From: Owenia fusiformis | Taxonomy: Eukaryota > Annelida > Polychaeta > Sabellida > Oweniidae | Direction: 5' to 3' | Length of the DNA: 64,000 nt | Assembly: GCA_903813345.2 (NCBI GenBank) | Contig: CAIIXF020000012.1 | Location: forward strand, 15,184,020 to 15,248,019 | Shown: piece by piece, positions 1 to 64,000 of the stretch | Numbering within the stretch: the stretch's first letter is position 1 | Layout of the letters: each line of letters starts with the position of its first letter | Notes under the pieces: model-generated | The model's input: the letters and a program-made list of their open reading frames with translations, nothing else | What the model was told of the DNA's origin: nothing | The model's database searches: none | Position numbers and translations under genes: made by a program

Positions 1-349
1 AAATGGTAAGAAAAGCGCTAAATAATAATAATGTTGATTGTATCATATATGATAGGTGGCAGCACTCGTTTAGTAATAACACATGAAATTTACTCCTGAT
101 AATACAGCCAAATTACAGGGAACCAACTAACTTTGTGAATATTGGATTATATAGGAGAGTTCATAAAGGTTCTGAGAACATGCCTACTAAATAATATGGA
201 CATACAGGACTGAATGAGCATTAGAAAAGTGAAGGAACATTTTCTCAACTCTAGACAAAGACATTTTGCAGTATAGTGGAACACACCATCTTGCCAGGCT
301 GCTATAAGGAAGCCAATTTGTGAACACATAAAAACACAAACACTTAGCT
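1..349. other. Left edge, possible 5' UTR of the LINE
   Basis: No gene is seen. The stretch is AT-rich and lies directly upstream of ORF1 of the non-LTR retrotransposon, so part of it may be that element's 5' untranslated region. The element's 5' end and its target-site duplication could not be located. Confidence 0.4.
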
Positions 350-2083
350 ATGGCAGGTCCAGTAATAGGCACAGTTAGCCAACTTATTGGATCACCAGAC
401 TCTTACTCACAGCCACTTAATGAATCTTATGAGTCTGTGGAAGGAACATTAGAGTTGAATAACACCAGCCTAATTGGCAATGCAGGCACACAACAGCTAC
501 CAGTATCTCAGATTGGACTGCTAAACAGCCCAGAATCTCAAACTCCAACAGTGTCCCAAATTGGCCTGCCTACTAGCCAATATACACCAGTGCATGGTTC
601 TCCTAATGACTCACCACGTAATACATCCACTGCCACCCCTCCCCACACACAGTTACAGCCTAGTGCCAGTGCAATAGTAACTGGTATTGTTAATAGACTT
701 CGCACCCGACGCCGTATCAATGTAACTGCACATACCTCTGGTACAACCATCAAGAAACGCCGTGGACGACCACCTAAAGCAAAAACCAAAGCAAAACCAG
801 CCCCCGTCCCTGGCAATACCGGAGCCACCTGCGACTTAGCCACTGTTATGATGATGATCAGAGACCTAACCGAAAGTGTAAACGAGCTCCACGCCTTGAA
901 CAAAACAAACTCTGACCTAGTTAAGCAACTAGCGCGTAAGTCGGCAGACAATGAGGAGCTCCATAAGGAAAATGCTGCACTCAGGGGCCAGATCAAATCT
1001 AACGCAAACCTGCCTAAGCCAAAATCCCTGCTTATTGGTTCATCTATTCTGCGCGATGTTGATGAAACCAAACTTGAAAACACTGATGTTACATGTATAC
1101 GCGGTGGAACTATATCGGATGTACACAAGCGCCTGACTGAGAAGGCTGATAGATACGACAAAATCTACCTTCAGATCGGCAGCAATGACTGCAAGCGTAA
1201 CTCCGATGTCGAACTCATATGTGAGAATTATAAGATGCTACTTAAGGGAGCCAAACAGTGCTGCGAATCTCTGGTTGTATCAAGCATTACGCCAAGATTA
1301 GATGACAACGAGGCCCAAGCGCGTGTCGAACAGGTCAATGGCTTCCTCATTTGCCATTGTATTGATGAAGATGTCAAGTACATAGACAACGACACAACAT
1401 TCAAGTTACAAGATGGCTCCATCAACGATGGTTTCCTTGCGCCTGACCATCTACATCTTGCTGACGCGGGAACAAATCGGCTAATTAAGAACTTGAATAT
1501 AAAGACTAATATGTCCGATATAACCAAACCCAAAGAAACTCGTTTCCCTCCACGAAGACCCAACCAGAAACCCAATGAACAACTAAGGCAAACCAGAAGC
1601 ACAGCACCACCCCCCATGAACAGTCAAACATACGAGGCCCCGCATCAACCACCCAGAAGACCTTCTACCCATGCCACACGTAGACCTCCCAACCATGTTC
1701 CTCAAAGACCCTCCAAAAACTCTAATCCTAAACCCTCCCTGGACGGTTACATACAAACAAACAAGCCCAAGCAAAGCAATGCTTACCAGCCCCCCAGGCA
1801 ACATTCCAATATGAACACTGACAATGTGCAAAAATGCTTTAAATGCAGTGAGACTGGGCACCTAGCCAATTCTTGTTGGCACCCAGCCATGGTACGCTGC
1901 CACGCCTGCAAGGAACTTGGGCATAAGCAATCCAATTGCCCTAACACCCACCAGCACCATAATGGACAGTCTAAGCTTAATGCTAACCACGCAAATTTAG
2001 CTGGTCTCAGACACTCATATAATAGTGAACCTAATTATGTGCCTAGCCTCTTGACCAGCAATAGGTTTTCTGTATTAGCATAA
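350..2083 (+). CDS. LINE ORF1: AT-hook, coiled coil, SGNH-esterase-like domain, two CCHC knuckles
   Basis: This 577-residue protein is the presumed RNA-binding partner of the ORF2 enzyme. Reading from the N-terminus: a Ser/Thr/Pro/Gln-rich region (1-115); a basic AT-hook-like KKRRGRPPK (135-143); a likely coiled coil (160-215); an SGNH/GDSL-esterase-like domain (about 225-383) with a GSS block I (230-232), GSND (277-280) and a D-x-x-H pair (D366, H369); a Pro/Arg-rich linker (395-490); and two CX2CX4HX4C zinc knuckles (C496-C509 and C517-C530). Esterase-bearing ORF1 proteins are an established type in CR1/L2 elements. Whether this one hydrolyses anything is not shown. The stop codon TAA (2081-2083) overlaps an ATG, but that ATG is followed at once by TGA. 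Confidence 0.85.
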   Translation: MAGPVIGTVSQLIGSPDSYSQPLNESYESVEGTLELNNTSLIGNAGTQQLPVSQIGLLNSPESQTPTVSQIGLPTSQYTPVHGSPNDSPRNTSTATPPHTQLQPSASAIVTGIVNRLRTRRRINVTAHTSGTTIKKRRGRPPKAKTKAKPAPVPGNTGATCDLATVMMMIRDLTESVNELHALNKTNSDLVKQLARKSADNEELHKENAALRGQIKSNANLPKPKSLLIGSSILRDVDETKLENTDVTCIRGGTISDVHKRLTEKADRYDKIYLQIGSNDCKRNSDVELICENYKMLLKGAKQCCESLVVSSITPRLDDNEAQARVEQVNGFLICHCIDEDVKYIDNDTTFKLQDGSINDGFLAPDHLHLADAGTNRLIKNLNIKTNMSDITKPKETRFPPRRPNQKPNEQLRQTRSTAPPPMNSQTYEAPHQPPRRPSTHATRRPPNHVPQRPSKNSNPKPSLDGYIQTNKPKQSNAYQPPRQHSNMNTDNVQKCFKCSETGHLANSCWHPAMVRCHACKELGHKQSNCPNTHQHHNGQSKLNANHANLAGLRHSYNSEPNYVPSLLTSNRFSVLA

Positions 2084-2084
2084 T

Positions 2085-5000
2085 GTGACGCCCCTGAATC
2101 ATAATTACCATACTCCCCCTTCAAATGAATTAGGTCCTAGAAGGGAGATCCGGCACCGCCATAGACGCTCGAAAAAAGGCAGTAAGAGGAGGCAAGATGT
2201 AAATGGGAATATGAAATTCGCGTTTAATAATGTCCAGGGGTTGGGGCTCGCTAAACAACAAGAACTTAAACACTTTTTAGAATCCAATAAGATATCCATA
2301 ATGGGGATTACAGAATCATTCCTTAATGACCAATCTACCATCACAACATCCACCGAAAGTCATAGTTTTCATAGCAAACCTAGAGGAAGGCGCCGAGGTG
2401 GTGGTATTGGTTTTTTCACTCAAAAAGAAACGGTGAAAATTTTGGACGATAATTTGCTTGAGTCTAAAACAGATGATTTTGAACGCTATTGGATGCGTGT
2501 CAAGATTGGTCATTCCACTTTATGCTTATGTGTGGTTTACTACCCCAATGATGGTTTAAACATTGAACTTACTAACCAACTTACCGATGAACTTATTATG
2601 AACGTAGCTACATTAGATGCACAGGGGAATCATATATGCATCATGGGTGACTTTAATGGTAGACTCCCTCAGTTTAGAAATAGCACTAGGGGAAGCCCCA
2701 ATGGTGATTCTCTTCAGCTTCTCTGTGAAGTCTCAGATTTACATATCCTTAACCTTAAGCCAGAATGTGTAGGAACCCACACATGGTTTCGTAATAACCT
2801 TGTCTCTACGATTGATTATGTCCTTATGAATGACAGTTTACATAATGTTTTCAAAGGAATGTATATCGATGAAGCTGGCAACATGAGTATTGGCAGCGAC
2901 CATTGTATGATTACAATAGACCTTAAATTTCAACCAACCATAACGCCGAAAGCTGTCCACACACAACGTCAGGCCCCTAATGTTCCCAAAATTTGGAAAA
3001 TTGAACCAAATACAAATTGGCCAGTTTTCAGAGCCGAGCTTGAATCCAATTTCAACGACTGGGATCCCTCTGAGTTCAATTCACCAAATGAAATGTGGGT
3101 TGCATGGAAAAATAAAGTCTTAAGTATTGGTGAGAATGTCATTGGGTTTAAAACTATTTCAAACAAACTGAGATCTTTTTGGGATGAAGAATTGAATAAG
3201 CTCATAAATAATCGTAGGGAGGCAAACCGTTTTTGCAGATTCTGGAGATCATCCGGTATCTATGATATAGATGCTTTTCATGATCTTTGGAATATCTATC
3301 TCGAAAGAAAAGACCGCGTCTCTAAGTATATTAAGAATAAGATGGTAAATCACCACATTAATGTTATAATAAAAAATGCAGGTAAGAAATGTTCTAATGA
3401 CAGGTCCTATTGGAATACCCTTAACATGTTCAATAGGAACAATAACAGCCCAATAAAAATTGCCCATCCAGAATATCCTGATATTATCATTGACGACCCC
3501 AAGAAAGTTGCCGTTATTTTAAAGGAATATTGGAAAAATGTAGGGGAAAAGAGCAGAAACATTGAATCCTCCGGTATCCCCAATGATTTAAGCAATTCTA
3601 TTGACCATGAGTTCAACCTTGTTGACCCAGATAACCCCAATGCTAATATTTTGGATCAGGTTGATTTTAACATCGAAACCCTTGACAGCCATATCAAGAA
3701 GTTATCTAATGGGAAAGCGGTTGGCACTGATCTAATCCCTAACGAATTTATGAAATATGGAGGCCCAATCATAAGTGAAACTTTAACCGATATATTTACT
3801 AAATGCAAACATCTCGAATCTTTTCCCGAACAGTGGAAGGAAGGAATATTAAAGCCCTTCCACAAAGGAGGGGACCCACACGACCTTAACCTTTTTAGGG
3901 GTATCACAATCACTTCCAATGTTTTCAAATTGTTTTGTTCAATAGTTAATAAGGATCTTATAAATTTTTGCGAAGCGGAAAATATTTTCAGTGAATTCCA
4001 AGGAGCCTTTAGAAAAGGCCACCGCCTCGAAAATAATATTTTCACAATGAAGTCAATCTGCAGCCTTAGAAAAAGTAGCCGTCAAAAGACATTTTTGTCT
4101 TTCCTAGATATATCTAAAGCATTTGACGTAATAGATCGCGACTTAATGTTTTTAACCCTATGGAAGAAAGGTATAAGAGGCAAGATATGGAGATTGATTC
4201 GGGAAATGTATAACGATAATAAAACAAAAGTCGTATTTGGTGAAGGTAATGAAACGGAATGGTATTCTAGTTCTTTCGGAGTAAAACAGGGCTGTGTGCT
4301 CTCTATAACACTGTTTTCAATCATTATGTCCGATCTCCAAGACCAGCTATTAGCGGCCAACATGGGAGTGAAATTGAACAAACAACACATTCCCTCTCTA
4401 ATGTTTGCCGACGATATTGTGCTCTTTGCTACGTCAGAACAAGAATTAAAAACAATGCTCGCGATAGTAAATTCTTTTGCAATTAAATGGGGGTTTTCAT
4501 TTAGCGAAAGAAAATCCAAAGTCATGGTTGTCGGTCAAAAAACAGATAAAGGTAAAGAATGGCCCTTTGGTGACTTGAAACTTTCAGAAGTTCAGTCATA
4601 CAAGTATCTTGGGTATTATTTTAACAAAAACTTACAAGATACTGAACACATAAACCTAATGATACCTAAATCCAAGAAGCTTAACGGTTTTATTAATTAC
4701 ACACTCAATAAACACCTTAATGTAAAACGCCTCGAATTCGGTACACAGCTATATAAAAGTAACTTTCTATCGAGTATACTTCACTCATGCCCAATCTGGG
4801 CATCCGATACAAAAACCAATGACTCAAACTTAAAATCCATGCAGTATAATGCTGGGAGAGCAATTTTAAGTCTTAAAGGTACCCCAGCCTATGAGGCTAT
4901 TATAGCAGACCTTGGTTGGTCTCCAATTAAATTTGTCATCCTTAAAAGGCAAATAGAATACTTTTTGTATGTAAAATACCATAAGCCTCATTCGCTTAAC

Positions 5001-5408
5001 GCATTTCTCTTATCCCAAATGGAGAAGCGGATGCAATGTGGAACTAGAAATCCTTGGAATTATGTACATTTTATGCATAGCGCATTGATTAAGTTAGGTT
5101 TCTCAGCTGGGAGTAAAGAGCCAGAGGAAAATATTAGAAGATTTTACACAGAAAGAATTCATAAAATGTCTAACGATTACATATCGGAGGGAGTTGCAAA
5201 GAAAAGCAGTCTTAACCTTTACAATTCCCTAAATTTACAGCCAGACAATGGTTTAGCGTATTATCTTCAAAATGATTTCGACTTCAAAAGTGCCCGCATT
5301 AAGTTCCTTGCACGTGCAGGGAAGTTCAACTTGCGAGATGAAAAGAGTAAATGGAAGAACATAGTCCCCCCATATCTCCCACGTGCGAATGGTGCCCAGA
5401 CACAATAG
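2085..5408 (+). CDS. LINE ORF2: APE endonuclease plus reverse transcriptase
   Basis: The N-terminal third is an apurinic-type endonuclease with the expected residues: N48, E77 (GITESF), GDFNGR (188-193), the TIDYV block around D244, and the terminal SDH (271-273). The reverse transcriptase spans about residues 535-845 and shows LDISKAFD (674-681), GVKQGC (732-737) and the catalytic FADD (774-777). The enzyme nicks target DNA and primes cDNA synthesis from the nick. The frame opens right after ORF1 without an ATG: the first codons are CAT AAT GTG and the first in-frame ATG is codon 43 at 2211, just before the endonuclease. Translation may therefore start there or by a downstream-initiation mechanism. 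The frame ends early at 5408; the natural C-terminus continues in another frame. Confidence 0.88.
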   Translation: MTPLNHNYHTPPSNELGPRREIRHRHRRSKKGSKRRQDVNGNMKFAFNNVQGLGLAKQQELKHFLESNKISIMGITESFLNDQSTITTSTESHSFHSKPRGRRRGGGIGFFTQKETVKILDDNLLESKTDDFERYWMRVKIGHSTLCLCVVYYPNDGLNIELTNQLTDELIMNVATLDAQGNHICIMGDFNGRLPQFRNSTRGSPNGDSLQLLCEVSDLHILNLKPECVGTHTWFRNNLVSTIDYVLMNDSLHNVFKGMYIDEAGNMSIGSDHCMITIDLKFQPTITPKAVHTQRQAPNVPKIWKIEPNTNWPVFRAELESNFNDWDPSEFNSPNEMWVAWKNKVLSIGENVIGFKTISNKLRSFWDEELNKLINNRREANRFCRFWRSSGIYDIDAFHDLWNIYLERKDRVSKYIKNKMVNHHINVIIKNAGKKCSNDRSYWNTLNMFNRNNNSPIKIAHPEYPDIIIDDPKKVAVILKEYWKNVGEKSRNIESSGIPNDLSNSIDHEFNLVDPDNPNANILDQVDFNIETLDSHIKKLSNGKAVGTDLIPNEFMKYGGPIISETLTDIFTKCKHLESFPEQWKEGILKPFHKGGDPHDLNLFRGITITSNVFKLFCSIVNKDLINFCEAENIFSEFQGAFRKGHRLENNIFTMKSICSLRKSSRQKTFLSFLDISKAFDVIDRDLMFLTLWKKGIRGKIWRLIREMYNDNKTKVVFGEGNETEWYSSSFGVKQGCVLSITLFSIIMSDLQDQLLAANMGVKLNKQHIPSLMFADDIVLFATSEQELKTMLAIVNSFAIKWGFSFSERKSKVMVVGQKTDKGKEWPFGDLKLSEVQSYKYLGYYFNKNLQDTEHINLMIPKSKKLNGFINYTLNKHLNVKRLEFGTQLYKSNFLSSILHSCPIWASDTKTNDSNLKSMQYNAGRAILSLKGTPAYEAIIADLGWSPIKFVILKRQIEYFLYVKYHKPHSLNAFLLSQMEKRMQCGTRNPWNYVHFMHSALIKLGFSAGSKEPEENIRRFYTERIHKMSNDYISEGVAKKSSLNLYNSLNLQPDNGLAYYLQNDFDFKSARIKFLARAGKFNLRDEKSKWKNIVPPYLPRANGAQTQ

Positions 5409-5641
5409 AAAATCTGGAGCATAGACTTACGATATGCCCACAATTTCAAGCTGACCGAGCTATTTTTCATGAAACTATAAGCAAAACGATACCCAAAAAT
5501 CTTTCTGACATATTCTTCGAAAGTCCTCCCCTACAGCAGTTAAAATGGATTATCGGGGATGAGGCTTATAACCTAGGTGGACACGATATGGGTCACACTT
5601 TTGACAACATTAGTAAATGTTTTTTAAAGTCAGTTTTTTAG
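5351..5641 (+). pseudogene. Frameshifted C-terminal zinc-knuckle tail of LINE ORF2
   Basis: This frame carries a C-terminal cysteine/histidine knuckle (CX2C, eight residues, HX4C, encoded at about 5384-5437) of the kind that ends ORF2 proteins of several LINE clades. It lies in a different frame from ORF2. The two frames overlap around the run of six C at 5365-5370, so a single-base slip in that run is the likely cause of the break. Confidence 0.75.
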
Positions 5642-5810
5642 CATAACAATTATTTTAGTACTTTAACAGACTACATAAAGCTGGTTTTAAACATGTTTTA
5701 GAAAAAATGCTAATATTGTATGTAAATGTTCAACTGGACGCACACAATTGTAGTGCCGCTGTTATAAAAGCGTAGAATCCAAATAAATAAATAAAATAAA
5801 ATAAAAAATA

Positions 5811-6535
5811 TGATATTTATATAATTATATATATATTGTATAATAGTTAGAAATAACCATCTACAAAATGTTCAACTGAAATGGGTATATAATATATTAT
5901 TACCACCTTGCCGGGCCAGTTCTAGGGGTTTTAGTGCTAGTTTAGAAGGCATTCATTTTACTATATCAACCTGAGCAATATGTGACGCCATAGTGGTGGT
6001 CAAGAATGCATTTAACGACCGGCAATTTCCCCCGGGAAATTAGATATCGTTCAGTGCGTAAGATTTTCTTGCTGTTTCAGTCCTGGTCATTAATGGTGGT
6101 AATAATACTAATAACGTCATTTCTGCGGGCAATATAGTGAAATATTATTGGTCAGGTTTTCGCATTTCAAAACATCCCAGAAAGCTTCAATTGTAATCCC
6201 ATTTTCAAATTCACATATATAATATAGAATCAACAGTGATGTGTGATGTTACGATTTTTTAATTGTTTGTTTATAAATGCTCGATGGGTAAATATGTGAC
6301 TGATGTCATAAGTTCAGAAGTTATGTGATACTTCATATCTTCGAATCATAATCATATCATTTGATGACTTGGCTATTGCCTTGATAATTTGCCACATAAG
6401 TTAAAAAAGGTCATGTGAATCATCAAAGCCTGTTCCATAGTACGAAGGAGACCGCCAACCTCATGGGGCTTTCGTAAAAAAAATATAAAAAATATATAAG
6501 TATTAAATAATTATTTTTGATAACTGGTTTAAAGA
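5811..6535. other. Gene-free AT-rich stretch
   Basis: No coding region, RNA gene or clear repeat is seen here. It lies between the LINE tail and a block of short tandem repeats. Confidence 0.5.
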
Positions 6536-6537
6536 GA

Positions 6538-6605
6538 AAAATGTTGAATTTAGTTCATCATAATAGTCCCTAAAAAATGTTGAATTTAGTTCATCATAAT
6601 AGTCC
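6538..6605. repeat. Short direct repeat, about 36-bp period
   Basis: A segment of about 32 bp ending in CATCATAATAGTCC occurs twice in a row (6540-6570 and 6575-6604). Confidence 0.8.
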
Positions 6606-6659
6606 AATAAAGAATGAATCAGGATTCTTTATTACTTAAATATAATACAATCCTTATAT

Positions 6660-6985
6660 CTAAAATGCACTATTGTAATTAGTCCTTATGCAAAACATTA
6701 ATCCAAAATGCACTATAACTAGTCCTTATGCATAGCATTAATCCAAAATGCACTATAACAAGTCCTTATGCATAGCATTAATCCAAAATGCACTATAACA
6801 GTCCTTACGCATAGCATTACTCCAAAATGCACTATAACAAGTCCTTATGCAAAACATTAATCCAAATGCACTATAACTTGTCCTTATACAAAACATTAAT
6901 AAAAATGCACTATAACTAGTCCTTATGCATAACATTAATCTGTAATGCACGATAACTAGTCATTATACAAAACATTAATGTATAA
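6660..6985. repeat. 40-bp minisatellite, about eight copies
   Basis: The core AAAATGCACTATAAC followed by AGTCCTTATGCAT and a CATTAATCC tail repeats about eight times at a 38-41 bp period. It decays on the right into shorter ATTAATCT-type repeats up to about 7100. Short reading frames across it on the minus strand are only the translated repeat. Confidence 0.9.
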
Positions 6986-7652
6986 TATTAATCTCATATG
7001 TAATATATTAATCATACATTATATTAATCTAAGATGGACTGTATTAATCTCATATGCACAATAATAATTTCAGATACACTATAGTAATCTTAGATAAACT
7101 ATAATACTCTACATTCTATAGTAATTAAAAAAGCCCTCATATTAAGTTTAAACCACTTTGGCTTATATTGTAGTCTTACCCAATTTTCAAATGTGATGTG
7201 TGAAACCTTTTTTTTTTAATTTCAAAAAGTGGTTTTTGACTTTTTGTTCGAAAAATCTTGATTTTTAAAACTTCTAGAGGTCTTTTAATAAGCAATAATT
7301 CATACTAATGCATAGCATTCATCCACACATGTTTTTTGCCGAAAATTTAGAAAATCGGAAAATCAATGCATAAAATGGATCATAGAAAAATACATTTTGA
7401 AATTTTAGTTCTCAAAGAAACCATGGGATTTCAACTAGAAAATCGGAGCAAATGTGACCAAGGCATTAGATATGGCATTTTATTATTGAAATAGTGTGCC
7501 TTTTGTTCAATCTATGCATTGGTGTTAAACATGTAATATATTTGAAATGTATGATGGAATAGTTGATATTTAAATAAACAATGAGTAAAAGAATTAGTAA
7601 ATGAATGATAAAAACATATTTTCAAACTTTACATGGGGACTTAAATCATATA
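6986..7652. other. Gene-free stretch with a repeat fragment
   Basis: No gene is seen. A fragment at about 7438-7470 (reading ATCGGAGCAAATGTGACC then AAGGCATTA) matches the right end of the foldback element at 15774-15913, so this is probably a partial copy of the same family. Confidence 0.55.
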
Positions 7653-7863
7653 CAGTAAAATCAGTTAAGTGGAACTCCTTTGGTACCACTTAAAAAGTAT
7701 TCTACTTGGGAGGTGTTCCACTTATAGAAGTTCATTTAACATTAAGTCACTTGGTCTCGGGACTCCAATAAGTGTTCCAATAACAGAGGTATTCCACCTC
7801 TACAGGTGTTCCACTTTACAGGCATTCCACCTCTACAGGTGTTCCACTTTACAGGTTTCACTT
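7653..7863. mobile_element. MITE with CAGTAAAA-type ends (pogo/Tigger-like), copy 1
   Basis: The ends are near-inverted: CAGTAAAATC on the left and ACAGGTTTCACTT on the right, with TA on both sides (7651-7652 and 7864-7865). The inside is a series of degenerate GGTGTTCCACTT-like motifs. Three more elements with the same ends and the same kind of inner motif occur at 40919, 58486 and 60567. The right end runs into the sulfotransferase gene and supplies its stop codon. Confidence 0.7.
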
Positions 7864-9297
7864 TAATAACTTATGCTCTATATTAATTCCTAGGCATTTT
7901 AACTGTGTGTAAAACCTTTGTAAAGCAAACTCATAAATCACATAGTCATCTGCCAGAAACTCTTTCATTAAAGCTATTGTATCATTACTCGGACGTAGTT
8001 TATTTTTAGCCACATTCATTTTAGGCATTCGATTGTTCAAATCCACTAAATCATTCCCAAATATACCAAATATTTTCTGTAGAGCTTCGATGCTTTCTGA
8101 AAAGTGTTCAAGTATTCCTAGAAATGTGTAATATTTTTCGATGTACTGCTTCGCTTTGTTGATATACGCATTTGTATGACCAGAGAACCATTCAATGTAA
8201 GGTTTAGGTTTGAAACAGTATTGTGGGCTCTCTTTCCTCGCATTAAGTAATAACTGTCGTTGGGCCGAATTACATCCTGTGGGCATATTACAACGGGCAC
8301 GAAAAATATTTGATCTAATTAGACAATCTCCAAGCTTGGTATTGATGTCACTGTCAGGAATATTATGCACCTTTTGTTGAAATCCAGATGACCTTGTAAA
8401 ATAATACAATGATATCCAACGTTCGAGAGGGTCCCGGAGAATATCGATGAACAATGGTTGTTTGAGATTAGAGTCTGAGAAATCAAGAAACTGTACATGT
8501 GTGGATATAATTGTCGGGATCAGATTGTCATTATTGGATGTTAATCCATTTAGGTATTTCTGGTATTTTTTCCGTGTTTCTTTTATCCCGAGTTTCAGTG
8601 TCATATTATGCTGGCTCATATGGTAGCATTTTTGTGTACGCAAACACGAATTTTCGAAAAGCTCCCTTAATGTTGTCCCACCACATTTTGGTATTTTACT
8701 GTATATTATGAGACGTTCATTACGGTATTTCGTTTCATACCCAGGGAGCATACATTGTAGTTTAAATCTCTCCTCACCGTCAACTTTCCTATCCTTTCTT
8801 CCATATAAGGGCATTTTTTCCCCAGGTCGTGACTGCTCTATTTTCTGATTCAATCTCTGCTCAACTTTCTTATCCTTTCTTCCATATAAGGGCATTTTTG
8901 CCCCAGGTCGTGACTGCTCTATTTTCTGATTCAATCTCTGCTCAACTTTCCTATCCTTTCCTCCATATAAGGGCATTTTTGCCTCAGGTCGTGACTGCTG
9001 CATTTTCAGATTCATTCCCTGCTTGTGTTCCTTTGCCCTTTTTGAAAGCTGTAGCTTATGCCATTGCTTATATTTAAATCTGCCTGGGTGTATAGCATTG
9101 TCCTTCCATTGTAAATGTATATAGAGAAACATATAAGATATACAGCAGCATGAGACAACTATCGTCAAGGTAAACAGCAAATATTGTTTAACATCCATTT
9201 TAACAGATTGCATAGAATGTTCAACTAAACTAAAGTCACCGCGGGTTATTATCCTCCTAGCAAAGACATTCGACTGAATTACACATTTTCGCTGCAA
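7858..9297 (-). CDS. Golgi type II membrane sulfotransferase (HS2ST/UST-like)
   Basis: This enzyme is predicted to move sulfate from PAPS to a glycan in the Golgi. It has an N-terminal membrane anchor (residues 39-62 of 479), a Lys/Gln-rich stem, and a catalytic domain with the 5'-phosphosulfate loop PKCGGTT (203-209) and the 3'-phosphate motif RDPLERWISLYY (288-299). These match the uronyl 2-O / heparan-sulfate 2-O sulfotransferase group; the exact substrate cannot be read. The stem contains three tandem copies of a 27-residue unit (81 bp, about residues 95-175). The coding region is one uninterrupted exon. Two starts are plausible: Met1 at 9297, or Met34 at 9198, which gives the short cytoplasmic tail typical of type II enzymes and is my preference. 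The last codon and the TGA stop fall inside the end of a MITE. Confidence 0.85.
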   Translation of the reverse strand: MQRKCVIQSNVFARRIITRGDFSLVEHSMQSVKMDVKQYLLFTLTIVVSCCCISYMFLYIHLQWKDNAIHPGRFKYKQWHKLQLSKRAKEHKQGMNLKMQQSRPEAKMPLYGGKDRKVEQRLNQKIEQSRPGAKMPLYGRKDKKVEQRLNQKIEQSRPGEKMPLYGRKDRKVDGEERFKLQCMLPGYETKYRNERLIIYSKIPKCGGTTLRELFENSCLRTQKCYHMSQHNMTLKLGIKETRKKYQKYLNGLTSNNDNLIPTIISTHVQFLDFSDSNLKQPLFIDILRDPLERWISLYYFTRSSGFQQKVHNIPDSDINTKLGDCLIRSNIFRARCNMPTGCNSAQRQLLLNARKESPQYCFKPKPYIEWFSGHTNAYINKAKQYIEKYYTFLGILEHFSESIEALQKIFGIFGNDLVDLNNRMPKMNVAKNKLRPSNDTIALMKEFLADDYVIYEFALQRFYTQLKCLGINIEHKLLK

Positions 9298-9620
9298 GTT
9301 AAATTCTCATTGTGCTGAGATTGTCAATTAATTCACAAGTTTTCACTACTAATTCACTTCATTTGTTGCTGAATCCATTCTTTCTTCATCTTTGAAAACA
9401 AGAGGGTCATGCTATATTACTATTATCATATTATTAAGTTATATCCCATATTTACTACTGCACTGCATGTAATGGTTACAGTTAAATAAGATTTATTCAC
9501 AGCTGGTTGAATATGCCATGAACCTGAACATAAGTTAAGATATTATATGTGTATGGTATAAATAGACGGCAATTTCATACATCTTTGAACAAGGAAGCTA
9601 CAAGTGGTCCTCCCCTTGGA
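9298..9620. other. Upstream flank of the sulfotransferase
   Basis: This is the presumed promoter/5' UTR side of the minus-strand sulfotransferase. It is AT-rich, and no distinct element can be named. Confidence 0.4.
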
Positions 9621-10200
9621 TGGAGTCCCATTTCAGCAGTCCTGTCATTTAAACATGTTCAAAATAATTTTTAAAAAAATAATGTGACATGTATAGTAGC
9701 CCGGACAGAATTGTTCAAGAGTCACTTTTTCTTTAATAACTTTTTTTTATTTTCAGTATTATCAAAATCTGATTACATATTTTATAATCTATTTGCTTGT
9801 AAAATATCAAGGAACATTTTTTTTTATAGTTGGGACCGTTGGGTTGCTCAGTTTGTAATTTAATCATTTGGATTAATATTTTTACGATGTACATAACTTC
9901 ATAAACTAGATGGAGTCCCATTTCAGCAGTCCTGTCATTTAAACATGTTCAAAATAATTTTTTTTTAAATAATGTGACATGCATAGTAGCCCGGACAGAA
10001 TTGTTCAAGAGTCACTTTTTCTTTAATAACTTTTTTTTATTTTCAGTATTATCAAAATCTGATTACATATTTTATAATCTATTTGCTTGTAAAATATCAA
10101 GGAACATTATTTTTTATAGTTGGGACCGTTGGGTTGCTCAGTTTGTAATTTAATCATTTAGATCAATATTTTTACGATGTACATAACTTCATAAACTAGA
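9621..10200. repeat. 290-bp tandem duplication
   Basis: Positions 9621-9910 and 9911-10200 are two head-to-tail copies of the same 290-bp sequence. Both begin TGGAGTCCCATTTCAGCAGT and end ATAAACTAGA, with only a few differences. The copies have no coding content. Confidence 0.95.
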
Positions 10201-11869
10201 TCATCAAATCATTAGAATACTTTCAAGGCAGGTGCTTATGCCAGTCAAAATGTCAAACCTTGCAGAACCCATGCATTTTCTGGTTCAATTTCAACAAAAT
10301 ATTTTGCAACTCCATTTAACATTTCCAGCATGGGATAAAAAATAAATTGACAATCATTATTGGAATATCTTGAAAAACATAACACATTTATATAAACTTC
10401 TATTTATATTATTCTATCTCTAAATAAAAACAGTCTCTTATCTAATGATATACATGTTTGACCTTTTTGTTGGGACAATAATGCATTGCTCCAAAAAGAA
10501 CGAGATCATAATCACCAATACTCTTCATAGAGACTGACATTGATATCAAAAAAATGTTTACAAGATTTTACAAGATTTTACTAAAGGATGGGTATCAATA
10601 TGGCAAACATTTTGAACACACGTTTCTCTTAAACTAGTCATCAAAAAATTCTGAAAATTTTACACATTGTCAATTTAATGGTCATCTATTGAATGGTAAC
10701 AATATAATTTGAAATAGATATATATGCTTTTCTCTATATTGTTTTAGAAAATACATCGGACACTTCTTTTGTTCTTGGTATCATATGTTCGGAATGAAAT
10801 GAAACATCTATCCGAACCTCATTGGAACAAAATGACATAAACACAATGGTCTCTCAATATTGTAATTATACAAAGGAAAGTTTGGTTGATTTAAAAAAAG
10901 TATCTTGTTAATGAAATTAAAGGCTTATCTTAGTTTTTATCTATTTCAGGGGTATTTGTTTTAATTTTTTGAATACTTTTTGTTAAATCAAACAAAATTT
11001 CCTTTGTACGACTATTATATTGGGAAGTGTAAGAAAATGTTGTATATGCTATTTTGTTCAAACAAGCTTCGGAAAGATATTTTATTTCATTCTCAAGAAA
11101 TGGTAAAAAGGAAAAAAAAACAATTGCACTAAAAAACAAAAATGTTAACAAAAACAGTTATATAAAATATATAAAAATTATTTTCACATTAATTGTTGTC
11201 AATAAGTCAATGTTACATAAAGGACCGTGTTTTTTACAGAATGTTTTCAATAATTGGTTTCAGAGAAAAACATTGTTGAATTCAATTCTCCATATCGATA
11301 CCAATCCTTTACAAGTTTTACAAGGTCTACTAGATTTACTAGATTTACAGTCTTTTCTCATGCACAAGCAATGCTCAAGTAAATTATGTGAGTGGCCATG
11401 CATTTTGAATTAAAAGTAAAACATTTTGATAATCTTTGAATCATTTAAACTTCAACACAGACTGAAATTGCTCATTAAAACATATTTGAACATTAGTAAG
11501 TTTTGTATATAAGGCATAGCAGCACTAAAAGTGCTTGGACATAACTTTCCTTTGAAATTTTAAGATGGAAGATAAATATCAAGATGGAATGACCGGCAGA
11601 TAAACAGATGTAGGGCTTCTCAATATCCCAACACAAACTTTCAGTTGGGTATAAGGAATAATGAAGCACAAATGCCAAAGAAAAAGGACCAAAACTTCTA
11701 AAGAAACCTAGTAAGAAAACCAAACTCTAAGCATAAACCTGTCATAAGAAAAAAAGACCTTATATATCCCAAAAACTGTGATCTAACGCAAGATAAATGT
11801 CTAACATCCACCGTCCCCTTAAAATTGAGAACAATAGATAAAACACCTCTTCCTTTAATGTCATTTGAC
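10201..11869. other. Gene-free AT-rich intergenic stretch
   Basis: Only short reading frames with low-complexity content are present on either strand. No exon-like segment with splice sites was recognised. The right end is the 3' flank of the minus-strand UGT. Confidence 0.5.
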
Positions 11870-13420
11870 CTAATTTGTTTTTTCTTTTCTTTTCCAACTA
11901 TAGGCTTTCCACCCAAGCTTACAAGTATACTTAAGAATCTGATATAACATGAAAAAGAACAATAAAAACACGAGGAGAATATCGATCATTAACCACTGGT
12001 ACCAAGGCATGTTTAAAGAAACTGGTTTCAAATGAGAACCGCCAAATTTCAGCACGTGGTTTACCCAGAATGCAATTTCCTGTAGTGGATCAGGAAGATC
12101 ATCCAAGATCGCCTTCGCTTTGAGAAGATAATCTTTGTATGTTTTATTATCAATCATTTCATTTATGTTCTGTACCAGTTCATCAGATGTGAATGTGTTA
12201 AAGTCCATAACAAGTCCATAGCCTCTAGCCTTTGCACGTTCAGCATTATGCATCTGGTCTAGAACAAGGGGGAAAGTGATCATTGGTACAGCATGGGCAA
12301 CACTCTCTAATTGGCCACTGTTACCTCCATGCGTGATAAACAGTTTTGTATTGGGATGTCCTAAAATATCATTCTGGGGCACCCATTCCATTAAGATCAC
12401 ATTGGAAGGTTTGTTCAGTGGTGCAATACCTTTGTATCTCATCACAATATGTTGATTTATGCGTGAAAATGCCTCCATTAGTTTTGACATTATGTGATCG
12501 GGGAATGAATTTATTGCAGACCCGAATGATAGGAGTATTGTCCCATGCTTTGCCTGACCAACAAATGTTGAAAGATCTCCTTTTAATGGTGAAACATTTT
12601 TTGCTGTAAAGCCTCCTACTATTTTATAAGCAGGATGTGACAAACGGGGATATTCCAATATGTGGTGTTCCATCATGACAAACCACATCTCGGATTTTCG
12701 ATGTAAATCACCGATGCAAATCAGCGGCTTATGAGGAACATATTTTCTCAATAACTCCTCAAAATGGGAATCTGAAAAAGTTGGCGTCGAGGTATAGAAT
12801 GCCAGAGTCAATAGAAAATTCTTCATTCGCTGAGTGAAGGTCATGTGATCTGATCCTGAGAAATGAAAATGTGGTTCAAATGAAGGTAATGAGGGTACGG
12901 CCGCACGCAATGGTTCTGGTAATGGAAAAAGAGTTATGAATGGAACATCATGTCGGTATGGTATAATGTATTGAATGCTGTTGGTGTGAATTCCATCTAA
13001 AATCATCAGGTCAAACTTTGCATCAGATATTCTTAATGTCATTTCCTCATCTTCAAGAAGTCTCTCTTGATCAGCATAAATTTTTTCAGCAAATCCTTTG
13101 AGCAGCTTGATTTTGGCAAAAGATCCCATATCAATTGCAATTTCATTCACTTTATCTTCCATGTTATCGTGTTCCCAAAATGATGCAAAATTATAGTACC
13201 AACCTTCGATTTTTGAGTATTTTTCCAAAATTTTCTTCATCCTTGGTGCGGTAAGAATGGTCACATTATGTCCTTCAGAACCAAGTTTTTCTCCAAGTAT
13301 CGCAAGTAAGTTCACATGGTTGTAGTGGTCAATAGGAAGAAATAATATCCTATAGGAATCCACAGAGATTAACCTCCAGCAAAAAGCCAAAAAGGGTAAT
13401 GCAATATCCTTAAAGTTCAT
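11870..13420 (-). CDS. UDP-glycosyltransferase (UGT), intact, family B
   Basis: A 516-residue ER-membrane UGT, which would transfer a sugar from a UDP-sugar to small lipophilic acceptors. I start it at the ATG at 13420, where a typical cleavable signal peptide begins, although the frame is open further upstream. The C-terminal half has the UDP-sugar binding signature starting at about residue 344: WVPQNDILGHP, then FITHGGNSGQLES and ending near FPLVLDQ. A single transmembrane helix (about 471-495) is followed by a basic tail, KRKEKTN, consistent with ER retention. The coding region is a single exon. Minus-strand copies at 18633-19190, 19262-20811 and 35597-39967 are its broken paralogues. Its upstream flank also matches theirs and supplies the empty site for the Kolobok insertion. 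Confidence 0.93.
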   Translation of the reverse strand: MNFKDIALPFLAFCWRLISVDSYRILFLPIDHYNHVNLLAILGEKLGSEGHNVTILTAPRMKKILEKYSKIEGWYYNFASFWEHDNMEDKVNEIAIDMGSFAKIKLLKGFAEKIYADQERLLEDEEMTLRISDAKFDLMILDGIHTNSIQYIIPYRHDVPFITLFPLPEPLRAAVPSLPSFEPHFHFSGSDHMTFTQRMKNFLLTLAFYTSTPTFSDSHFEELLRKYVPHKPLICIGDLHRKSEMWFVMMEHHILEYPRLSHPAYKIVGGFTAKNVSPLKGDLSTFVGQAKHGTILLSFGSAINSFPDHIMSKLMEAFSRINQHIVMRYKGIAPLNKPSNVILMEWVPQNDILGHPNTKLFITHGGNSGQLESVAHAVPMITFPLVLDQMHNAERAKARGYGLVMDFNTFTSDELVQNINEMIDNKTYKDYLLKAKAILDDLPDPLQEIAFWVNHVLKFGGSHLKPVSLNMPWYQWLMIDILLVFLLFFFMLYQILKYTCKLGWKAYSWKRKEKTN

Positions 13421-14536
13421 AATTCTGGTATATATTTGAAACCAATCTGGGTCAACAATGAGCCATAGAGACAACAATCATTGAGAAAATCGTTACAAAA
13501 AGTTCTGGTTGTATTGACACAGCCAGTTCAACGATTTCTCTTAAACATAAAAAGTGTATATGTTTTATAAAGCTAAGTCAGGGTCATGTTAAGGGCATAT
13601 TGAAATATGATTTTGAATATTGATAATGAAAGTTCTATGAACAAACACAAAGAGGCAATAATGCTCTCATTGATATCTGTAGTCTGCATGCTATTTCAAA
13701 ATACAAATGTTTTATCAGAATATTAGTTTTTGTAAGATCATAACTTAATTTTATGTTGAACTTTTTGAAGAAGTTTCGGGTTACCGAGCTCAGTGTCCTC
13801 CTTTTAAAAGCAAATTACAGTTTATTCAAATTGAGCTTTGGGTCAATATAACCTAAAAAAAAAAATGTCAAAAGACACACAGTGTCAATTACACAATTAC
13901 ATATCAGATGCAAAATGTTTGTATATTTCAGATAAAGGGTGACCCAAAATGAATGCAACCAATAAATGTGCTTGTCATTTCTATAACAAACTAGAAAAAA
14001 AAAAACATTGTCAGGGAGAAGCAAATGCCACCTAACAAAACCTGTTTTAATAAATAGCAGCAATCTTGAAAATTTCTTAATATAAGCATTCGAACCAAAT
14101 CAGTCCACTTGTGGCGGATATTTTGCAGCGAATTTCTTCTTGAGCAGAGCTCCTTTGTCACTAGGCATGAGCACACAAAATTTGAACCAAATCCATCAAC
14201 AGGTATTTGGGTTATGAAAGATTACATTTTTACAACAGCTCCTTTACAGTTCCTTTGTCCCTAAGCATCTGCATATAAAAGGACCAGGTGCGTTTATTGG
14301 CAAATACCCCTATGGTCAAAATAAATAATTCTTAGGTGTAACATGAAGAATAGAATGTTATATCACTCTTTGGAAAATATTAAAGTGCTCGGGCACACAT
14401 AGGCTGAGATAGGGGCCATTTAGTTCAGTAAGGTTGTATTGACTTACATGGGGCTGTGCATCATTGACTTAACATGAGGATATCAGCAGATCCCAAATTT
14501 TCAATTGGTTTCAATTGATTGTCACAAAAATACACT

Positions 14537-14637
14537 ATGACCTGAATCGATTGCAAACTTAATAATTTCACAATATGACACAAATTGTTTATCTCATCAA
14601 ATGTGCAAATATGAAGTTTGCAATCGATTCAGGTCAT
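14537..14637. repeat. Perfect 24-bp inverted repeat (stem-loop)
   Basis: Positions 14537-14560 and 14614-14637 are exact reverse complements, beginning ATGACCTGAATCGATT, separated by 53 bp. No target-site duplication or longer homology was seen at the edges, so it is recorded as a stem-loop only. Confidence 0.9.
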
Positions 14638-15773
14638 ACTTAAAATTAAAAGATTGTGCATTTTTTCATCATTTTTTCCCCTACAAAATGGCTATAGAAA
14701 AATGCTCCAAAAACAACTTTTACACTTATCAAAAATCATACAACTTTGTAAAACCAAAGAATATACTATTATATTTCATTATGTAGTAACATATGTGGAT
14801 AAGATGTAGGGATGCTTAGGATGCAAATGGATTTTGACATACACAAAAATACTTCCTGGTTTGGAATATATGCCTCTACACTTCATGATTTAATAATGAC
14901 CCTAACAAGTGACCTATACATCAATACAGTGCTGAATATAGGTCAACAAGATACTAGTGTGCATATAAATGTAATAATTAAAGCAGAATACTCATTTTGA
15001 AAAATCAGATGAATTATTTTTTCCCATGGGGAGATCCCAATGGAGGGTGTATAAGGTCCTTTGAACGAAATCAGTCTTCTGGTATTTGAGTTATCAAAGA
15101 TAGAAGTGGCTCACTTGGAGATTTAGTGGCCATCTTGAAAATATTTTCTTGAGCAAAGCTACTTTGTCCCTAGGCATCAGCATATAAATTTTGAGCCAAA
15201 TCAGTTAACTAGTATTTGAGTTATCAAAGATTACATTTTTTACCCAAAATGGTAGCCATTTTGAATTGAGCGGTCATATTGAAAATTCATTCTCAAGCAA
15301 AGATCCTGTACCCATGAATTTTGAATCTAATCTGTCAATCAGCATCTGAATTATCGCCTGAACAAAGAAACGGACAGATGGACGAACATACAGACAGATG
15401 AATGAACGGACAAAAAGACATATGGCTTTCCTACATCTCCCTCAAACTTTATTCGGTGGGATAACAAGATATATGCTTCATTTCTCACTGATATTAAGCT
15501 GAATTGATAACAAATCAATTCTAGAAGGTTCTGCCCTTCAATTGGTCTGTTTTTTATGACCTTTCAAAAACATGTTTGATATGACCAACTCAATGTTGAA
15601 GGCACTCCTAAATGCAGTGCTTGAATTTCTCAATAGACTAGATGTGAGTAGAAATAATCTCGATTTACATCATTAAATATTCAAAATGAAGTCAAAGTGA
15701 CGTCATATTTGAAATCTACATGTAAAAGTACATCTAGATATACCAGTTGTTTATCAACTCTGACCCTCAGTTA

Positions 15774-15913
15774 TGCCTGGGTCACATTTGCTCCGATCCA
15801 TCGGCCGGCGCCTGGCCGATTGAGTGTTTTGTTCAATATCGTAATAAATTTTGAACAAAATACTCAATCGCTCGGGCGCCGTAGTGAAAATCGGAGCAAA
15901 TGTGACCAAGGCA
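15774..15913. repeat. Foldback MITE, about 140 bp
   Basis: The two halves are inverted: TGCCTGGGTCACATTTGCTCC on the left against GGAGCAAATGTGACC plus AAGGCA on the right, with an inner stem containing CTCAATCG and GGGCGCC. TA-like dinucleotides flank it. A partial copy of the right end is at about 7438. Confidence 0.8.
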
Positions 15914-16453
15914 TTACAAAATCACAAAAAGTGAAATATCTTTTCTTGTATTGGACAGATAACATTTTCTCTTACTGGACATATTCTAATTTGCATAACT
16001 TTTAGATACATATGGGTTATATGAAAATTGAACAACTAAAACAGATGGAATTTAACCACAATCTAGCTAATTTTTAGGATTTAAATCTTCCCGCAGTTAA
16101 AAAAGCAAAAACACAGGCTAGTACTTAAAAATAATTCACTAGAGTGTGACAGTATAAGCACAACTGGACTCATGCGAAGATGGGAGGAGACTTGTCAATC
16201 ATAAAGCACATATAAGGTTATACCCTGTGCATCAGCTTCATTGAACAAAATATTCGTACAGGTCATAAGCATCGCGAGACATCACAGCCTTCTCTCAGTT
16301 TCCTTTCTTGTGCATTGCAGAGATGGTCTGAGTATCAGAATGGGTCTTAAGTTGCACGATAAAAAATTTGGAACAAAACTAACAAAATTAGACTAGAAAT
16401 TAAAACAGATGTACATGCTTTGAATGAACAGGATTGCCAGTTTCATCTTAAAA

Positions 16454-18031
16454 ATGGTGCTTAATCATTGGAATTTCAAGTTAAGCATTGCCTGTTGGCT
16501 CACTATTGCTTGCCAAGGAGCAAATATTTTGATCACACCTTTAGATGCAGGCTACAACAGCAGGTTGATGAACATGTTCAAACTTGGAAGGATCCTGCTA
16601 GGGGATGGACATAATATTACCATGCTATACTCTAATGCAATACACAATCAAACATTGTTTAAACTAGTTGAAGATCATCATGCTAATAAAGCATTTAATG
16701 TGATCACTTATAAAGAACCTCCTGTTGAACGATTGCAGCTAGCTTCAGCGACTGCAACTGAAGTTATGATGAATACGGTTGGAATGCCAGCGTCAGAATT
16801 GTTAATGCAATTATCAGGAGTGTTCCTCGGAAGTCTAAATGCAATTTTGGGTGATCATGATGCTTTGGAGGCAATAAATAAGGAACAGTTTGATTTAATA
16901 ATCGCTGATGATCATGTTCTGGTATCAAGAGTCCTTGGTGATTACCTAAATGTTCCAGTGATTACGTGTCTTAACATGGGGCCATTTTCTCTCATGTAGA
17001 ATACAATTTACCCTTTCAACCCATCATACATGCCTATTGCGCTACATACAAACTATAGTGATACTATGACATTTTGGGAACGAATCATGAATACTTGGGA
17101 AAGTATCAAACTCCATCAAATGGGGGATTACATAATGGAAAGTGGTCGGGATATTTGCCTGAAACATGGATTAAATTACTCTTCGTGTGACAATATCATC
17201 AATTTCTATCAAACAGTTTCACTTGTATTTATGTTTCGTAGCGATGTTCTACATTACCCTGCTCCATTTATGCCCCATGTTGTTTCAATCGGAGCATTCT
17301 TTCTTGATAAACACAAACCATTGCCTGACAGTTATAATGATATTTTGAATAAGGCGAATGAACATGGCGCTATAATTGTAAGTTTCGGCTCATTTTTATG
17401 CTATCTCCCCATGATTCAGGTGAACCTACTTGCCAAGGCATTTGGAAAAATGCCCCAACGAGTCATATGGAGCTATGCAGGACCTAAACCTGATAACCTT
17501 GGCTCAAATACAATCATAGATGAATGGATTCCACAGAATGACTTAATAGTCCATCCCAATGTGAAACTATTTGTGCACCATTGTGGAGTGGCCAGTACCT
17601 ATCAAGCCCTCAGTTATGGACTGCCTTATATTGGTATTCCATTTTTGTTTGATCAGAGATACAATTGCGAGAAACTGACAAACCGTGTAGGATCTGGACT
17701 GACCTTAAACCCTTTAGATTTAACAAGTGAGACACTACAACGTGCAATGGAGGATGTCATTAACACTGTCATCTATAGGGAGAATGCCAGAAAAGGTGCT
17801 GCCCTCTATCATGATCAGCCCATGGATCTTCGTGACAAACTTGTATACTGGGTCAATTATGTAATTCAACACAACGGTGCAAATCACCTGAGATCCGAAG
17901 GCATAAATAAACTGAACATATTTCAGTATTTCCTATTGGATATCATCTGCCTTATTTCAGGTATCATCTTGCTGATTCTTTTCTGCATATATCACATTTT
18001 GGTGCTGTTTAGATACATTTTGAGACTTTAA
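16454..18031 (+). pseudogene. UDP-glycosyltransferase family A copy with one nonsense codon
   Basis: This copy is collinear with the intact UGT at 33429-35009 from signal peptide to C-terminal membrane helix, with very high identity. A TAG at 16997-16999 (codon 182) replaces the TCG serine codon of the intact paralogue at 33975-33977. The frame is otherwise open to the normal stop, so a single base accounts for the loss. The donor signature, beginning WIPQNDLIVHP, is preserved. A polyadenylation-type AATAAA lies at about 18393. This is either a very recent pseudogene or an allele-specific null; a sequencing error is also possible. Confidence 0.85.
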
Positions 18032-18632
18032 AGAAAGATTGACCTGATAAACATGTATATTAGAACACACTGATATACATGCACACTAATAATATAGACT
18101 AATGGTGGTTTCTTCAAATCTAGGTTCCTTAAATAGGAGTGATTATTCATATGAAGAATATAATTTTATTTTACGAATCCTTTTTGGTAAGGCCTGAAGG
18201 AACCAAAAAGGCACATATAGTTTTACAGTTTTCAATGGTTAACTATTCCCACCTGATGCTTTTCACATGTATCTTAGAGAGGGGGCTTTGTATTAAAGAT
18301 GTGCCTATGTTAAAATGTTCAAATATTTACAGTTTCCTTATGGTTTAACGAGTCACTAATTCATTATGATTCATTTGTCTAGAAACATTTCACCAATAAA
18401 TCTCTCGAAACTATTCAACAAATCTACGGCCCTTTTCCAGATATCTTATATTGCCCTTGGAATAATTCCAACATCCAGAACCTCACACAGGATAATCTAT
18501 ATATATCTATTCTATTCATAATACACACGTATTTATATTCTTTTTTACTTGTAATTTTTTCATTGGCTTATAATCAATAAAATTATGTTATACTGACTAT
18601 TGATTTAACTTTCACTCTTAACGAGTTATTTG
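18032..18632. other. Spacer between convergent UGTs, part of the duplicated block
   Basis: The sequence is nearly identical to 35010-35596, showing that the duplicated unit includes both convergent UGTs and the spacer. The 69-codon frame present in both copies reflects recent duplication only. No separate gene is called. Confidence 0.75.
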
Positions 18633-19811
18633 CTAATCAGTCTTTTCCTTTGCTTTCAAACTCAGGGCTTTCCAAACTAGCCTACAACAGTGCTTTAAAA
18701 TCTGATACAAAATGAAACTGAACAATAAAAACACTAGGAGAATATCAATCATTAACCACTGGTACCAAGGCATGTTCAGCGAAACTGGTTTCAAATCAGA
18801 ACCACCAAATTTCAGCACATGGTTTACCCAGAATGCAATTTCCTGAAGTGGATCAGGAAGATCATCTAAGATAGCCTTCGCTTTGAGAAGATTATCTTTG
18901 TATGTTTTATTATCAATCATTTCATTTATGTTCTGTACAAGTTCATCAGATGTGAATGTGTTAAAGTCCATAACAAGTCCATAACCTCTAGCCTTTGCAC
19001 GTTCAGCATTATGCATCTGGTCTAGAACAAGAGGGAAAGTGATCATTGGTACAGCATGGGCAACACTCTCTAATTGGCCACTGTTACCTCCATGCGTGAT
19101 AAACAGTTTTGTATTGGGATGTCCTAAAATATCATTCTGGGGCACCCATTTCATTAAGATCCCATTTGAAGGTTTGTTCTGAAATTTTTCATTGGCTTAT
19201 AATCAATAAAATTATGTTATACTGACTATTGATTTAACTTTCACTCTTAACGAGTTATTTGCTAATCAGTCTTTTCCTTTGCTTTCAAACTCAAGGCTTT
19301 CCAAACTAGCCTACAACAGTGCTTTAAAATCTGATACAAAATGAAACTGAACAATAAAAACACTAAGAGAATATCAATCATCAACCATTGGTACCAAGGC
19401 ATGTTCAGCGAAACTGGTTTCAAATGAGAACCACCAAATTTCAGCACATGGTTTACCCAGAATGCAATTTCCTGAAGTGGATCAGGAAGATCATCTAAGA
19501 TAGCCTTCGCTTTGAGAAGATTATCTTTGTATGTTTTATTATCAATCATTTCATTTATGTTCTGTACAAGTTCATCAGATGTGAATGTGTTAAAGTCCAT
19601 AATAAGTCCATAACCTCTAGCCTTTGCACGTTCAGCATTATGCATCTGGTCTAGAACAAGAGGGAAAGTGATCATTGGTACAGCATGGGCAACACTCTCT
19701 AATTGGCCACTGTTACCTCCATGCATGATAAACAGTTTCGTGTTGGGATGTCCGAAAATATCATGCTGGGGCAGCCAATCCATTAGGAGCACATTTGAAG
19801 GTTTGTTCAGT
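18560..19811. repeat. 629-bp tandem duplication of a UGT 3' end
   Basis: The 3' flank plus C-terminal coding region of the family B UGT is repeated head to tail. For example, TGCTAATCAG occurs at 18631 and at 19260, a 629-bp shift. The junction lies at about 19182-19190, where TTTGTTC runs into the flank sequence TTTTTCATTGG. Confidence 0.85.
18633..19190 (-). pseudogene. UGT family B, 3' fragment from a tandem duplication
   Basis: Only the C-terminal third is present, from the WVPQNDILGHP signature through the membrane helix to the KEKTD end. At about 19189 the UGT homology stops and the 3' flank of the next copy begins. The fragment is therefore the extra copy of a tandem duplication of the gene's 3' end, and it has no start or substrate-binding half. 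Confidence 0.88.
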
Positions 19812-20811
19812 GGTGTAATACCTTTGTATCTCATTACAATGTGTTGATTTATGCGTGAAAATGCCTCCATTAGTTTTGACATTATGTGATCAGGGAATGA
19901 ATTTATTGCAGACCCGAATGATAGTAGTATTGTCCCATGCTTTGCCTGACCAACAAATGTTGAAAGATCTCCTACTAATGGTGAAACATTTTTTGCTTCA
20001 AAGCCTCCTACTATTTTATAAGCAGGATGGGATAGACGGGGATATTCCAATATGTGGTGTTCCATCATGACAAACCACATCTCAGATTTTCGATGTAAAT
20101 CAGTAATGCAAATCAGCGGCTTATTAGGAGCATATTTTCTCAATAACTCCTCAAAGTTGAAACTTGAAAAAGATGGCGTCATGGTATAGAATGCCAGAGT
20201 CAAGAGAAAATTCCTGATTCGCTGAGTGAAGGTCATGTAATCTGATCCTGATAAATAAAAATGTGCTTCTGAGGAAGGTAACGAGGGTCGGCTGCACGCA
20301 ATGGTTCAGGTAATGTAAAAATAGTTATGAATGGAACATCATGTCGGTATGGTATAATGTATTGAATGCTGTTGGTGTGAATTCCATCTAAAATCATCAA
20401 ATCAAACTTTGCGTTAGATATTCTTAATGTCATTTCCTCATCTTCAAGAAGTCTCTCTTGATCAGCATAAATTTTTTCAGCAAATCCTTTGAGCAGCTTG
20501 ATTTTGTCAGAAGATCCCATATCAATTGCAACTTCATTCACTTTATCTTCCATGTTATTGTGTTCCCAAAATGATGCAAAATTATAGTACCAACATTCCA
20601 TTTATGAGTATTTTTCCAAAATTTTCTTCATCCTTGGTGCGGTAAGAATGGTCACATCATGTCCTTCAAAACCAAGTTTTTCTCCAAGTATCGCAAGTAA
20701 GTTCACATGGTTGTAGTGGTCAATAGGAAGAAATAATATCCTATAGGAATCCACGGAGATTAACCCCCAGCATAAAGCCAAAAAGGGTAATGCAATATCC
20801 TTAAAGTTCAT
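19262..20811 (-). pseudogene. UGT family B, nearly full-length copy with a nonsense codon and a frameshift
   Basis: This is collinear with the intact gene at 11870-13420. The start is at 20811. A TAA at 20602-20604 replaces a lysine codon about 70 residues in, and one base is missing at about 20289-20291 relative to both paralogues. From there to 19262 the frame is open, including the donor signature and the membrane helix. With two independent lesions it is a pseudogene rather than a sequencing slip. Confidence 0.9.
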
Positions 20812-21527
20812 AATTCTGGTATATATTTGAAACCAATCTGGGTGAACAATGAGTCATAACAACAATCATTGAGAAAATCGTTTCGTTACAAAAAGTTCCT
20901 GTTGACACAGCCAGTTCAACGATTTCACTTAAACTTAATAAAAAGTGTATATGTTTTTAAGCTAAGTTAGGGTCATGTTAAAGGCCAGGGTCGGGTATAA
21001 AAGGCCAGTGGCAGTTAGGAATTACATCATATGATGATTTGATAATTTTGAAAATCAGAGCTCCAGAGGTTTTATTTTGTTTTTCCCTGATAACTTGAAA
21101 ACTACTGAACAGTTTTTGCTACTTTTTGTCACAGTTCAGCATGAACATATGTTAATTCAATATCTTGCTTCTTTTAATTCAAAATATCACTTCATTTTGT
21201 ATAATTAAGCCTTTTTATTTGAAAATGTACTGGTTTTAGGGGAGGAGTTACTAGGCAGGGATTTAAATATCTGACCAATGAGGACTCTATAAATTTGTCA
21301 TGTGATATTTACAAACACAAGCACATGGTGTTATTCTAAGAAAGCAAAGATAGCTCAGCTGTAGTTATTTGCACTAACCAGAAAAAGTATAAAGTACAAA
21401 CTTACCTCCCCACTTGTATTTTCTTCACATTACATATCCCCATCATGTATACAGGTTAATTCAGGTATATAATTATAATTCCACTTATTCAAATGTTTGC
21501 TATAAATCCAATGTCATAGGGTCATAA

Positions 21528-23742
21528 TTATGTAAAGATCATATTTAGTACTTTATCCCAGATTAATTGCTTGTAATTTGTTGTTGGGGGTTTTAAAATC
21601 TTTTTACGTAATGTCCTTCCAGGAGCAACATCTTTAGTCCAAATACTTGTAAAATCCCGGTCTACGTTTTCGTTCCAGTGTAGTGTGGTAAGATCTGTCC
21701 TCAGTTCATACTGCACATTTCCAAAGGCAATTCTCTTATCATGAAACACATTCAAAACATTGTTGTAACTTTCAACGTAAAACGTGTCAAGTGCGTCTGT
21801 ATAATTTTGTGCTTGTCTATACACTATTGTTTTCCTAATTGATTTCTTTAAAAGTTCCTCTGCAATTGGTGTCTGAATTTTCAGGTAATTGAGTTGATAA
21901 TTATCCTCTTTGCAACTAGAGTTTATGTTACAATTTTGATGGTTATCTTTATAATGTTCAACGATGTTATCAAGAATGTTTTTTAAAACTTCAGGGTCAT
22001 TGTTGCAATTTCGCATTGCCCAATGGTACTGTTTTTTAATTGGTTCAACCTTGTCAGACAGTTCCATGTGCCATGAGATACCATGACTGTAACGAGGTCC
22101 TTTTGCGACTTTTTCGATTTCTTTCTTTGCCGATTTTCCCCCGTGCCAAGTGTCGTTTTGATTTTTGGTATTGCCAAGACGTTCTCTTACAAGTTTATTG
22201 ATTGTTTGATTAGCATCATGTGCATGTACAGGGTGTCAAATGGCGTTGTGCCCCCCTTCCACAGCATAAACTTAGAAAGGTACCTACACATTATGTATGT
22301 CATTGGAAAGAGCATTCAATTCTGGATAAAATAAACCCTAGATGACCTAGGTCAGATATTGCTACATAGTGTTACATGCATTTGAAATGTACTAGTGTAG
22401 TGCTCTATTTCAATGATTTTTGAGAAGTGGCTGACTGTAAAGTGTAGTGCCTTATTTTATTTATTTAGACTAAAGCTAGTTCACAGTTGAAAGAAAGATG
22501 ACAAAACAACTTTTTGATGATGATAATCAGCGATATAGAGACAGAATAAGGTGTATTGCATATAGAGAATGAGGGTGCTAGTTTCATTACGAAGTATTAA
22601 AATCTCTTGAGAAAGACACAGCCCTTTTCCATTCCCTTTTAGCTTCATATCCGGCTAGATTGGCAGCGGTTAAGGCTGCCCAAGGGGGTCATACTCACTT
22701 TTAAAAGTAAGTTGAAAATAGATCTTATTTTCCATCATGCATCTTCATCTTTTCACATGTTAACAACAATTAAATGCTCTTTCCAATGGTATATGGTATG
22801 TGTGTGTATCTTTCCTAGTTTATGCCGTGGAGGGGGGTCACAACGCCATTTGACACCCTGTACTTTCACTTTCACATCACTTTCATCAAAATGTGTATAT
22901 ATTCTGTCTGTTCCGATCTTTTCATGCCTTTGTGAAATAGGGTCGTCTTGCTTTGTCACATGTTCTGCTCTCAAAACTTTGTGACTTTCAAGTCCTATAC
23001 AAATGACATCACAATCATTGGCATTCTTCCTCCATCCGTGACGGGCATCAGTCATTATTCCTATACCATCATCAAGGGGCCTTGTTTTTTCCTTCTCTTC
23101 TTCAAGGGCAATTCTGCAAGATTCTAAAGCTTCAATTTTAATGTGAGATGCGAATTCTTGTGTCATAGTTTGCAGTTTTTGTTTTCCTATATGCCCAAAT
23201 TGTGATGTTTTTGTGAGGCTGTCATATTGACTTGGAAGCATACCTGATGTTATGTAACCATGAAAAAATCTGCAATTTACTAAACTTTGACCATTCGGAA
23301 GAGAAGGTGACGATTTCCATCTGATTGTATGTTTGGCATCACAATGCCACTCAACTGTAACTGCATGGCCGTATTGTTGATAGTCAGACCAGTATAGCTG
23401 ATTATTACACATGGCTCTATGTGCTGAAGCATGATCTACGAGTCTCTGCACTGCAGACTTGGTTGTAAAAAACATAGGTTCATGCACATTTTCTCTATCT
23501 ACTGATAAGTATTCTTGAATGGGCTCATTCTTGGATGCCTCATTAGACGATTCACCTGGAGTGTTGTTCATTAGCCAGAAATCAATTGCAGTCTCTATTG
23601 TTTCTGTGTTGTTTGCTATTACTTCCCTGCTAATTAACTGCTTCATTTTTCTTACTTTTTCCAGAACCCTTGTCTTAGCACCTTCATCACCAGGCATTTC
23701 TAATTGAAACTTTGGTTTTCTATTGCGTTTTACACTTGTCAT
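21528..23742 (-). pseudogene. Kolobok-like DDE transposase, split by a MITE
   Basis: The N-terminal part (23742 to about 22863, some 293 codons) and the C-terminal part (about 22227 to 21528) are one protein interrupted by a 632-bp MITE. Visible signatures are the acidic block MTDARHGWRKNANDCDV (about 22998-23055), a conserved QRHEKIGTDRIY stretch, and in the second part NQNDTWHGG and LSDKVEPIKK. This arrangement is familiar to me from Kolobok-class transposases, though I cannot name the catalytic triad with certainty. No further stop or frameshift was seen on either side of the MITE. The 329-codon frame ending at 22753 contains MITE sequence in its last part. Confidence 0.75.
22229..22860. 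mobile_element. 632-bp mariner-type MITE inserted in the Kolobok transposase
   Basis: The terminal inverted repeats are perfect for 22 bp, starting CAGGGTGTCAAATGGCG, and continue imperfectly for about 95 bp. TA is present on both sides (22227-22228 and 22861-22862). It has no coding capacity. Its length plus the TA duplication is not a multiple of three, so it frameshifts the transposase. Confidence 0.9.
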
Positions 23743-24498
23743 TTCTATTTCTAGTCAGACTTTGGTTCTATTCAATAAGGAGTATATTGATAATGAAACT
23801 GGCTACATTGAATCAAATAGTACTTGATTTCTCTTGATAGCCATGAGTTCTTGAGGGAGGGGGCATTTGATTACTATCTAGTTAGATTTATACCTAGGAT
23901 ACACAAGAGCTAAGTGAGAGATAATATCTAAATGGTTCTTCCCTCAATTATGTTTGGCCTATCTCTAGCAGACCAAAGGAAATCATGCTGCAACATTGGA
24001 GGGAGTTACAATTAAAATCTAATTTTCAGAAGTTCAATGTTCACATGACAGATAGTTATTGACAAGATCAAGTGAAATTCTAGATTCAAATTTTGAATCA
24101 CTCTGTGGATCTCATCAGATCCAAGAATAATGTGTCCCTTGAGAAATGCCAGGGATGTCTATTTCAAAAATATCTAATCTGCAGTTGAAGGGATCATATC
24201 CATGTTTCAAAATCTTACTCTGTACACTATATTGGATCATAAAAAAATTATTTCATTTACTGATTTTGGTATTTCCCCCAATTGGACAGTGAAAAGTTCA
24301 ATCCTCAAGGCATTATACTGAATTAGGGACCTGTCATTGTGTGTATTCTCATTCCATGTCTAACAAGGGTAAAATATCAATTAGTTCAGATACTGAGATA
24401 AAAGAAAATGACTGGTCCCACTTTTTCTGGAATTGTTTCTGGAGTTCTTGTACTTGTTTTAGTAACACTTACACACAGCTGGTTATTTCCAAAATATC

Positions 24499-25068
24499 AT
24501 GGCAACTTCAAAAAGAAAAAAGAAAATAGTATCCTTATGGGTTAATGATGACCAAGAAAGAAAGCTCAAAATGTATTTTGCATCCAACAAATGGGAGTGG
24601 AAAAATCCTAAACCTGATGACATTCTGAATTCAATTACATACTCAGAAAACACAGATAACGTTAGTGCTAGAGCCCCTGACCCAGAAGATCCACCAAGTG
24701 ACAATGAACCTGATTTAGAAGATGCATGTGTACATTGTCTGTGTAGGCCATGCATCACCCATGATGACAATCGTCAAATGTGGTGGCCAGAGAGCGACAG
24801 TCCTCCGACAGCGCATAACCACACATTTAGGAAGGAACTATTCAGATCCTTTTGGAGTATCCTATCTAATCGAGGCATATGGAACATTCCAATATATATT
24901 GCCCGAAAACAATTGGCTTTGCAGTCTCATCCAAGATATCAGGGATTAGTAGCAGTTAGTCCCCGTGGACATAAAAGAGAGCTGATGCCTAACTGTGTTA
25001 TACGCGTTGTGAGGCAATGGTACCCTAATCCTGAAGGTGTAGACTACATGGGGCACATGTGGGAGTAA
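24499..25068 (+). CDS. P2X7 intracellular-domain-like protein carried by the Kolobok element
   Basis: This 189-residue protein has no membrane segment. A Cys-rich stretch, CVHCLCRPC (residues 77-85), is followed by a C-terminal block with HKRELMPNCVIRVVRQWYP and a GVDYMGHMW ending. That pattern is the one I know from the cytosolic C-terminal domain of P2X7 receptors and from stand-alone invertebrate proteins with that domain. It lies inside the TTAA-flanked element, 5' end to 5' end with the transposase, so it is probably an accessory transposon protein rather than a receptor. Its role is unknown. The start at 24499 is the first ATG of the frame. Confidence 0.7.
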   Translation: MATSKRKKKIVSLWVNDDQERKLKMYFASNKWEWKNPKPDDILNSITYSENTDNVSARAPDPEDPPSDNEPDLEDACVHCLCRPCITHDDNRQMWWPESDSPPTAHNHTFRKELFRSFWSILSNRGIWNIPIYIARKQLALQSHPRYQGLVAVSPRGHKRELMPNCVIRVVRQWYPNPEGVDYMGHMWE

Positions 25069-25539
25069 TAAATATATGAACCTTAACAATGAACAATATT
25101 TGGAATCAATACATTTAATTTCCACCAGGCTACATATAATAAATATTGGAATGAATAGGAACATAAATAAAACGTAACTCTTTGAAACATTATGAAACAA
25201 CTGCATTTGAACATTGGAATCAATTATCATTATGCTTGTTAACAGTAAGAAATGACTTTATTTTTTTAACACATGTTGACCTTTGAACTTGCTTTGTATG
25301 GCAAATGTATATAAACAGAAAAATGCTTTTTCGTGTACTTGAGATATTATTTACTAAATAGAATCAAATCATTTGCAATGATTAACTCTAGATACATGTG
25401 CTTGTGTTTATAAACATTCTGGCAAATTTACCATATGCAGTGTATGGTAACATGATCTTTCACTTGATTGGCTAGTCATTTATGGGTATTAATGAGGTGG
25501 GCTGAACTCAACCATATGGCATGGAAACCTGGCCTTTAA

Positions 25540-26460
25540 GGGCATATTGAACTATGATTTTGAATATTGTTAATGAAGGTTCTATGAACAAACACAAAGA
25601 GGCAACAATCATCTCATTCATACACTGCATCTTTACTCTGCATGCTATTTCAAAATACAAATGTTTTATCAGTATATTAATTTTGTATGATCATAATATA
25701 ACTCTATGTTTAACACAATATGGGCCATTGTCATATTGTGTTAAGTTTCAAGCACTAAATAATTTTTGATATAGTATTTCAAATGTTGTCAATCATATAC
25801 CATACAGGTGTCGTGGCCACACATTTGTATAACTGTTTTAATGAAAGAAATAATAAAAAAAACTTTTTTGAAGAAGTATCAGGTTACCAAGCTAATATTT
25901 GTCTTTTAAAAGCAAATTACAGTCTCTACAGTATTTTTCATGAGTGAAATGGGAGAATGGGATACAAATTCAGAGGGTTGTCTGTCTCTGTCTGTTTATT
26001 ATGAAATGGCATTTTTTGGTGTGGTTACACATGATCAAATGCATTCACGATTGAAATTTGGTGTGGTTACAAATGATCGAATGCATTCACGATTGAAATA
26101 GCCTTGAGATTAAGTTGCAGTTGCTTTCAATGATCAAGTCATCATGAGAGGGGGGGGGGGGGTCAACAAAAATCCCTATTGTATTCAAGAAATGTATCAT
26201 CGTATGTAAAATCGAACATTCAGTGTGAGAGTGATTGTGTGGAAATACTTTAATTGGGATTTAATCAGAATCAGAATGTGATATTTATGCAAAAGCAGAC
26301 CTGAGAGGAGACTCACTTTTTAAAAAGCGCTTATTACAAATACACATTTCAAGACAATAAATGAAAAGATTACAGTTTATAAAACAATTCCTAGACTTCA
26401 TGATCATGTCATCTTTGTTAATTAATTTATTTTTTCGTCTACTAATAGCATGACTATAAT
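25540..26460. other. Displaced UGT upstream flank and simple repeats
   Basis: The first 390 bp match the flank of the intact UGT (13595-13820), i.e. the other side of the Kolobok insertion site. A 44-bp motif containing GGTGTGGTTACA occurs twice at 26018-26100, and a run of G is at about 26149-26162. No gene is seen. Confidence 0.65.
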
Positions 26461-26461
26461 A

Positions 26462-27554
26462 CGAGGGGTGATCCAAAAGTCTTGGACGCCCTGCTCTATT
26501 TTTGTTGGTTTTTGATAAAATTACTTTAAACTTTCCAATAATAAAGACAAACAACCTAACTACTTTGTGTATTAATTTCATGGAGAAATGATATATTTTG
26601 TATAGTTTTCTAGATAGTTTTTGATACAGGGACCCTGCCACCCGGAACGGTATTCGCACATGGCAACTTTCAGCCTTAAATGTTACCACCATTTCACTTG
26701 TTTCGCAAGTCTTGACCACTATATTTCTTTGAATTTTGAATTTTAAACCATGTTAGTTTACTTCCTTTGTTACTAGGCAACCAATTAATTGTGTTTTAAT
26801 TATAATGTCACATATGACAATGGCCGCACATGTCAAATTCTAAGAAAATGCCATCAGACAAGCAACCCTCATTCTCGTATCATTTTTGCTGCAAGATGGC
26901 TGCTGAAAGGCAGAACCCAAAAGAAATCAAAGTGGAACAATGAATACTACAAGATATTGTCACTATTATTGACCTTGAGCAGCTACCATATGCACGATAC
27001 AGTCTATCTATGGCTCCATGTAATTTTTTTCCTTTTCTCCAAGTTGAAAGGATGGTTGAAAGAAAATGTTTTTTACTCATCGAATGAGGTTTAGAGTAGC
27101 ACTCCAGCAGCATTTGTATCACAGAAGCAATGACGGTTTCATAAATGTCTTCCATTCATTGGTAAAGTGGTATGAAAAATGTGTTCAAATTCGTGGAAAA
27201 TATGTTGAAAAGTATGTCTTAATATGTGAAGATGATGATTTCAGATGACACTCAGATTGAAAATCGAAAATTCTCTCATATCGTGGCTGGTGTTAGGTTG
27301 TGCACCTGCACCTAAAGTATTTGCCATAGTATAACAGTTGTGACGTGATTTGCTATATTCATATACCGTTCCGGGTGGCAGTGACCCGGTATTAAAAGAT
27401 ATGTAGAAAAGTAGCTAAAATATATTATTTTCTGTTGAAACTTATACATAAAATTGTTAAGATGTTGATCTTTATTATCTGAAAGTTTCATGTAGTTATT
27501 TTTAAAAATAGCAAAGTTAGAGCGGGGCGTCCAAGACTTTTGGATCACCCCTCG
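26462..27554 (+). mobile_element. Decayed mariner-type transposon
   Basis: The terminal inverted repeats begin CGAGGGGTGATCCAAAAGTC on both ends and extend imperfectly for nearly 200 bp, including an inner CACCCGGAACGGTAT pair at about 26640 and 27365. TA flanks the left end; the right side reads CA, a likely mutation. A transposase remnant lies inside. Confidence 0.85.
26880..27250 (+). pseudogene. Mariner transposase remnant (C-terminal part)
   Basis: Two plus-strand frames together resemble the end of a mariner transposase. The first reads FFLFSKLKGWLKENVF, like the family's CDFxLFPKLK block. The second, after a frameshift, contains LVKWYEKCVQIRGKYVEK, like the family's W-x-KC-x-GDYVEK ending. 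Stops and frameshifts show that it is dead. Confidence 0.75.
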
Positions 27555-27696
27555 CAGTACTGATCAGAGATATCACTGTCTATTGTTTCAATGTACACTT
27601 CTCTTGTCTGATTTGAGTCAAGTGATCCATTATTTTACTCTTTTTTCTAGTAATTGAATTGAAAACCAGTCGAACCCTTGTATATTGTATTGTATG

Positions 27697-27861
27697 TGTC
27701 ATATTATTGATATATATGTAAATGCTCCATACAGGTGAGAGTGTTCCCGGGAATAAGTTGATGTACTGTGTAATCATTTCGTACAGTGTAATTCATACAT
27801 TGGATTACGTCATGAATAAATAATTAGTTTAGAACTCGAATATTGTTATGTAAAGTTGACA
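27697..27861 (+). repeat. 5' LTR of the Ty3/gypsy element
   Basis: This 165-bp LTR with TG...CA ends matches the 3' copy without a difference seen by eye. It is preceded by GTATG. Confidence 0.93.
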
Positions 27862-27930
27862 TGGTGTCTAGATGTGTTTGTAAATTGGATTTACAACGAA
27901 ACTAGGAGTATTTGTCTCTTAACAACAGTG

Positions 27931-29472
27931 ATGGCCTTTCGGCTAGAGCCTCGGCAAGCGTTTGATGTTACGCAACCCAGAGAATGGAGACACTGGAGGT
28001 CGAGATTCGAACGTTTTCAATCAGCTGCAAATTTGAAAGTTGGATTGGAAAATGGCGTCGCTAGTGTTGATTTGATTGACGATACGCAAGTGATAAATAC
28101 ATTGCTTTATTGCATGGGACCGAAAGCGGAGACAATATATAAGACATTTGTGTTCACTGAAGCAGAGAACAAGAAATCATTCACGATTGTAATGGATAAA
28201 TTCGACAGATACTTCACGCCAAAGGTGAATGTGATTGAAGAACAGAAAACATTTTATCACATGAAACAGTCGTCTGAGGAGAACGTGGATAGTTTCATAC
28301 GTAAGTTATACGATCAAGCCGATATATGCTCTTTCGATAATACTGAACGTGAACTCTTGCACCAGTTTGTTAACGGTATGAACAATAAAGATTTATCAGA
28401 AAAGGTAAAGATAATGGACTATAGCAAATTAACATTTGCCAAGGTGATTGAAATGGCGCGGATCAGAGAGCATGTCGCACCCGTGCATCTGAAGTCGGAA
28501 ACCCCGCAGAATCTGGATGACGTCACCAGGTCTAGGAGGTCGAAAAGGTCAACAACACAGTCCAAGGGACAATCACAATCAGCTGCATTCAAGTGTAAGA
28601 AGTGTGCGTTAACACACAAGCCTAGGGAGTGTGGTGCATATGGTAAAACATGTTTACAGTGTGGTGGCATGAACCACTACAAACGATGTTGCAACAAACG
28701 CAACCAAAAGTCAATGGATAAGCGCAAAAACATTCATGAAATACTTGATTGTGATAGTGATCAACATGAAGATGACGATTATTACCAGGCATTCATTGGC
28801 GAGATTGTCTGTGACGATATGTATCCGGTTGGTGATATTCCTAAGCCGAGATTCCAGCATGATGATGAGCCTACACAAGATTTTCGTGTTGACGAGGTCG
28901 GTGTGATTGACATCAACAACAAGGAACCACCATGGGTGAGTGAACTCAGGGTAAATGGTAAACCAATCATGTTCAAACTGGACACAGGTGCCGATGTTAC
29001 TGTTATGCCCCAATGTGTGTTTGAATCTTTTGATAAGCCCCCTGTCCTTAAACCTTCCAAGGTCCAACTTAAAAGTCCAGGTGGTAATGTAGCCTGTGCT
29101 GTTAAGTTTTCTGGGACAATTGACTTAGACAACAAACGTTTTAAGACAGATATACATGTAGCTGACATGACCTCAGACATGAGTCTTTTATCGAGGGGAT
29201 GTGCCATCGGGATGGGTTTGGTTCGGCGTGTTCAGTCAATTGAAACATCATCTGAAATGTATGGTGAGATTGGTAAAATTAAAACTGACCCTGTCAAGAT
29301 AAATTTGAAGGATGATGCCCAGCCGTACAGTGTGAGTATTTCGCGAAGGGTAAGTTTGCCTATGATGCCGCGTGTACAAGATAAATTGAAAAAACTTGAG
29401 AGCCAACAGAATGGTGTGCTCCTATGGTTGTTGTTGAGAAGAAGTCAGATCCAGAACCTAGAATATGTGTAG
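27931..29472 (+). CDS. Ty3/gypsy Gag and protease frame
   Basis: Gag starts at the ATG at 27931; the frame extends upstream into the LTR but without an ATG. It shows a capsid-like region, basic SRRSKRS-type stretches and a Cys/His cluster ending in a knuckle, CLQCGGMNHYKRCC (around residues 236-250). The aspartic protease follows with LDTGADV at about residue 350. The frame is lost near 29400, where sequence expected between protease and RT appears to be missing. The last 20 or so codons to 29472 are out-of-frame translation of the start of RT. Confidence 0.85.
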   Translation: MAFRLEPRQAFDVTQPREWRHWRSRFERFQSAANLKVGLENGVASVDLIDDTQVINTLLYCMGPKAETIYKTFVFTEAENKKSFTIVMDKFDRYFTPKVNVIEEQKTFYHMKQSSEENVDSFIRKLYDQADICSFDNTERELLHQFVNGMNNKDLSEKVKIMDYSKLTFAKVIEMARIREHVAPVHLKSETPQNLDDVTRSRRSKRSTTQSKGQSQSAAFKCKKCALTHKPRECGAYGKTCLQCGGMNHYKRCCNKRNQKSMDKRKNIHEILDCDSDQHEDDDYYQAFIGEIVCDDMYPVGDIPKPRFQHDDEPTQDFRVDEVGVIDINNKEPPWVSELRVNGKPIMFKLDTGADVTVMPQCVFESFDKPPVLKPSKVQLKSPGGNVACAVKFSGTIDLDNKRFKTDIHVADMTSDMSLLSRGCAIGMGLVRRVQSIETSSEMYGEIGKIKTDPVKINLKDDAQPYSVSISRRVSLPMMPRVQDKLKKLESQQNGVLLWLLLRRSQIQNLEYV

Positions 29473-31307
29473 ATCTCAGAAATTTGAATAAATCTGTGAA
29501 AAATGAAAAATTCATGTTGCCTTCTGCTGAGGATTTGTTTCACAAAATGCAGGGCTCTACAGTGTTTACAACTCTAGATGCGTCCAATAGTTTTTGGGGA
29601 TTAGTGTTAGATGAAGAAAGTTCATATTTAACAACTTTCATGACCCCATTTGGTCGATATAAATTTAACCACGTTCCGTTTGGACTTTCGTTCGCGAGTG
29701 AGTTGTATCAGCGTGTAATGGCCGGAATTTTGGAGAACCATGAAGGTGTTGAAAATATCATAGATGATTTGATAGTCCATGGCAAGGACAGAGCTGAACA
29801 TGATGAGCGTTTGGAACGTGTTATGCAGACACTCAAGAAGGTAGGAATCAAGCTTAATAAGAAGAAATGTAAATTCCGTCAGTCGCATGTTACTTTCTTT
29901 GGACATACAGTTACGAAAGATGGAATTAGTCCGTCAGATAGCAATGTGCAAGCTATACTGAAGCTCACTGTACCTACAAATGTCACAGAATTACGGAGAT
30001 TTCTGGGTACAGCCAATTATCTTGGAAAGTTTATCCCGGGTATGGCTACGATAGCTGCCCCACTGTATGCGCTACTGCCGAAAGAGGTAAGTTTCACATG
30101 GGAGTTGGCCCAGCAGGAATCCTTTGACAAAATTAAGGAATTGGTCACCCGTGCTCCCGTGTTAGCGTTCTATGATCCTAATAAACCTACAATTGTAAGT
30201 GCGGACAGTAGTAGTTATGGTATGGGAGCGTGTTTGTTTCAGGAACATTCAAATGGCCTCAAGCCAGTCTGTTACGCTTCGAGAAGTCTTAATGATAGTG
30301 AGAAAAAGTACGCACAGATAGAAAAAGAATGTCTCGCGTCGGTATGGGCAACTGAACGTTTTGAACGGTTTCTCATTGGTCTCGATCGATTTGAAGTATT
30401 GACAGATCACAAGCCCTTAGTACCATTGATTAATATCAAAGACTTAGACAGAGTACCGATTAGATGTCAAAGATTGTTGATCAGGCTGATGCGTTTCAAT
30501 GCAGTTGCTAGATATGTTCCAGGTAAGGACATGCATGTGGCAGATATGCTTAGTCGGGATCCAATAGAGGTAGGTAAATCTCTTGACACATCTCATGAAG
30601 ATATAGAGCAGTATCCCGCGTCGATAGATAGTGCTAGACCGATTGCGGATTACTTGCTTGAGAAAATCAGAGTAGAAACAGATGTAGACATTGTATTACT
30701 GCGTGTGCGTGATTATGTAACGCATGGATGGCCAGAAAATATCAAGTCCGTTCCCCCGGTTGTTAAGCCATTTTTCCCCGAGCGGAGTGCTTTGAGCCTA
30801 TACAATGGTTTAATAACTCATGGAAATAGAGTGGTCGTACCAGTAGGTATGCAAAACTTGATTTTGAGTAGAATTCATGATGGTCACCTTGGTATTACAA
30901 AATGCTGGAGTAGAGCCAATCAATCAGTTTGGTGGCCAGGTATGAGCTCACAAATAAAAGTCATGATAGAAAAATGTGAACATTGCCAATCAATCAAAAG
31001 TACACAGAGGAAGGAACCTTTGATGCCTACAGTTCTTCCCAAGCGTCCATGGTCCAAGATAGCTGTGGATTTATGTGAGTATGAAAATTGCCACTGGCTA
31101 GTAGTGGTAGATTATTTTTCGCGTTATCCGGAAATTGCTAAAATGAACAAAAACACAACTGCAAAAAGTGTCATAGACAGATTGAAGATTATTTTTGCAA
31201 GATTCGGTGTTTGTGAAACATGCATTTCAGATAACGGTCCGCAATTTACCAGTGCAGAGTTCAAAGAATTTGCGGAAAGGTACAATTTTATTCACTGTAC
31301 AAGTTAA
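29424..31307 (+). CDS. Ty3/gypsy reverse transcriptase, RNase H and integrase (N-terminal part)
   Basis: RT motifs include ICVDLRNLNK near the start, FTTLDA, TTFMTPFGRYKFN and the catalytic IIDDL at about 29757-29771. RNase H follows with VSADSSSYGMG, EKECLASVWA and TDHKPL. The integrase HHCC zinc module (HDGHLG to CEHC, about 30877-30987) and the first core aspartates (VDLCEY, SDNGPQF) are present. The frame stops at a TAA at 31305-31307, before the catalytic glutamate. The true start would be in the Gag-Pol fusion; the ATG at 29424 is only the first in this frame. Confidence 0.88.
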   Translation: MVVVEKKSDPEPRICVDLRNLNKSVKNEKFMLPSAEDLFHKMQGSTVFTTLDASNSFWGLVLDEESSYLTTFMTPFGRYKFNHVPFGLSFASELYQRVMAGILENHEGVENIIDDLIVHGKDRAEHDERLERVMQTLKKVGIKLNKKKCKFRQSHVTFFGHTVTKDGISPSDSNVQAILKLTVPTNVTELRRFLGTANYLGKFIPGMATIAAPLYALLPKEVSFTWELAQQESFDKIKELVTRAPVLAFYDPNKPTIVSADSSSYGMGACLFQEHSNGLKPVCYASRSLNDSEKKYAQIEKECLASVWATERFERFLIGLDRFEVLTDHKPLVPLINIKDLDRVPIRCQRLLIRLMRFNAVARYVPGKDMHVADMLSRDPIEVGKSLDTSHEDIEQYPASIDSARPIADYLLEKIRVETDVDIVLLRVRDYVTHGWPENIKSVPPVVKPFFPERSALSLYNGLITHGNRVVVPVGMQNLILSRIHDGHLGITKCWSRANQSVWWPGMSSQIKVMIEKCEHCQSIKSTQRKEPLMPTVLPKRPWSKIAVDLCEYENCHWLVVVDYFSRYPEIAKMNKNTTAKSVIDRLKIIFARFGVCETCISDNGPQFTSAEFKEFAERYNFIHCTS

Positions 31308-32156
31308 ATAAGTCCACATTTTAGTCAAGCAAATGGTCAGGTTGAGAGGGGAGTCCAGATTTTGAAGCGTATTTTGTGTCAGGAAGATCCTTACCTAGCT
31401 TTATTAACTTATCGCGCTACGCCTCACTTTGCGACTGGAGCATCGCCAGCTCAATTGCTTATGGGTAGACAAATCAAATCTACAGTCCCTACACTGCCTA
31501 GCAATCTCAACCCGAAATGGCCTAATCTCAGACAGGTAGCCTTAAATGACAAGACTGCTAAGAATATGTACAAAACCAATTATGACAAACATCATGGAGT
31601 GAGACCTTTGACTGAACTAGTACCGGGTTCACAAGTTTTATTGAAAACTGACCAGGAAAAGGGATGGAAAACAAGAGGTGTTGTCAAATGTAAACATAGT
31701 TCACCTAGGTCATATATTGTTGAGACTCCTAAGGGAACTTACAGACGTAACAGGCGTCACATAATGGCAATTCCAAGTCCCAGTCATAAAAGTGCCAGTA
31801 CATTTAGTCCCAAACCAGTCTTATACCACAGATCCAGAAGTCCAAGTCCACATAATGATGATAATCTGATTTACAAATTTTGTAAGTCAAAACCAATTTT
31901 ACATAACAGTGACACAAATCAGGGTCCATCAGAACAGATTGGTATATCAAGTCCAGTAGTTCACAAACCTGTAGATGTGTCTATGGATAGTCAAAACAAT
32001 ACAAGTGTGTATCGTGACACTAAAGATAGTGCACAGTTTACTGTTCCCAGTACCACTATGTCACCCAGACATAATACAGTACCTACTCAGAGAGTCATTC
32101 AGACTAGGTCAAGGTCAGGACTAGAGGTTAACAAACCAGCCAGGTATGCTAATTGA
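31308..32156 (+). pseudogene. Ty3/gypsy integrase C-terminal part after an in-frame stop
   Basis: The same frame continues past the TAA with SPHFSQANGQVERG, which contains the third catalytic residue (Glu) of the integrase core. It runs on through a C-terminal DNA-binding region and a Ser/Pro-rich tail to 32156. The stop separates the second and third catalytic residues, so the integrase of this copy should be inactive without readthrough. Confidence 0.85.
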
Positions 32157-32195
32157 TTGACATTATGTTATGATAAACATGCTTCAGATTAAGAG

Positions 32196-32345
32196 TTAAG
32201 ATTTGATATAATGCAGTGTGTTGCATTTGAAATATGATTTGATATTTAATGCAGTGTGTTGCATTTGAAATATGATTTGACAAAATGCAGTGTGTTGCAT
32301 TTGAAATATGATTTGACATAATGCAGTGTGTTGCATTTTAATCAT
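32196..32345. repeat. Tandem repeat in the 3' region of the Ty3/gypsy element
   Basis: A unit of about 32-38 bp with the core GCAGTGTGTTGCATTTGAAA plus a TATGATTTGA tail occurs four times. It lies between the end of the integrase frame and the purine tract. Confidence 0.88.
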
Positions 32346-32510
32346 CGATATGTTTATTATACTTCAGAGTGACTTGACACTACAGCATATTATGCAGTGT
32401 GATGCATTGATATAAAAGACTGTTCAAAAGACTGTTTTTATAAAATGTGCTTTTGTATTATTCATGCTTTATAGACTCTTGAGTTTTCACACATACTTAA
32501 AAAGGGGAGA

Positions 32511-32675
32511 TGTCATATTATTGATATATATGTAAATGCTCCATACAGGTGAGAGTGTTCCCGGGAATAAGTTGATGTACTGTGTAATCATTTCGTACAG
32601 TGTAATTCATACATTGGATTACGTCATGAATAAATAATTAGTTTAGAACTCGAATATTGTTATGTAAAGTTGACA
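32511..32675 (+). repeat. 3' LTR of the Ty3/gypsy element
   Basis: The sequence is identical by eye to the 5' LTR. It is preceded by the purine tract at about 32499-32510 and followed by the GTATG target duplication. Confidence 0.93.
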
Positions 32676-33428
32676 GTATGTTGATAAGAAAGTGTGTTTA
32701 TTGGCACCCCCGGGGGGTTCACTGTATATAAACCTTGACGGGGATCCTCGGCGCACATGGGGTACCTTTTTGAACATTTGGTATGGCAATGGACCCAAAT
32801 TTTAGGATGTGGTATGAGAATGCCCTCTCATTTAACTTTTGGGGGATGGAAATGGTCAGATTTTTCAACTTTCTGGTATGAGAATAGTCATGGAAAATAT
32901 GTTATCTCACAATTATGGTATGGAATTGGTCTGGTTTTCCTCAAAGATCGCCTTCTTCTTGGGACCTTCTTCAGTTTAAATAATTAGCTTTTTTTCCCAG
33001 GAAATATTCTTCTTTGGACCAGTCATGGCATTGGTAGGGCATTGGGCCTATATTTTGACATTTGGTATGGCATTGATTTCATATTTGGGCATTTGGGATG
33101 GGTTTTGGGCACTATATCGGTCGGTATGGGAACACATTCAAATTTGACATTTTGGTATGGGAATTTGATATCTGAGGGTTCAGCCTAGGACCCCTGCCAA
33201 ATTTTGTACACAGTGAACCCCCGGATTGGCACCAAAGTTATTATACTGTTTGTTTTGATAAGGCAGTGCAAAGAGATATCTAAACTCTTGACACGTTCTG
33301 TACACGCAAGGTCTTTACACCTCTTGACACGTCTTGAAATCTCTAGTAACACGGATTTTCCAGACTAGCTCTGCACGTCTAGAAATTGCTTGGAACTTCA
33401 CATTTGGCGCAGTGTTTTCATCTTAAAA
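32676..33428. other. Upstream region of the intact plus-strand UGT, with a repeat element
   Basis: Between about 32705 and 33232 lies a segment with loosely inverted GC-rich ends (GGCACCCCCGG on the left, CCCCCGGATTGGCACC on the right). It is filled with repeats of TTTGGTATGG and GGTATGAGAAT type and is probably a non-autonomous element. From about 33416 the sequence matches the paralogue at 16440, so the UGT 5' flank proper is only some 200 bp before the other repeat starts. Confidence 0.6.
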
Positions 33429-35009
33429 ATGGTGCTTAATCATTGGGATTTGAAGTTATATATTGCTTGTTGGCTCACTATCGCTTGCCAAGGAGCAAAT
33501 ATTTTGATCACACCTGTAGATGTAGGCTACAACAGCAGAATGATGAACATGTTCAAACTTGGAAGGATCCTGCTAAGGGATGGACATAACATTACCATGC
33601 TATACTCTAATACAATACACAATCAAACATTGTTTAAACTAGTTGAAGATCATCATGCTAATAAAGCATTTAATGTGATCACTTATAAAGAACCTCCTGT
33701 TGAACGATTGCAGCTAGCTTCAGCAAAAGAGGCAACTGAATTTATGATGAATACAATTGGAATGCCAGCATCAGAATTGTTAATGCAATTATCAGGAGTG
33801 TTCCTCGGAAGTCTAAATGCAATTTTGGGTGATCATGATGCTTTGGAGGCAATAAATAAGGAACAGTTTGATTTAATAATCGCTGATGATCATGTTCTGG
33901 TATCAAGAGTCCTTGGTGATTACCTAAATATACCAGTGATTACGTGTCTTAACATGGGGCCATTTTCTCTCATGTCGAATACACTTTACCCTTTCAACCC
34001 ATCATACATGCCTATTGCGCTACATACAAACTATAGTGATACTATGACATTTTGGGAACGAATCATGAATACTTGGGAAAGTATCAAACTCCATCAAATG
34101 GGGGATTACATAATGAAAAGTGGTCGGGATATTTGCCTGAAACATGGATTAAATTACTCTTCGTGTGACAATATCATCAATTTCTATCAAACAGTTTCAC
34201 TTGTATTTATGTTTCGTAGCGATGTTCTACATTACCCTGCTCCATTTATGCCCCATGTTGTTTCCATCGAAGCATTCTTTCTTGATAAACACAAACCATT
34301 GCCTGACAGATATAATGATATTTTGAATAAGGCGAATGAACATGGCGCTATAATTGTAAGTTTCGGCTCATCTTTACGCTATCTCCCCATGATTCAGGTG
34401 AACCTACTTGCCAAGGCATTTGGAAAAATGCCCCAACGAGTCATATGGAGCTATGCAGGACCTAAACCTGATAACCTTGGCTCAAATACAGTCATAGATG
34501 AATGGATTCCACAGAACGACTTAATAGTCCATCCCAATGTGAAACTATTTGTGCACCATTGTGGAGTGTCCAGTACCTATCAAGCCCTCAGTTATGGACT
34601 GCCTTATATTGGTATTCCATTTTTGTTTGATCAGAGATACAATTGCGAGAAACTGACAAACCGTGTAGGATCTGGACTGACCTTAAACCCTTTAGATTTA
34701 ACAAGTGAGACACTCCAAGGTGCAATGGAGGATGTCATTAACACTGCCATCTATAGGGAGAATGCCAGAAAAGGTGCTGCCCTCTATCATGATCAGCCCA
34801 TGGATCTTCGTGACAAACTTGTATACTGGGTCAATTATGTAATTCAACACAACGGTGCAAATCACCTGAGATCTGAAGGCATAAATAAACTGAACATATT
34901 TCAATATTTCCTTTTGGATATTATCTGCCTTATTTTAGGTATCATCTTGCTGATTCTTTTTTGCATATATCACATTTTGGTGCTTTTTAGATACATTTTG
35001 AGACTTTAA
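33429..35009 (+). CDS. UDP-glycosyltransferase (UGT), intact, family A
   Basis: A 526-residue single-exon UGT. I place the start at the ATG at 33429 (13 codons inside the open frame) because a hydrophobic signal peptide starts there, running to about SLIACQG-like residues 12-22, and because homology with the paralogue at 16454 begins at this point. The donor-binding signature begins at about residue 358 (WIPQNDLIVHPNVKLF) and reads HHCGVSSTYQ in place of the THGGNSGQLE of the minus-strand family. A membrane helix is at about 490-518. It is convergent with a minus-strand UGT copy. AATAAA at about 35355 is a likely polyadenylation signal. Confidence 0.92.
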   Translation: MVLNHWDLKLYIACWLTIACQGANILITPVDVGYNSRMMNMFKLGRILLRDGHNITMLYSNTIHNQTLFKLVEDHHANKAFNVITYKEPPVERLQLASAKEATEFMMNTIGMPASELLMQLSGVFLGSLNAILGDHDALEAINKEQFDLIIADDHVLVSRVLGDYLNIPVITCLNMGPFSLMSNTLYPFNPSYMPIALHTNYSDTMTFWERIMNTWESIKLHQMGDYIMKSGRDICLKHGLNYSSCDNIINFYQTVSLVFMFRSDVLHYPAPFMPHVVSIEAFFLDKHKPLPDRYNDILNKANEHGAIIVSFGSSLRYLPMIQVNLLAKAFGKMPQRVIWSYAGPKPDNLGSNTVIDEWIPQNDLIVHPNVKLFVHHCGVSSTYQALSYGLPYIGIPFLFDQRYNCEKLTNRVGSGLTLNPLDLTSETLQGAMEDVINTAIYRENARKGAALYHDQPMDLRDKLVYWVNYVIQHNGANHLRSEGINKLNIFQYFLLDIICLILGIILLILFCIYHILVLFRYILRL

Positions 35010-35596
35010 AAAAGATTGACCTGATAAACATGTATATTAGAACACACTGATATACATGCACACTAATAATATAGACTAATGGTGGTTCCTTAAATAGGAG
35101 TGATTAGTCATATGAATAATATAATTTTATTTCACGAATCCTTTTTGGTAAGGCCTGAAGGAACCAAAAAGGCACATATAGTTTTACAGTTTTCAATGGT
35201 TAACTATTCCCACCTGATGCTTTTCACATGTATCTTAGAGAGGGGGCTTTGTATTAAAGATGTGCCTATGTTAAAATGTTCAAATATTTACAGTTTCCTT
35301 ATGGTTTAACGAGTCACTAATTCATTATGATTCATTTGTCTAGAAACATTTCACCAATAAATCTCTCGAAACTATTCAACAAATCTACGGCCCTTTTCCA
35401 GATATCTTATATTGCCCTTGGAATAATTCCAACATCCAGCACCTCACACAGGATAATCTATATATATCTATTCTATTCATAATACACACGTATTTATATT
35501 CTTTTTTACTTGTAATTTTTTCATTGGCTTATAATCAATAAAATTATGTTATACTGACTATTGATTTAACTTTCACTCTTAACAAGTTATTTGCTA
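35010..35596. other. Spacer, second copy of the duplicated block
   Basis: It matches 18032-18632 almost base for base, with small deletions such as about 16 bp near 35085. No independent gene is called. Confidence 0.75.
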
Positions 35597-36935
35597 ATCA
35601 GTCTTTTCCTTTGCTTTCAAACTCAAGGCTTTCCAAACTAGCCTACAACAGTGCTTTAAAATGTGATACAAAATGAAACTGAACAATAAAAACACTAGGA
35701 GAATATCAATCATTTAACCACTGGTACCAAGGCATGTTCAGCGAAACTGGTTTCAAATGAGAACCACCAAATTTCAGCACATGGTTTACCCAGAATGCAA
35801 TTTCCTGAAGTGGATCAGGAAGATCATCTAAGATAGCCTTCGCTTTGAGAAGATTATCTTTGTATGTTTTATTATCAATCATTTCATTTATGTTCTGTAC
35901 CAGTTCATCAGATGTGAAAGTGTTAAAGTCCATAACAAGTCCATAGCCTCTAGCCTTTGCACGTTCAGCATTATGCATCTGGTCTAGAACAAGAGGGAAA
36001 GTGATCATTGGTACAGCATGGGCAACACTTTCTAATTGGCCACTGTTACCTCCATGCGTGATAAACAGTTTTGTATTGGGATGTCCTAAAATATCATTCT
36101 GGGGCACCCATTCCATTAAGATCACATTGGAAGGTTTGTTAAGTGGTGCAATACCTTTGTATCTCATTACAATATGTTGATTTATGCGTGAAAATGCCTC
36201 CATTAGTTTTGACATTATGTGATTGGGGAATGAATTAATTGCAGACCAGAATGATAGGAGTATTGTCCCATGCTTTGCCTGGCCAACAAATGTTGAAAGA
36301 TCTCCTTTTAATGGTGAAACATTCTTTGCTGCAAAGCCTCCTACTATTTTATAAGCAGGATGGGACAGACGGGGATATTCCAATATGTGGTGTTCCATCA
36401 TGACAAACCACATCTCAGATTTTTGATGTAAATCACCAATGCAAATCGGTGGCTTATGAGGAGCATATTTTCTCAATAACTCCTCAAAATGGGAACTTGA
36501 AAAAGATGGCGTCAAGGAATAGAATGCCAGTGTCAAGAGAAAGTTCCTGATTCGCTGAGTGAAGGTCATGTGATCCGATCCTGAGAAATAAAAATGTGCT
36601 TCTGAGGAAGGTAACGAGGGTACGGCTGCACGCAATGGTTCTGGTAATGGAAAAATAGTTATGAATGGAACATCATGTCGGTATGGTATAATGTATTGAA
36701 TGCTGTTGGCGTGAGTTCCTTCTAAAATAATCAAATCAAACTTTGCGTCAGATATTCTTAATGTCATTTCTGCATCTTCAAGAAGCCTTTCTTGATCCCC
36801 ATAAATCTCTTCAGCTATTCCTTTGAATGACTTGATTTTGGCAAAAAAGCCCATATCAATTGCAACTTCATTCATTTTATCTTCCATATTATTGTGTTCC
36901 CAAAATGATGCAAAATTATAGTACCAACATGTAAT
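35597..36935 (-). pseudogene. UGT family B copy lacking its N-terminus, frameshifted at the C-terminus
   Basis: Homology starts in the middle of the N-terminal domain (WYYNFASFW region) and runs through the donor signature. An extra T at about 35714 compared with the other copies shifts the frame just before the membrane helix, so the open frame ends at 35706 and the anchor is lost. The upstream end at about 36930 is fused directly to another UGT fragment. It cannot make a normal enzyme. Confidence 0.88.
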
Positions 36936-38249
36936 TTTTGAACATTTTTTGTTGTAAAGCCTCCTACTATTTTATAAGCAGGATGTGACAAACGGGGATA
37001 TTCCAATATGTGGTGTTCCATCATGACAAACCACATCTCGGATTTTCGATGTAAATCACCAATGCAAATCAGCGGCTCATGAGGAACATATTTTCTCAAT
37101 AACTCCTCAAAATGGGAATCTGAAAAAGTTGGCATTGAGGTATAGAATGCCAGAGTCAATAGAAAATTCTTGATTCGCTGAGTGAAGGTCATGTGATCTG
37201 ATCCTGAGAAATGAAAATGTGGTTCAGAAGAAGGTAATGAGGGTACGGCTGCACGCAATGGTTCTGGTAATGGAAAAAGAGTTATGAATGGAACATCATG
37301 TCGGTATGGTATAATGTACTGAATGCTGTTGGTGTGAATTCCATCTAAAATCATCAGGTCAAACTTTGCGTCAGATATTCTTAATGTCATTTCCTCATCT
37401 TCAAGAAGTTTCTCTTGATCCGCATAAATTTTTTCAGCAAATCCTTTGAGCAGCTTGATTTTGGCAAAAGATCCCATATCAATTGCAATTTCATTCACTT
37501 TATCTTCCATGTTATCGTATTCCCAAAATGATGCAAAATTATAGTACCAACATTCCATTTTTGAGTATTTTTCCAAAATTTTCTTCATCCTTGGTGCCAT
37601 AAGAATGGTCACATCATGTCCTTCAGAACCAAGTTTTTCTCCAAATACTGCATGCAACAGTACTGTCAACCCCCAAAGATTTTCTCGCGGGACAGATTTT
37701 TTAGACCCAGTGCCCAAAATTCGCGGGATTTTGCGGGACATCTACTAAATTCGCGGGACTTTTAAGGGATTTGCGTGATTGCGCTAATAGGCCTTTTTTT
37801 ATCAAATTCGCGGGATTTCGCGGGACCATTCGAGGGACAAACAACCTAATTGCGGGACAGTTAACAGTTTAACCATCAAAGACTTCATAAAGGGACAGAT
37901 TTTTTAGACAAGCACCCTAAATTTGCGGCATTTTGCGGGACATCCACCTAAATTTGCAGGATGTCCCTGGACATGCAAGGGATTTGCGTGATTGGTAAAA
38001 GTACTCCAATCAAACTTTCAGATACTGATTAATCAAATATAATACACTTAAATTGTAACTTAAATAAACGTCAACACAATTCCACAAAATACGCATAAGA
38101 ATATTATTAAACTTTATTGTTATTTATCAAAAACAAAAACCATGCTTCAGGTGTGAGTCCCATAATCGAACACGAAATTCAAAAATTCTGAACAATACTT
38201 TGCACTTATGGCGTCCGTGACCAACTATGAAACGCTTTCCCCCATAGTA

Positions 38250-39339
38250 CAGGGTGGTCCAAAAAATGGGACACTCGTATTTCAAAAAATAAATATTGAT
38301 TTTCTTGACGAAAACATGTCATATTATATACCAATGGATAGGAAATTTACTCATCTTTAATTTTGAATATCATATGTTGAAATTTATTTTGATGTCTGTC
38401 AACCAGCGTCCATAATATAAATGACGTCATTTTCGTTTCAAAACGGCTTTTTCCAAAACTTGCAAAAACCAAGTTTTTTGTCAACTTTATTTGCATAAAC
38501 AGACATTCAATATGTTCACTATTTTGATCAATAATAGCCCTCAATTTCGGCTTAAACTGGTCACAAGCATCATTGGTATGGTGTTGAGACAATGAATTCC
38601 ACTTCTCAACAATTCTATACTTAAAAGGGACTGAGTAGATGTAGGGGGTTCATGATAAGCCAATTCTGTTAGTTCTCCCAATACTTGGTTGTCGCAGATG
38701 TTGATATCGGATGATCCAATAATGATGTTTTTGGACCATTCTGATCTGAGCTCATTTTGGAATCATTACATTTCCCAACAAGATGGGGCTCTAAGCAATA
38801 AATTCCACAAGAGTGTCATATGTTTAAAAGACAATGTGCCTAGATTCATTCCCCCTTAATCACTGCCTCCCCAGATCCTGATCACCCAACCTCTGCGACT
38901 ACCACGTATGGAGAGAACTAATAGAATTAGTGAACCATAAAATCCTTTACATCTATTCAGTCCCTGAAGGACAGAATTATTGAGAAGTGAAATTCATTGT
39001 CTCAACAGCACATCAATGATGCTATTGACCAGTTTAGGCCAAAATTGAGGGCTATAATTGATCAAAATGATGGACATATTGAATGTCTGTTTATGTAAAT
39101 AAAGTTGACAAAAACTTGGTTTTTGCAAGTTTTGGAAAAAGCCGTTTTGAAATGAAAATGACGTCATTTATATTATGGACGCTGGTTGACAGACATTCTA
39201 ATAAATTTGAACTTATGATATAACAAATTAAAGATAAGTAAATTCCCTATCCATTGGTATATAACATGACATGTTTTCATCAAGAAAACCAATATTTATT
39301 TTTGAAATACGAGTGTCCCATTTTTTTTGGACCACCCTG
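38250..39339. mobile_element. Mariner/IS630-type element with long inverted repeats, nested
   Basis: Outer ends CAGGGTGGTCCAAAA and its complement are flanked by TA (38248-38249 and 39340-39341). Inverted arms of about 400 bp pair 38250-38650 with 38940-39339. Between and within the arms a decayed transposase can be read on the plus strand: an ISQQDGA block (about 38772), SPNLCDYHVW resembling the family's SPDLTPxDF (about 38880), and an LRAIIDQNDGHIE C-terminus (about 39045). The left arm carries an inverted copy of that C-terminus. Several stops show that it is inactive. Confidence 0.85.
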
Positions 39340-39369
39340 TATTATATATATATTACCTGTTCATATAGG

Positions 39370-39395
39370 CATGGGCTTTCAATTGAAAGCCCATG
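39370..39395. repeat. Perfect 26-bp palindrome
   Basis: CATGGGCTTTCAA followed immediately by its reverse complement, with no spacer. It lies within the hAT-like insertion, just outside the nested mariner. Confidence 0.9.
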
Positions 39396-39967
39396 ATATA
39401 GGGGTTCAATTAATCTACATCAAATTATAGAGAGTCAGGTTACTTTTCTAGATGTCAGCGTCCATTTATTGTAACTCGCGTTTGCTAACATTTGCTCAGT
39501 TCTCATTTGCCACACGCGTAGTAAAAAGGCCAACGTTGGAACTATTTATGACCTACATCCCTATTATCGTAATTAAAATGAAAGTTGAACCCCTCCTCTT
39601 TATTTTGATACCAAACAAAAGCATGATGGGTACTTAAAGTTAGGTAAACTTTACTCCTCAAAAGTGCAAAAACTTCTTACATAAGATAAGATAATCACAA
39701 TATAGGGGATTGCAACAATTTCGGAAATTCGCGGAGGTCAAGGCCGACATTTGCGGGACTTCGCGGGACATTGCGGGACACGCAAATTAGCCTAATTTTG
39801 ATCAAATTCGCGGGATAATCCCGCCATTCGCGGGACACTTGACAGCTCTGATGCAAGTTAACATGATTGTAGTGGTCAAGAGGAAGAAATAATATTCTAG
39901 AGGAATTCACGGAGATTAACCTCCAGCATAAAGCCAATAGAAGCAATCTGATGTCCTTTAAATTCAT

Positions 39968-40687
39968 GATTCTTCTCAAACTTCATGTACAAACAAAGTC
40001 AGCACATCTTTTAACACAGAACTAAGAATACTGAACAACAGTCAACAGTTATTTCGACTTAATACCACAATCCAAATCAGTGGTGTGATAAAAACATGCT
40101 GACCTAAGAAATGTCATAAGTACAATTTATCTTCAAAACACTCGCAATTAGGTTGAATTAACTTTTAAAACAATATTTCAAACCATAAACAATTTTGCCC
40201 TGTTTTCAAAGGTCAATCTGCCTTTTTCTCTATTATAATGTCCTGCATATTTCTTTATCTTTCTCTGGATATGAGGTGTCTCTTGGACATGTTCTTTTGC
40301 ACATATGACAATAGCACTATTCAGTTGACTCACAGGCCCGTAGCAAGGGGGGGGGGGTTATGTTTTAAGCACATATGATTCTGGAAATTTTTGTACCAAA
40401 GTTGTCAAATGTGAACCCCCTTAGCAAAAGCTGGCTATGGTCATGGCTCACATGACAAAAAGGAATTCATGAATCTAGGTTCAGTTTCAATTTTCTGTTT
40501 CTCAAGTTCTCACATTCACAGTTCTGTAGTCAAAATATGCAAGTTTTCAAATTGTTTCTGCAAATGGATTATTTTTAAGTGGGTACACACCTTTTTTCAA
40601 AATCCAAAGTTTGTGCAATACACACCTGCTCTAATGCTTGGAAGACCAAGTTGTATGATATACATATTATATATAAAATCATCTTAC
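39968..40687. other. Gene-free stretch, 3' of ASPDH exon 3
   Basis: I looked here for the next ASPDH exon on the minus strand and found none. A run of G lies at about 40347-40357. The right end is the 5' part of the intron following exon 3. Confidence 0.5.
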
Positions 40688-40772
40688 CATATAATCTGCA
40701 TTCTCCAAGAAACTCTCTCCATACTGCTCTGATATTTTTGGATGGCAAACCTCAACAATTATATCAGCATTT
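40688..40772 (-). CDS. ASPDH: ASPDH exon 3
   Basis: An 85-bp exon with acceptor TATTTCAG and donor GTAAGATG. It encodes ADIIVEVCHPKISEQYGESF and a short end, with the first base completing an arginine codon from exon 2. The donor is in phase 0 and points to further exons that were not found. Confidence 0.87.
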
Positions 40773-43700
40773 CTGAAATATAGGGAAAACATTAAAGCCT
40801 TAATAAAAAAATAAATAGTTTTATAGATTCAGAAATTTGTTGTATCTTGCAAATCTCATGAAAAATGAAGACCAAATGTGTTATAAATATCAATAATTAG
40901 GAGGCACATGTATATATACAGTAAAACCTGTCTTATGAACACCTGTCTCTAGTAAACACCAGTATCTAGTGATCACCCTTCCTCCGCACATGCTCTACTG
41001 ACTTCTGTATAAATAATCCTCTCTGTTGTAAACACCTACCAACACTGAACATTTTTTCTTGGTAAAAAAATATTCAATATAAACAGGTTTTACTATACAT
41101 AAAATACAGTGTAGTCATGTGTTAAGCCATTCATGAGGCAGGCACCTTAACAGAAACACATTAATTAGGATGTTTTTTTAATGAATCAATGGGGGCTGTT
41201 TTTCTTGACTGGTATGCACTTAGAGTTTGCTTTTTCTTGCTAAGTTTCATTACAACTTTTGGTCCTTTCCCTTTGACACTTGTGCTTGGATATTCATGGA
41301 TATGACGTCTTATGTTGTATTGTTACAATTCTGACTTCACCACTACACAGCCAATATAATTCGACACCGTTTCGGCATCGAACAAATTCGGCACCGTTCC
41401 GGCACCATTTCGACACCGTTCCGGCACCGAAACCTTTCGACACCAAAATTTGCTACCGGACTAGTCAGTCCATTTGTTGCCGAAACGGCACCGAAATTTG
41501 GCACCGAAACGGTGTCGAAAATCAGATTGCATTTTGGGGGTGAAGCCTCTTTCTCCCCATTTACTGTACACAATATTGGTTATAAACATACGAACATATT
41601 TACAATTTATTTACACTATAAAAACTATATACATAACATAACATAATACATTGGTAATAACATATATACAATTGATAATATCTCGCAGTAGTAGTAATAG
41701 ATTGAAGACGTGGCCATAACCTTCTACAATTATTTCAACAGTCCTGTTTTTATCACATGCCCTGGGATGGTCCGGGCTTCATCCTGATTGGATCTTGCAA
41801 CAGGGAAGCTGGCCAAGTCCAGATTATTTCACAGCTGACACTCCTCGTTCAATGTTTTTTAAAAAGAACTGAACATTTCTTTATTCGAACTTTTATCATT
41901 TGTCTCCAGGCATTGCTGGCAACCATCTTTCTCTGAATATTTCATCCTCAAAGAAGTGGAAATTGCATATTTGGCCTCTCTTGCCTGGAAATAGAATTCA
42001 ACACATTTTAATATTTGATTTTGTTTAGCTCAAATGTGAATAGTACAAGTTCCATAAGGGTAATGATTTAAAGTATTGAAAACTCAGAGAAAACAGAACA
42101 TTTAAATATTTCAACTAGTATAAGGAGATAAAATCTCAACCAATGGTCTAAACTACAAATAAACCATTATCACAATCATTACCAAAAGACCATCAAATTT
42201 GTTTCAGTAAATGTTCATGTATTGTACACATTTACAGTACAGTATACATGTATATATCTAGGGGTTTCACTAGAATTTCTCACAACTGACTAAATAAATG
42301 AAATCAAAGGGCAAAATTAATAGAAATCATAAATCTAAAAAAATGTGGGAAAGTTGAAAAGTCCCTAAAAACAACAAGAGATTTTGTGAAAACAAACGGT
42401 GAAAATGTTGCCTGCCTGCTGCCTGCTGCTCATGAAACCCCTGATATCAGTCACATTTTTTATTCTTACCCTTTTGTTCAATCGATGGAGGGCTCTCTGG
42501 AATATGTTGCGTGTGTCCTTTTTAGGCATGGAAAATGCTGGGTCATATACTGGTGACATTCTAAGTATATATTCCATATCACAGTAAGATTTAGTGTAGA
42601 TACCATTTTGTCCAAACTTGTTGAAATCTATTTCAGGCCATTCATATTTTATTTCAATTGCATCCAAGTCAACAACTGCATTGTTTTCACCGATATCTTT
42701 TTGTTCTTCTAGTTCAATCTCTTTTTCAATTTCTGGTTCAATGAAAGGCACAATTCTATTGCTACGTCTCCAGGATTTTCTTGTTTCTGTCGATGTCCAA
42801 CAGCAGATTTGACTCATCGCATTCCTTAACTTGTGGCTTTTGTTCATTGGTGGCGCCATTCTAATTTCTAATGATAATTTGTTGCTCTTTGTATTTGAAT
42901 GTTTACTTTTCTGTAAAATTTCACTGATGTACAGCTCAATTTATTTTCTGTTTGTATTTCCATAGAAACTAACATCTATCACCAGGTAATATGTGCATTG
43001 TTATGCATGACATCACTATAAAACATTTCATGTTGCTATGAAACAATGGACCTAATAACTGTCTATTTATGACATCACAAGTGGATTTGGTTGTTATGTC
43101 CAAAGTGCCTAGAAACAATTCAATTTATTGCTTTATGACATCACAATAGAAATGAAACTTTAATGCCTGTGTTTATGATGTCATAATAAGTATTTTTTAA
43201 ATATGAGGTCAGATCAAGGAACTCCATGGTTACAGTTTTGTTTGTTTTATTTTATTACACCAAATGTCAATTGGGAATTTTTATGATGCTGCTATATTGC
43301 TTTGGTATTTTAACTAGAAATACATTTTCTGATCACATTTTATTATGAAGGCCTTTCACTTTTTGCATGTAATTTTCATAAAGCGCTAAATGTAAATTTT
43401 CCTGATGACAATCAACCTACACCCCCCACCCCCGAATAGGGCCTTGAATAAAAAGGACTTGAATTAAGTCTTGAAATTCATGTAGTAAAAATCTACAAAT
43501 ACTTGTACAAAAGTATGAATGACATTCCAACATAAGCTCAAATCTATAATGTAATAATTGTTATCGAGAGATTTCTAACTTTATTCAATGTTGAAATCTG
43601 GTGAGTGATACAGCAATTTCAATGCAAAACATTTTAGTTGTAGATAAAGTTATATAAAGGGGCAAGAAAGACTAGAGAAGTGTCGAGGGTAGCTTTGGAA

Positions 43701-46700
43701 AAAATTGTCAGTTTTCAATGTTTTACTAACAACATTCCATGTCATGTCCTTTTTCTAAAAAGTTCAACAGTCATGCCTCCACTTTATCACATTTCATTCT
43801 GATTTTCTTTCTGATTTTTACAATATTTGGCAATGATTCTTGAAACGTAGACATTCCCTTTTCAATTGTAATGTGCATGGTTTTTTTCTTCTTTAATCTT
43901 TAGTGACTTTATATTTTATCAAATATCTCATTTTTATTATTATTATTAGATCACATGGTGAGCTTTTGCAATCGCTCACTTGTCCTTCTGTCTGTCCGTG
44001 TGTCAGTGCGTGCGTGCGTTCGCTGTCCGTCAACAATAGTGGCACGTTTTGAAACCTCCGTCAATAGGATTCCCATTTTAAGTTATTTTTGTTCAACATC
44101 AATACAGGAAACTCCCCTCTGACTACTGGTTCAAAAACTCGCCTATTTTCAAGATGGCCGCCATTTTTGTCTCGTGAAATTCATTTTTGACCCATTTCCT
44201 AGCTTTACAAATAAATGTAATGTCAGGTGTCCTACATTGTTGAAATCCAATGATGAAATAATTTTGTTACAAAAAATCAGAAAAATTATATCCGTTTTTT
44301 TATTTTCAGCCATTTTAGTTAACACTGATTTGTCCAGCTGTACTGTCTCGTGAAATCCACTTTTGGACCATTTGTGTTAAAATCTCTGTCGATAGGATTC
44401 CCGTTTTAAGTTTTTTTTGTTCAACATCAATACAAAAAACTCCCTTATGACTCTTGGTTCAAAAGCTCGCCTATTTTCAAAATGGCCGCCATTTTTGTTT
44501 CGTGAAATTCACTAGACTCTAAATATTTACTGTTACGTTCGAAACTAACAGAAAGTAAAAACAGCAATTAAAATATGATAACAATATATTTATACTTTGA
44601 AAACTAAATAATATAACAATAATATAAAGGAGGTTTAATACTTAAGTGATGTCCAATCAATGGTACGGCTTATTCTTGATGTCGATAAATGTCGTTGACG
44701 ATCCTTGAGAATGATCCAGATCACGAAATGTTTCAATAATCGTTAATAGTTCTCCAATGTTTGTAATAATCCAATAATGTTTGTTGTAATCCTCAAATGT
44801 TCTTATCCAATAATGTTAGATGATAATCCACAAATGTTTGATGATAATCCACAAATGTTTAATGATAATCCGCAAATGTTTATGATAATCCGTATATACC
44901 GTGTGTTGTAATATATGTCCATATAAAGTCCTCAGGTTGTATGTTTGCACTGTTATAAATGTTCCCACAGTAATTATCTGCTAAGAAGATGTCCTTTTGA
45001 TAGACTTTGAAATTCTGCTTTATTTAGTTCCTTTGAGATGTCCAGTTGATGACTTATAATTATCTGCTAATGAGAGTCACTGTGCTGTTCTTTTTATAAT
45101 GTGAAAGAATGATCCAGAAACGAATCTTCTGGAACTACATCTTGATTGGACATCTTTAGTGACATGATTAAATTTTAATGAATGGTTATAATTTCTAGAA
45201 CTATCTGGATGGTCAAGGGTTAATGAGTCATTCAGTTCAGTTTTGTTTACAAGATACAGTGTATAATGTCATTGTGACCTTGACCCAAGATCTCTAATAA
45301 AGAATAGCTCAACATATACAGCAAGCATACATTACAAGTTAAACTATAGGTGAATATAGTAGAATATAATATACATGTAGCTCACTACTGTAACACCTCC
45401 CTCCTTAAAAGAAAAGTTTTGAATGCAATGAAAAACTTTTACAATAATATCTTGAGTAGCGAGCGTTACAATTTTTAAAAGTGAGGTTGAGACTTACATA
45501 ATATTTGTTTACAATAGTCTTTTTATATGCAGTATGTTTACAAGTATATAATACTTTCTATCGTTACAGTATGAGTACAATCTAATAACATATAATGTTC
45601 TTATAATCCCATACTACAATAATATCTACATAAGTTATGCACTAAGTCATAAATACAATACACGCAATAGATCATATAACATGTACAATAGCATACATTT
45701 TTGAGTCTGACAAACACTAAACTAGTACAATGTTTTAAATTATCACATGATCTTATGTAAGTATTTCTAATAGTACACTCTGAGGTTATCAAGTAATCTT
45801 GTGACACTATTTAATGATCACCTATAATGCTCACATAATCTAGATACCATCTTATAGTTAATATAATATCAATTTCACTATTTAGGCAAATGTTTTGATT
45901 GTTAAAATAAAGTGACAGTTATCACAAATCTCTAATTTGCCTATCAAGTAATATAATCTTCATGAGTTAATCATTATAATTTACAATATCTGACTCTTGA
46001 ATAACATACATGTATAGTTGTCATTGACATACAAGTTTGGCCTATGAGCTAAGAGCACAAGCTCAAGTTGAGTAAAGAAATTTTATCACGCTCAACATAC
46101 TTTTTCATCATATTGATGTGACACAATTGTGTTTCTTTGCGCCTATCTGGAGTTTTGACAATATAATTGAGGTCATTGACCTTGGAATCCACTACATAAG
46201 GACCATAGAATTTTGCTTGTAGCGGATTTGTCTGAAGTGGCAGTAATATAAGAACTTTGTCACCCGGCTGGAAAGATCTTTCTTTGACTTTTCTGTCATA
46301 CCAAGTTTTCATTTTATCTTGGCTATTGAGCAAATTTTCTTTGGCTATTTCACAAGCCTTTGATAGGCGCTCTTTAAACCCAGTGACATAGTTCAATAAA
46401 TTAAACTTTTCAGTTTCTGTCAGCCACTTTTCTTTTAGCAATTTAAGTGGACCACGCACAGAATGACCAAATACTAGCTCAAATGGACTGAACCCTAAAG
46501 ATTCTTGCTTAGCTTCTCTTGTAGCAAACAAAAGCAAGGGTATGCCCTCATCCCAGTCTTTCTCATATTCAAAACAGAAAGCTCTAATCATGGTCTTAAG
46601 CGTCTGATGGTAACGCTCAAGAGCTCCTTGAGACTCTGGGTGATAGGCACTTGACTTACACTGTTTGATACCCAAGGTATCCATGACTTGTTGGAATAAG

Positions 46701-49700
46701 CCTGACATAAAATTTGAGCCCTGATCAGACTGAAGATCTTTTGGTAATCCAACTAAGGTGAAAAATTTGATGAGTGATTTCACTATGTTTTTGGCTTTGA
46801 TATTTCTAAGTGGAATCGCTTCTGGAAACCGTGTGGCCATACAAAGAATAGTGAGTAAATATTGATTACCAGATTTTGTTTTTGGTAATGGACCAACACA
46901 GTCAATAAGAACCTTACTGAATGGTTCATCAAATGCAGGTATAGGGTGTAAAGGAGCAGTTGGAATTTTCTGGTTAGGTTTCCCTACCATTTGACATGTA
47001 TGACAAGACCTACAATACTCTTGGACATCTTGTTTTAATTTGGGCCAATAGAAATGGTTGAGTATTTTATGGTATGTTTTAGTTACTCCTAAATGACCTG
47101 CCATAGGCGAATCATGAGCTAGACTCAAGATTTCCTTATGATATGATTTTGGGACAATAATTTGATGCACAATTGCCCAATCGTCTTCAGGGGAAGCTTC
47201 AGGAGGTCTCCACTTTCGCATTAATATGCCATCCTTTTTGTAGAAACAAACAGGGACCTTGTCAGCTTCATCAATAGTAAGACATCTTTTATGAAGATCA
47301 ATGAGTGATGGATCATGCTCTTGTTCATAAATTAACATGTGTTTAGAATGAGGATCATTTTTCAAAGAATCACTATCAGAAATAGAGGATGAAACCTCAG
47401 AACAAGGAGGAGATGAAACCTCATGAACACTAGCAGAAGAAGATGAAACTTCATCGGGACTAGCACGAGCGGGCGAAACCGCATTAAAATAGTGATCCTG
47501 CTCAGAAGGTGAATCACCCCTGGCAATAGGCTTTTTCAATGAAGAATATGCCTCATTAGATCGCTGCTTGGCTTGAACAATAGGCTGTTTCAATGAAGAA
47601 TTTGCCTTTAAAATAGGATAAGGACCATCTTTAACAAGTGGTGAGTGACATTCATCATCAAACAAGGAGCTTAAAAACCCACTATCAAAGTCATCTCCCA
47701 CAGACGAATCCCCGCTATTAGCTAACCTTTTAGCCATAGCCCTAGTAACAGCACAAGCAGGATATATATCAGAGTCCTCTTGGACAGAATCCTCAATAGA
47801 ACAAGGCTGATCAGAAACAATGGGGTCTAATGATACCTTACCCCCAGCTAAATCATTGCCTAAAAGCAATGCGACTCCTTCAACAGGAAGTTGTGGCCTA
47901 ACACCAACAATAACTGGCCCTTTGACTAACTCAGATGTGATATGAATACGATGGAGGGGAACTTTAGTAAATCCTAATTCAATGCCTTGCATCAAAATAT
48001 GGGTACCTGTGAATGACTCCTCAGATAAAGGAAGGACGCCTTCTAACAACAAAGTCTGAGATGCACCCGTGTCTCTAAGAATCTTAACAGGCTTTGAATT
48101 GGTATCATCACTTGACAGTGACACAGATCCTTCCGACATGAAAGGCTTATAATCCTCCATAATATCACTATGAGTAGATTTCTCAGTATGAGTATATGAA
48201 TCCCAAACAATGGGCTTTCTTGAAATGGGAACAGTAGCACAACCATTTGAATGAGCAGAACCAGACATCTCTCTTCTATTCTTAATCCTATAGCATTCAG
48301 AAATAAGATGACCAGGCTTTTTACAATAATTACAGGTGACATTTAATTTTGGACCTGAAGAATTTGATTGATCAGATTTTGAGCTAAAACTCTGTGATGA
48401 ATTAGACTGGTCTTTTGCTTTGTTTGGTGTATTTGATGATGAGGACTGGTTTGATTTTGTATCATATGAAGGTTTGTTACCTTGATAACCTCTAAAGTTA
48501 GGATTGCCCTTGATAAAACTACCCTTATGAGTAAGAGCATAATCATCAGACAGGGTGGCAGCTTGACTTAAAGTTTCTACCTTGTGTTCATCTAAGTAAG
48601 TTCTAATGTGATACTGAACACAGTTTTTAAATTGTTCTATTAGCATAAGCTCTCTGAGCTTTTTAAACTCTTCAGATACATCTTTAGAGACAAGCCACCT
48701 GTCAAAAAGCTGCTCTTGCTCTCGCGCAAATTCAACATGGGTTTGATCACTCTGTTTGTGGGCATTTCTAAATTTTTGTCTGTAAGCTTCTGGTACTAGT
48801 TCATAAGCTTTAAGAATTGCATTTTTAACTAGATCATAATCAGAGCATACTTCTCCAGAGAGAGAGGCAAATATTTCACTTGCTTTTCCAATAAATACAC
48901 TCTGGAGCATAACTGGCCATGCAGATTTAGGCCAGTCTAGGCTCTGAGCGACTTTTTCAAAATGTGTAAAGTATTTATCAACATTTTTCTCCTGAAATTT
49001 AGGTACAAATTTGAGAAATTTTGAAGCGTCAAACCTATTTTCAAAATGTTGATGCATAGTAGCATGTTCATCAGATTTGCTTTTAGCTTCTATTTCAAGC
49101 CGTTTTAATTCAATTTCTTTTTGAATTTCTTGTTCTCTTATTTCTTTTTCAATTTGCATTTCTTGTTCTCTTAATCTTATTTCTTTTTCACTCTCTCTTT
49201 TTTCTTTTTCATTTTGAATTTCTAATTCTTTTTCTCTCAATTCTCTGATTTCTCTTTCTTTTTGAATTTCTAATTCTTTTTCTCTCATTTCTCTTTCATT
49301 TTGCAATTCTTTCTCTCTTATTTCAAGCTCTTTAAGCTTAATAGGATCAACAGGGTCAACATGTTGGGCTGGCTGCTCAGGCAGAAGTGTTTCTGCGACC
49401 AAATATTGAAGAACAAAATTTTTAATTGTATCCTTTTTGTATGAGCTTTTGACTGACAGGCCAACATGTTTTGCAATTGCCAGAAGTTCAGTTTTCTTTA
49501 AATCATCAAATTCCTCCAAAGAGGGCGCTTCTAAAAATGTCTCAACCTCAAAACTCATTTTTCAATTAATTGCTGTCTTCACAGTTAAAATTTACAAGTT
49601 TTAGATTTTGAATTTTGAAATATTTGAATTTTAGCTTGTTGTAGTTGTATCCCGGACGAGCCCCCAATTTCTGTTACGTTCGAAACTAACAGAAAGTAAA

Positions 49701-52700
49701 AACAGCAATTAAAATATGATAACAATATATTTATACTTTGAAAACTAAATAATATAACAATAATATAAAGGAGGTTTAATACTTAAGTGATGTCCAATCA
49801 ATGGTACGGCTTATTCTTGATGTCGATAAATGTCGTTGACGATCCTTGAGAATGATCCAGATCACGAAATGTTTCAATAATCGTTAATAGTTCTCCAATG
49901 TTTGTAATAATCCAATAATGTTTGTTGTAATCCTCAAATGTTCTTATCCAATAATGTTAGATGATAATCCACAAATGTTTGATGATAATCCACAAATGTT
50001 TAATGATAATCCGCAAATGTTTATGATAATCCGTATATACCGTGTGTTGTAATATATGTCCATATAAAGTCCTCAGGTTGTATGTTTGCACTGTTATAAA
50101 TGTTCCCACAGTAATTATCTGCTAAGAAGATGTCCTTTTGATAGACTTTGAAATTCTGCTTTATTTAGTTCCTTTGAGATGTCCAGTTGATGACTTATAA
50201 TTATCTGCTAATGAGAGTCACTGTGCTGTTCTTTTTATAATGTGAAAGAATGATCCAGAAACGAATCTTCTGGAACTACATCTTGATTGGACATCTTTAG
50301 TGACATGATTAAATTTTAATGAATGGTTATAATTTCTAGAACTATCTGGATGGTCAAGGGTTAATGAGTCATTCAGTTCAGTTTTGTTTACAAGATACAG
50401 TGTATAATGTCATTGTGACCTTGACCCAAGATCTCTAATAAAGAATAGCTCAACATATACAGCAAGCATACATTACAAGTTAAACTATAGGTGAATATAG
50501 TAGAATATAATATACATGTAGCTCACTACTGTAACATTACATCCACCTGGGGCTACTGCCGAGTGGATATGACCCACACTGTATTGTTACCTTTCAGAAA
50601 ACTTGGACAAATCATTTAAGATAAGCCTTTCATCCAGTTTCTGTTGCATGGTTTCCTTAGATCTGTTCCAAACAAATGCAAGTTCTAATTCTGGTCTTGC
50701 TTGTATTTCTTCTACCAAGTATTGACCTGGAAGTATATGAAAGATTATAAGAGATCTGTTCCAAACAAATGCAAGTTCTAATTCTGGTCTTGCTTGTATT
50801 TCTTCTACCAAGTATTGACCTGGAAGTATATGAAAGATTATAAGAGATCTGTTCCAAACAAATGCAAGTTCTAATTCTGGTCTTGCTTGTATTTCTTCTA
50901 CCAAGTATTGACCTGGAAGTATATGAAAGATTATAAGAGATCTGTTCCAAACAAATGCAAGTTCTAATTCTGGTCTTGCTTGTATTTCTTCTACCAAGTA
51001 TTGACCTGGAAGTATATGAAAGATTATAAGAGATCTGTTCCAAACAAATGCAAGTTCTAATTCTGGTCTTGCTTGTATTTCTTCTACCAAGTATTGACCT
51101 GGAAGTATATGAAAGATTATAAGAGATCTGTTCCAAATAAATGCAAGTTCTAATTCTGGTCTTGCTTGTATTTCTTCTACCAAGTATTCACCTGGAAGTA
51201 TATGAAAGATTATAAGAGATCTGTTCCAAACAAATGCAAGTTCTAATTCTGGTCTTGCTTGTATTTCTTCTACCAAGTATTGACCTGGAAGTGTATGAAA
51301 GATTATAAGAGATCTGTTCCAAACAAATGCAAGTTCTAATTCTGGTCTTGCTTGTATTTCTTCTACCAAGTACATGTATTGACCTGGAAGTGTATGAAAG
51401 ATTATAAGAGATCTGTTCCAAACAAATGCAAGTTCTAATTCTGGTCTTGCTTGTATTTCTTCTACCAAGTATTGACCTGGAAGTGTATGAAAGATTATAA
51501 GAGATCTATTCCAAACAAATACAAGTTCTAATTCTGGTCTTGCTTGTATTTCTTCTACCAAGTATTGACCTGGAAGTGTATGAAAGATTATAAGAGATCT
51601 GTTCCAAACAAATGCAAGTTCTAATTCTGGCCTTGCTTGTATTTCTTCTACCAAGTATTGACCTGGAAAGTGTATGAAAGATTATAAGAGATCTATTCCA
51701 AACAAATGCAAGTTCTAATTCTGGTCTTGCCTGTATTTCTTCTCCCAAGTATTGACCTGGAAGTGTATGAAATTATTATAAGAGATCTGTTCTAAACAAA
51801 TGCAAGTTCTAATTCTGGTCTTGCTTGTATTTCTTCTACCAAGTATTGACCTGGAAGTGTATGATAGATTATAAGAGATCTGTTCTAAACAAATGCAAGT
51901 TCTAATTCTGGTCTTGCTTGTATTTCTTCTACCAAGTATTGACCTGGAAGTGTATGAAAGATTATAAGAGATCTATTCCAAACAAATGCAAGTTCTAATT
52001 CTGGTCTTGCTTGTATTTCTTCTACCAAGTATTCACCTGGAAGTGTATGAAAGATTATAAGAGATCTGTTCCAAACAAATGCAAGTTCTAATTCTGGTCT
52101 TGCTTGTATTTCTTCTACCAAGTATTGACCTGGAAGTGTATGAAAGATTATAAGAGATCTATTCCAAACAAATGCAAGTTCTAATTCTGGTCTTGCTTGT
52201 ATTTCTTCTACCAAGTATTGACCTGGAAGTATATGAAAGATTATAAGAGATCTATTCCAAACAAATGCAAGTTCTAATTCTGATCTTGTCTGTGTTTCTT
52301 CTACCAAGTATTGACCTGGAAATGTATGAAAGATCATAAGAGATCTGTCTGATGCATATCAGGGGCGTAGGAAGGTGTAAATGCAACACTACGCTAAAAA
52401 TCCCGCCAAAAAAATATGAAACAATTGTGTCAATATTCTATATCAAAACGCCTATATTATGCTTGTAAAACGTCATTTTATGGTAACAGAGATTTTAAGC
52501 TTGCAATGTTTTTCACAACCTAAATGTGAACGGAAATACTTAAGCGATGCATTTATATGGGCGATTGGTCATACGTATAGGTTGGCGTTTCGATTTTATA
52601 TGCAAGCTTTAAATCCCTGATACCTTTTTAATGTGCTTTAAAATGTTCGAATGATTTTCATCATTTAAAATCACCTTGGAAAGCCTATCTTTTAAATCTC

Positions 52701-54681
52701 GACACAAATCATTCTCACTTTGCTAATGTCTCGAACGATTGAGACGACCAATTTCCAAAAAAACAATTAGAGATTTTTTAATCATTTTCGAATAATTGAA
52801 TTAAGATATATAGTATTGTCTGATTCCATCGTGTACCGTGCAATACAATACGTACAGATTAAAGAAACTAGTTTGATCAATTGATATAAAGAAACGCATT
52901 CGTGATCAATGAAACAAATAAACACACCCACCACAAAGGTCAAATCGAGGTCAACGTGACTTAGGGGATGCCAAAAAATGTTATAAAACAAGAATCTATA
53001 ATTTTCAAATGAAAAAAAATAGGTAATCACTTTTCTAGAACTGAAACCAATGGAACGTGTAATTGAATAATCAGCATTTTCAAGTTGTTTTTGTCTTTAA
53101 CATCCATATTTCAAAAAGTACTACCAATAACAATTAGTGATTTAGTAAGAAAATAGATAATTGTTGACTTAACTATAATTTCGTGTCTATGATTTTGCAT
53201 AGCAACGGAATATAAATCGATAGTGCAATTGAAAAATTGGGGTAGGGGAGAATAAAAAAAATGTACATCTAAATTTAAAGAGGTTCATCATTATAATTAT
53301 ATGATACCATAGTTTGCATAAGCATTACGGAAAATGCAGAAAAAATGTCAAAGGTATTCATCAAGTAGTTTTTGAAAACAAAACAGTTTTCCTCTCAAAT
53401 TCGTGGAGAGAATGCGATTCACGAATATTTGGCAAAATTGTATTCATAAGACATTCAATAGTGGCTCGATTTTCATGAAATAAAGCATGTTGGTAAGGGA
53501 ATTCAATCTGTTAAATGATATTTTCCAGACAGACCAATAATGATATGGTATCCACAAAACATTTCTTTAGGCTAGTGTGCTCGAGATTACTTTTACAATT
53601 TTTGAACAATGAGAAAATATGACTAAAGAACATAGGAAAATTCTTTTTTATTCTCACTTTTCAACACTACACACTGGCGTTTTGGCGTACATTGTTCCTA
53701 CGCCACTGCATATCCCCTAAAATGTGTACATTTGTATATTTTAAATTTTATATAATACTCTCATCCACTGATGTATGGCCTCTTGAAAATTCTCTCATGT
53801 TTAACATCAGAAATCCTCACTTCAGCAAATCCGTGATTGTATCTATCTCATTACCTATAATAACTCTGGTAAACAAAAATCTCAGACTTAATTGTGATTT
53901 GGTGGTCTAAAATTCAAGTTCCAAATACATTTGATTGAAGTAGGGTAAATGTTTCCAAGATTTCTTACATTTTTGTAAAAGACCTTTAACATGTCTGGGA
54001 ATATCAAGATATGCATAGCCATCTATCAAAAGATGGCTATGTGCAAATATAGTAAGGTTTACTCTATTCTCTAATTGGCAATAGTTCCAATGTCATGTGA
54101 TCTTATATTCATTTAGATTCAATGAAGAGTTTTAGCAAAAGTTCATGACATATTGTAGAGCAACAACCCATTGAAAAATATCACATTAACTGTTTTCAAC
54201 AATCTCCCAAACAATTGATAATTTTTTTCAGAGTGTCTCCCATACCGACCGACATATATCAGAACTGGACCCTGCCCTGTGAGCATTTCTTGAAGTTTCG
54301 ACAAATGTTGTGAGCCTATCCTCACCTACTTTGGCCTGAGATGGAGAATCGACAGGATAATTTTTAAAAGAATATAATTTAAAGCCCTACATTTAAAAAT
54401 AGATCTATGATTTGGTTTCAACTCATTAAAAAATTGGACGGATAAAATACACTGGTGGCGACTGTCAGACCACATCGACATCCCCAAATGTATATCAGTA
54501 CTGCAGGGTTGTTGCTGTACAATGGGGACCCTTGTCATCTCCTAAACTCTGGGTCCTCTAAATAGAAAATAGATAGTGCTGACTGTGCACTGAAATTGGA
54601 CAACACAGTGAAAAATATAAAAGGATACACACCTAAACTGCCGAAACCAACCACACCGATCCTTCTTTTGTTGACATCCAT
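40688..54681 (-). CDS. ASPDH: ASPDH: aspartate dehydrogenase domain gene, exons 1-3 only
   Basis: Three exons on the minus strand (54681-54633, 50726-50591, 40772-40688) join in matching phases (1, 2, 0) and encode the first 90 residues of an aspartate-dehydrogenase-domain protein. It would be a cytosolic NAD(P)-binding oxidoreductase of about 280 residues in other animals. The Rossmann loop GFGSLG spans the exon 1-2 junction, ELAFVWNR is in exon 2, and DIIVEVCHPK spans into exon 3. All three exons have GT/AG borders. No exon for the remaining two thirds was recognised; downstream lie UGT pseudogenes and transposons, so the gene may be truncated. Introns contain an LTR element, a hAT-like element, a nested gene and the splice-site array. 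Confidence 0.85.
40919..41095. mobile_element. MITE with CAGTAAAACCTG ends, copy 2
   Basis: Left end CAGTAAAACCTGTCTTATG preceded by TA; right end AACAGGTTTTACT followed by ATA. The inside has GAACACCTG and TAAACACC motifs. It belongs to the same family as 7653, 58486 and 60567. Confidence 0.8.
41360..41519. repeat. GC-rich foldback repeat with TTCGGCACCG iterons
   Basis: The 16-bp arms TTCGACACCGTTTCGG (41360-41375) and its exact complement (41504-41519) enclose many copies of TTCGGCACCG or TTCGACACC in both orientations. The base composition is much higher in GC than the surroundings. No TSD was resolved. Confidence 0.85.
41859..42859 (-). CDS. Two-exon gene of unknown function, nested in ASPDH intron 2
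   Basis: Exon 1 (42859-42470) has 130 codons and ends at a good donor, GTAAGAAT. Exon 2 (41984-41859) begins after TATTTCCAG in the same phase (0) and adds 41 codons to a TAA, giving 171 residues. I do not recognise the protein. It has an acidic Glu/Lys-rich region (about 36-57), a conserved-looking middle with FGQNGIYTKSYCDMEYIL, and a basic helix-rich end. No signal peptide or membrane segment is seen. Matching phase and clean splice signals make it a likely real gene. It lies inside an ASPDH intron on the same strand, or downstream of a truncated ASPDH if that gene ends early. Confidence 0.65.
42860..44530. other. Gene-free stretch with a duplicated dispersed repeat
   Basis: No exon is seen. 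From about 43955 there is a dispersed repeat rich in GTCTGTCCGT. It contains two diverged copies of the same 120-bp segment (about 44065-44180 and 44390-44510), both with CTCGCCTATTTTCAA and ATGGCCGCCATTTTTGT. Confidence 0.6.
44531..45395 (-). repeat. 3' LTR (element on the minus strand)
   Basis: This 865-bp LTR contains a run of about five short repeats of the type ATGATAATCC(A/G)CAAATGTTT (about 44815-44895). It appears identical to the other LTR by eye. Confidence 0.92.
45396..46048. other. Short non-coding 3' region of the RT-less element
   Basis: On the minus strand this lies between the integrase stop and the 3' LTR. It begins at the LTR edge with a purine tract (AAGGAGGGAGG when read on the minus strand, 45396-45406). 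No reverse transcriptase or RNase H motif was found in any frame. Confidence 0.75.
46049..49558 (-). CDS. Gag-protease-integrase polyprotein without RT
   Basis: One uninterrupted frame of 1169 residues. From the N-terminus: a SAP-like region (about 15-53); a long Glu/Lys/Arg-rich coiled coil (72-165); a SCAN/capsid-like helical region (about 175-345); a CCHC knuckle (C409-C422); an aspartic protease with RDTGAS (495-500); a Ser-rich linker; and an integrase with an HHCC zinc module (from about 814), catalytic Asp at about 882 (LIDCVGPL), Asp in SDQGSNF (about 941), Glu in GALERY (about 977) and a C-terminal basic domain. In most Ty3/gypsy elements RT lies between PR and IN; in the Gmr1-like group IN comes before RT. 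The order here fits a Gmr1-like parent that lost RT downstream of IN. Such a copy would need RT from elsewhere. Confidence 0.88.
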   Translation of the reverse strand: MSFEVETFLEAPSLEEFDDLKKTELLAIAKHVGLSVKSSYKKDTIKNFVLQYLVAETLLPEQPAQHVDPVDPIKLKELEIREKELQNEREMREKELEIQKEREIRELREKELEIQNEKEKRESEKEIRLREQEMQIEKEIREQEIQKEIELKRLEIEAKSKSDEHATMHQHFENRFDASKFLKFVPKFQEKNVDKYFTHFEKVAQSLDWPKSAWPVMLQSVFIGKASEIFASLSGEVCSDYDLVKNAILKAYELVPEAYRQKFRNAHKQSDQTHVEFAREQEQLFDRWLVSKDVSEEFKKLRELMLIEQFKNCVQYHIRTYLDEHKVETLSQAATLSDDYALTHKGSFIKGNPNFRGYQGNKPSYDTKSNQSSSSNTPNKAKDQSNSSQSFSSKSDQSNSSGPKLNVTCNYCKKPGHLISECYRIKNRREMSGSAHSNGCATVPISRKPIVWDSYTHTEKSTHSDIMEDYKPFMSEGSVSLSSDDTNSKPVKILRDTGASQTLLLEGVLPLSEESFTGTHILMQGIELGFTKVPLHRIHITSELVKGPVIVGVRPQLPVEGVALLLGNDLAGGKVSLDPIVSDQPCSIEDSVQEDSDIYPACAVTRAMAKRLANSGDSSVGDDFDSGFLSSLFDDECHSPLVKDGPYPILKANSSLKQPIVQAKQRSNEAYSSLKKPIARGDSPSEQDHYFNAVSPARASPDEVSSSSASVHEVSSPPCSEVSSSISDSDSLKNDPHSKHMLIYEQEHDPSLIDLHKRCLTIDEADKVPVCFYKKDGILMRKWRPPEASPEDDWAIVHQIIVPKSYHKEILSLAHDSPMAGHLGVTKTYHKILNHFYWPKLKQDVQEYCRSCHTCQMVGKPNQKIPTAPLHPIPAFDEPFSKVLIDCVGPLPKTKSGNQYLLTILCMATRFPEAIPLRNIKAKNIVKSLIKFFTLVGLPKDLQSDQGSNFMSGLFQQVMDTLGIKQCKSSAYHPESQGALERYHQTLKTMIRAFCFEYEKDWDEGIPLLLFATREAKQESLGFSPFELVFGHSVRGPLKLLKEKWLTETEKFNLLNYVTGFKERLSKACEIAKENLLNSQDKMKTWYDRKVKERSFQPGDKVLILLPLQTNPLQAKFYGPYVVDSKVNDLNYIVKTPDRRKETQLCHINMMKKYVERDKISLLNLSLCS
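49649..49666 (-). promoter_or_regulatory. Primer-binding site, tRNA-Pro type
   Basis: Read on the minus strand, TGGGGGCTCGTCCGGGAT starts five bases after the 5' LTR. It is the classic sequence complementary to the 3' end of tRNA-Pro (AGG/TGG/CGG), used by several retroelements. Confidence 0.92.
49672..50536 (-). repeat. 5' LTR (element on the minus strand)
   Basis: Its outer end at 50536 lies 54 bp inside the ASPDH intron from the exon 2 donor at 50590. It is otherwise the same as the 3' LTR. Confidence 0.92.
50591..50726 (-). CDS. ASPDH: ASPDH exon 2 (the array-proximal, functional copy)
   Basis: A 136-bp exon that starts after ACTTCCAG and ends at a GTAACAAT donor. It encodes QYLVEEIQARPELELAFVWN followed by RSKETMQQKL and a stretch to SE, with split codons at both ends matching exons 1 and 3. 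Its first 67 or so bases are the template of the 18-copy array lying directly upstream. Confidence 0.9.
50650..52352 (-). repeat. 18-copy array of the ASPDH exon-2 3' splice site plus exon head
   Basis: The unit is 93 bp (31 codons). Read on the minus strand it consists of about 26 bases of intron end (CTTTCATATACTTCCAG, preceded by CTTATAAT) and about 67 bases of exon start (GTCAATACTTGGTAGAAG to TGGAACAGATC). The splice sites fall at about 50727, 50820, 50912 and so on to about 52316; the first is the real exon 2. Variants are a 6-bp insertion at about 51372 (frame kept) and a 1-bp insertion at about 51667 (frame lost). The 11 units nearest exon 2 form one open frame with it. At the far end ACAGATCT in the intron matches ACAGATCT in exon 2. 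Confidence 0.93.
52361..53706. mobile_element. hAT-like non-autonomous element, 1346 bp
   Basis: A perfect 8-bp target duplication, TGCATATC, flanks it (52353-52360 and 53707-53714). The ends are inverted: GGGGCGTAGGAA on the left, TTCCTACGCCAC on the right. It has no transposase. It lies in ASPDH intron 1, touching the outer end of the splice-site array. Confidence 0.88.
53715..54632. other. ASPDH intron 1, exon-1-proximal part
   Basis: No exon was recognised. A short hairpin with an 11-bp stem, CATAGCCATCT, and a 6-base loop lies at about 54015-54042. Two short minus-strand frames at 54143-54538 have no recognisable motif or splice signals. Confidence 0.5.
54633..54681 (-). CDS. ASPDH: ASPDH exon 1
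   Basis: Encodes MDVNKRRIGVVGFGSL plus one base, with a GTGTGTAT donor. GVVGFGSLG is the glycine-rich nucleotide-binding loop, completed by exon 2. The ATG at 54681 is taken as the start because the Rossmann fold begins right after it, as in the family. Confidence 0.85.
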
Positions 54682-54721
54682 GTTTTCCTATATTACTAAT
54701 AAATTTGGGGACGTGTGTATT

Positions 54722-56575
54722 TAATATATAGACTTGTACTTAACCTAAAAAGAGCAGTTTATAAGTGTATTTCAACTTTGGATTTCCCACATTTTATACC
54801 GGAAGTTGATCTTTATAGTCTCAAACCTAAGCAAGTTTCATTATATTTGGAGAAAACACTTTGAAATCAATACATTAGACATATATTACACCTTTGGAAA
54901 TCAAAAGTAGGAAAATCGTTGATATGAAAATACTTGATTTTGTGTCAATTTGAAAAAATAGCTAGAAACAATTCTATGCAAAATGACGTCATTTCCGGAG
55001 TTGCTACGAGAGACCAAACATCAAAATTTCTAGAATTTTTACAAAATTATTGAATTCTAAGGGAAATCTCTGAGGCCTAGAACTATAAAAAGGTAATTAA
55101 ATTATTCCAACGTAATTTTTGAATTTACTGTTTTGATATGTGACAGTTTTGTATTGAAATATGGATGTAAACAAAATCTGTTCACACTTTCATGATCCGA
55201 TTTTTATTTTCAATAAAATTTTCCCAAATTTTTGACTTGAAATTGAAATGAACGAGTCAGACTGTCACGGTGATTACTATTTATTCTTCATACTGTTATT
55301 AGACCGGTGTTGTATAGTATAGAGGATAGATGGTGCTGACTGTCGTTGCTGTCAGAGTGTCAATGTCTCATTCATAGGCTTAGTGCTATTTTTATGACTA
55401 GTTTCCCACCATGGGAACACCAGTTGAGAGCATAAGTTTGGTCATTATTTGAAGTGTATTTGTAACCATCTGGTACGCCTTTGCGCGCCATGCGTACCGG
55501 GCGATATATATATACTTGTACTTAAACTAAAAAGAGCAGTCTATAAGTGCTTTTCTACTTTGGATTTCCCACATTTTATACCGGAAGTTGATCTTTAGAG
55601 TCTCAAACCTAAGCAAGTTTCATTACATTTGGAAAAAAAACACTTTGAAACACTTTGAAATCAATACATTAGACATATATTACACCTTTGAAAATTACAA
55701 ATAGGAAAATAGTTGATATGAAAATACTTAATTTTGTGTCAGTTTGAAAATATAGCTAGAAATAGGGCGAAGGGGTGTAACGTCGACACCGTTTTGGGGT
55801 AACTTCGACATGTGGGGTAACTTCGACACCTTGTTGTTTATTTGCTCTAATTTCCGATTTAGGGGGAAGCCATGTTTTTTTCTCGCATAGATCGAGATCT
55901 ATCGAGATTTTAATTTTTCCAGAAATCAAACATGGCGAAAAACGGAAAATTCTACTTTTAATACGTAAGTGTCGAAGTTACCCCGTCTATTATGTCGACA
56001 TTACCCCACACGTCGACATTACACCCCTTCGCCCTAATTCTATGCAAAATGACGTCATTTCCGGAGTTGCTACGAGAGACCACACAACAAAATTTTTTAA
56101 ATTATTGAATTCTAAGTGAAATCTCTGAGGCCTAGAACTATGAAAAGGTAATTGAATTATTCCAACATAATTTTTGAATTTATCGTTTTGATATGTGACA
56201 GTTTTGTATTGGAATATGGATGTAAACAAAATCTGTTCACACTTTCATGATCCGATTTTTATTTTCAATTCACTATTGAATTGAAATTGAAATGAACGAG
56301 TCAGGCTGTCACGGTGAGTACTGTCTATTGTTCATACTGTCATTAGACCAGTGTTGTATATTATAGAGGATAGATGGTGCTGACTGTCGTTGCTGTCACA
56401 GTGTCAATGTCTCAGTCATGGGCGTAGCGCTATTTTTATGAGTAGTTACCACCATGGGAACACGAGTTTCTTGAACTCCAAGGGGTCTAGGAAAGAATAT
56501 ATCGAAGTTTGATCATTATTTGGAGTGTATTTGTAACCATCTGGTACGCCTTTGCATACCGGGCATTATGCCCAT
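54722..56575. repeat. Tandem duplication of the ASPDH upstream region, about 0.8-kb unit
   Basis: The stretch 54722-55508 and the stretch 55511-56575 are diverged copies. Shared blocks include ACTTTGGATTTCCCACATTT, ATGACGTCATTTCCGGAGTT and GATAGATGGTGCTGACTGTC. The second copy is longer because of a 270-bp MITE. The first copy abuts ASPDH exon 1, so promoter sequences may be present twice. Confidence 0.85.
55765..56034. mobile_element. 270-bp MITE with TA target site
   Basis: Inverted ends GGGCGAAGGGGTGTAA, with further inverted GTCGACA and GGGGTAA motifs inside. TA is on both sides (55763-55764 and 56035-56036). The tandem-duplicate copy at about 54961-54975 shows the uninterrupted site. 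Confidence 0.88.
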
Positions 56576-56576
56576 G

Positions 56577-57620
56577 TCAGTTCAGCCCATGTAGTCATGT
56601 TGATGTTGAATTGACATGGCAAATTTTACATGCAAATGTGTTTCAATGTATTGAAATTATAATCTTTTTATGAAAGCCATCCCACATTGTAGAGGTTGGA
56701 GCTCTTTGTTCTATTTATTTGCATTTAATTTGACGAGTGTTTTAATTTGCTGAATTTGGCGAATCAAAAAAATTGTTTAATTTATAGCATTTTAAATTGT
56801 TCTTCAACAACAATTGAAATAAGGGGGGAAGGTATACAATAGATATAGATATGAGATTTATCCCCTTGAAAAACCGCCAAATTAAATAGATGGCAATCTA
56901 TTCAATCTCTGAAAATCACCAAATTAAGAAGCACGAAATCAAAGACAAATACAGTATCATGTTTGGATCATTCACATGACCTAAGCTCCACCTTAGCTTA
57001 TATGCCAATATGATGCGATTAAAGTTTGAAGTAATTGATGATTTGCGATCACCGAATGGATTCTATCTTTTAGTGACGTCACAATTAGGCCACCCAGCTT
57101 TAGATGCTTGATTTTGAGAGATTATCTTCTTTATTTCGTGCTTTATTGATTTATTTTTCAAGAAAGCGTTCGATTTGACTAGATCAACATTCATGCTAAG
57201 CACATACTAAGTCTAAGATCTTACTGACATGATTTAGATAGCGGTTAAGCACCCCCGATTTTGACAAAAACAGGGGGCGCTTATAGGCATCGATGTTTAG
57301 TACGAATTTCACCCAAACTTTGCACATATATAGATATACTTATGATCTAGTCAAATCGGCATACCTGGTAAATATCCGACCCATGGTTTTCATAAAAGAA
57401 ACGACAATATTTTTAGCTCAAAACTGACACGTGTCCGCCATTTCGTGATTCCATCATGTCTAATATCATTTCCTTATGACGTCACACCAATAAGGCGAAA
57501 TACGTGACAACAGTATCCATAAACAAAATTCCTGAATTCTGATCGCAAAAGGTCAATTGATTCGGTGTTCACATCATCGGGTGATGTCAGTCACATAAAG
57601 CCCCATCAAAAATTGTGACG
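56577..57620. other. Gene-free stretch
   Basis: Intergenic DNA between the divergent ASPDH and DRC2 genes. No coding region or clear repeat was recognised. Confidence 0.45.
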
Positions 57621-57627
57621 CCTTACC

Positions 57628-57999
57628 CAGGCCTGTCAACTTGGGAACACCTAACATGAGTGACTTGGAAATGTTGAACACCTCCCCTCAAAATGTGGAC
57701 ACCTTGGTCCAAATCTGGACACCTTGATACGAAAAATTTCGAACGGAATGCGTGACATATACGTAATTCGCGTGAAAAGTCCGAACGAAATGCGTATATT
57801 TTTTTGCGGCGTTCGTATTTTTGCTGTGTAGACGATCTTTTTTAGAAATTTTTCTACAGAAATATTTTTGCTTGACAATTACCAGGTAAAATGCGTATTT
57901 GCGTGACATTTTCTGTCACGCAAAAATAACTGGCGTGACTTCAAATTCTTCAGCAAATGCGTGACAAATACGCAAATTGCGGGACAGTTGACAGGCCTG
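57628..57999. mobile_element. 372-bp hAT-like MITE
   Basis: Inverted ends CAGGCCTGTCAACT with a 7-bp duplication, CCTTACC, on each side (57621-57627 and 58000-58006). Subterminal GCGTGAC/GCGGGAC motifs are related to those of the larger element at 37658. Not coding. Confidence 0.88.
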
Positions 58000-58306
58000 C
58001 CTTACCTAACCAACAACAAAAAACTGTAGTTTTGTTCATTATCTTTCTCTGTGGTCTTTTAATGGACAGTGGCTCAGTTATTTTCACACACATTAGTCAT
58101 CATACACTGGCGGATCTGGGGAGGAGGGGCCAATGTAATCAAGAAAATGGGCTTTAAAATTTTTTTAATATGTCAAATTTCGTCATGTCTATGTATCACC
58201 AGATAAGATGGGTCAAAATCCATGACGCATAACTCTGAACACTTGAACACTGTTGTTTAGTCCATTCTAACTGATGATATATTGCAGACTTATTAATTGA
58301 TTCAAC

Positions 58307-61300
58307 ATGGCGGGAAAGAAGAAAAAGAAGTCGGGGAAGTTGGCCAAGATGACAGAGGAGGAAAGAATCTTATATCTTGAGCAACAGCGTTTAGCCGAAG
58401 AAGAAATGCGCAAAAAGAAAGAAGATATGTTGACCCAGTTTTTGAAAGTAAGTGAAAACTAATTTCCCTGCTCTAGATATGCATACAGTAAAATCTGTAT
58501 ATAGTGAACAGTCTGAACACATATGGAGCCACAAAAAAGTGTTTATTCGAGGTAGGTGTTCACTACAGAGAGGGTATTTATTTAGACAGGAGTCAATGTA
58601 AAATGTGCCTTGAAGAAGTGTTCACTAAACACAGGTGTTCACTATAGAGAGATGTTCATTTAGACAGGTTTTACTGAAGTTAGACAGTTGCCTTGCTGAA
58701 AGTTAATGAACACTCAATTGACAATGTTTCAGATATACCATTGAAACTAGGTGAAGTTAGAATCTTTAGTTATAGAAATTAGAGCACCTTGTATTTAGAT
58801 ATTAAATGATACATAATCTATTATCTTATTTTTAGGACAAGCTTGCCAAGGAAGAAAAGGCCTCTAGATTTAACCTGAATAAATTGAACAACCAATGGCG
58901 TAATATTATGAGAGAAGCCAAATCGAAAGAACTGAAGAAAGAAATCGAAATACTTAGTCAGACATTTGAACGAGTTGTTGACAGGAAGGAGAGCGTCATC
59001 AAGTCACTTGCCAAAGATTTGTTGGAGGCAGAAGAGCAATATTCAATGGCATTAAGAAGTCATTTACAAAATATAGATGGATTAATAGGTAAGTGATGCA
59101 AAAATTTGGACTTTCTAGTTTCAAGAGGGTCTGAGTATTAAGAGATAAATGTGTCTATAATATGTGCAGAGGTTAATATTAAAATCTCAGAACTTATTGA
59201 TCGACCTGGTACATGTAGTTTACATGATTGAATTATATTCAAACTTTTCCAAAAAATAAATGTAAGGTAATCTCAAAAAGGAATGAGGCTAAATCCTTAT
59301 TCTAACTAGTTTAGCTCAGTTGGTAAACTTATGCTAAAACAAGGTACACGAATAAATAATTTCATCTGTTGTCTCTTACGAGTGCATGCTGTTCAAAACA
59401 TCAAGAAAGTAGCTTAATTTCAAACACTAATCAAAACAACATTCCGTACCATCAAAATGATCAACATTACGTTCACAATTGAACATATCTTTTAGATCTG
59501 CAAAAACAGCGACTTCACACACTACAGGAAGAGTACCACGTTGAGCTTGATGTGCTGAAAGAGGAGTTTGATACTGAGCGTGAGATGATGATAGAACAAC
59601 ATACAAAGGAGATGACTGATCTGCAAGATGTTGTGTTTGCAATGGAGCAGAACAATCAGGAGAGAGAGACTGATGCTAAGGGAGAATTCCAGAGCATGCG
59701 AGATGAGATCAAAAACAAGGTAGCAATTGCATAATTGTGCATATCTCTTTGATTATGTGTGTCTTGATTTTTTATATGCAAAAAATAAAATATCATAAAC
59801 CATACATGTGGGCAGTTTAAATCTTATTAGATTCTGGAATGTAAAAGTAAAACCCACAAAGGTATCAGTTCCTTTATATTTATTGACTCTTCATTATAGA
59901 ATCTAGAGGAGAAACATGCTCTCAGAGTCCAGCTTGAGACTGCTGTGGAGGACCTTTGGTACCAGTTCTAACGTTCCTTTATTATTGCCTCTATTGTAGA
60001 ATCTAGAAGAGAAACATGCTCTCAGAGTCCAGCTTGAGACTGCTGTGGAGGACCTTTGGTACCAGTTCTAACGTTCCTTTATTATTGCCTCTATTGTAGA
60101 ATCTAGAAGAGAAACATGCTCTCAGAGTCCAGCTTGAGACTGCTGTGGAGGACCTTTGGTACCAGTTCTAACGTTCCTTTATTATTGCCTCTATTGTAGA
60201 ATCTAGAAGAGAAACATGCTCTCAGAGTCCAGCTTGAGACTGCTGTGGAGGACCTTTGGTACCAGTTCCAACATTCCTTTATTATTGCTTCTATTGTAGA
60301 ATCTAGAAGAGAAACATGCTCTCAGAGTCCAGCTTGAGACTGCTGTGGAGGACCTTTGGTACCAGTTCCAACAAGCACTGAAGAACTACAATGAGACAAC
60401 TGAGGAAAGGAAGAATGCATTTGAACAACTCAAGCTCAAAGATGAGAAAAGTGCGAAAGAGATTGAGATGCAAATGAGAAAATTACAGCGCATTGCAGTA
60501 AGTGTTATAACCACATTAGGCCATTTAAACTTAAATATATATTGAACTGTTTTTTAAATGTTATTACAGTAAAACCTGCGAACAGGGAATGCTCTTGGGA
60601 CTGGAGGAAAGTTTCCTTGTTCAGAGGTTTTCCCTATAGAGAGGGGCTGCACTTTCAGCAAACTCAAAATTGCCGAATAAGCATATTTGTATATATATTG
60701 ATTGATTGTACAAATGCCGACTCCATACTTGTTTACGTTCTCCCCATGTTGATTTTAGCTGCTTCTAGCGTCTGATGATGTCTAGTTGATCAAAGATCAT
60801 TGATATGCTGTGTACATATATATTGCTAAGAACTGAAATTCAAGTTTCATCAACCCCATTTTATATCATTTATAATCTGGAAGTTGGATCAGTAAAAGAT
60901 TTAAAGAGCTTTGGCTCAACATGACCATGTACTTACTATCTGTTATCTCCATAAAACAATTGTGTCAGTCCCTAGATTATCACAACTGATTTGATGTAAG
61001 TAGGTTTTTGAAAGGAAAAATTGGTGTCATGATAATAAGTAACAAACAGATTAGTATTAGTTTTAAAATAAATCAAGGTAATTAACAGTGGGTGGGATGC
61101 TACATCATGTCAACAATTGGCTTATCTTAATCTCAGTCATATTAATCCAAGCTTTTTGGAATCAGATATTGGCTTAGACTTTCACACCTCTGAAAAATAA
61201 TGGAATACACAGTGTCACCAATATTCCATATTCCTTGTTCACAGGTGAATTTTCATATATTGCCCCAAAATAGTGTTCCTTGTTCCCTGTTCATAGGTTT

Positions 61301-63791
61301 TCCCTACAGAGAGGGTCCGTTAACATGTAAGTCAATGGAAAAATATTTGGTTCTTTTGAAAAGCATTCCTTGTTCACAGGTTTTCCCTACAGAGAGGTAT
61401 TCCATCGGACAGGTTTTACTGTATATGTCTCCCTCCTAAGATTTTTTGATGTACTTTTTTGATGGATTCAAATGAAAATTAAAACTTATAAATTGTCATG
61501 TATAGATTTGATTATAATGAAAGGAAAACCATACATTTTCTTCAGTATAAAATACAATTTTTTTTCTCAGCATTGGTGTCCGTTACAATTGCTACAATTT
61601 TTCCAGGTGATGACATTTTGTCATGTTATGCATTGGTAATAAATCCTGGATTTTCTGCTCTTCTTTAGGACCACATTGCCCAATTAAAATCCAAGATGAC
61701 TGCCAATGCAAAAGAATGCGAAGAGCGCAATAAACAACTTCGGGAAGAACGAGAGATGATGCAGGCTCATTTCCAACAGCTTAAGGGTCAGATGAATAAA
61801 TTACGTGAAATTGAACGTGAAAAATTAACCAAACTAACACTTGAGAGCAATACTGCCATCAAGGAATCAAAAAGGAAAGCTGAAAAGGTGAGATGTAAAC
61901 AAATATATAGTGCAGAGATACTATACTATACTCTGTTTCTATATAAATGTAAAATAAAAGTAAAATACCATAAGTTGGGTTAAATTTCATTGGCGACTAC
62001 TCTTATTCTTGTTGGATTTTGTGAACATTTTTTAATTCAGTATACATGTATTAACATTGTCACTGGATATTGATTGAGATTTATACAGATTTTGTGAATC
62101 CTCAAATAAAGTGAGCATTTAAATAAAGCAATTAACAATAATAACAGAGAAGCATGTCAAGCTTTCCCAGAATGTTACAGTATAGCCCATGCAGTGTTTT
62201 GTTTATGAATTTTTGTTTTTTATTATGAATTAAATTTAACTTAAACATGGAATTACCTTATATTCGATATCATTTCTAGGGTGAGAGAATTCTACGATTA
62301 GCAGAAATGTGTCGAAAAATGGAGACAGAGGAGGAAAAAGTTTTGCCGTTTTATGCGTCATCTTTGACGGAGGAAGAACAAGGGGATGTTGAAGCTGCCG
62401 TCACTGAGGCTCCTTCTGAACCTTTGGCAGCTGTAAGTTTTTCAACCAATTCTTTTTAGCCAGTTTTTTTCGTTTTCTAATTAAATCTGGTGAAGGCTTT
62501 AATATCTCTAAAGCAAACAAAATATCTTATCTATCTCCAACTCTACCAATAGTAGTGTACAGGTCATTACCTAATTTTTATTCAAGTTAATGCAATTTAG
62601 AACATGTGTACATGTAATTCAAAACAGATTTCATTTAAATGTACTTTATTACTTGTTAATTTTCTCTTTTCCACTCTATTTTGCATTTCAAAACATGACC
62701 CCATTTTCACATTTCACATTATTGTGATATTTCCATACAATTTGATGGATTGACTTTATATCTGTGTACTTTGTTCCATGGAAATTTCGCTCTTTTCCAC
62801 AATATTTTGCATTTCAAAACATGACCCCATTTTCACATTTCACATTATTATGATATTTCTATACAATTTGATGGATTGACTTCACACCTGTGTACTTTAT
62901 TCCATGGAAATTGCGCTCTTTTCCACTCTATTTTGCATTTCAAAACATGACCCCATTTTCACATTTCACATTATTATGATATTTCTATACAATTTGATGG
63001 ATTGACTTCACACCTGTGTACTTTATTCCATGGAAATTGTGCTCTTTTCCAATCTATTTTGCATTTCAAAATTTAACCCCATTTTCGCATTTCCTCATCA
63101 TACATAAATCTATTCCAGGTGATGCATGAATACACATCATTAGAAAACTTCTGGAAGCGCTACAATAAAACCCTACTAGACAAAGTAGCATTGGATAAAG
63201 AAAAATCAACTCTTTTAAATGAAAATACGACCCTCCGTACGTTACTGAAACAATACTTAGATGGTATATCTGTGAATGATGAGATCTTAAGCCAAGTGAA
63301 TCCACTGTTTGTAGTCAACCAGAAAACCAATGTAAAGTAAGTAGGATGCTCTGCCATTTTGTTAAGTCTACAGTTGTAAAAGAGAAGTTCAATGCATAGA
63401 AGTGAAATAAATCAGATACTGCTGAGTGCACATCATAAAGAATTCAAGGCAATTGACCAAACAATTCAATTCTTGTGTTATGTTCCTTTACATAGATCAG
63501 GCTAGAGCAATAACCCCAACTATGCATAAGCACTGGATGTTTTTTTCCATGAAATAACATTTAACTTGTCCGTAATCTAACTCTGACAAGTTGGTATGAA
63601 ATCTATAGGAGTCATAGGAAGCGCGCTCTGTATACAATGCCAACCAATAAATATCATAACATTAATAAATGATACATATTCTACCATTTGTTTTCAGATT
63701 GAATGTACCAGTTCATGACCCAAGAGTACAGAGACCATCAAAGACAGTTGTAGAGGCTGCTCATGTAGTGCAACATATTCTACCCTCATAG
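58307..63791 (+). CDS. CCDC65: DRC2/CCDC65, dynein regulatory complex subunit 2, eight exons
   Basis: Encodes a 499-residue coiled-coil protein of the nexin-dynein regulatory complex of motile cilia and flagella, about the length of its vertebrate counterpart. Exons: 58307-58447, 58836-59088, 59496-59719, 60300-60497, 61669-61887, 62280-62432, 63119-63336, 63698-63791. All introns have GT-AG borders and the phases (0,1,0,0,0,0,2) join without a break. Recognisable family stretches are [20 protein letters not shown] in exon 2, EEKVLPFY in exon 6, NFWKRYNK and [20 protein letters not shown] in exon 7, and [10 protein letters not shown] near the end. Intron 3 holds four extra copies of the exon 4 head, introns 1 and 4 hold MITEs, and intron 6 holds a 126-bp satellite. 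The start lies in a Lys-rich N-terminus ([11 protein letters not shown]). Confidence 0.95.
58486..58676. mobile_element. MITE with CAGTAAAA ends in DRC2 intron 1, copy 3
   Basis: Left end CAGTAAAATCTGTAT preceded by TA; right end AGACAGGTTTTACTG. The inside shows GGTGTTCACTA(C/T)AGAGAG three times. Same family as 7653, 40919 and 60567. Confidence 0.85.
59868..60370 (+). repeat. Five-copy, 100-bp array of the DRC2 exon-4 3' splice site plus exon head
   Basis: The exon-4 start AATCTAGAAGAGAAACATGC preceded by an AG acceptor occurs at 59900, 60000, 60100, 60200 and 60300, an exact 100-bp period. Only the last continues into the full exon. Each unit is about 30 bases of intron end plus about 70 of exon head. 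Copies 1-3 end in TTC TAA in the exon frame (for example 59969-59971), and that same TTCTAAC resembles a branch point for the next copy. The intron before copy 1 has GGTATCAGTTCC (59868-59879), nearly the same as GGTACCAGTTCC in the exon (60358-60369). Confidence 0.95.
60567..61421. mobile_element. 855-bp element with CAGTAAAACCTG ends in DRC2 intron 4, copy 4
   Basis: Left end CAGTAAAACCTG preceded by TA; right end GGACAGGTTTTACTG followed by TA. The inner motif GTTTTCCCTA(C/T)AGAGAGG occurs near both ends. It is the longest and best-bounded member of this family here and has no recognisable transposase. Confidence 0.85.
62681..63118. repeat. 126-bp tandem repeat in DRC2 intron 6
   Basis: Units start with TTGCATTTCAAAA at 62681, 62807, 62933 and 63059, an exact 126-bp period. 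The last, partial unit runs into the exon 7 acceptor at 63118. Confidence 0.93.
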
Positions 63792-64000
63792 TAACAGTAT
63801 AACTCAGTGACACCTATTGAGTAATTCTTGGACATTACGATTCTTTTAAATACATCATATATGTGTATTATACACCCATCAATATAATGCCTCGGTCATA
63901 TTTGATCTATGGCAACCATAATAGCTTACCAAAATCTAGAGAAATATGCAGCATAAAATATAGGGTTAGCAGTACGCTGTCGATTTTCTAAATCGATTTT
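63792..64000. other. 3' flank of DRC2
   Basis: The 3' UTR of DRC2 would lie here. No canonical AATAAA was seen before the window ends. Confidence 0.5.

Follow-up and report, generated by a model that had tools for sequence, protein, structure and literature searches.

An 18-unit tandem array spanning the junction of intron 1 and exon 2 in an aspartate dehydrogenase gene of Owenia fusiformis

The host gene and its surroundings

The window analysed here, a stretch of 64,000 nucleotides from the annelid Owenia fusiformis, contains the first three exons of an aspartate dehydrogenase (ASPDH) gene and a tandem array located over the border between intron 1 and exon 2 (Table 1). The exons were located using P0001, an O. 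fusiformis protein of 278 aa deposited at NCBI as an ‘unnamed protein product’, which was retrieved when a hypothetical product carrying the repeats served as query in a protein search. Exon 1, exon 2 read from the acceptor adjoining its body (acceptor 1) and exon 3 encode exactly residues 1–90 of P0001, with a single copy of the array unit present there; the junctions of exons 1–3 are of the AG/GT type and their phases match. P0001 comprises the NAD_binding_3 and Asp_DH_C domains, and the exons found in the window match NAD_binding_3. The identity of the gene, its exon 2 and the phase 1 junction had been proposed in a preliminary description of this DNA, and all three are borne out by the tblastn search and the splice junctions. 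We infer that P0001 is made from the window locus and that it derives from the RNA-seq-guided Owenia gene set of PMC9977687.

Mobile DNA flanks the array on both sides. In intron 2, an LTR retrotransposon has a single long ORF in the direction of ASPDH, and its two LTRs are 99.9% identical (one difference in 869 aligned positions). The ORF (46049–49558, minus strand) encodes SCAN and integrase domains; neither reverse transcriptase nor RNase H was found at E ≤ 0.001 in either of the two pieces of this ORF. The element may have been mobilised by the enzyme of another element. In intron 1, on the outer side of the array, there is an insert of about 1.3 kb resembling a DNA transposon.

Regular expressions built on motifs detected no ASPDH exon beyond exon 3 in the window. 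A tblastn search of P0001 against the window gave, outside exons 1–3 and the array, only matches with E values of 1.2 or worse. With the C-terminal parts of eight of 120 proteins as tblastn queries at E ≤ 1, the sole match in the window was the end of exon 3. The window is free of unknown bases, so either intron 3 is longer than 40 kb and contains other genes, or the ASPDH locus is cut off. Positions 1–40687 contain what we take to be UDP-glucuronosyltransferase-like ORFs, on both strands, together with retrotransposon-like ORFs.

These surroundings would also allow a reading in which exons 1–3 are a truncated, dead copy of ASPDH, and the array would have been free to grow since the copy is unexpressed. 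The negative search for a C-terminal exon in the window (eight query proteins, E ≤ 1), the downstream ORFs that we presume to be UDP-glucuronosyltransferase-like, the recent LTR element in intron 2 and the transposon-like insert in intron 1 are all consistent with it. However, the exact agreement with an annotated protein over residues 1–90, through AG/GT junctions in matching phase, argues against it. Moreover, no second Owenia protein occurs among the 120 of 586 matches listed, the next match belonging to another species at 64%. A dead copy is thus possible but rather doubtful.

Table 1. Features of the ASPDH locus and of the array in the window
Feature	Position	Strand	Remarks
ASPDH exon 1, from ATG (MDVNKRRIGVVGFGSL and first base of Gly)	54633..54681	-	Donor TAG/GTGTGT, phase 1; tblastn of P0001
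DNA-transposon-like insert, intron 1, about 1.3 kb	52361..53707		Starts 14 bp from the array; inverted copies of GGCGTAGGAA close to the ends, GCATATC beside both (ends read by eye)
AGATCT in intron 1	52341..52346	-	Outer border of unit 18; one side of the microhomology pair
18 tandem units, each with 31 bp of intron 1 tail and 62 bp of exon 2 head	50665..52346	-	Unit 18 starts at 52346, unit 1 extends to 50665
Exon part of unit 11	51601..51662	-	No acceptor farther out is in frame with exon 2
ASPDH exon 2 from acceptor 1, 136 nt	50591..50726	-	Donor AAG/GTAACA; tblastn of P0001
AGATCT within exon 2	50659..50664	-	19th in-register copy; other side of the microhomology pair
LTR retrotransposon, intron 2	44531..50536	-	54 bp from the exon 2 donor; long ORF in ASPDH direction; TTAC next to both ends (by eye)
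ASPDH exon 3	40688..40772	-	Donor ATG/GTAAGA; last of the exons located; tblastn of P0001

Architecture, variation and origin of the array

Minisatellites are built of head-to-tail units of about 10–100 bp with high identity and vary in copy number between individuals; in its unit structure, the array is of this kind. Tandem Repeats Finder assigns to it positions 50659–52348, a period of 93 bp, 18.1 copies, 96% matches and a score of 3105. Along the minus strand, 19 in-register AGATCT hexamers between 52346 and 50664 delimit 18 intervals, fifteen of them 93 bp long, two 94 bp and one 99 bp. Each unit combines the tail of ASPDH intron 1 (31 bp; 32 bp in units 11 and 12) with the head of exon 2 (62 bp; 68 bp in unit 8). 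Real exon 2 matches the unit over 68 bp when the shared hexamer is included. All 18 units have one CAG/GT acceptor, and the first exon bases at these acceptors run from 52315 (outermost) to 50726 (real exon 2). A branch candidate of the YTNAY type (CTTAT) lies 22 or 23 bp upstream of the acceptor in every unit, and 11–13 of the 17 bases at positions −20 to −4 are pyrimidines, followed by CAG. The preliminary description had reported 18 tandem 93-bp units with a plausible branch sequence, a pyrimidine stretch and a CAG acceptor, each carrying ‘67 or so’ bases of exon 2; the repeat search, the 19 borders and the 18 acceptors agree with this anatomy, and the length of the exon match is close to that given.

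Individual units are tagged by 16 distinct substitution variants and three indels. Eleven of the variants fall in the 62 exon positions and five in the 31 intron positions (Fisher p = 1.0). The in-frame exon variants comprise three synonymous changes, seven replacements and one stop, the synonymous share expected under neutrality being 0.24 (transition weight 2; p = 0.73). Every one of the 18 units retains AG/GT, but 16 variants would spare these four bases with a probability of 0.49. The three events that break the frame all lie in units 11–18, which has a probability of 0.088, or 0.19 when identical units are counted once. The pattern of variation looks neutral and selection is not required to explain it, although the numbers are small enough for weak selection to be undetectable.

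The same variants bear on the accuracy of the assembly. Units 1–5 are identical over all 93 bases and the array is represented in one assembly, so its copy number might have been inflated or even invented. The substitutions and indels tagging the units argue against this, as does the length of the reads if the window comes from the published assembly: according to excerpts of PMC9977687, the read N50 of the Owenia PacBio data is 25.75–30.75 kb, exceeding the array many-fold. An artefact is therefore very improbable.

The borders of the units suggest how the array may have arisen. In a single unit, one AGATCT lies in the intron and a second, 93 bp away, in the exon, and the borders between units coincide with this hexamer; the AGATCT pair is likely to be the birth scar of the array. 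One tandem duplication between the two hexamers would have copied a complete 3′ splice site together with the exon head, and unequal exchange or slippage could then have raised the copy number to 18. Variants at positions 23, 34, 57 and 93 of the unit recur in non-adjacent units, a pattern such as unequal exchange or conversion would give. Since units 1–5 are identical, and the outermost unit 18 has the most substitutions (seven relative to the consensus), amplification looks most recent beside the exon; the latest round would have taken place at the exon end of the array.

Reading frames, acceptor choice and the protein product

The reading frames were examined for all 18 acceptors, each taken as the junction with exon 1 and continued into exon 3. 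Acceptors 1–11 leave exons 1–3 open and add 0–10 extra repeats of 31 aa (plus 2 aa once unit 8 is included), whereas acceptors 12–18 lead to premature stops. The frame is broken by a one-base insertion in each of units 11 and 12 and by a TGG to TAG change in units 13 and 14. In the consensus unit, a second frame has no stops either, and a 159-aa ORF is listed in it; therefore, the open frame is no sign of coding. It is explained by a period divisible by three, set by one 93-bp birth event, and by recent amplification. Selection for the frame was considered and rejected: the proportions of change are neutral, and the birth event together with recent copying accounts for the frame.

The preliminary description had pointed to an open frame over 11 units, with a 31-codon period and 0–10 extra repeats, and had suggested that the array might be a cassette tuning splicing or protein length. 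The frame itself holds for all 11 units, and so does the caution, expressed at the same time, that a frame-neutral period might reflect chance or recency, as the 3n period and recent copying suffice without selection. The cassette, by contrast, found no support beyond this open frame. In its protein form, use of acceptors 1–11 would yield enzymes with 0–10 extra 31-residue repeats after the glycine loop; the eleven in-frame acceptors and the period of 31 codons are what speaks for it, and this is the open frame again.

Three protein searches bear on such products. The queries were a 214-aa sequence with extra repeats, the 355-aa ORF of the array and a 108-aa sequence with three copies; candidate lengths were about 118–374, 195–621 and 60–189 aa, respectively, and in the 214-aa and 355-aa searches scoring was confined to the 8000 candidates with the most words in common with the query. 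The searches gave 586 (120 listed), 19 and 17 matches; repeat content was judged by coverage, and five sequences were inspected. The best match in the 214-aa and 355-aa searches was the single-copy P0001, which was also the sole Owenia protein among the matches listed. None of the matches listed looks repeat-bearing, the maximum query coverage being 41%, 14% and 51% for the 214-, 355- and 108-aa queries, which is approximately what one copy allows. The 355-aa ORF also gave no confident fold (mean pLDDT of 49 in an AlphaFold2 model made without an alignment), there is no excess of synonymous changes and the second frame is equally open. Taken with the lack of repeat-bearing coverage among the listed matches, this makes the production of lengthened enzymes highly unlikely.

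Two Pfam families matched by the repeat ORF, PNPOx_N (41.1 bits, exceeding its cut-off) and DUF3136 (below its cut-off), were dismissed as repeat artefacts, since none of the stretches passes alone. The RNA structure predicted for three units showed nothing special (z = −0.58), and a search of the window against Rfam at the gathering threshold gave no matches.

The single-copy mRNA is probably real. As stated in parts of PMC9977687, the Owenia gene models were derived from RNA-seq data with StringTie, Trinity, Mikado, Augustus and PASA, 99.29% of filtered transcripts are RNA-seq-supported, and models overlapping repeats were removed. Short-read gene models can miss long isoforms, and longer ASPDH forms are possible.

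On balance, the array is probably a minisatellite that is young and effectively neutral and spans the junction of intron 1 with exon 2, with splicing usually settling on acceptor 1. Exon definition favours the 136-nt exon starting at acceptor 1 because no unit but the last adjoins the remainder of exon 2 with its donor. The spliceosome would usually join exon 1 to this acceptor, reached either directly or by re-splicing, and the other 17 copies would be discarded as intron, leaving the ordinary 278-residue enzyme. Acceptor 1 is expected to be used almost always. The birth mechanism, the usual acceptor and the lack of benefit are what we infer in this account. As an alternative to a cassette, the preliminary description had mentioned a neutral satellite that splicing must ignore, and this fits better: the Owenia product among the matches listed has a single copy, the substitutions are neutral in pattern and the frame can be open without selection.

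Re-splicing deserves separate consideration, as the array might act as a ladder for recursive splicing. Joining exon 1 to an upstream acceptor would regenerate a donor (CAG/GTCAAT or CAG/GTGAAT), which would be spliced onward to acceptor 1; wrong choices would be corrected and the mRNA would be the same as after direct use of acceptor 1. Acceptor and donor are juxtaposed as AG/GT in 18 of 18 units, as in the intronic ratchet points described in excerpts of PMC8605326, which are juxtaposed acceptor and donor sites. By a simple count, the candidate donors of the units have seven of nine consensus matches in 16 units and eight of nine in units 6 and 15, and each of the three real donors in the window has seven of nine. 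However, the candidate donor has no G at +5, and 16 units also lack a purine at +3; it loses one more match after joining to exon 1, which ends in TAG. The GTGAAT common to units 6 and 15 amounts to a single change among variants of neutral appearance, such a donor sequence at the start of the real exon would risk skipping of exon 2, and the GT at the start of exon 2 is inherited rather than evolved for recursion. Routine recursion through the array is consequently regarded as unlikely. If it did operate, an expanding repeat in a coding gene would erase itself from the mRNA and be tolerated at any length and in any frame.

A cost of the array under direct use of acceptor 1 is suggested by experiments on beta-globin. 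In vitro, splicing to weaker duplicated 3′ splice sites was inefficient and used the distal site only; a single pre-mRNA can have two alternative 3′ splice sites occupied at the same time, and this is inhibitory to splicing (PMC5389562, in part). By analogy, a modest loss of splicing efficiency from the competing acceptors is likely in Owenia. A stronger form of this idea is that the 17 extra 3′ splice sites serve as decoys, binding U2AF and U2 snRNP and slowing the removal of intron 1, so that ASPDH output falls with copy number. The inhibition by concurrent occupancy and the near-equivalence of the acceptors in sequence agree with it, but the variation is neutral in pattern and shows no trace of selection favouring or opposing the array, and we consider a copy-number-dependent decoy improbable.

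Comparison with known systems

Like minisatellites and VNTRs in general, the Owenia array has a short unit (93 bp) of high identity, arranged head-to-tail, with variants interspersed among the units; unlike them, its unit straddles a splice acceptor and an exon head.

The nearest precedent found is the potato RdRp gene, in which a segment covering the end of intron 1 and the beginning of exon 2 was duplicated in tandem, giving rise to a new intron (Ma et al. 2016, PMC4974935). The duplicated segment in potato, as in Owenia, spans the intron 1/exon 2 border with the branch site, pyrimidine tract and 3′ splice site, but potato has two copies and Owenia 18. In potato, the upstream exon copy contains a cryptic GTAAG donor, which is employed; the new intron takes 10 nt of that copy, and most of both exon copies remain in the mRNA. 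In the known Owenia protein, by contrast, only the copy adjoining the exon body is present. The Owenia array would then be an event of the potato type taken to 18 copies, and its additional copies appear to be discarded with the intron.

Intron gain through duplicated AGGT-containing segments (Rogers 1989), including the case of ATP2A1 (Hellsten 2011), and fission yeast genes in which multiple 24-bp AGGT repeats are spliced across are also mentioned in the excerpts of PMC4974935. These systems share with Owenia tandem AGGT units, a donor and an acceptor in each period and repeats that can be spliced out. Their segments are exonic, whereas the Owenia unit includes an existing acceptor and a new intron is not needed. 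The duplicated beta-globin constructs are similar in that a single 5′ splice site is faced with competing, complete 3′ splice sites; they are artificial and have two sites, whereas the Owenia array is natural and has 18 (PMC5389562, in part). The ratchet points of Drosophila recursive splicing share with Owenia the acceptor placed directly against the donor (AG/GT). According to excerpts of PMC8605326, however, they are well conserved, located mostly in long introns and accompanied by a cryptic exon, and the likeness of the Owenia units lies in the AG/GT sequence alone.

A search of open-access literature by titles and the beginnings of abstracts, which is weak evidence of absence, found no multi-copy array over a splice acceptor. 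Set against the two-copy precedent of potato (PMC4974935), what seems new here is an 18-copy array over a splice acceptor. The array is a natural experiment on the choice of a 3′ splice site: units 1–5 are identical over 93 bases and, therefore, only position and downstream context can decide among them. The acceptor used would separate rules based on proximity, on the first site transcribed and on exon definition. The array also bears on how a gene can persist while a repeat expands across one of its splice sites and, with its probable birth scar, on how border-spanning arrays can start.

Several other arrays are present in the window, with periods of 81, 100, 126 and 290 bp among others according to Tandem Repeats Finder, and tandem duplication is thus common in this DNA. 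Two of them, at 59880–60372 (100 bp, 4.9 copies, 97%) and 62664–63093 (126 bp, 3.4 copies, 94%), have consensus sequences unlike the 93-bp unit by eye. Three copies of the 81-bp repeat (27 codons), at 8780–9023, are in frame within an uninterrupted ORF (7858–9297, minus strand), ahead of a sulfotransferase domain; this is a second frame-neutral duplication in the window, located within coding sequence.
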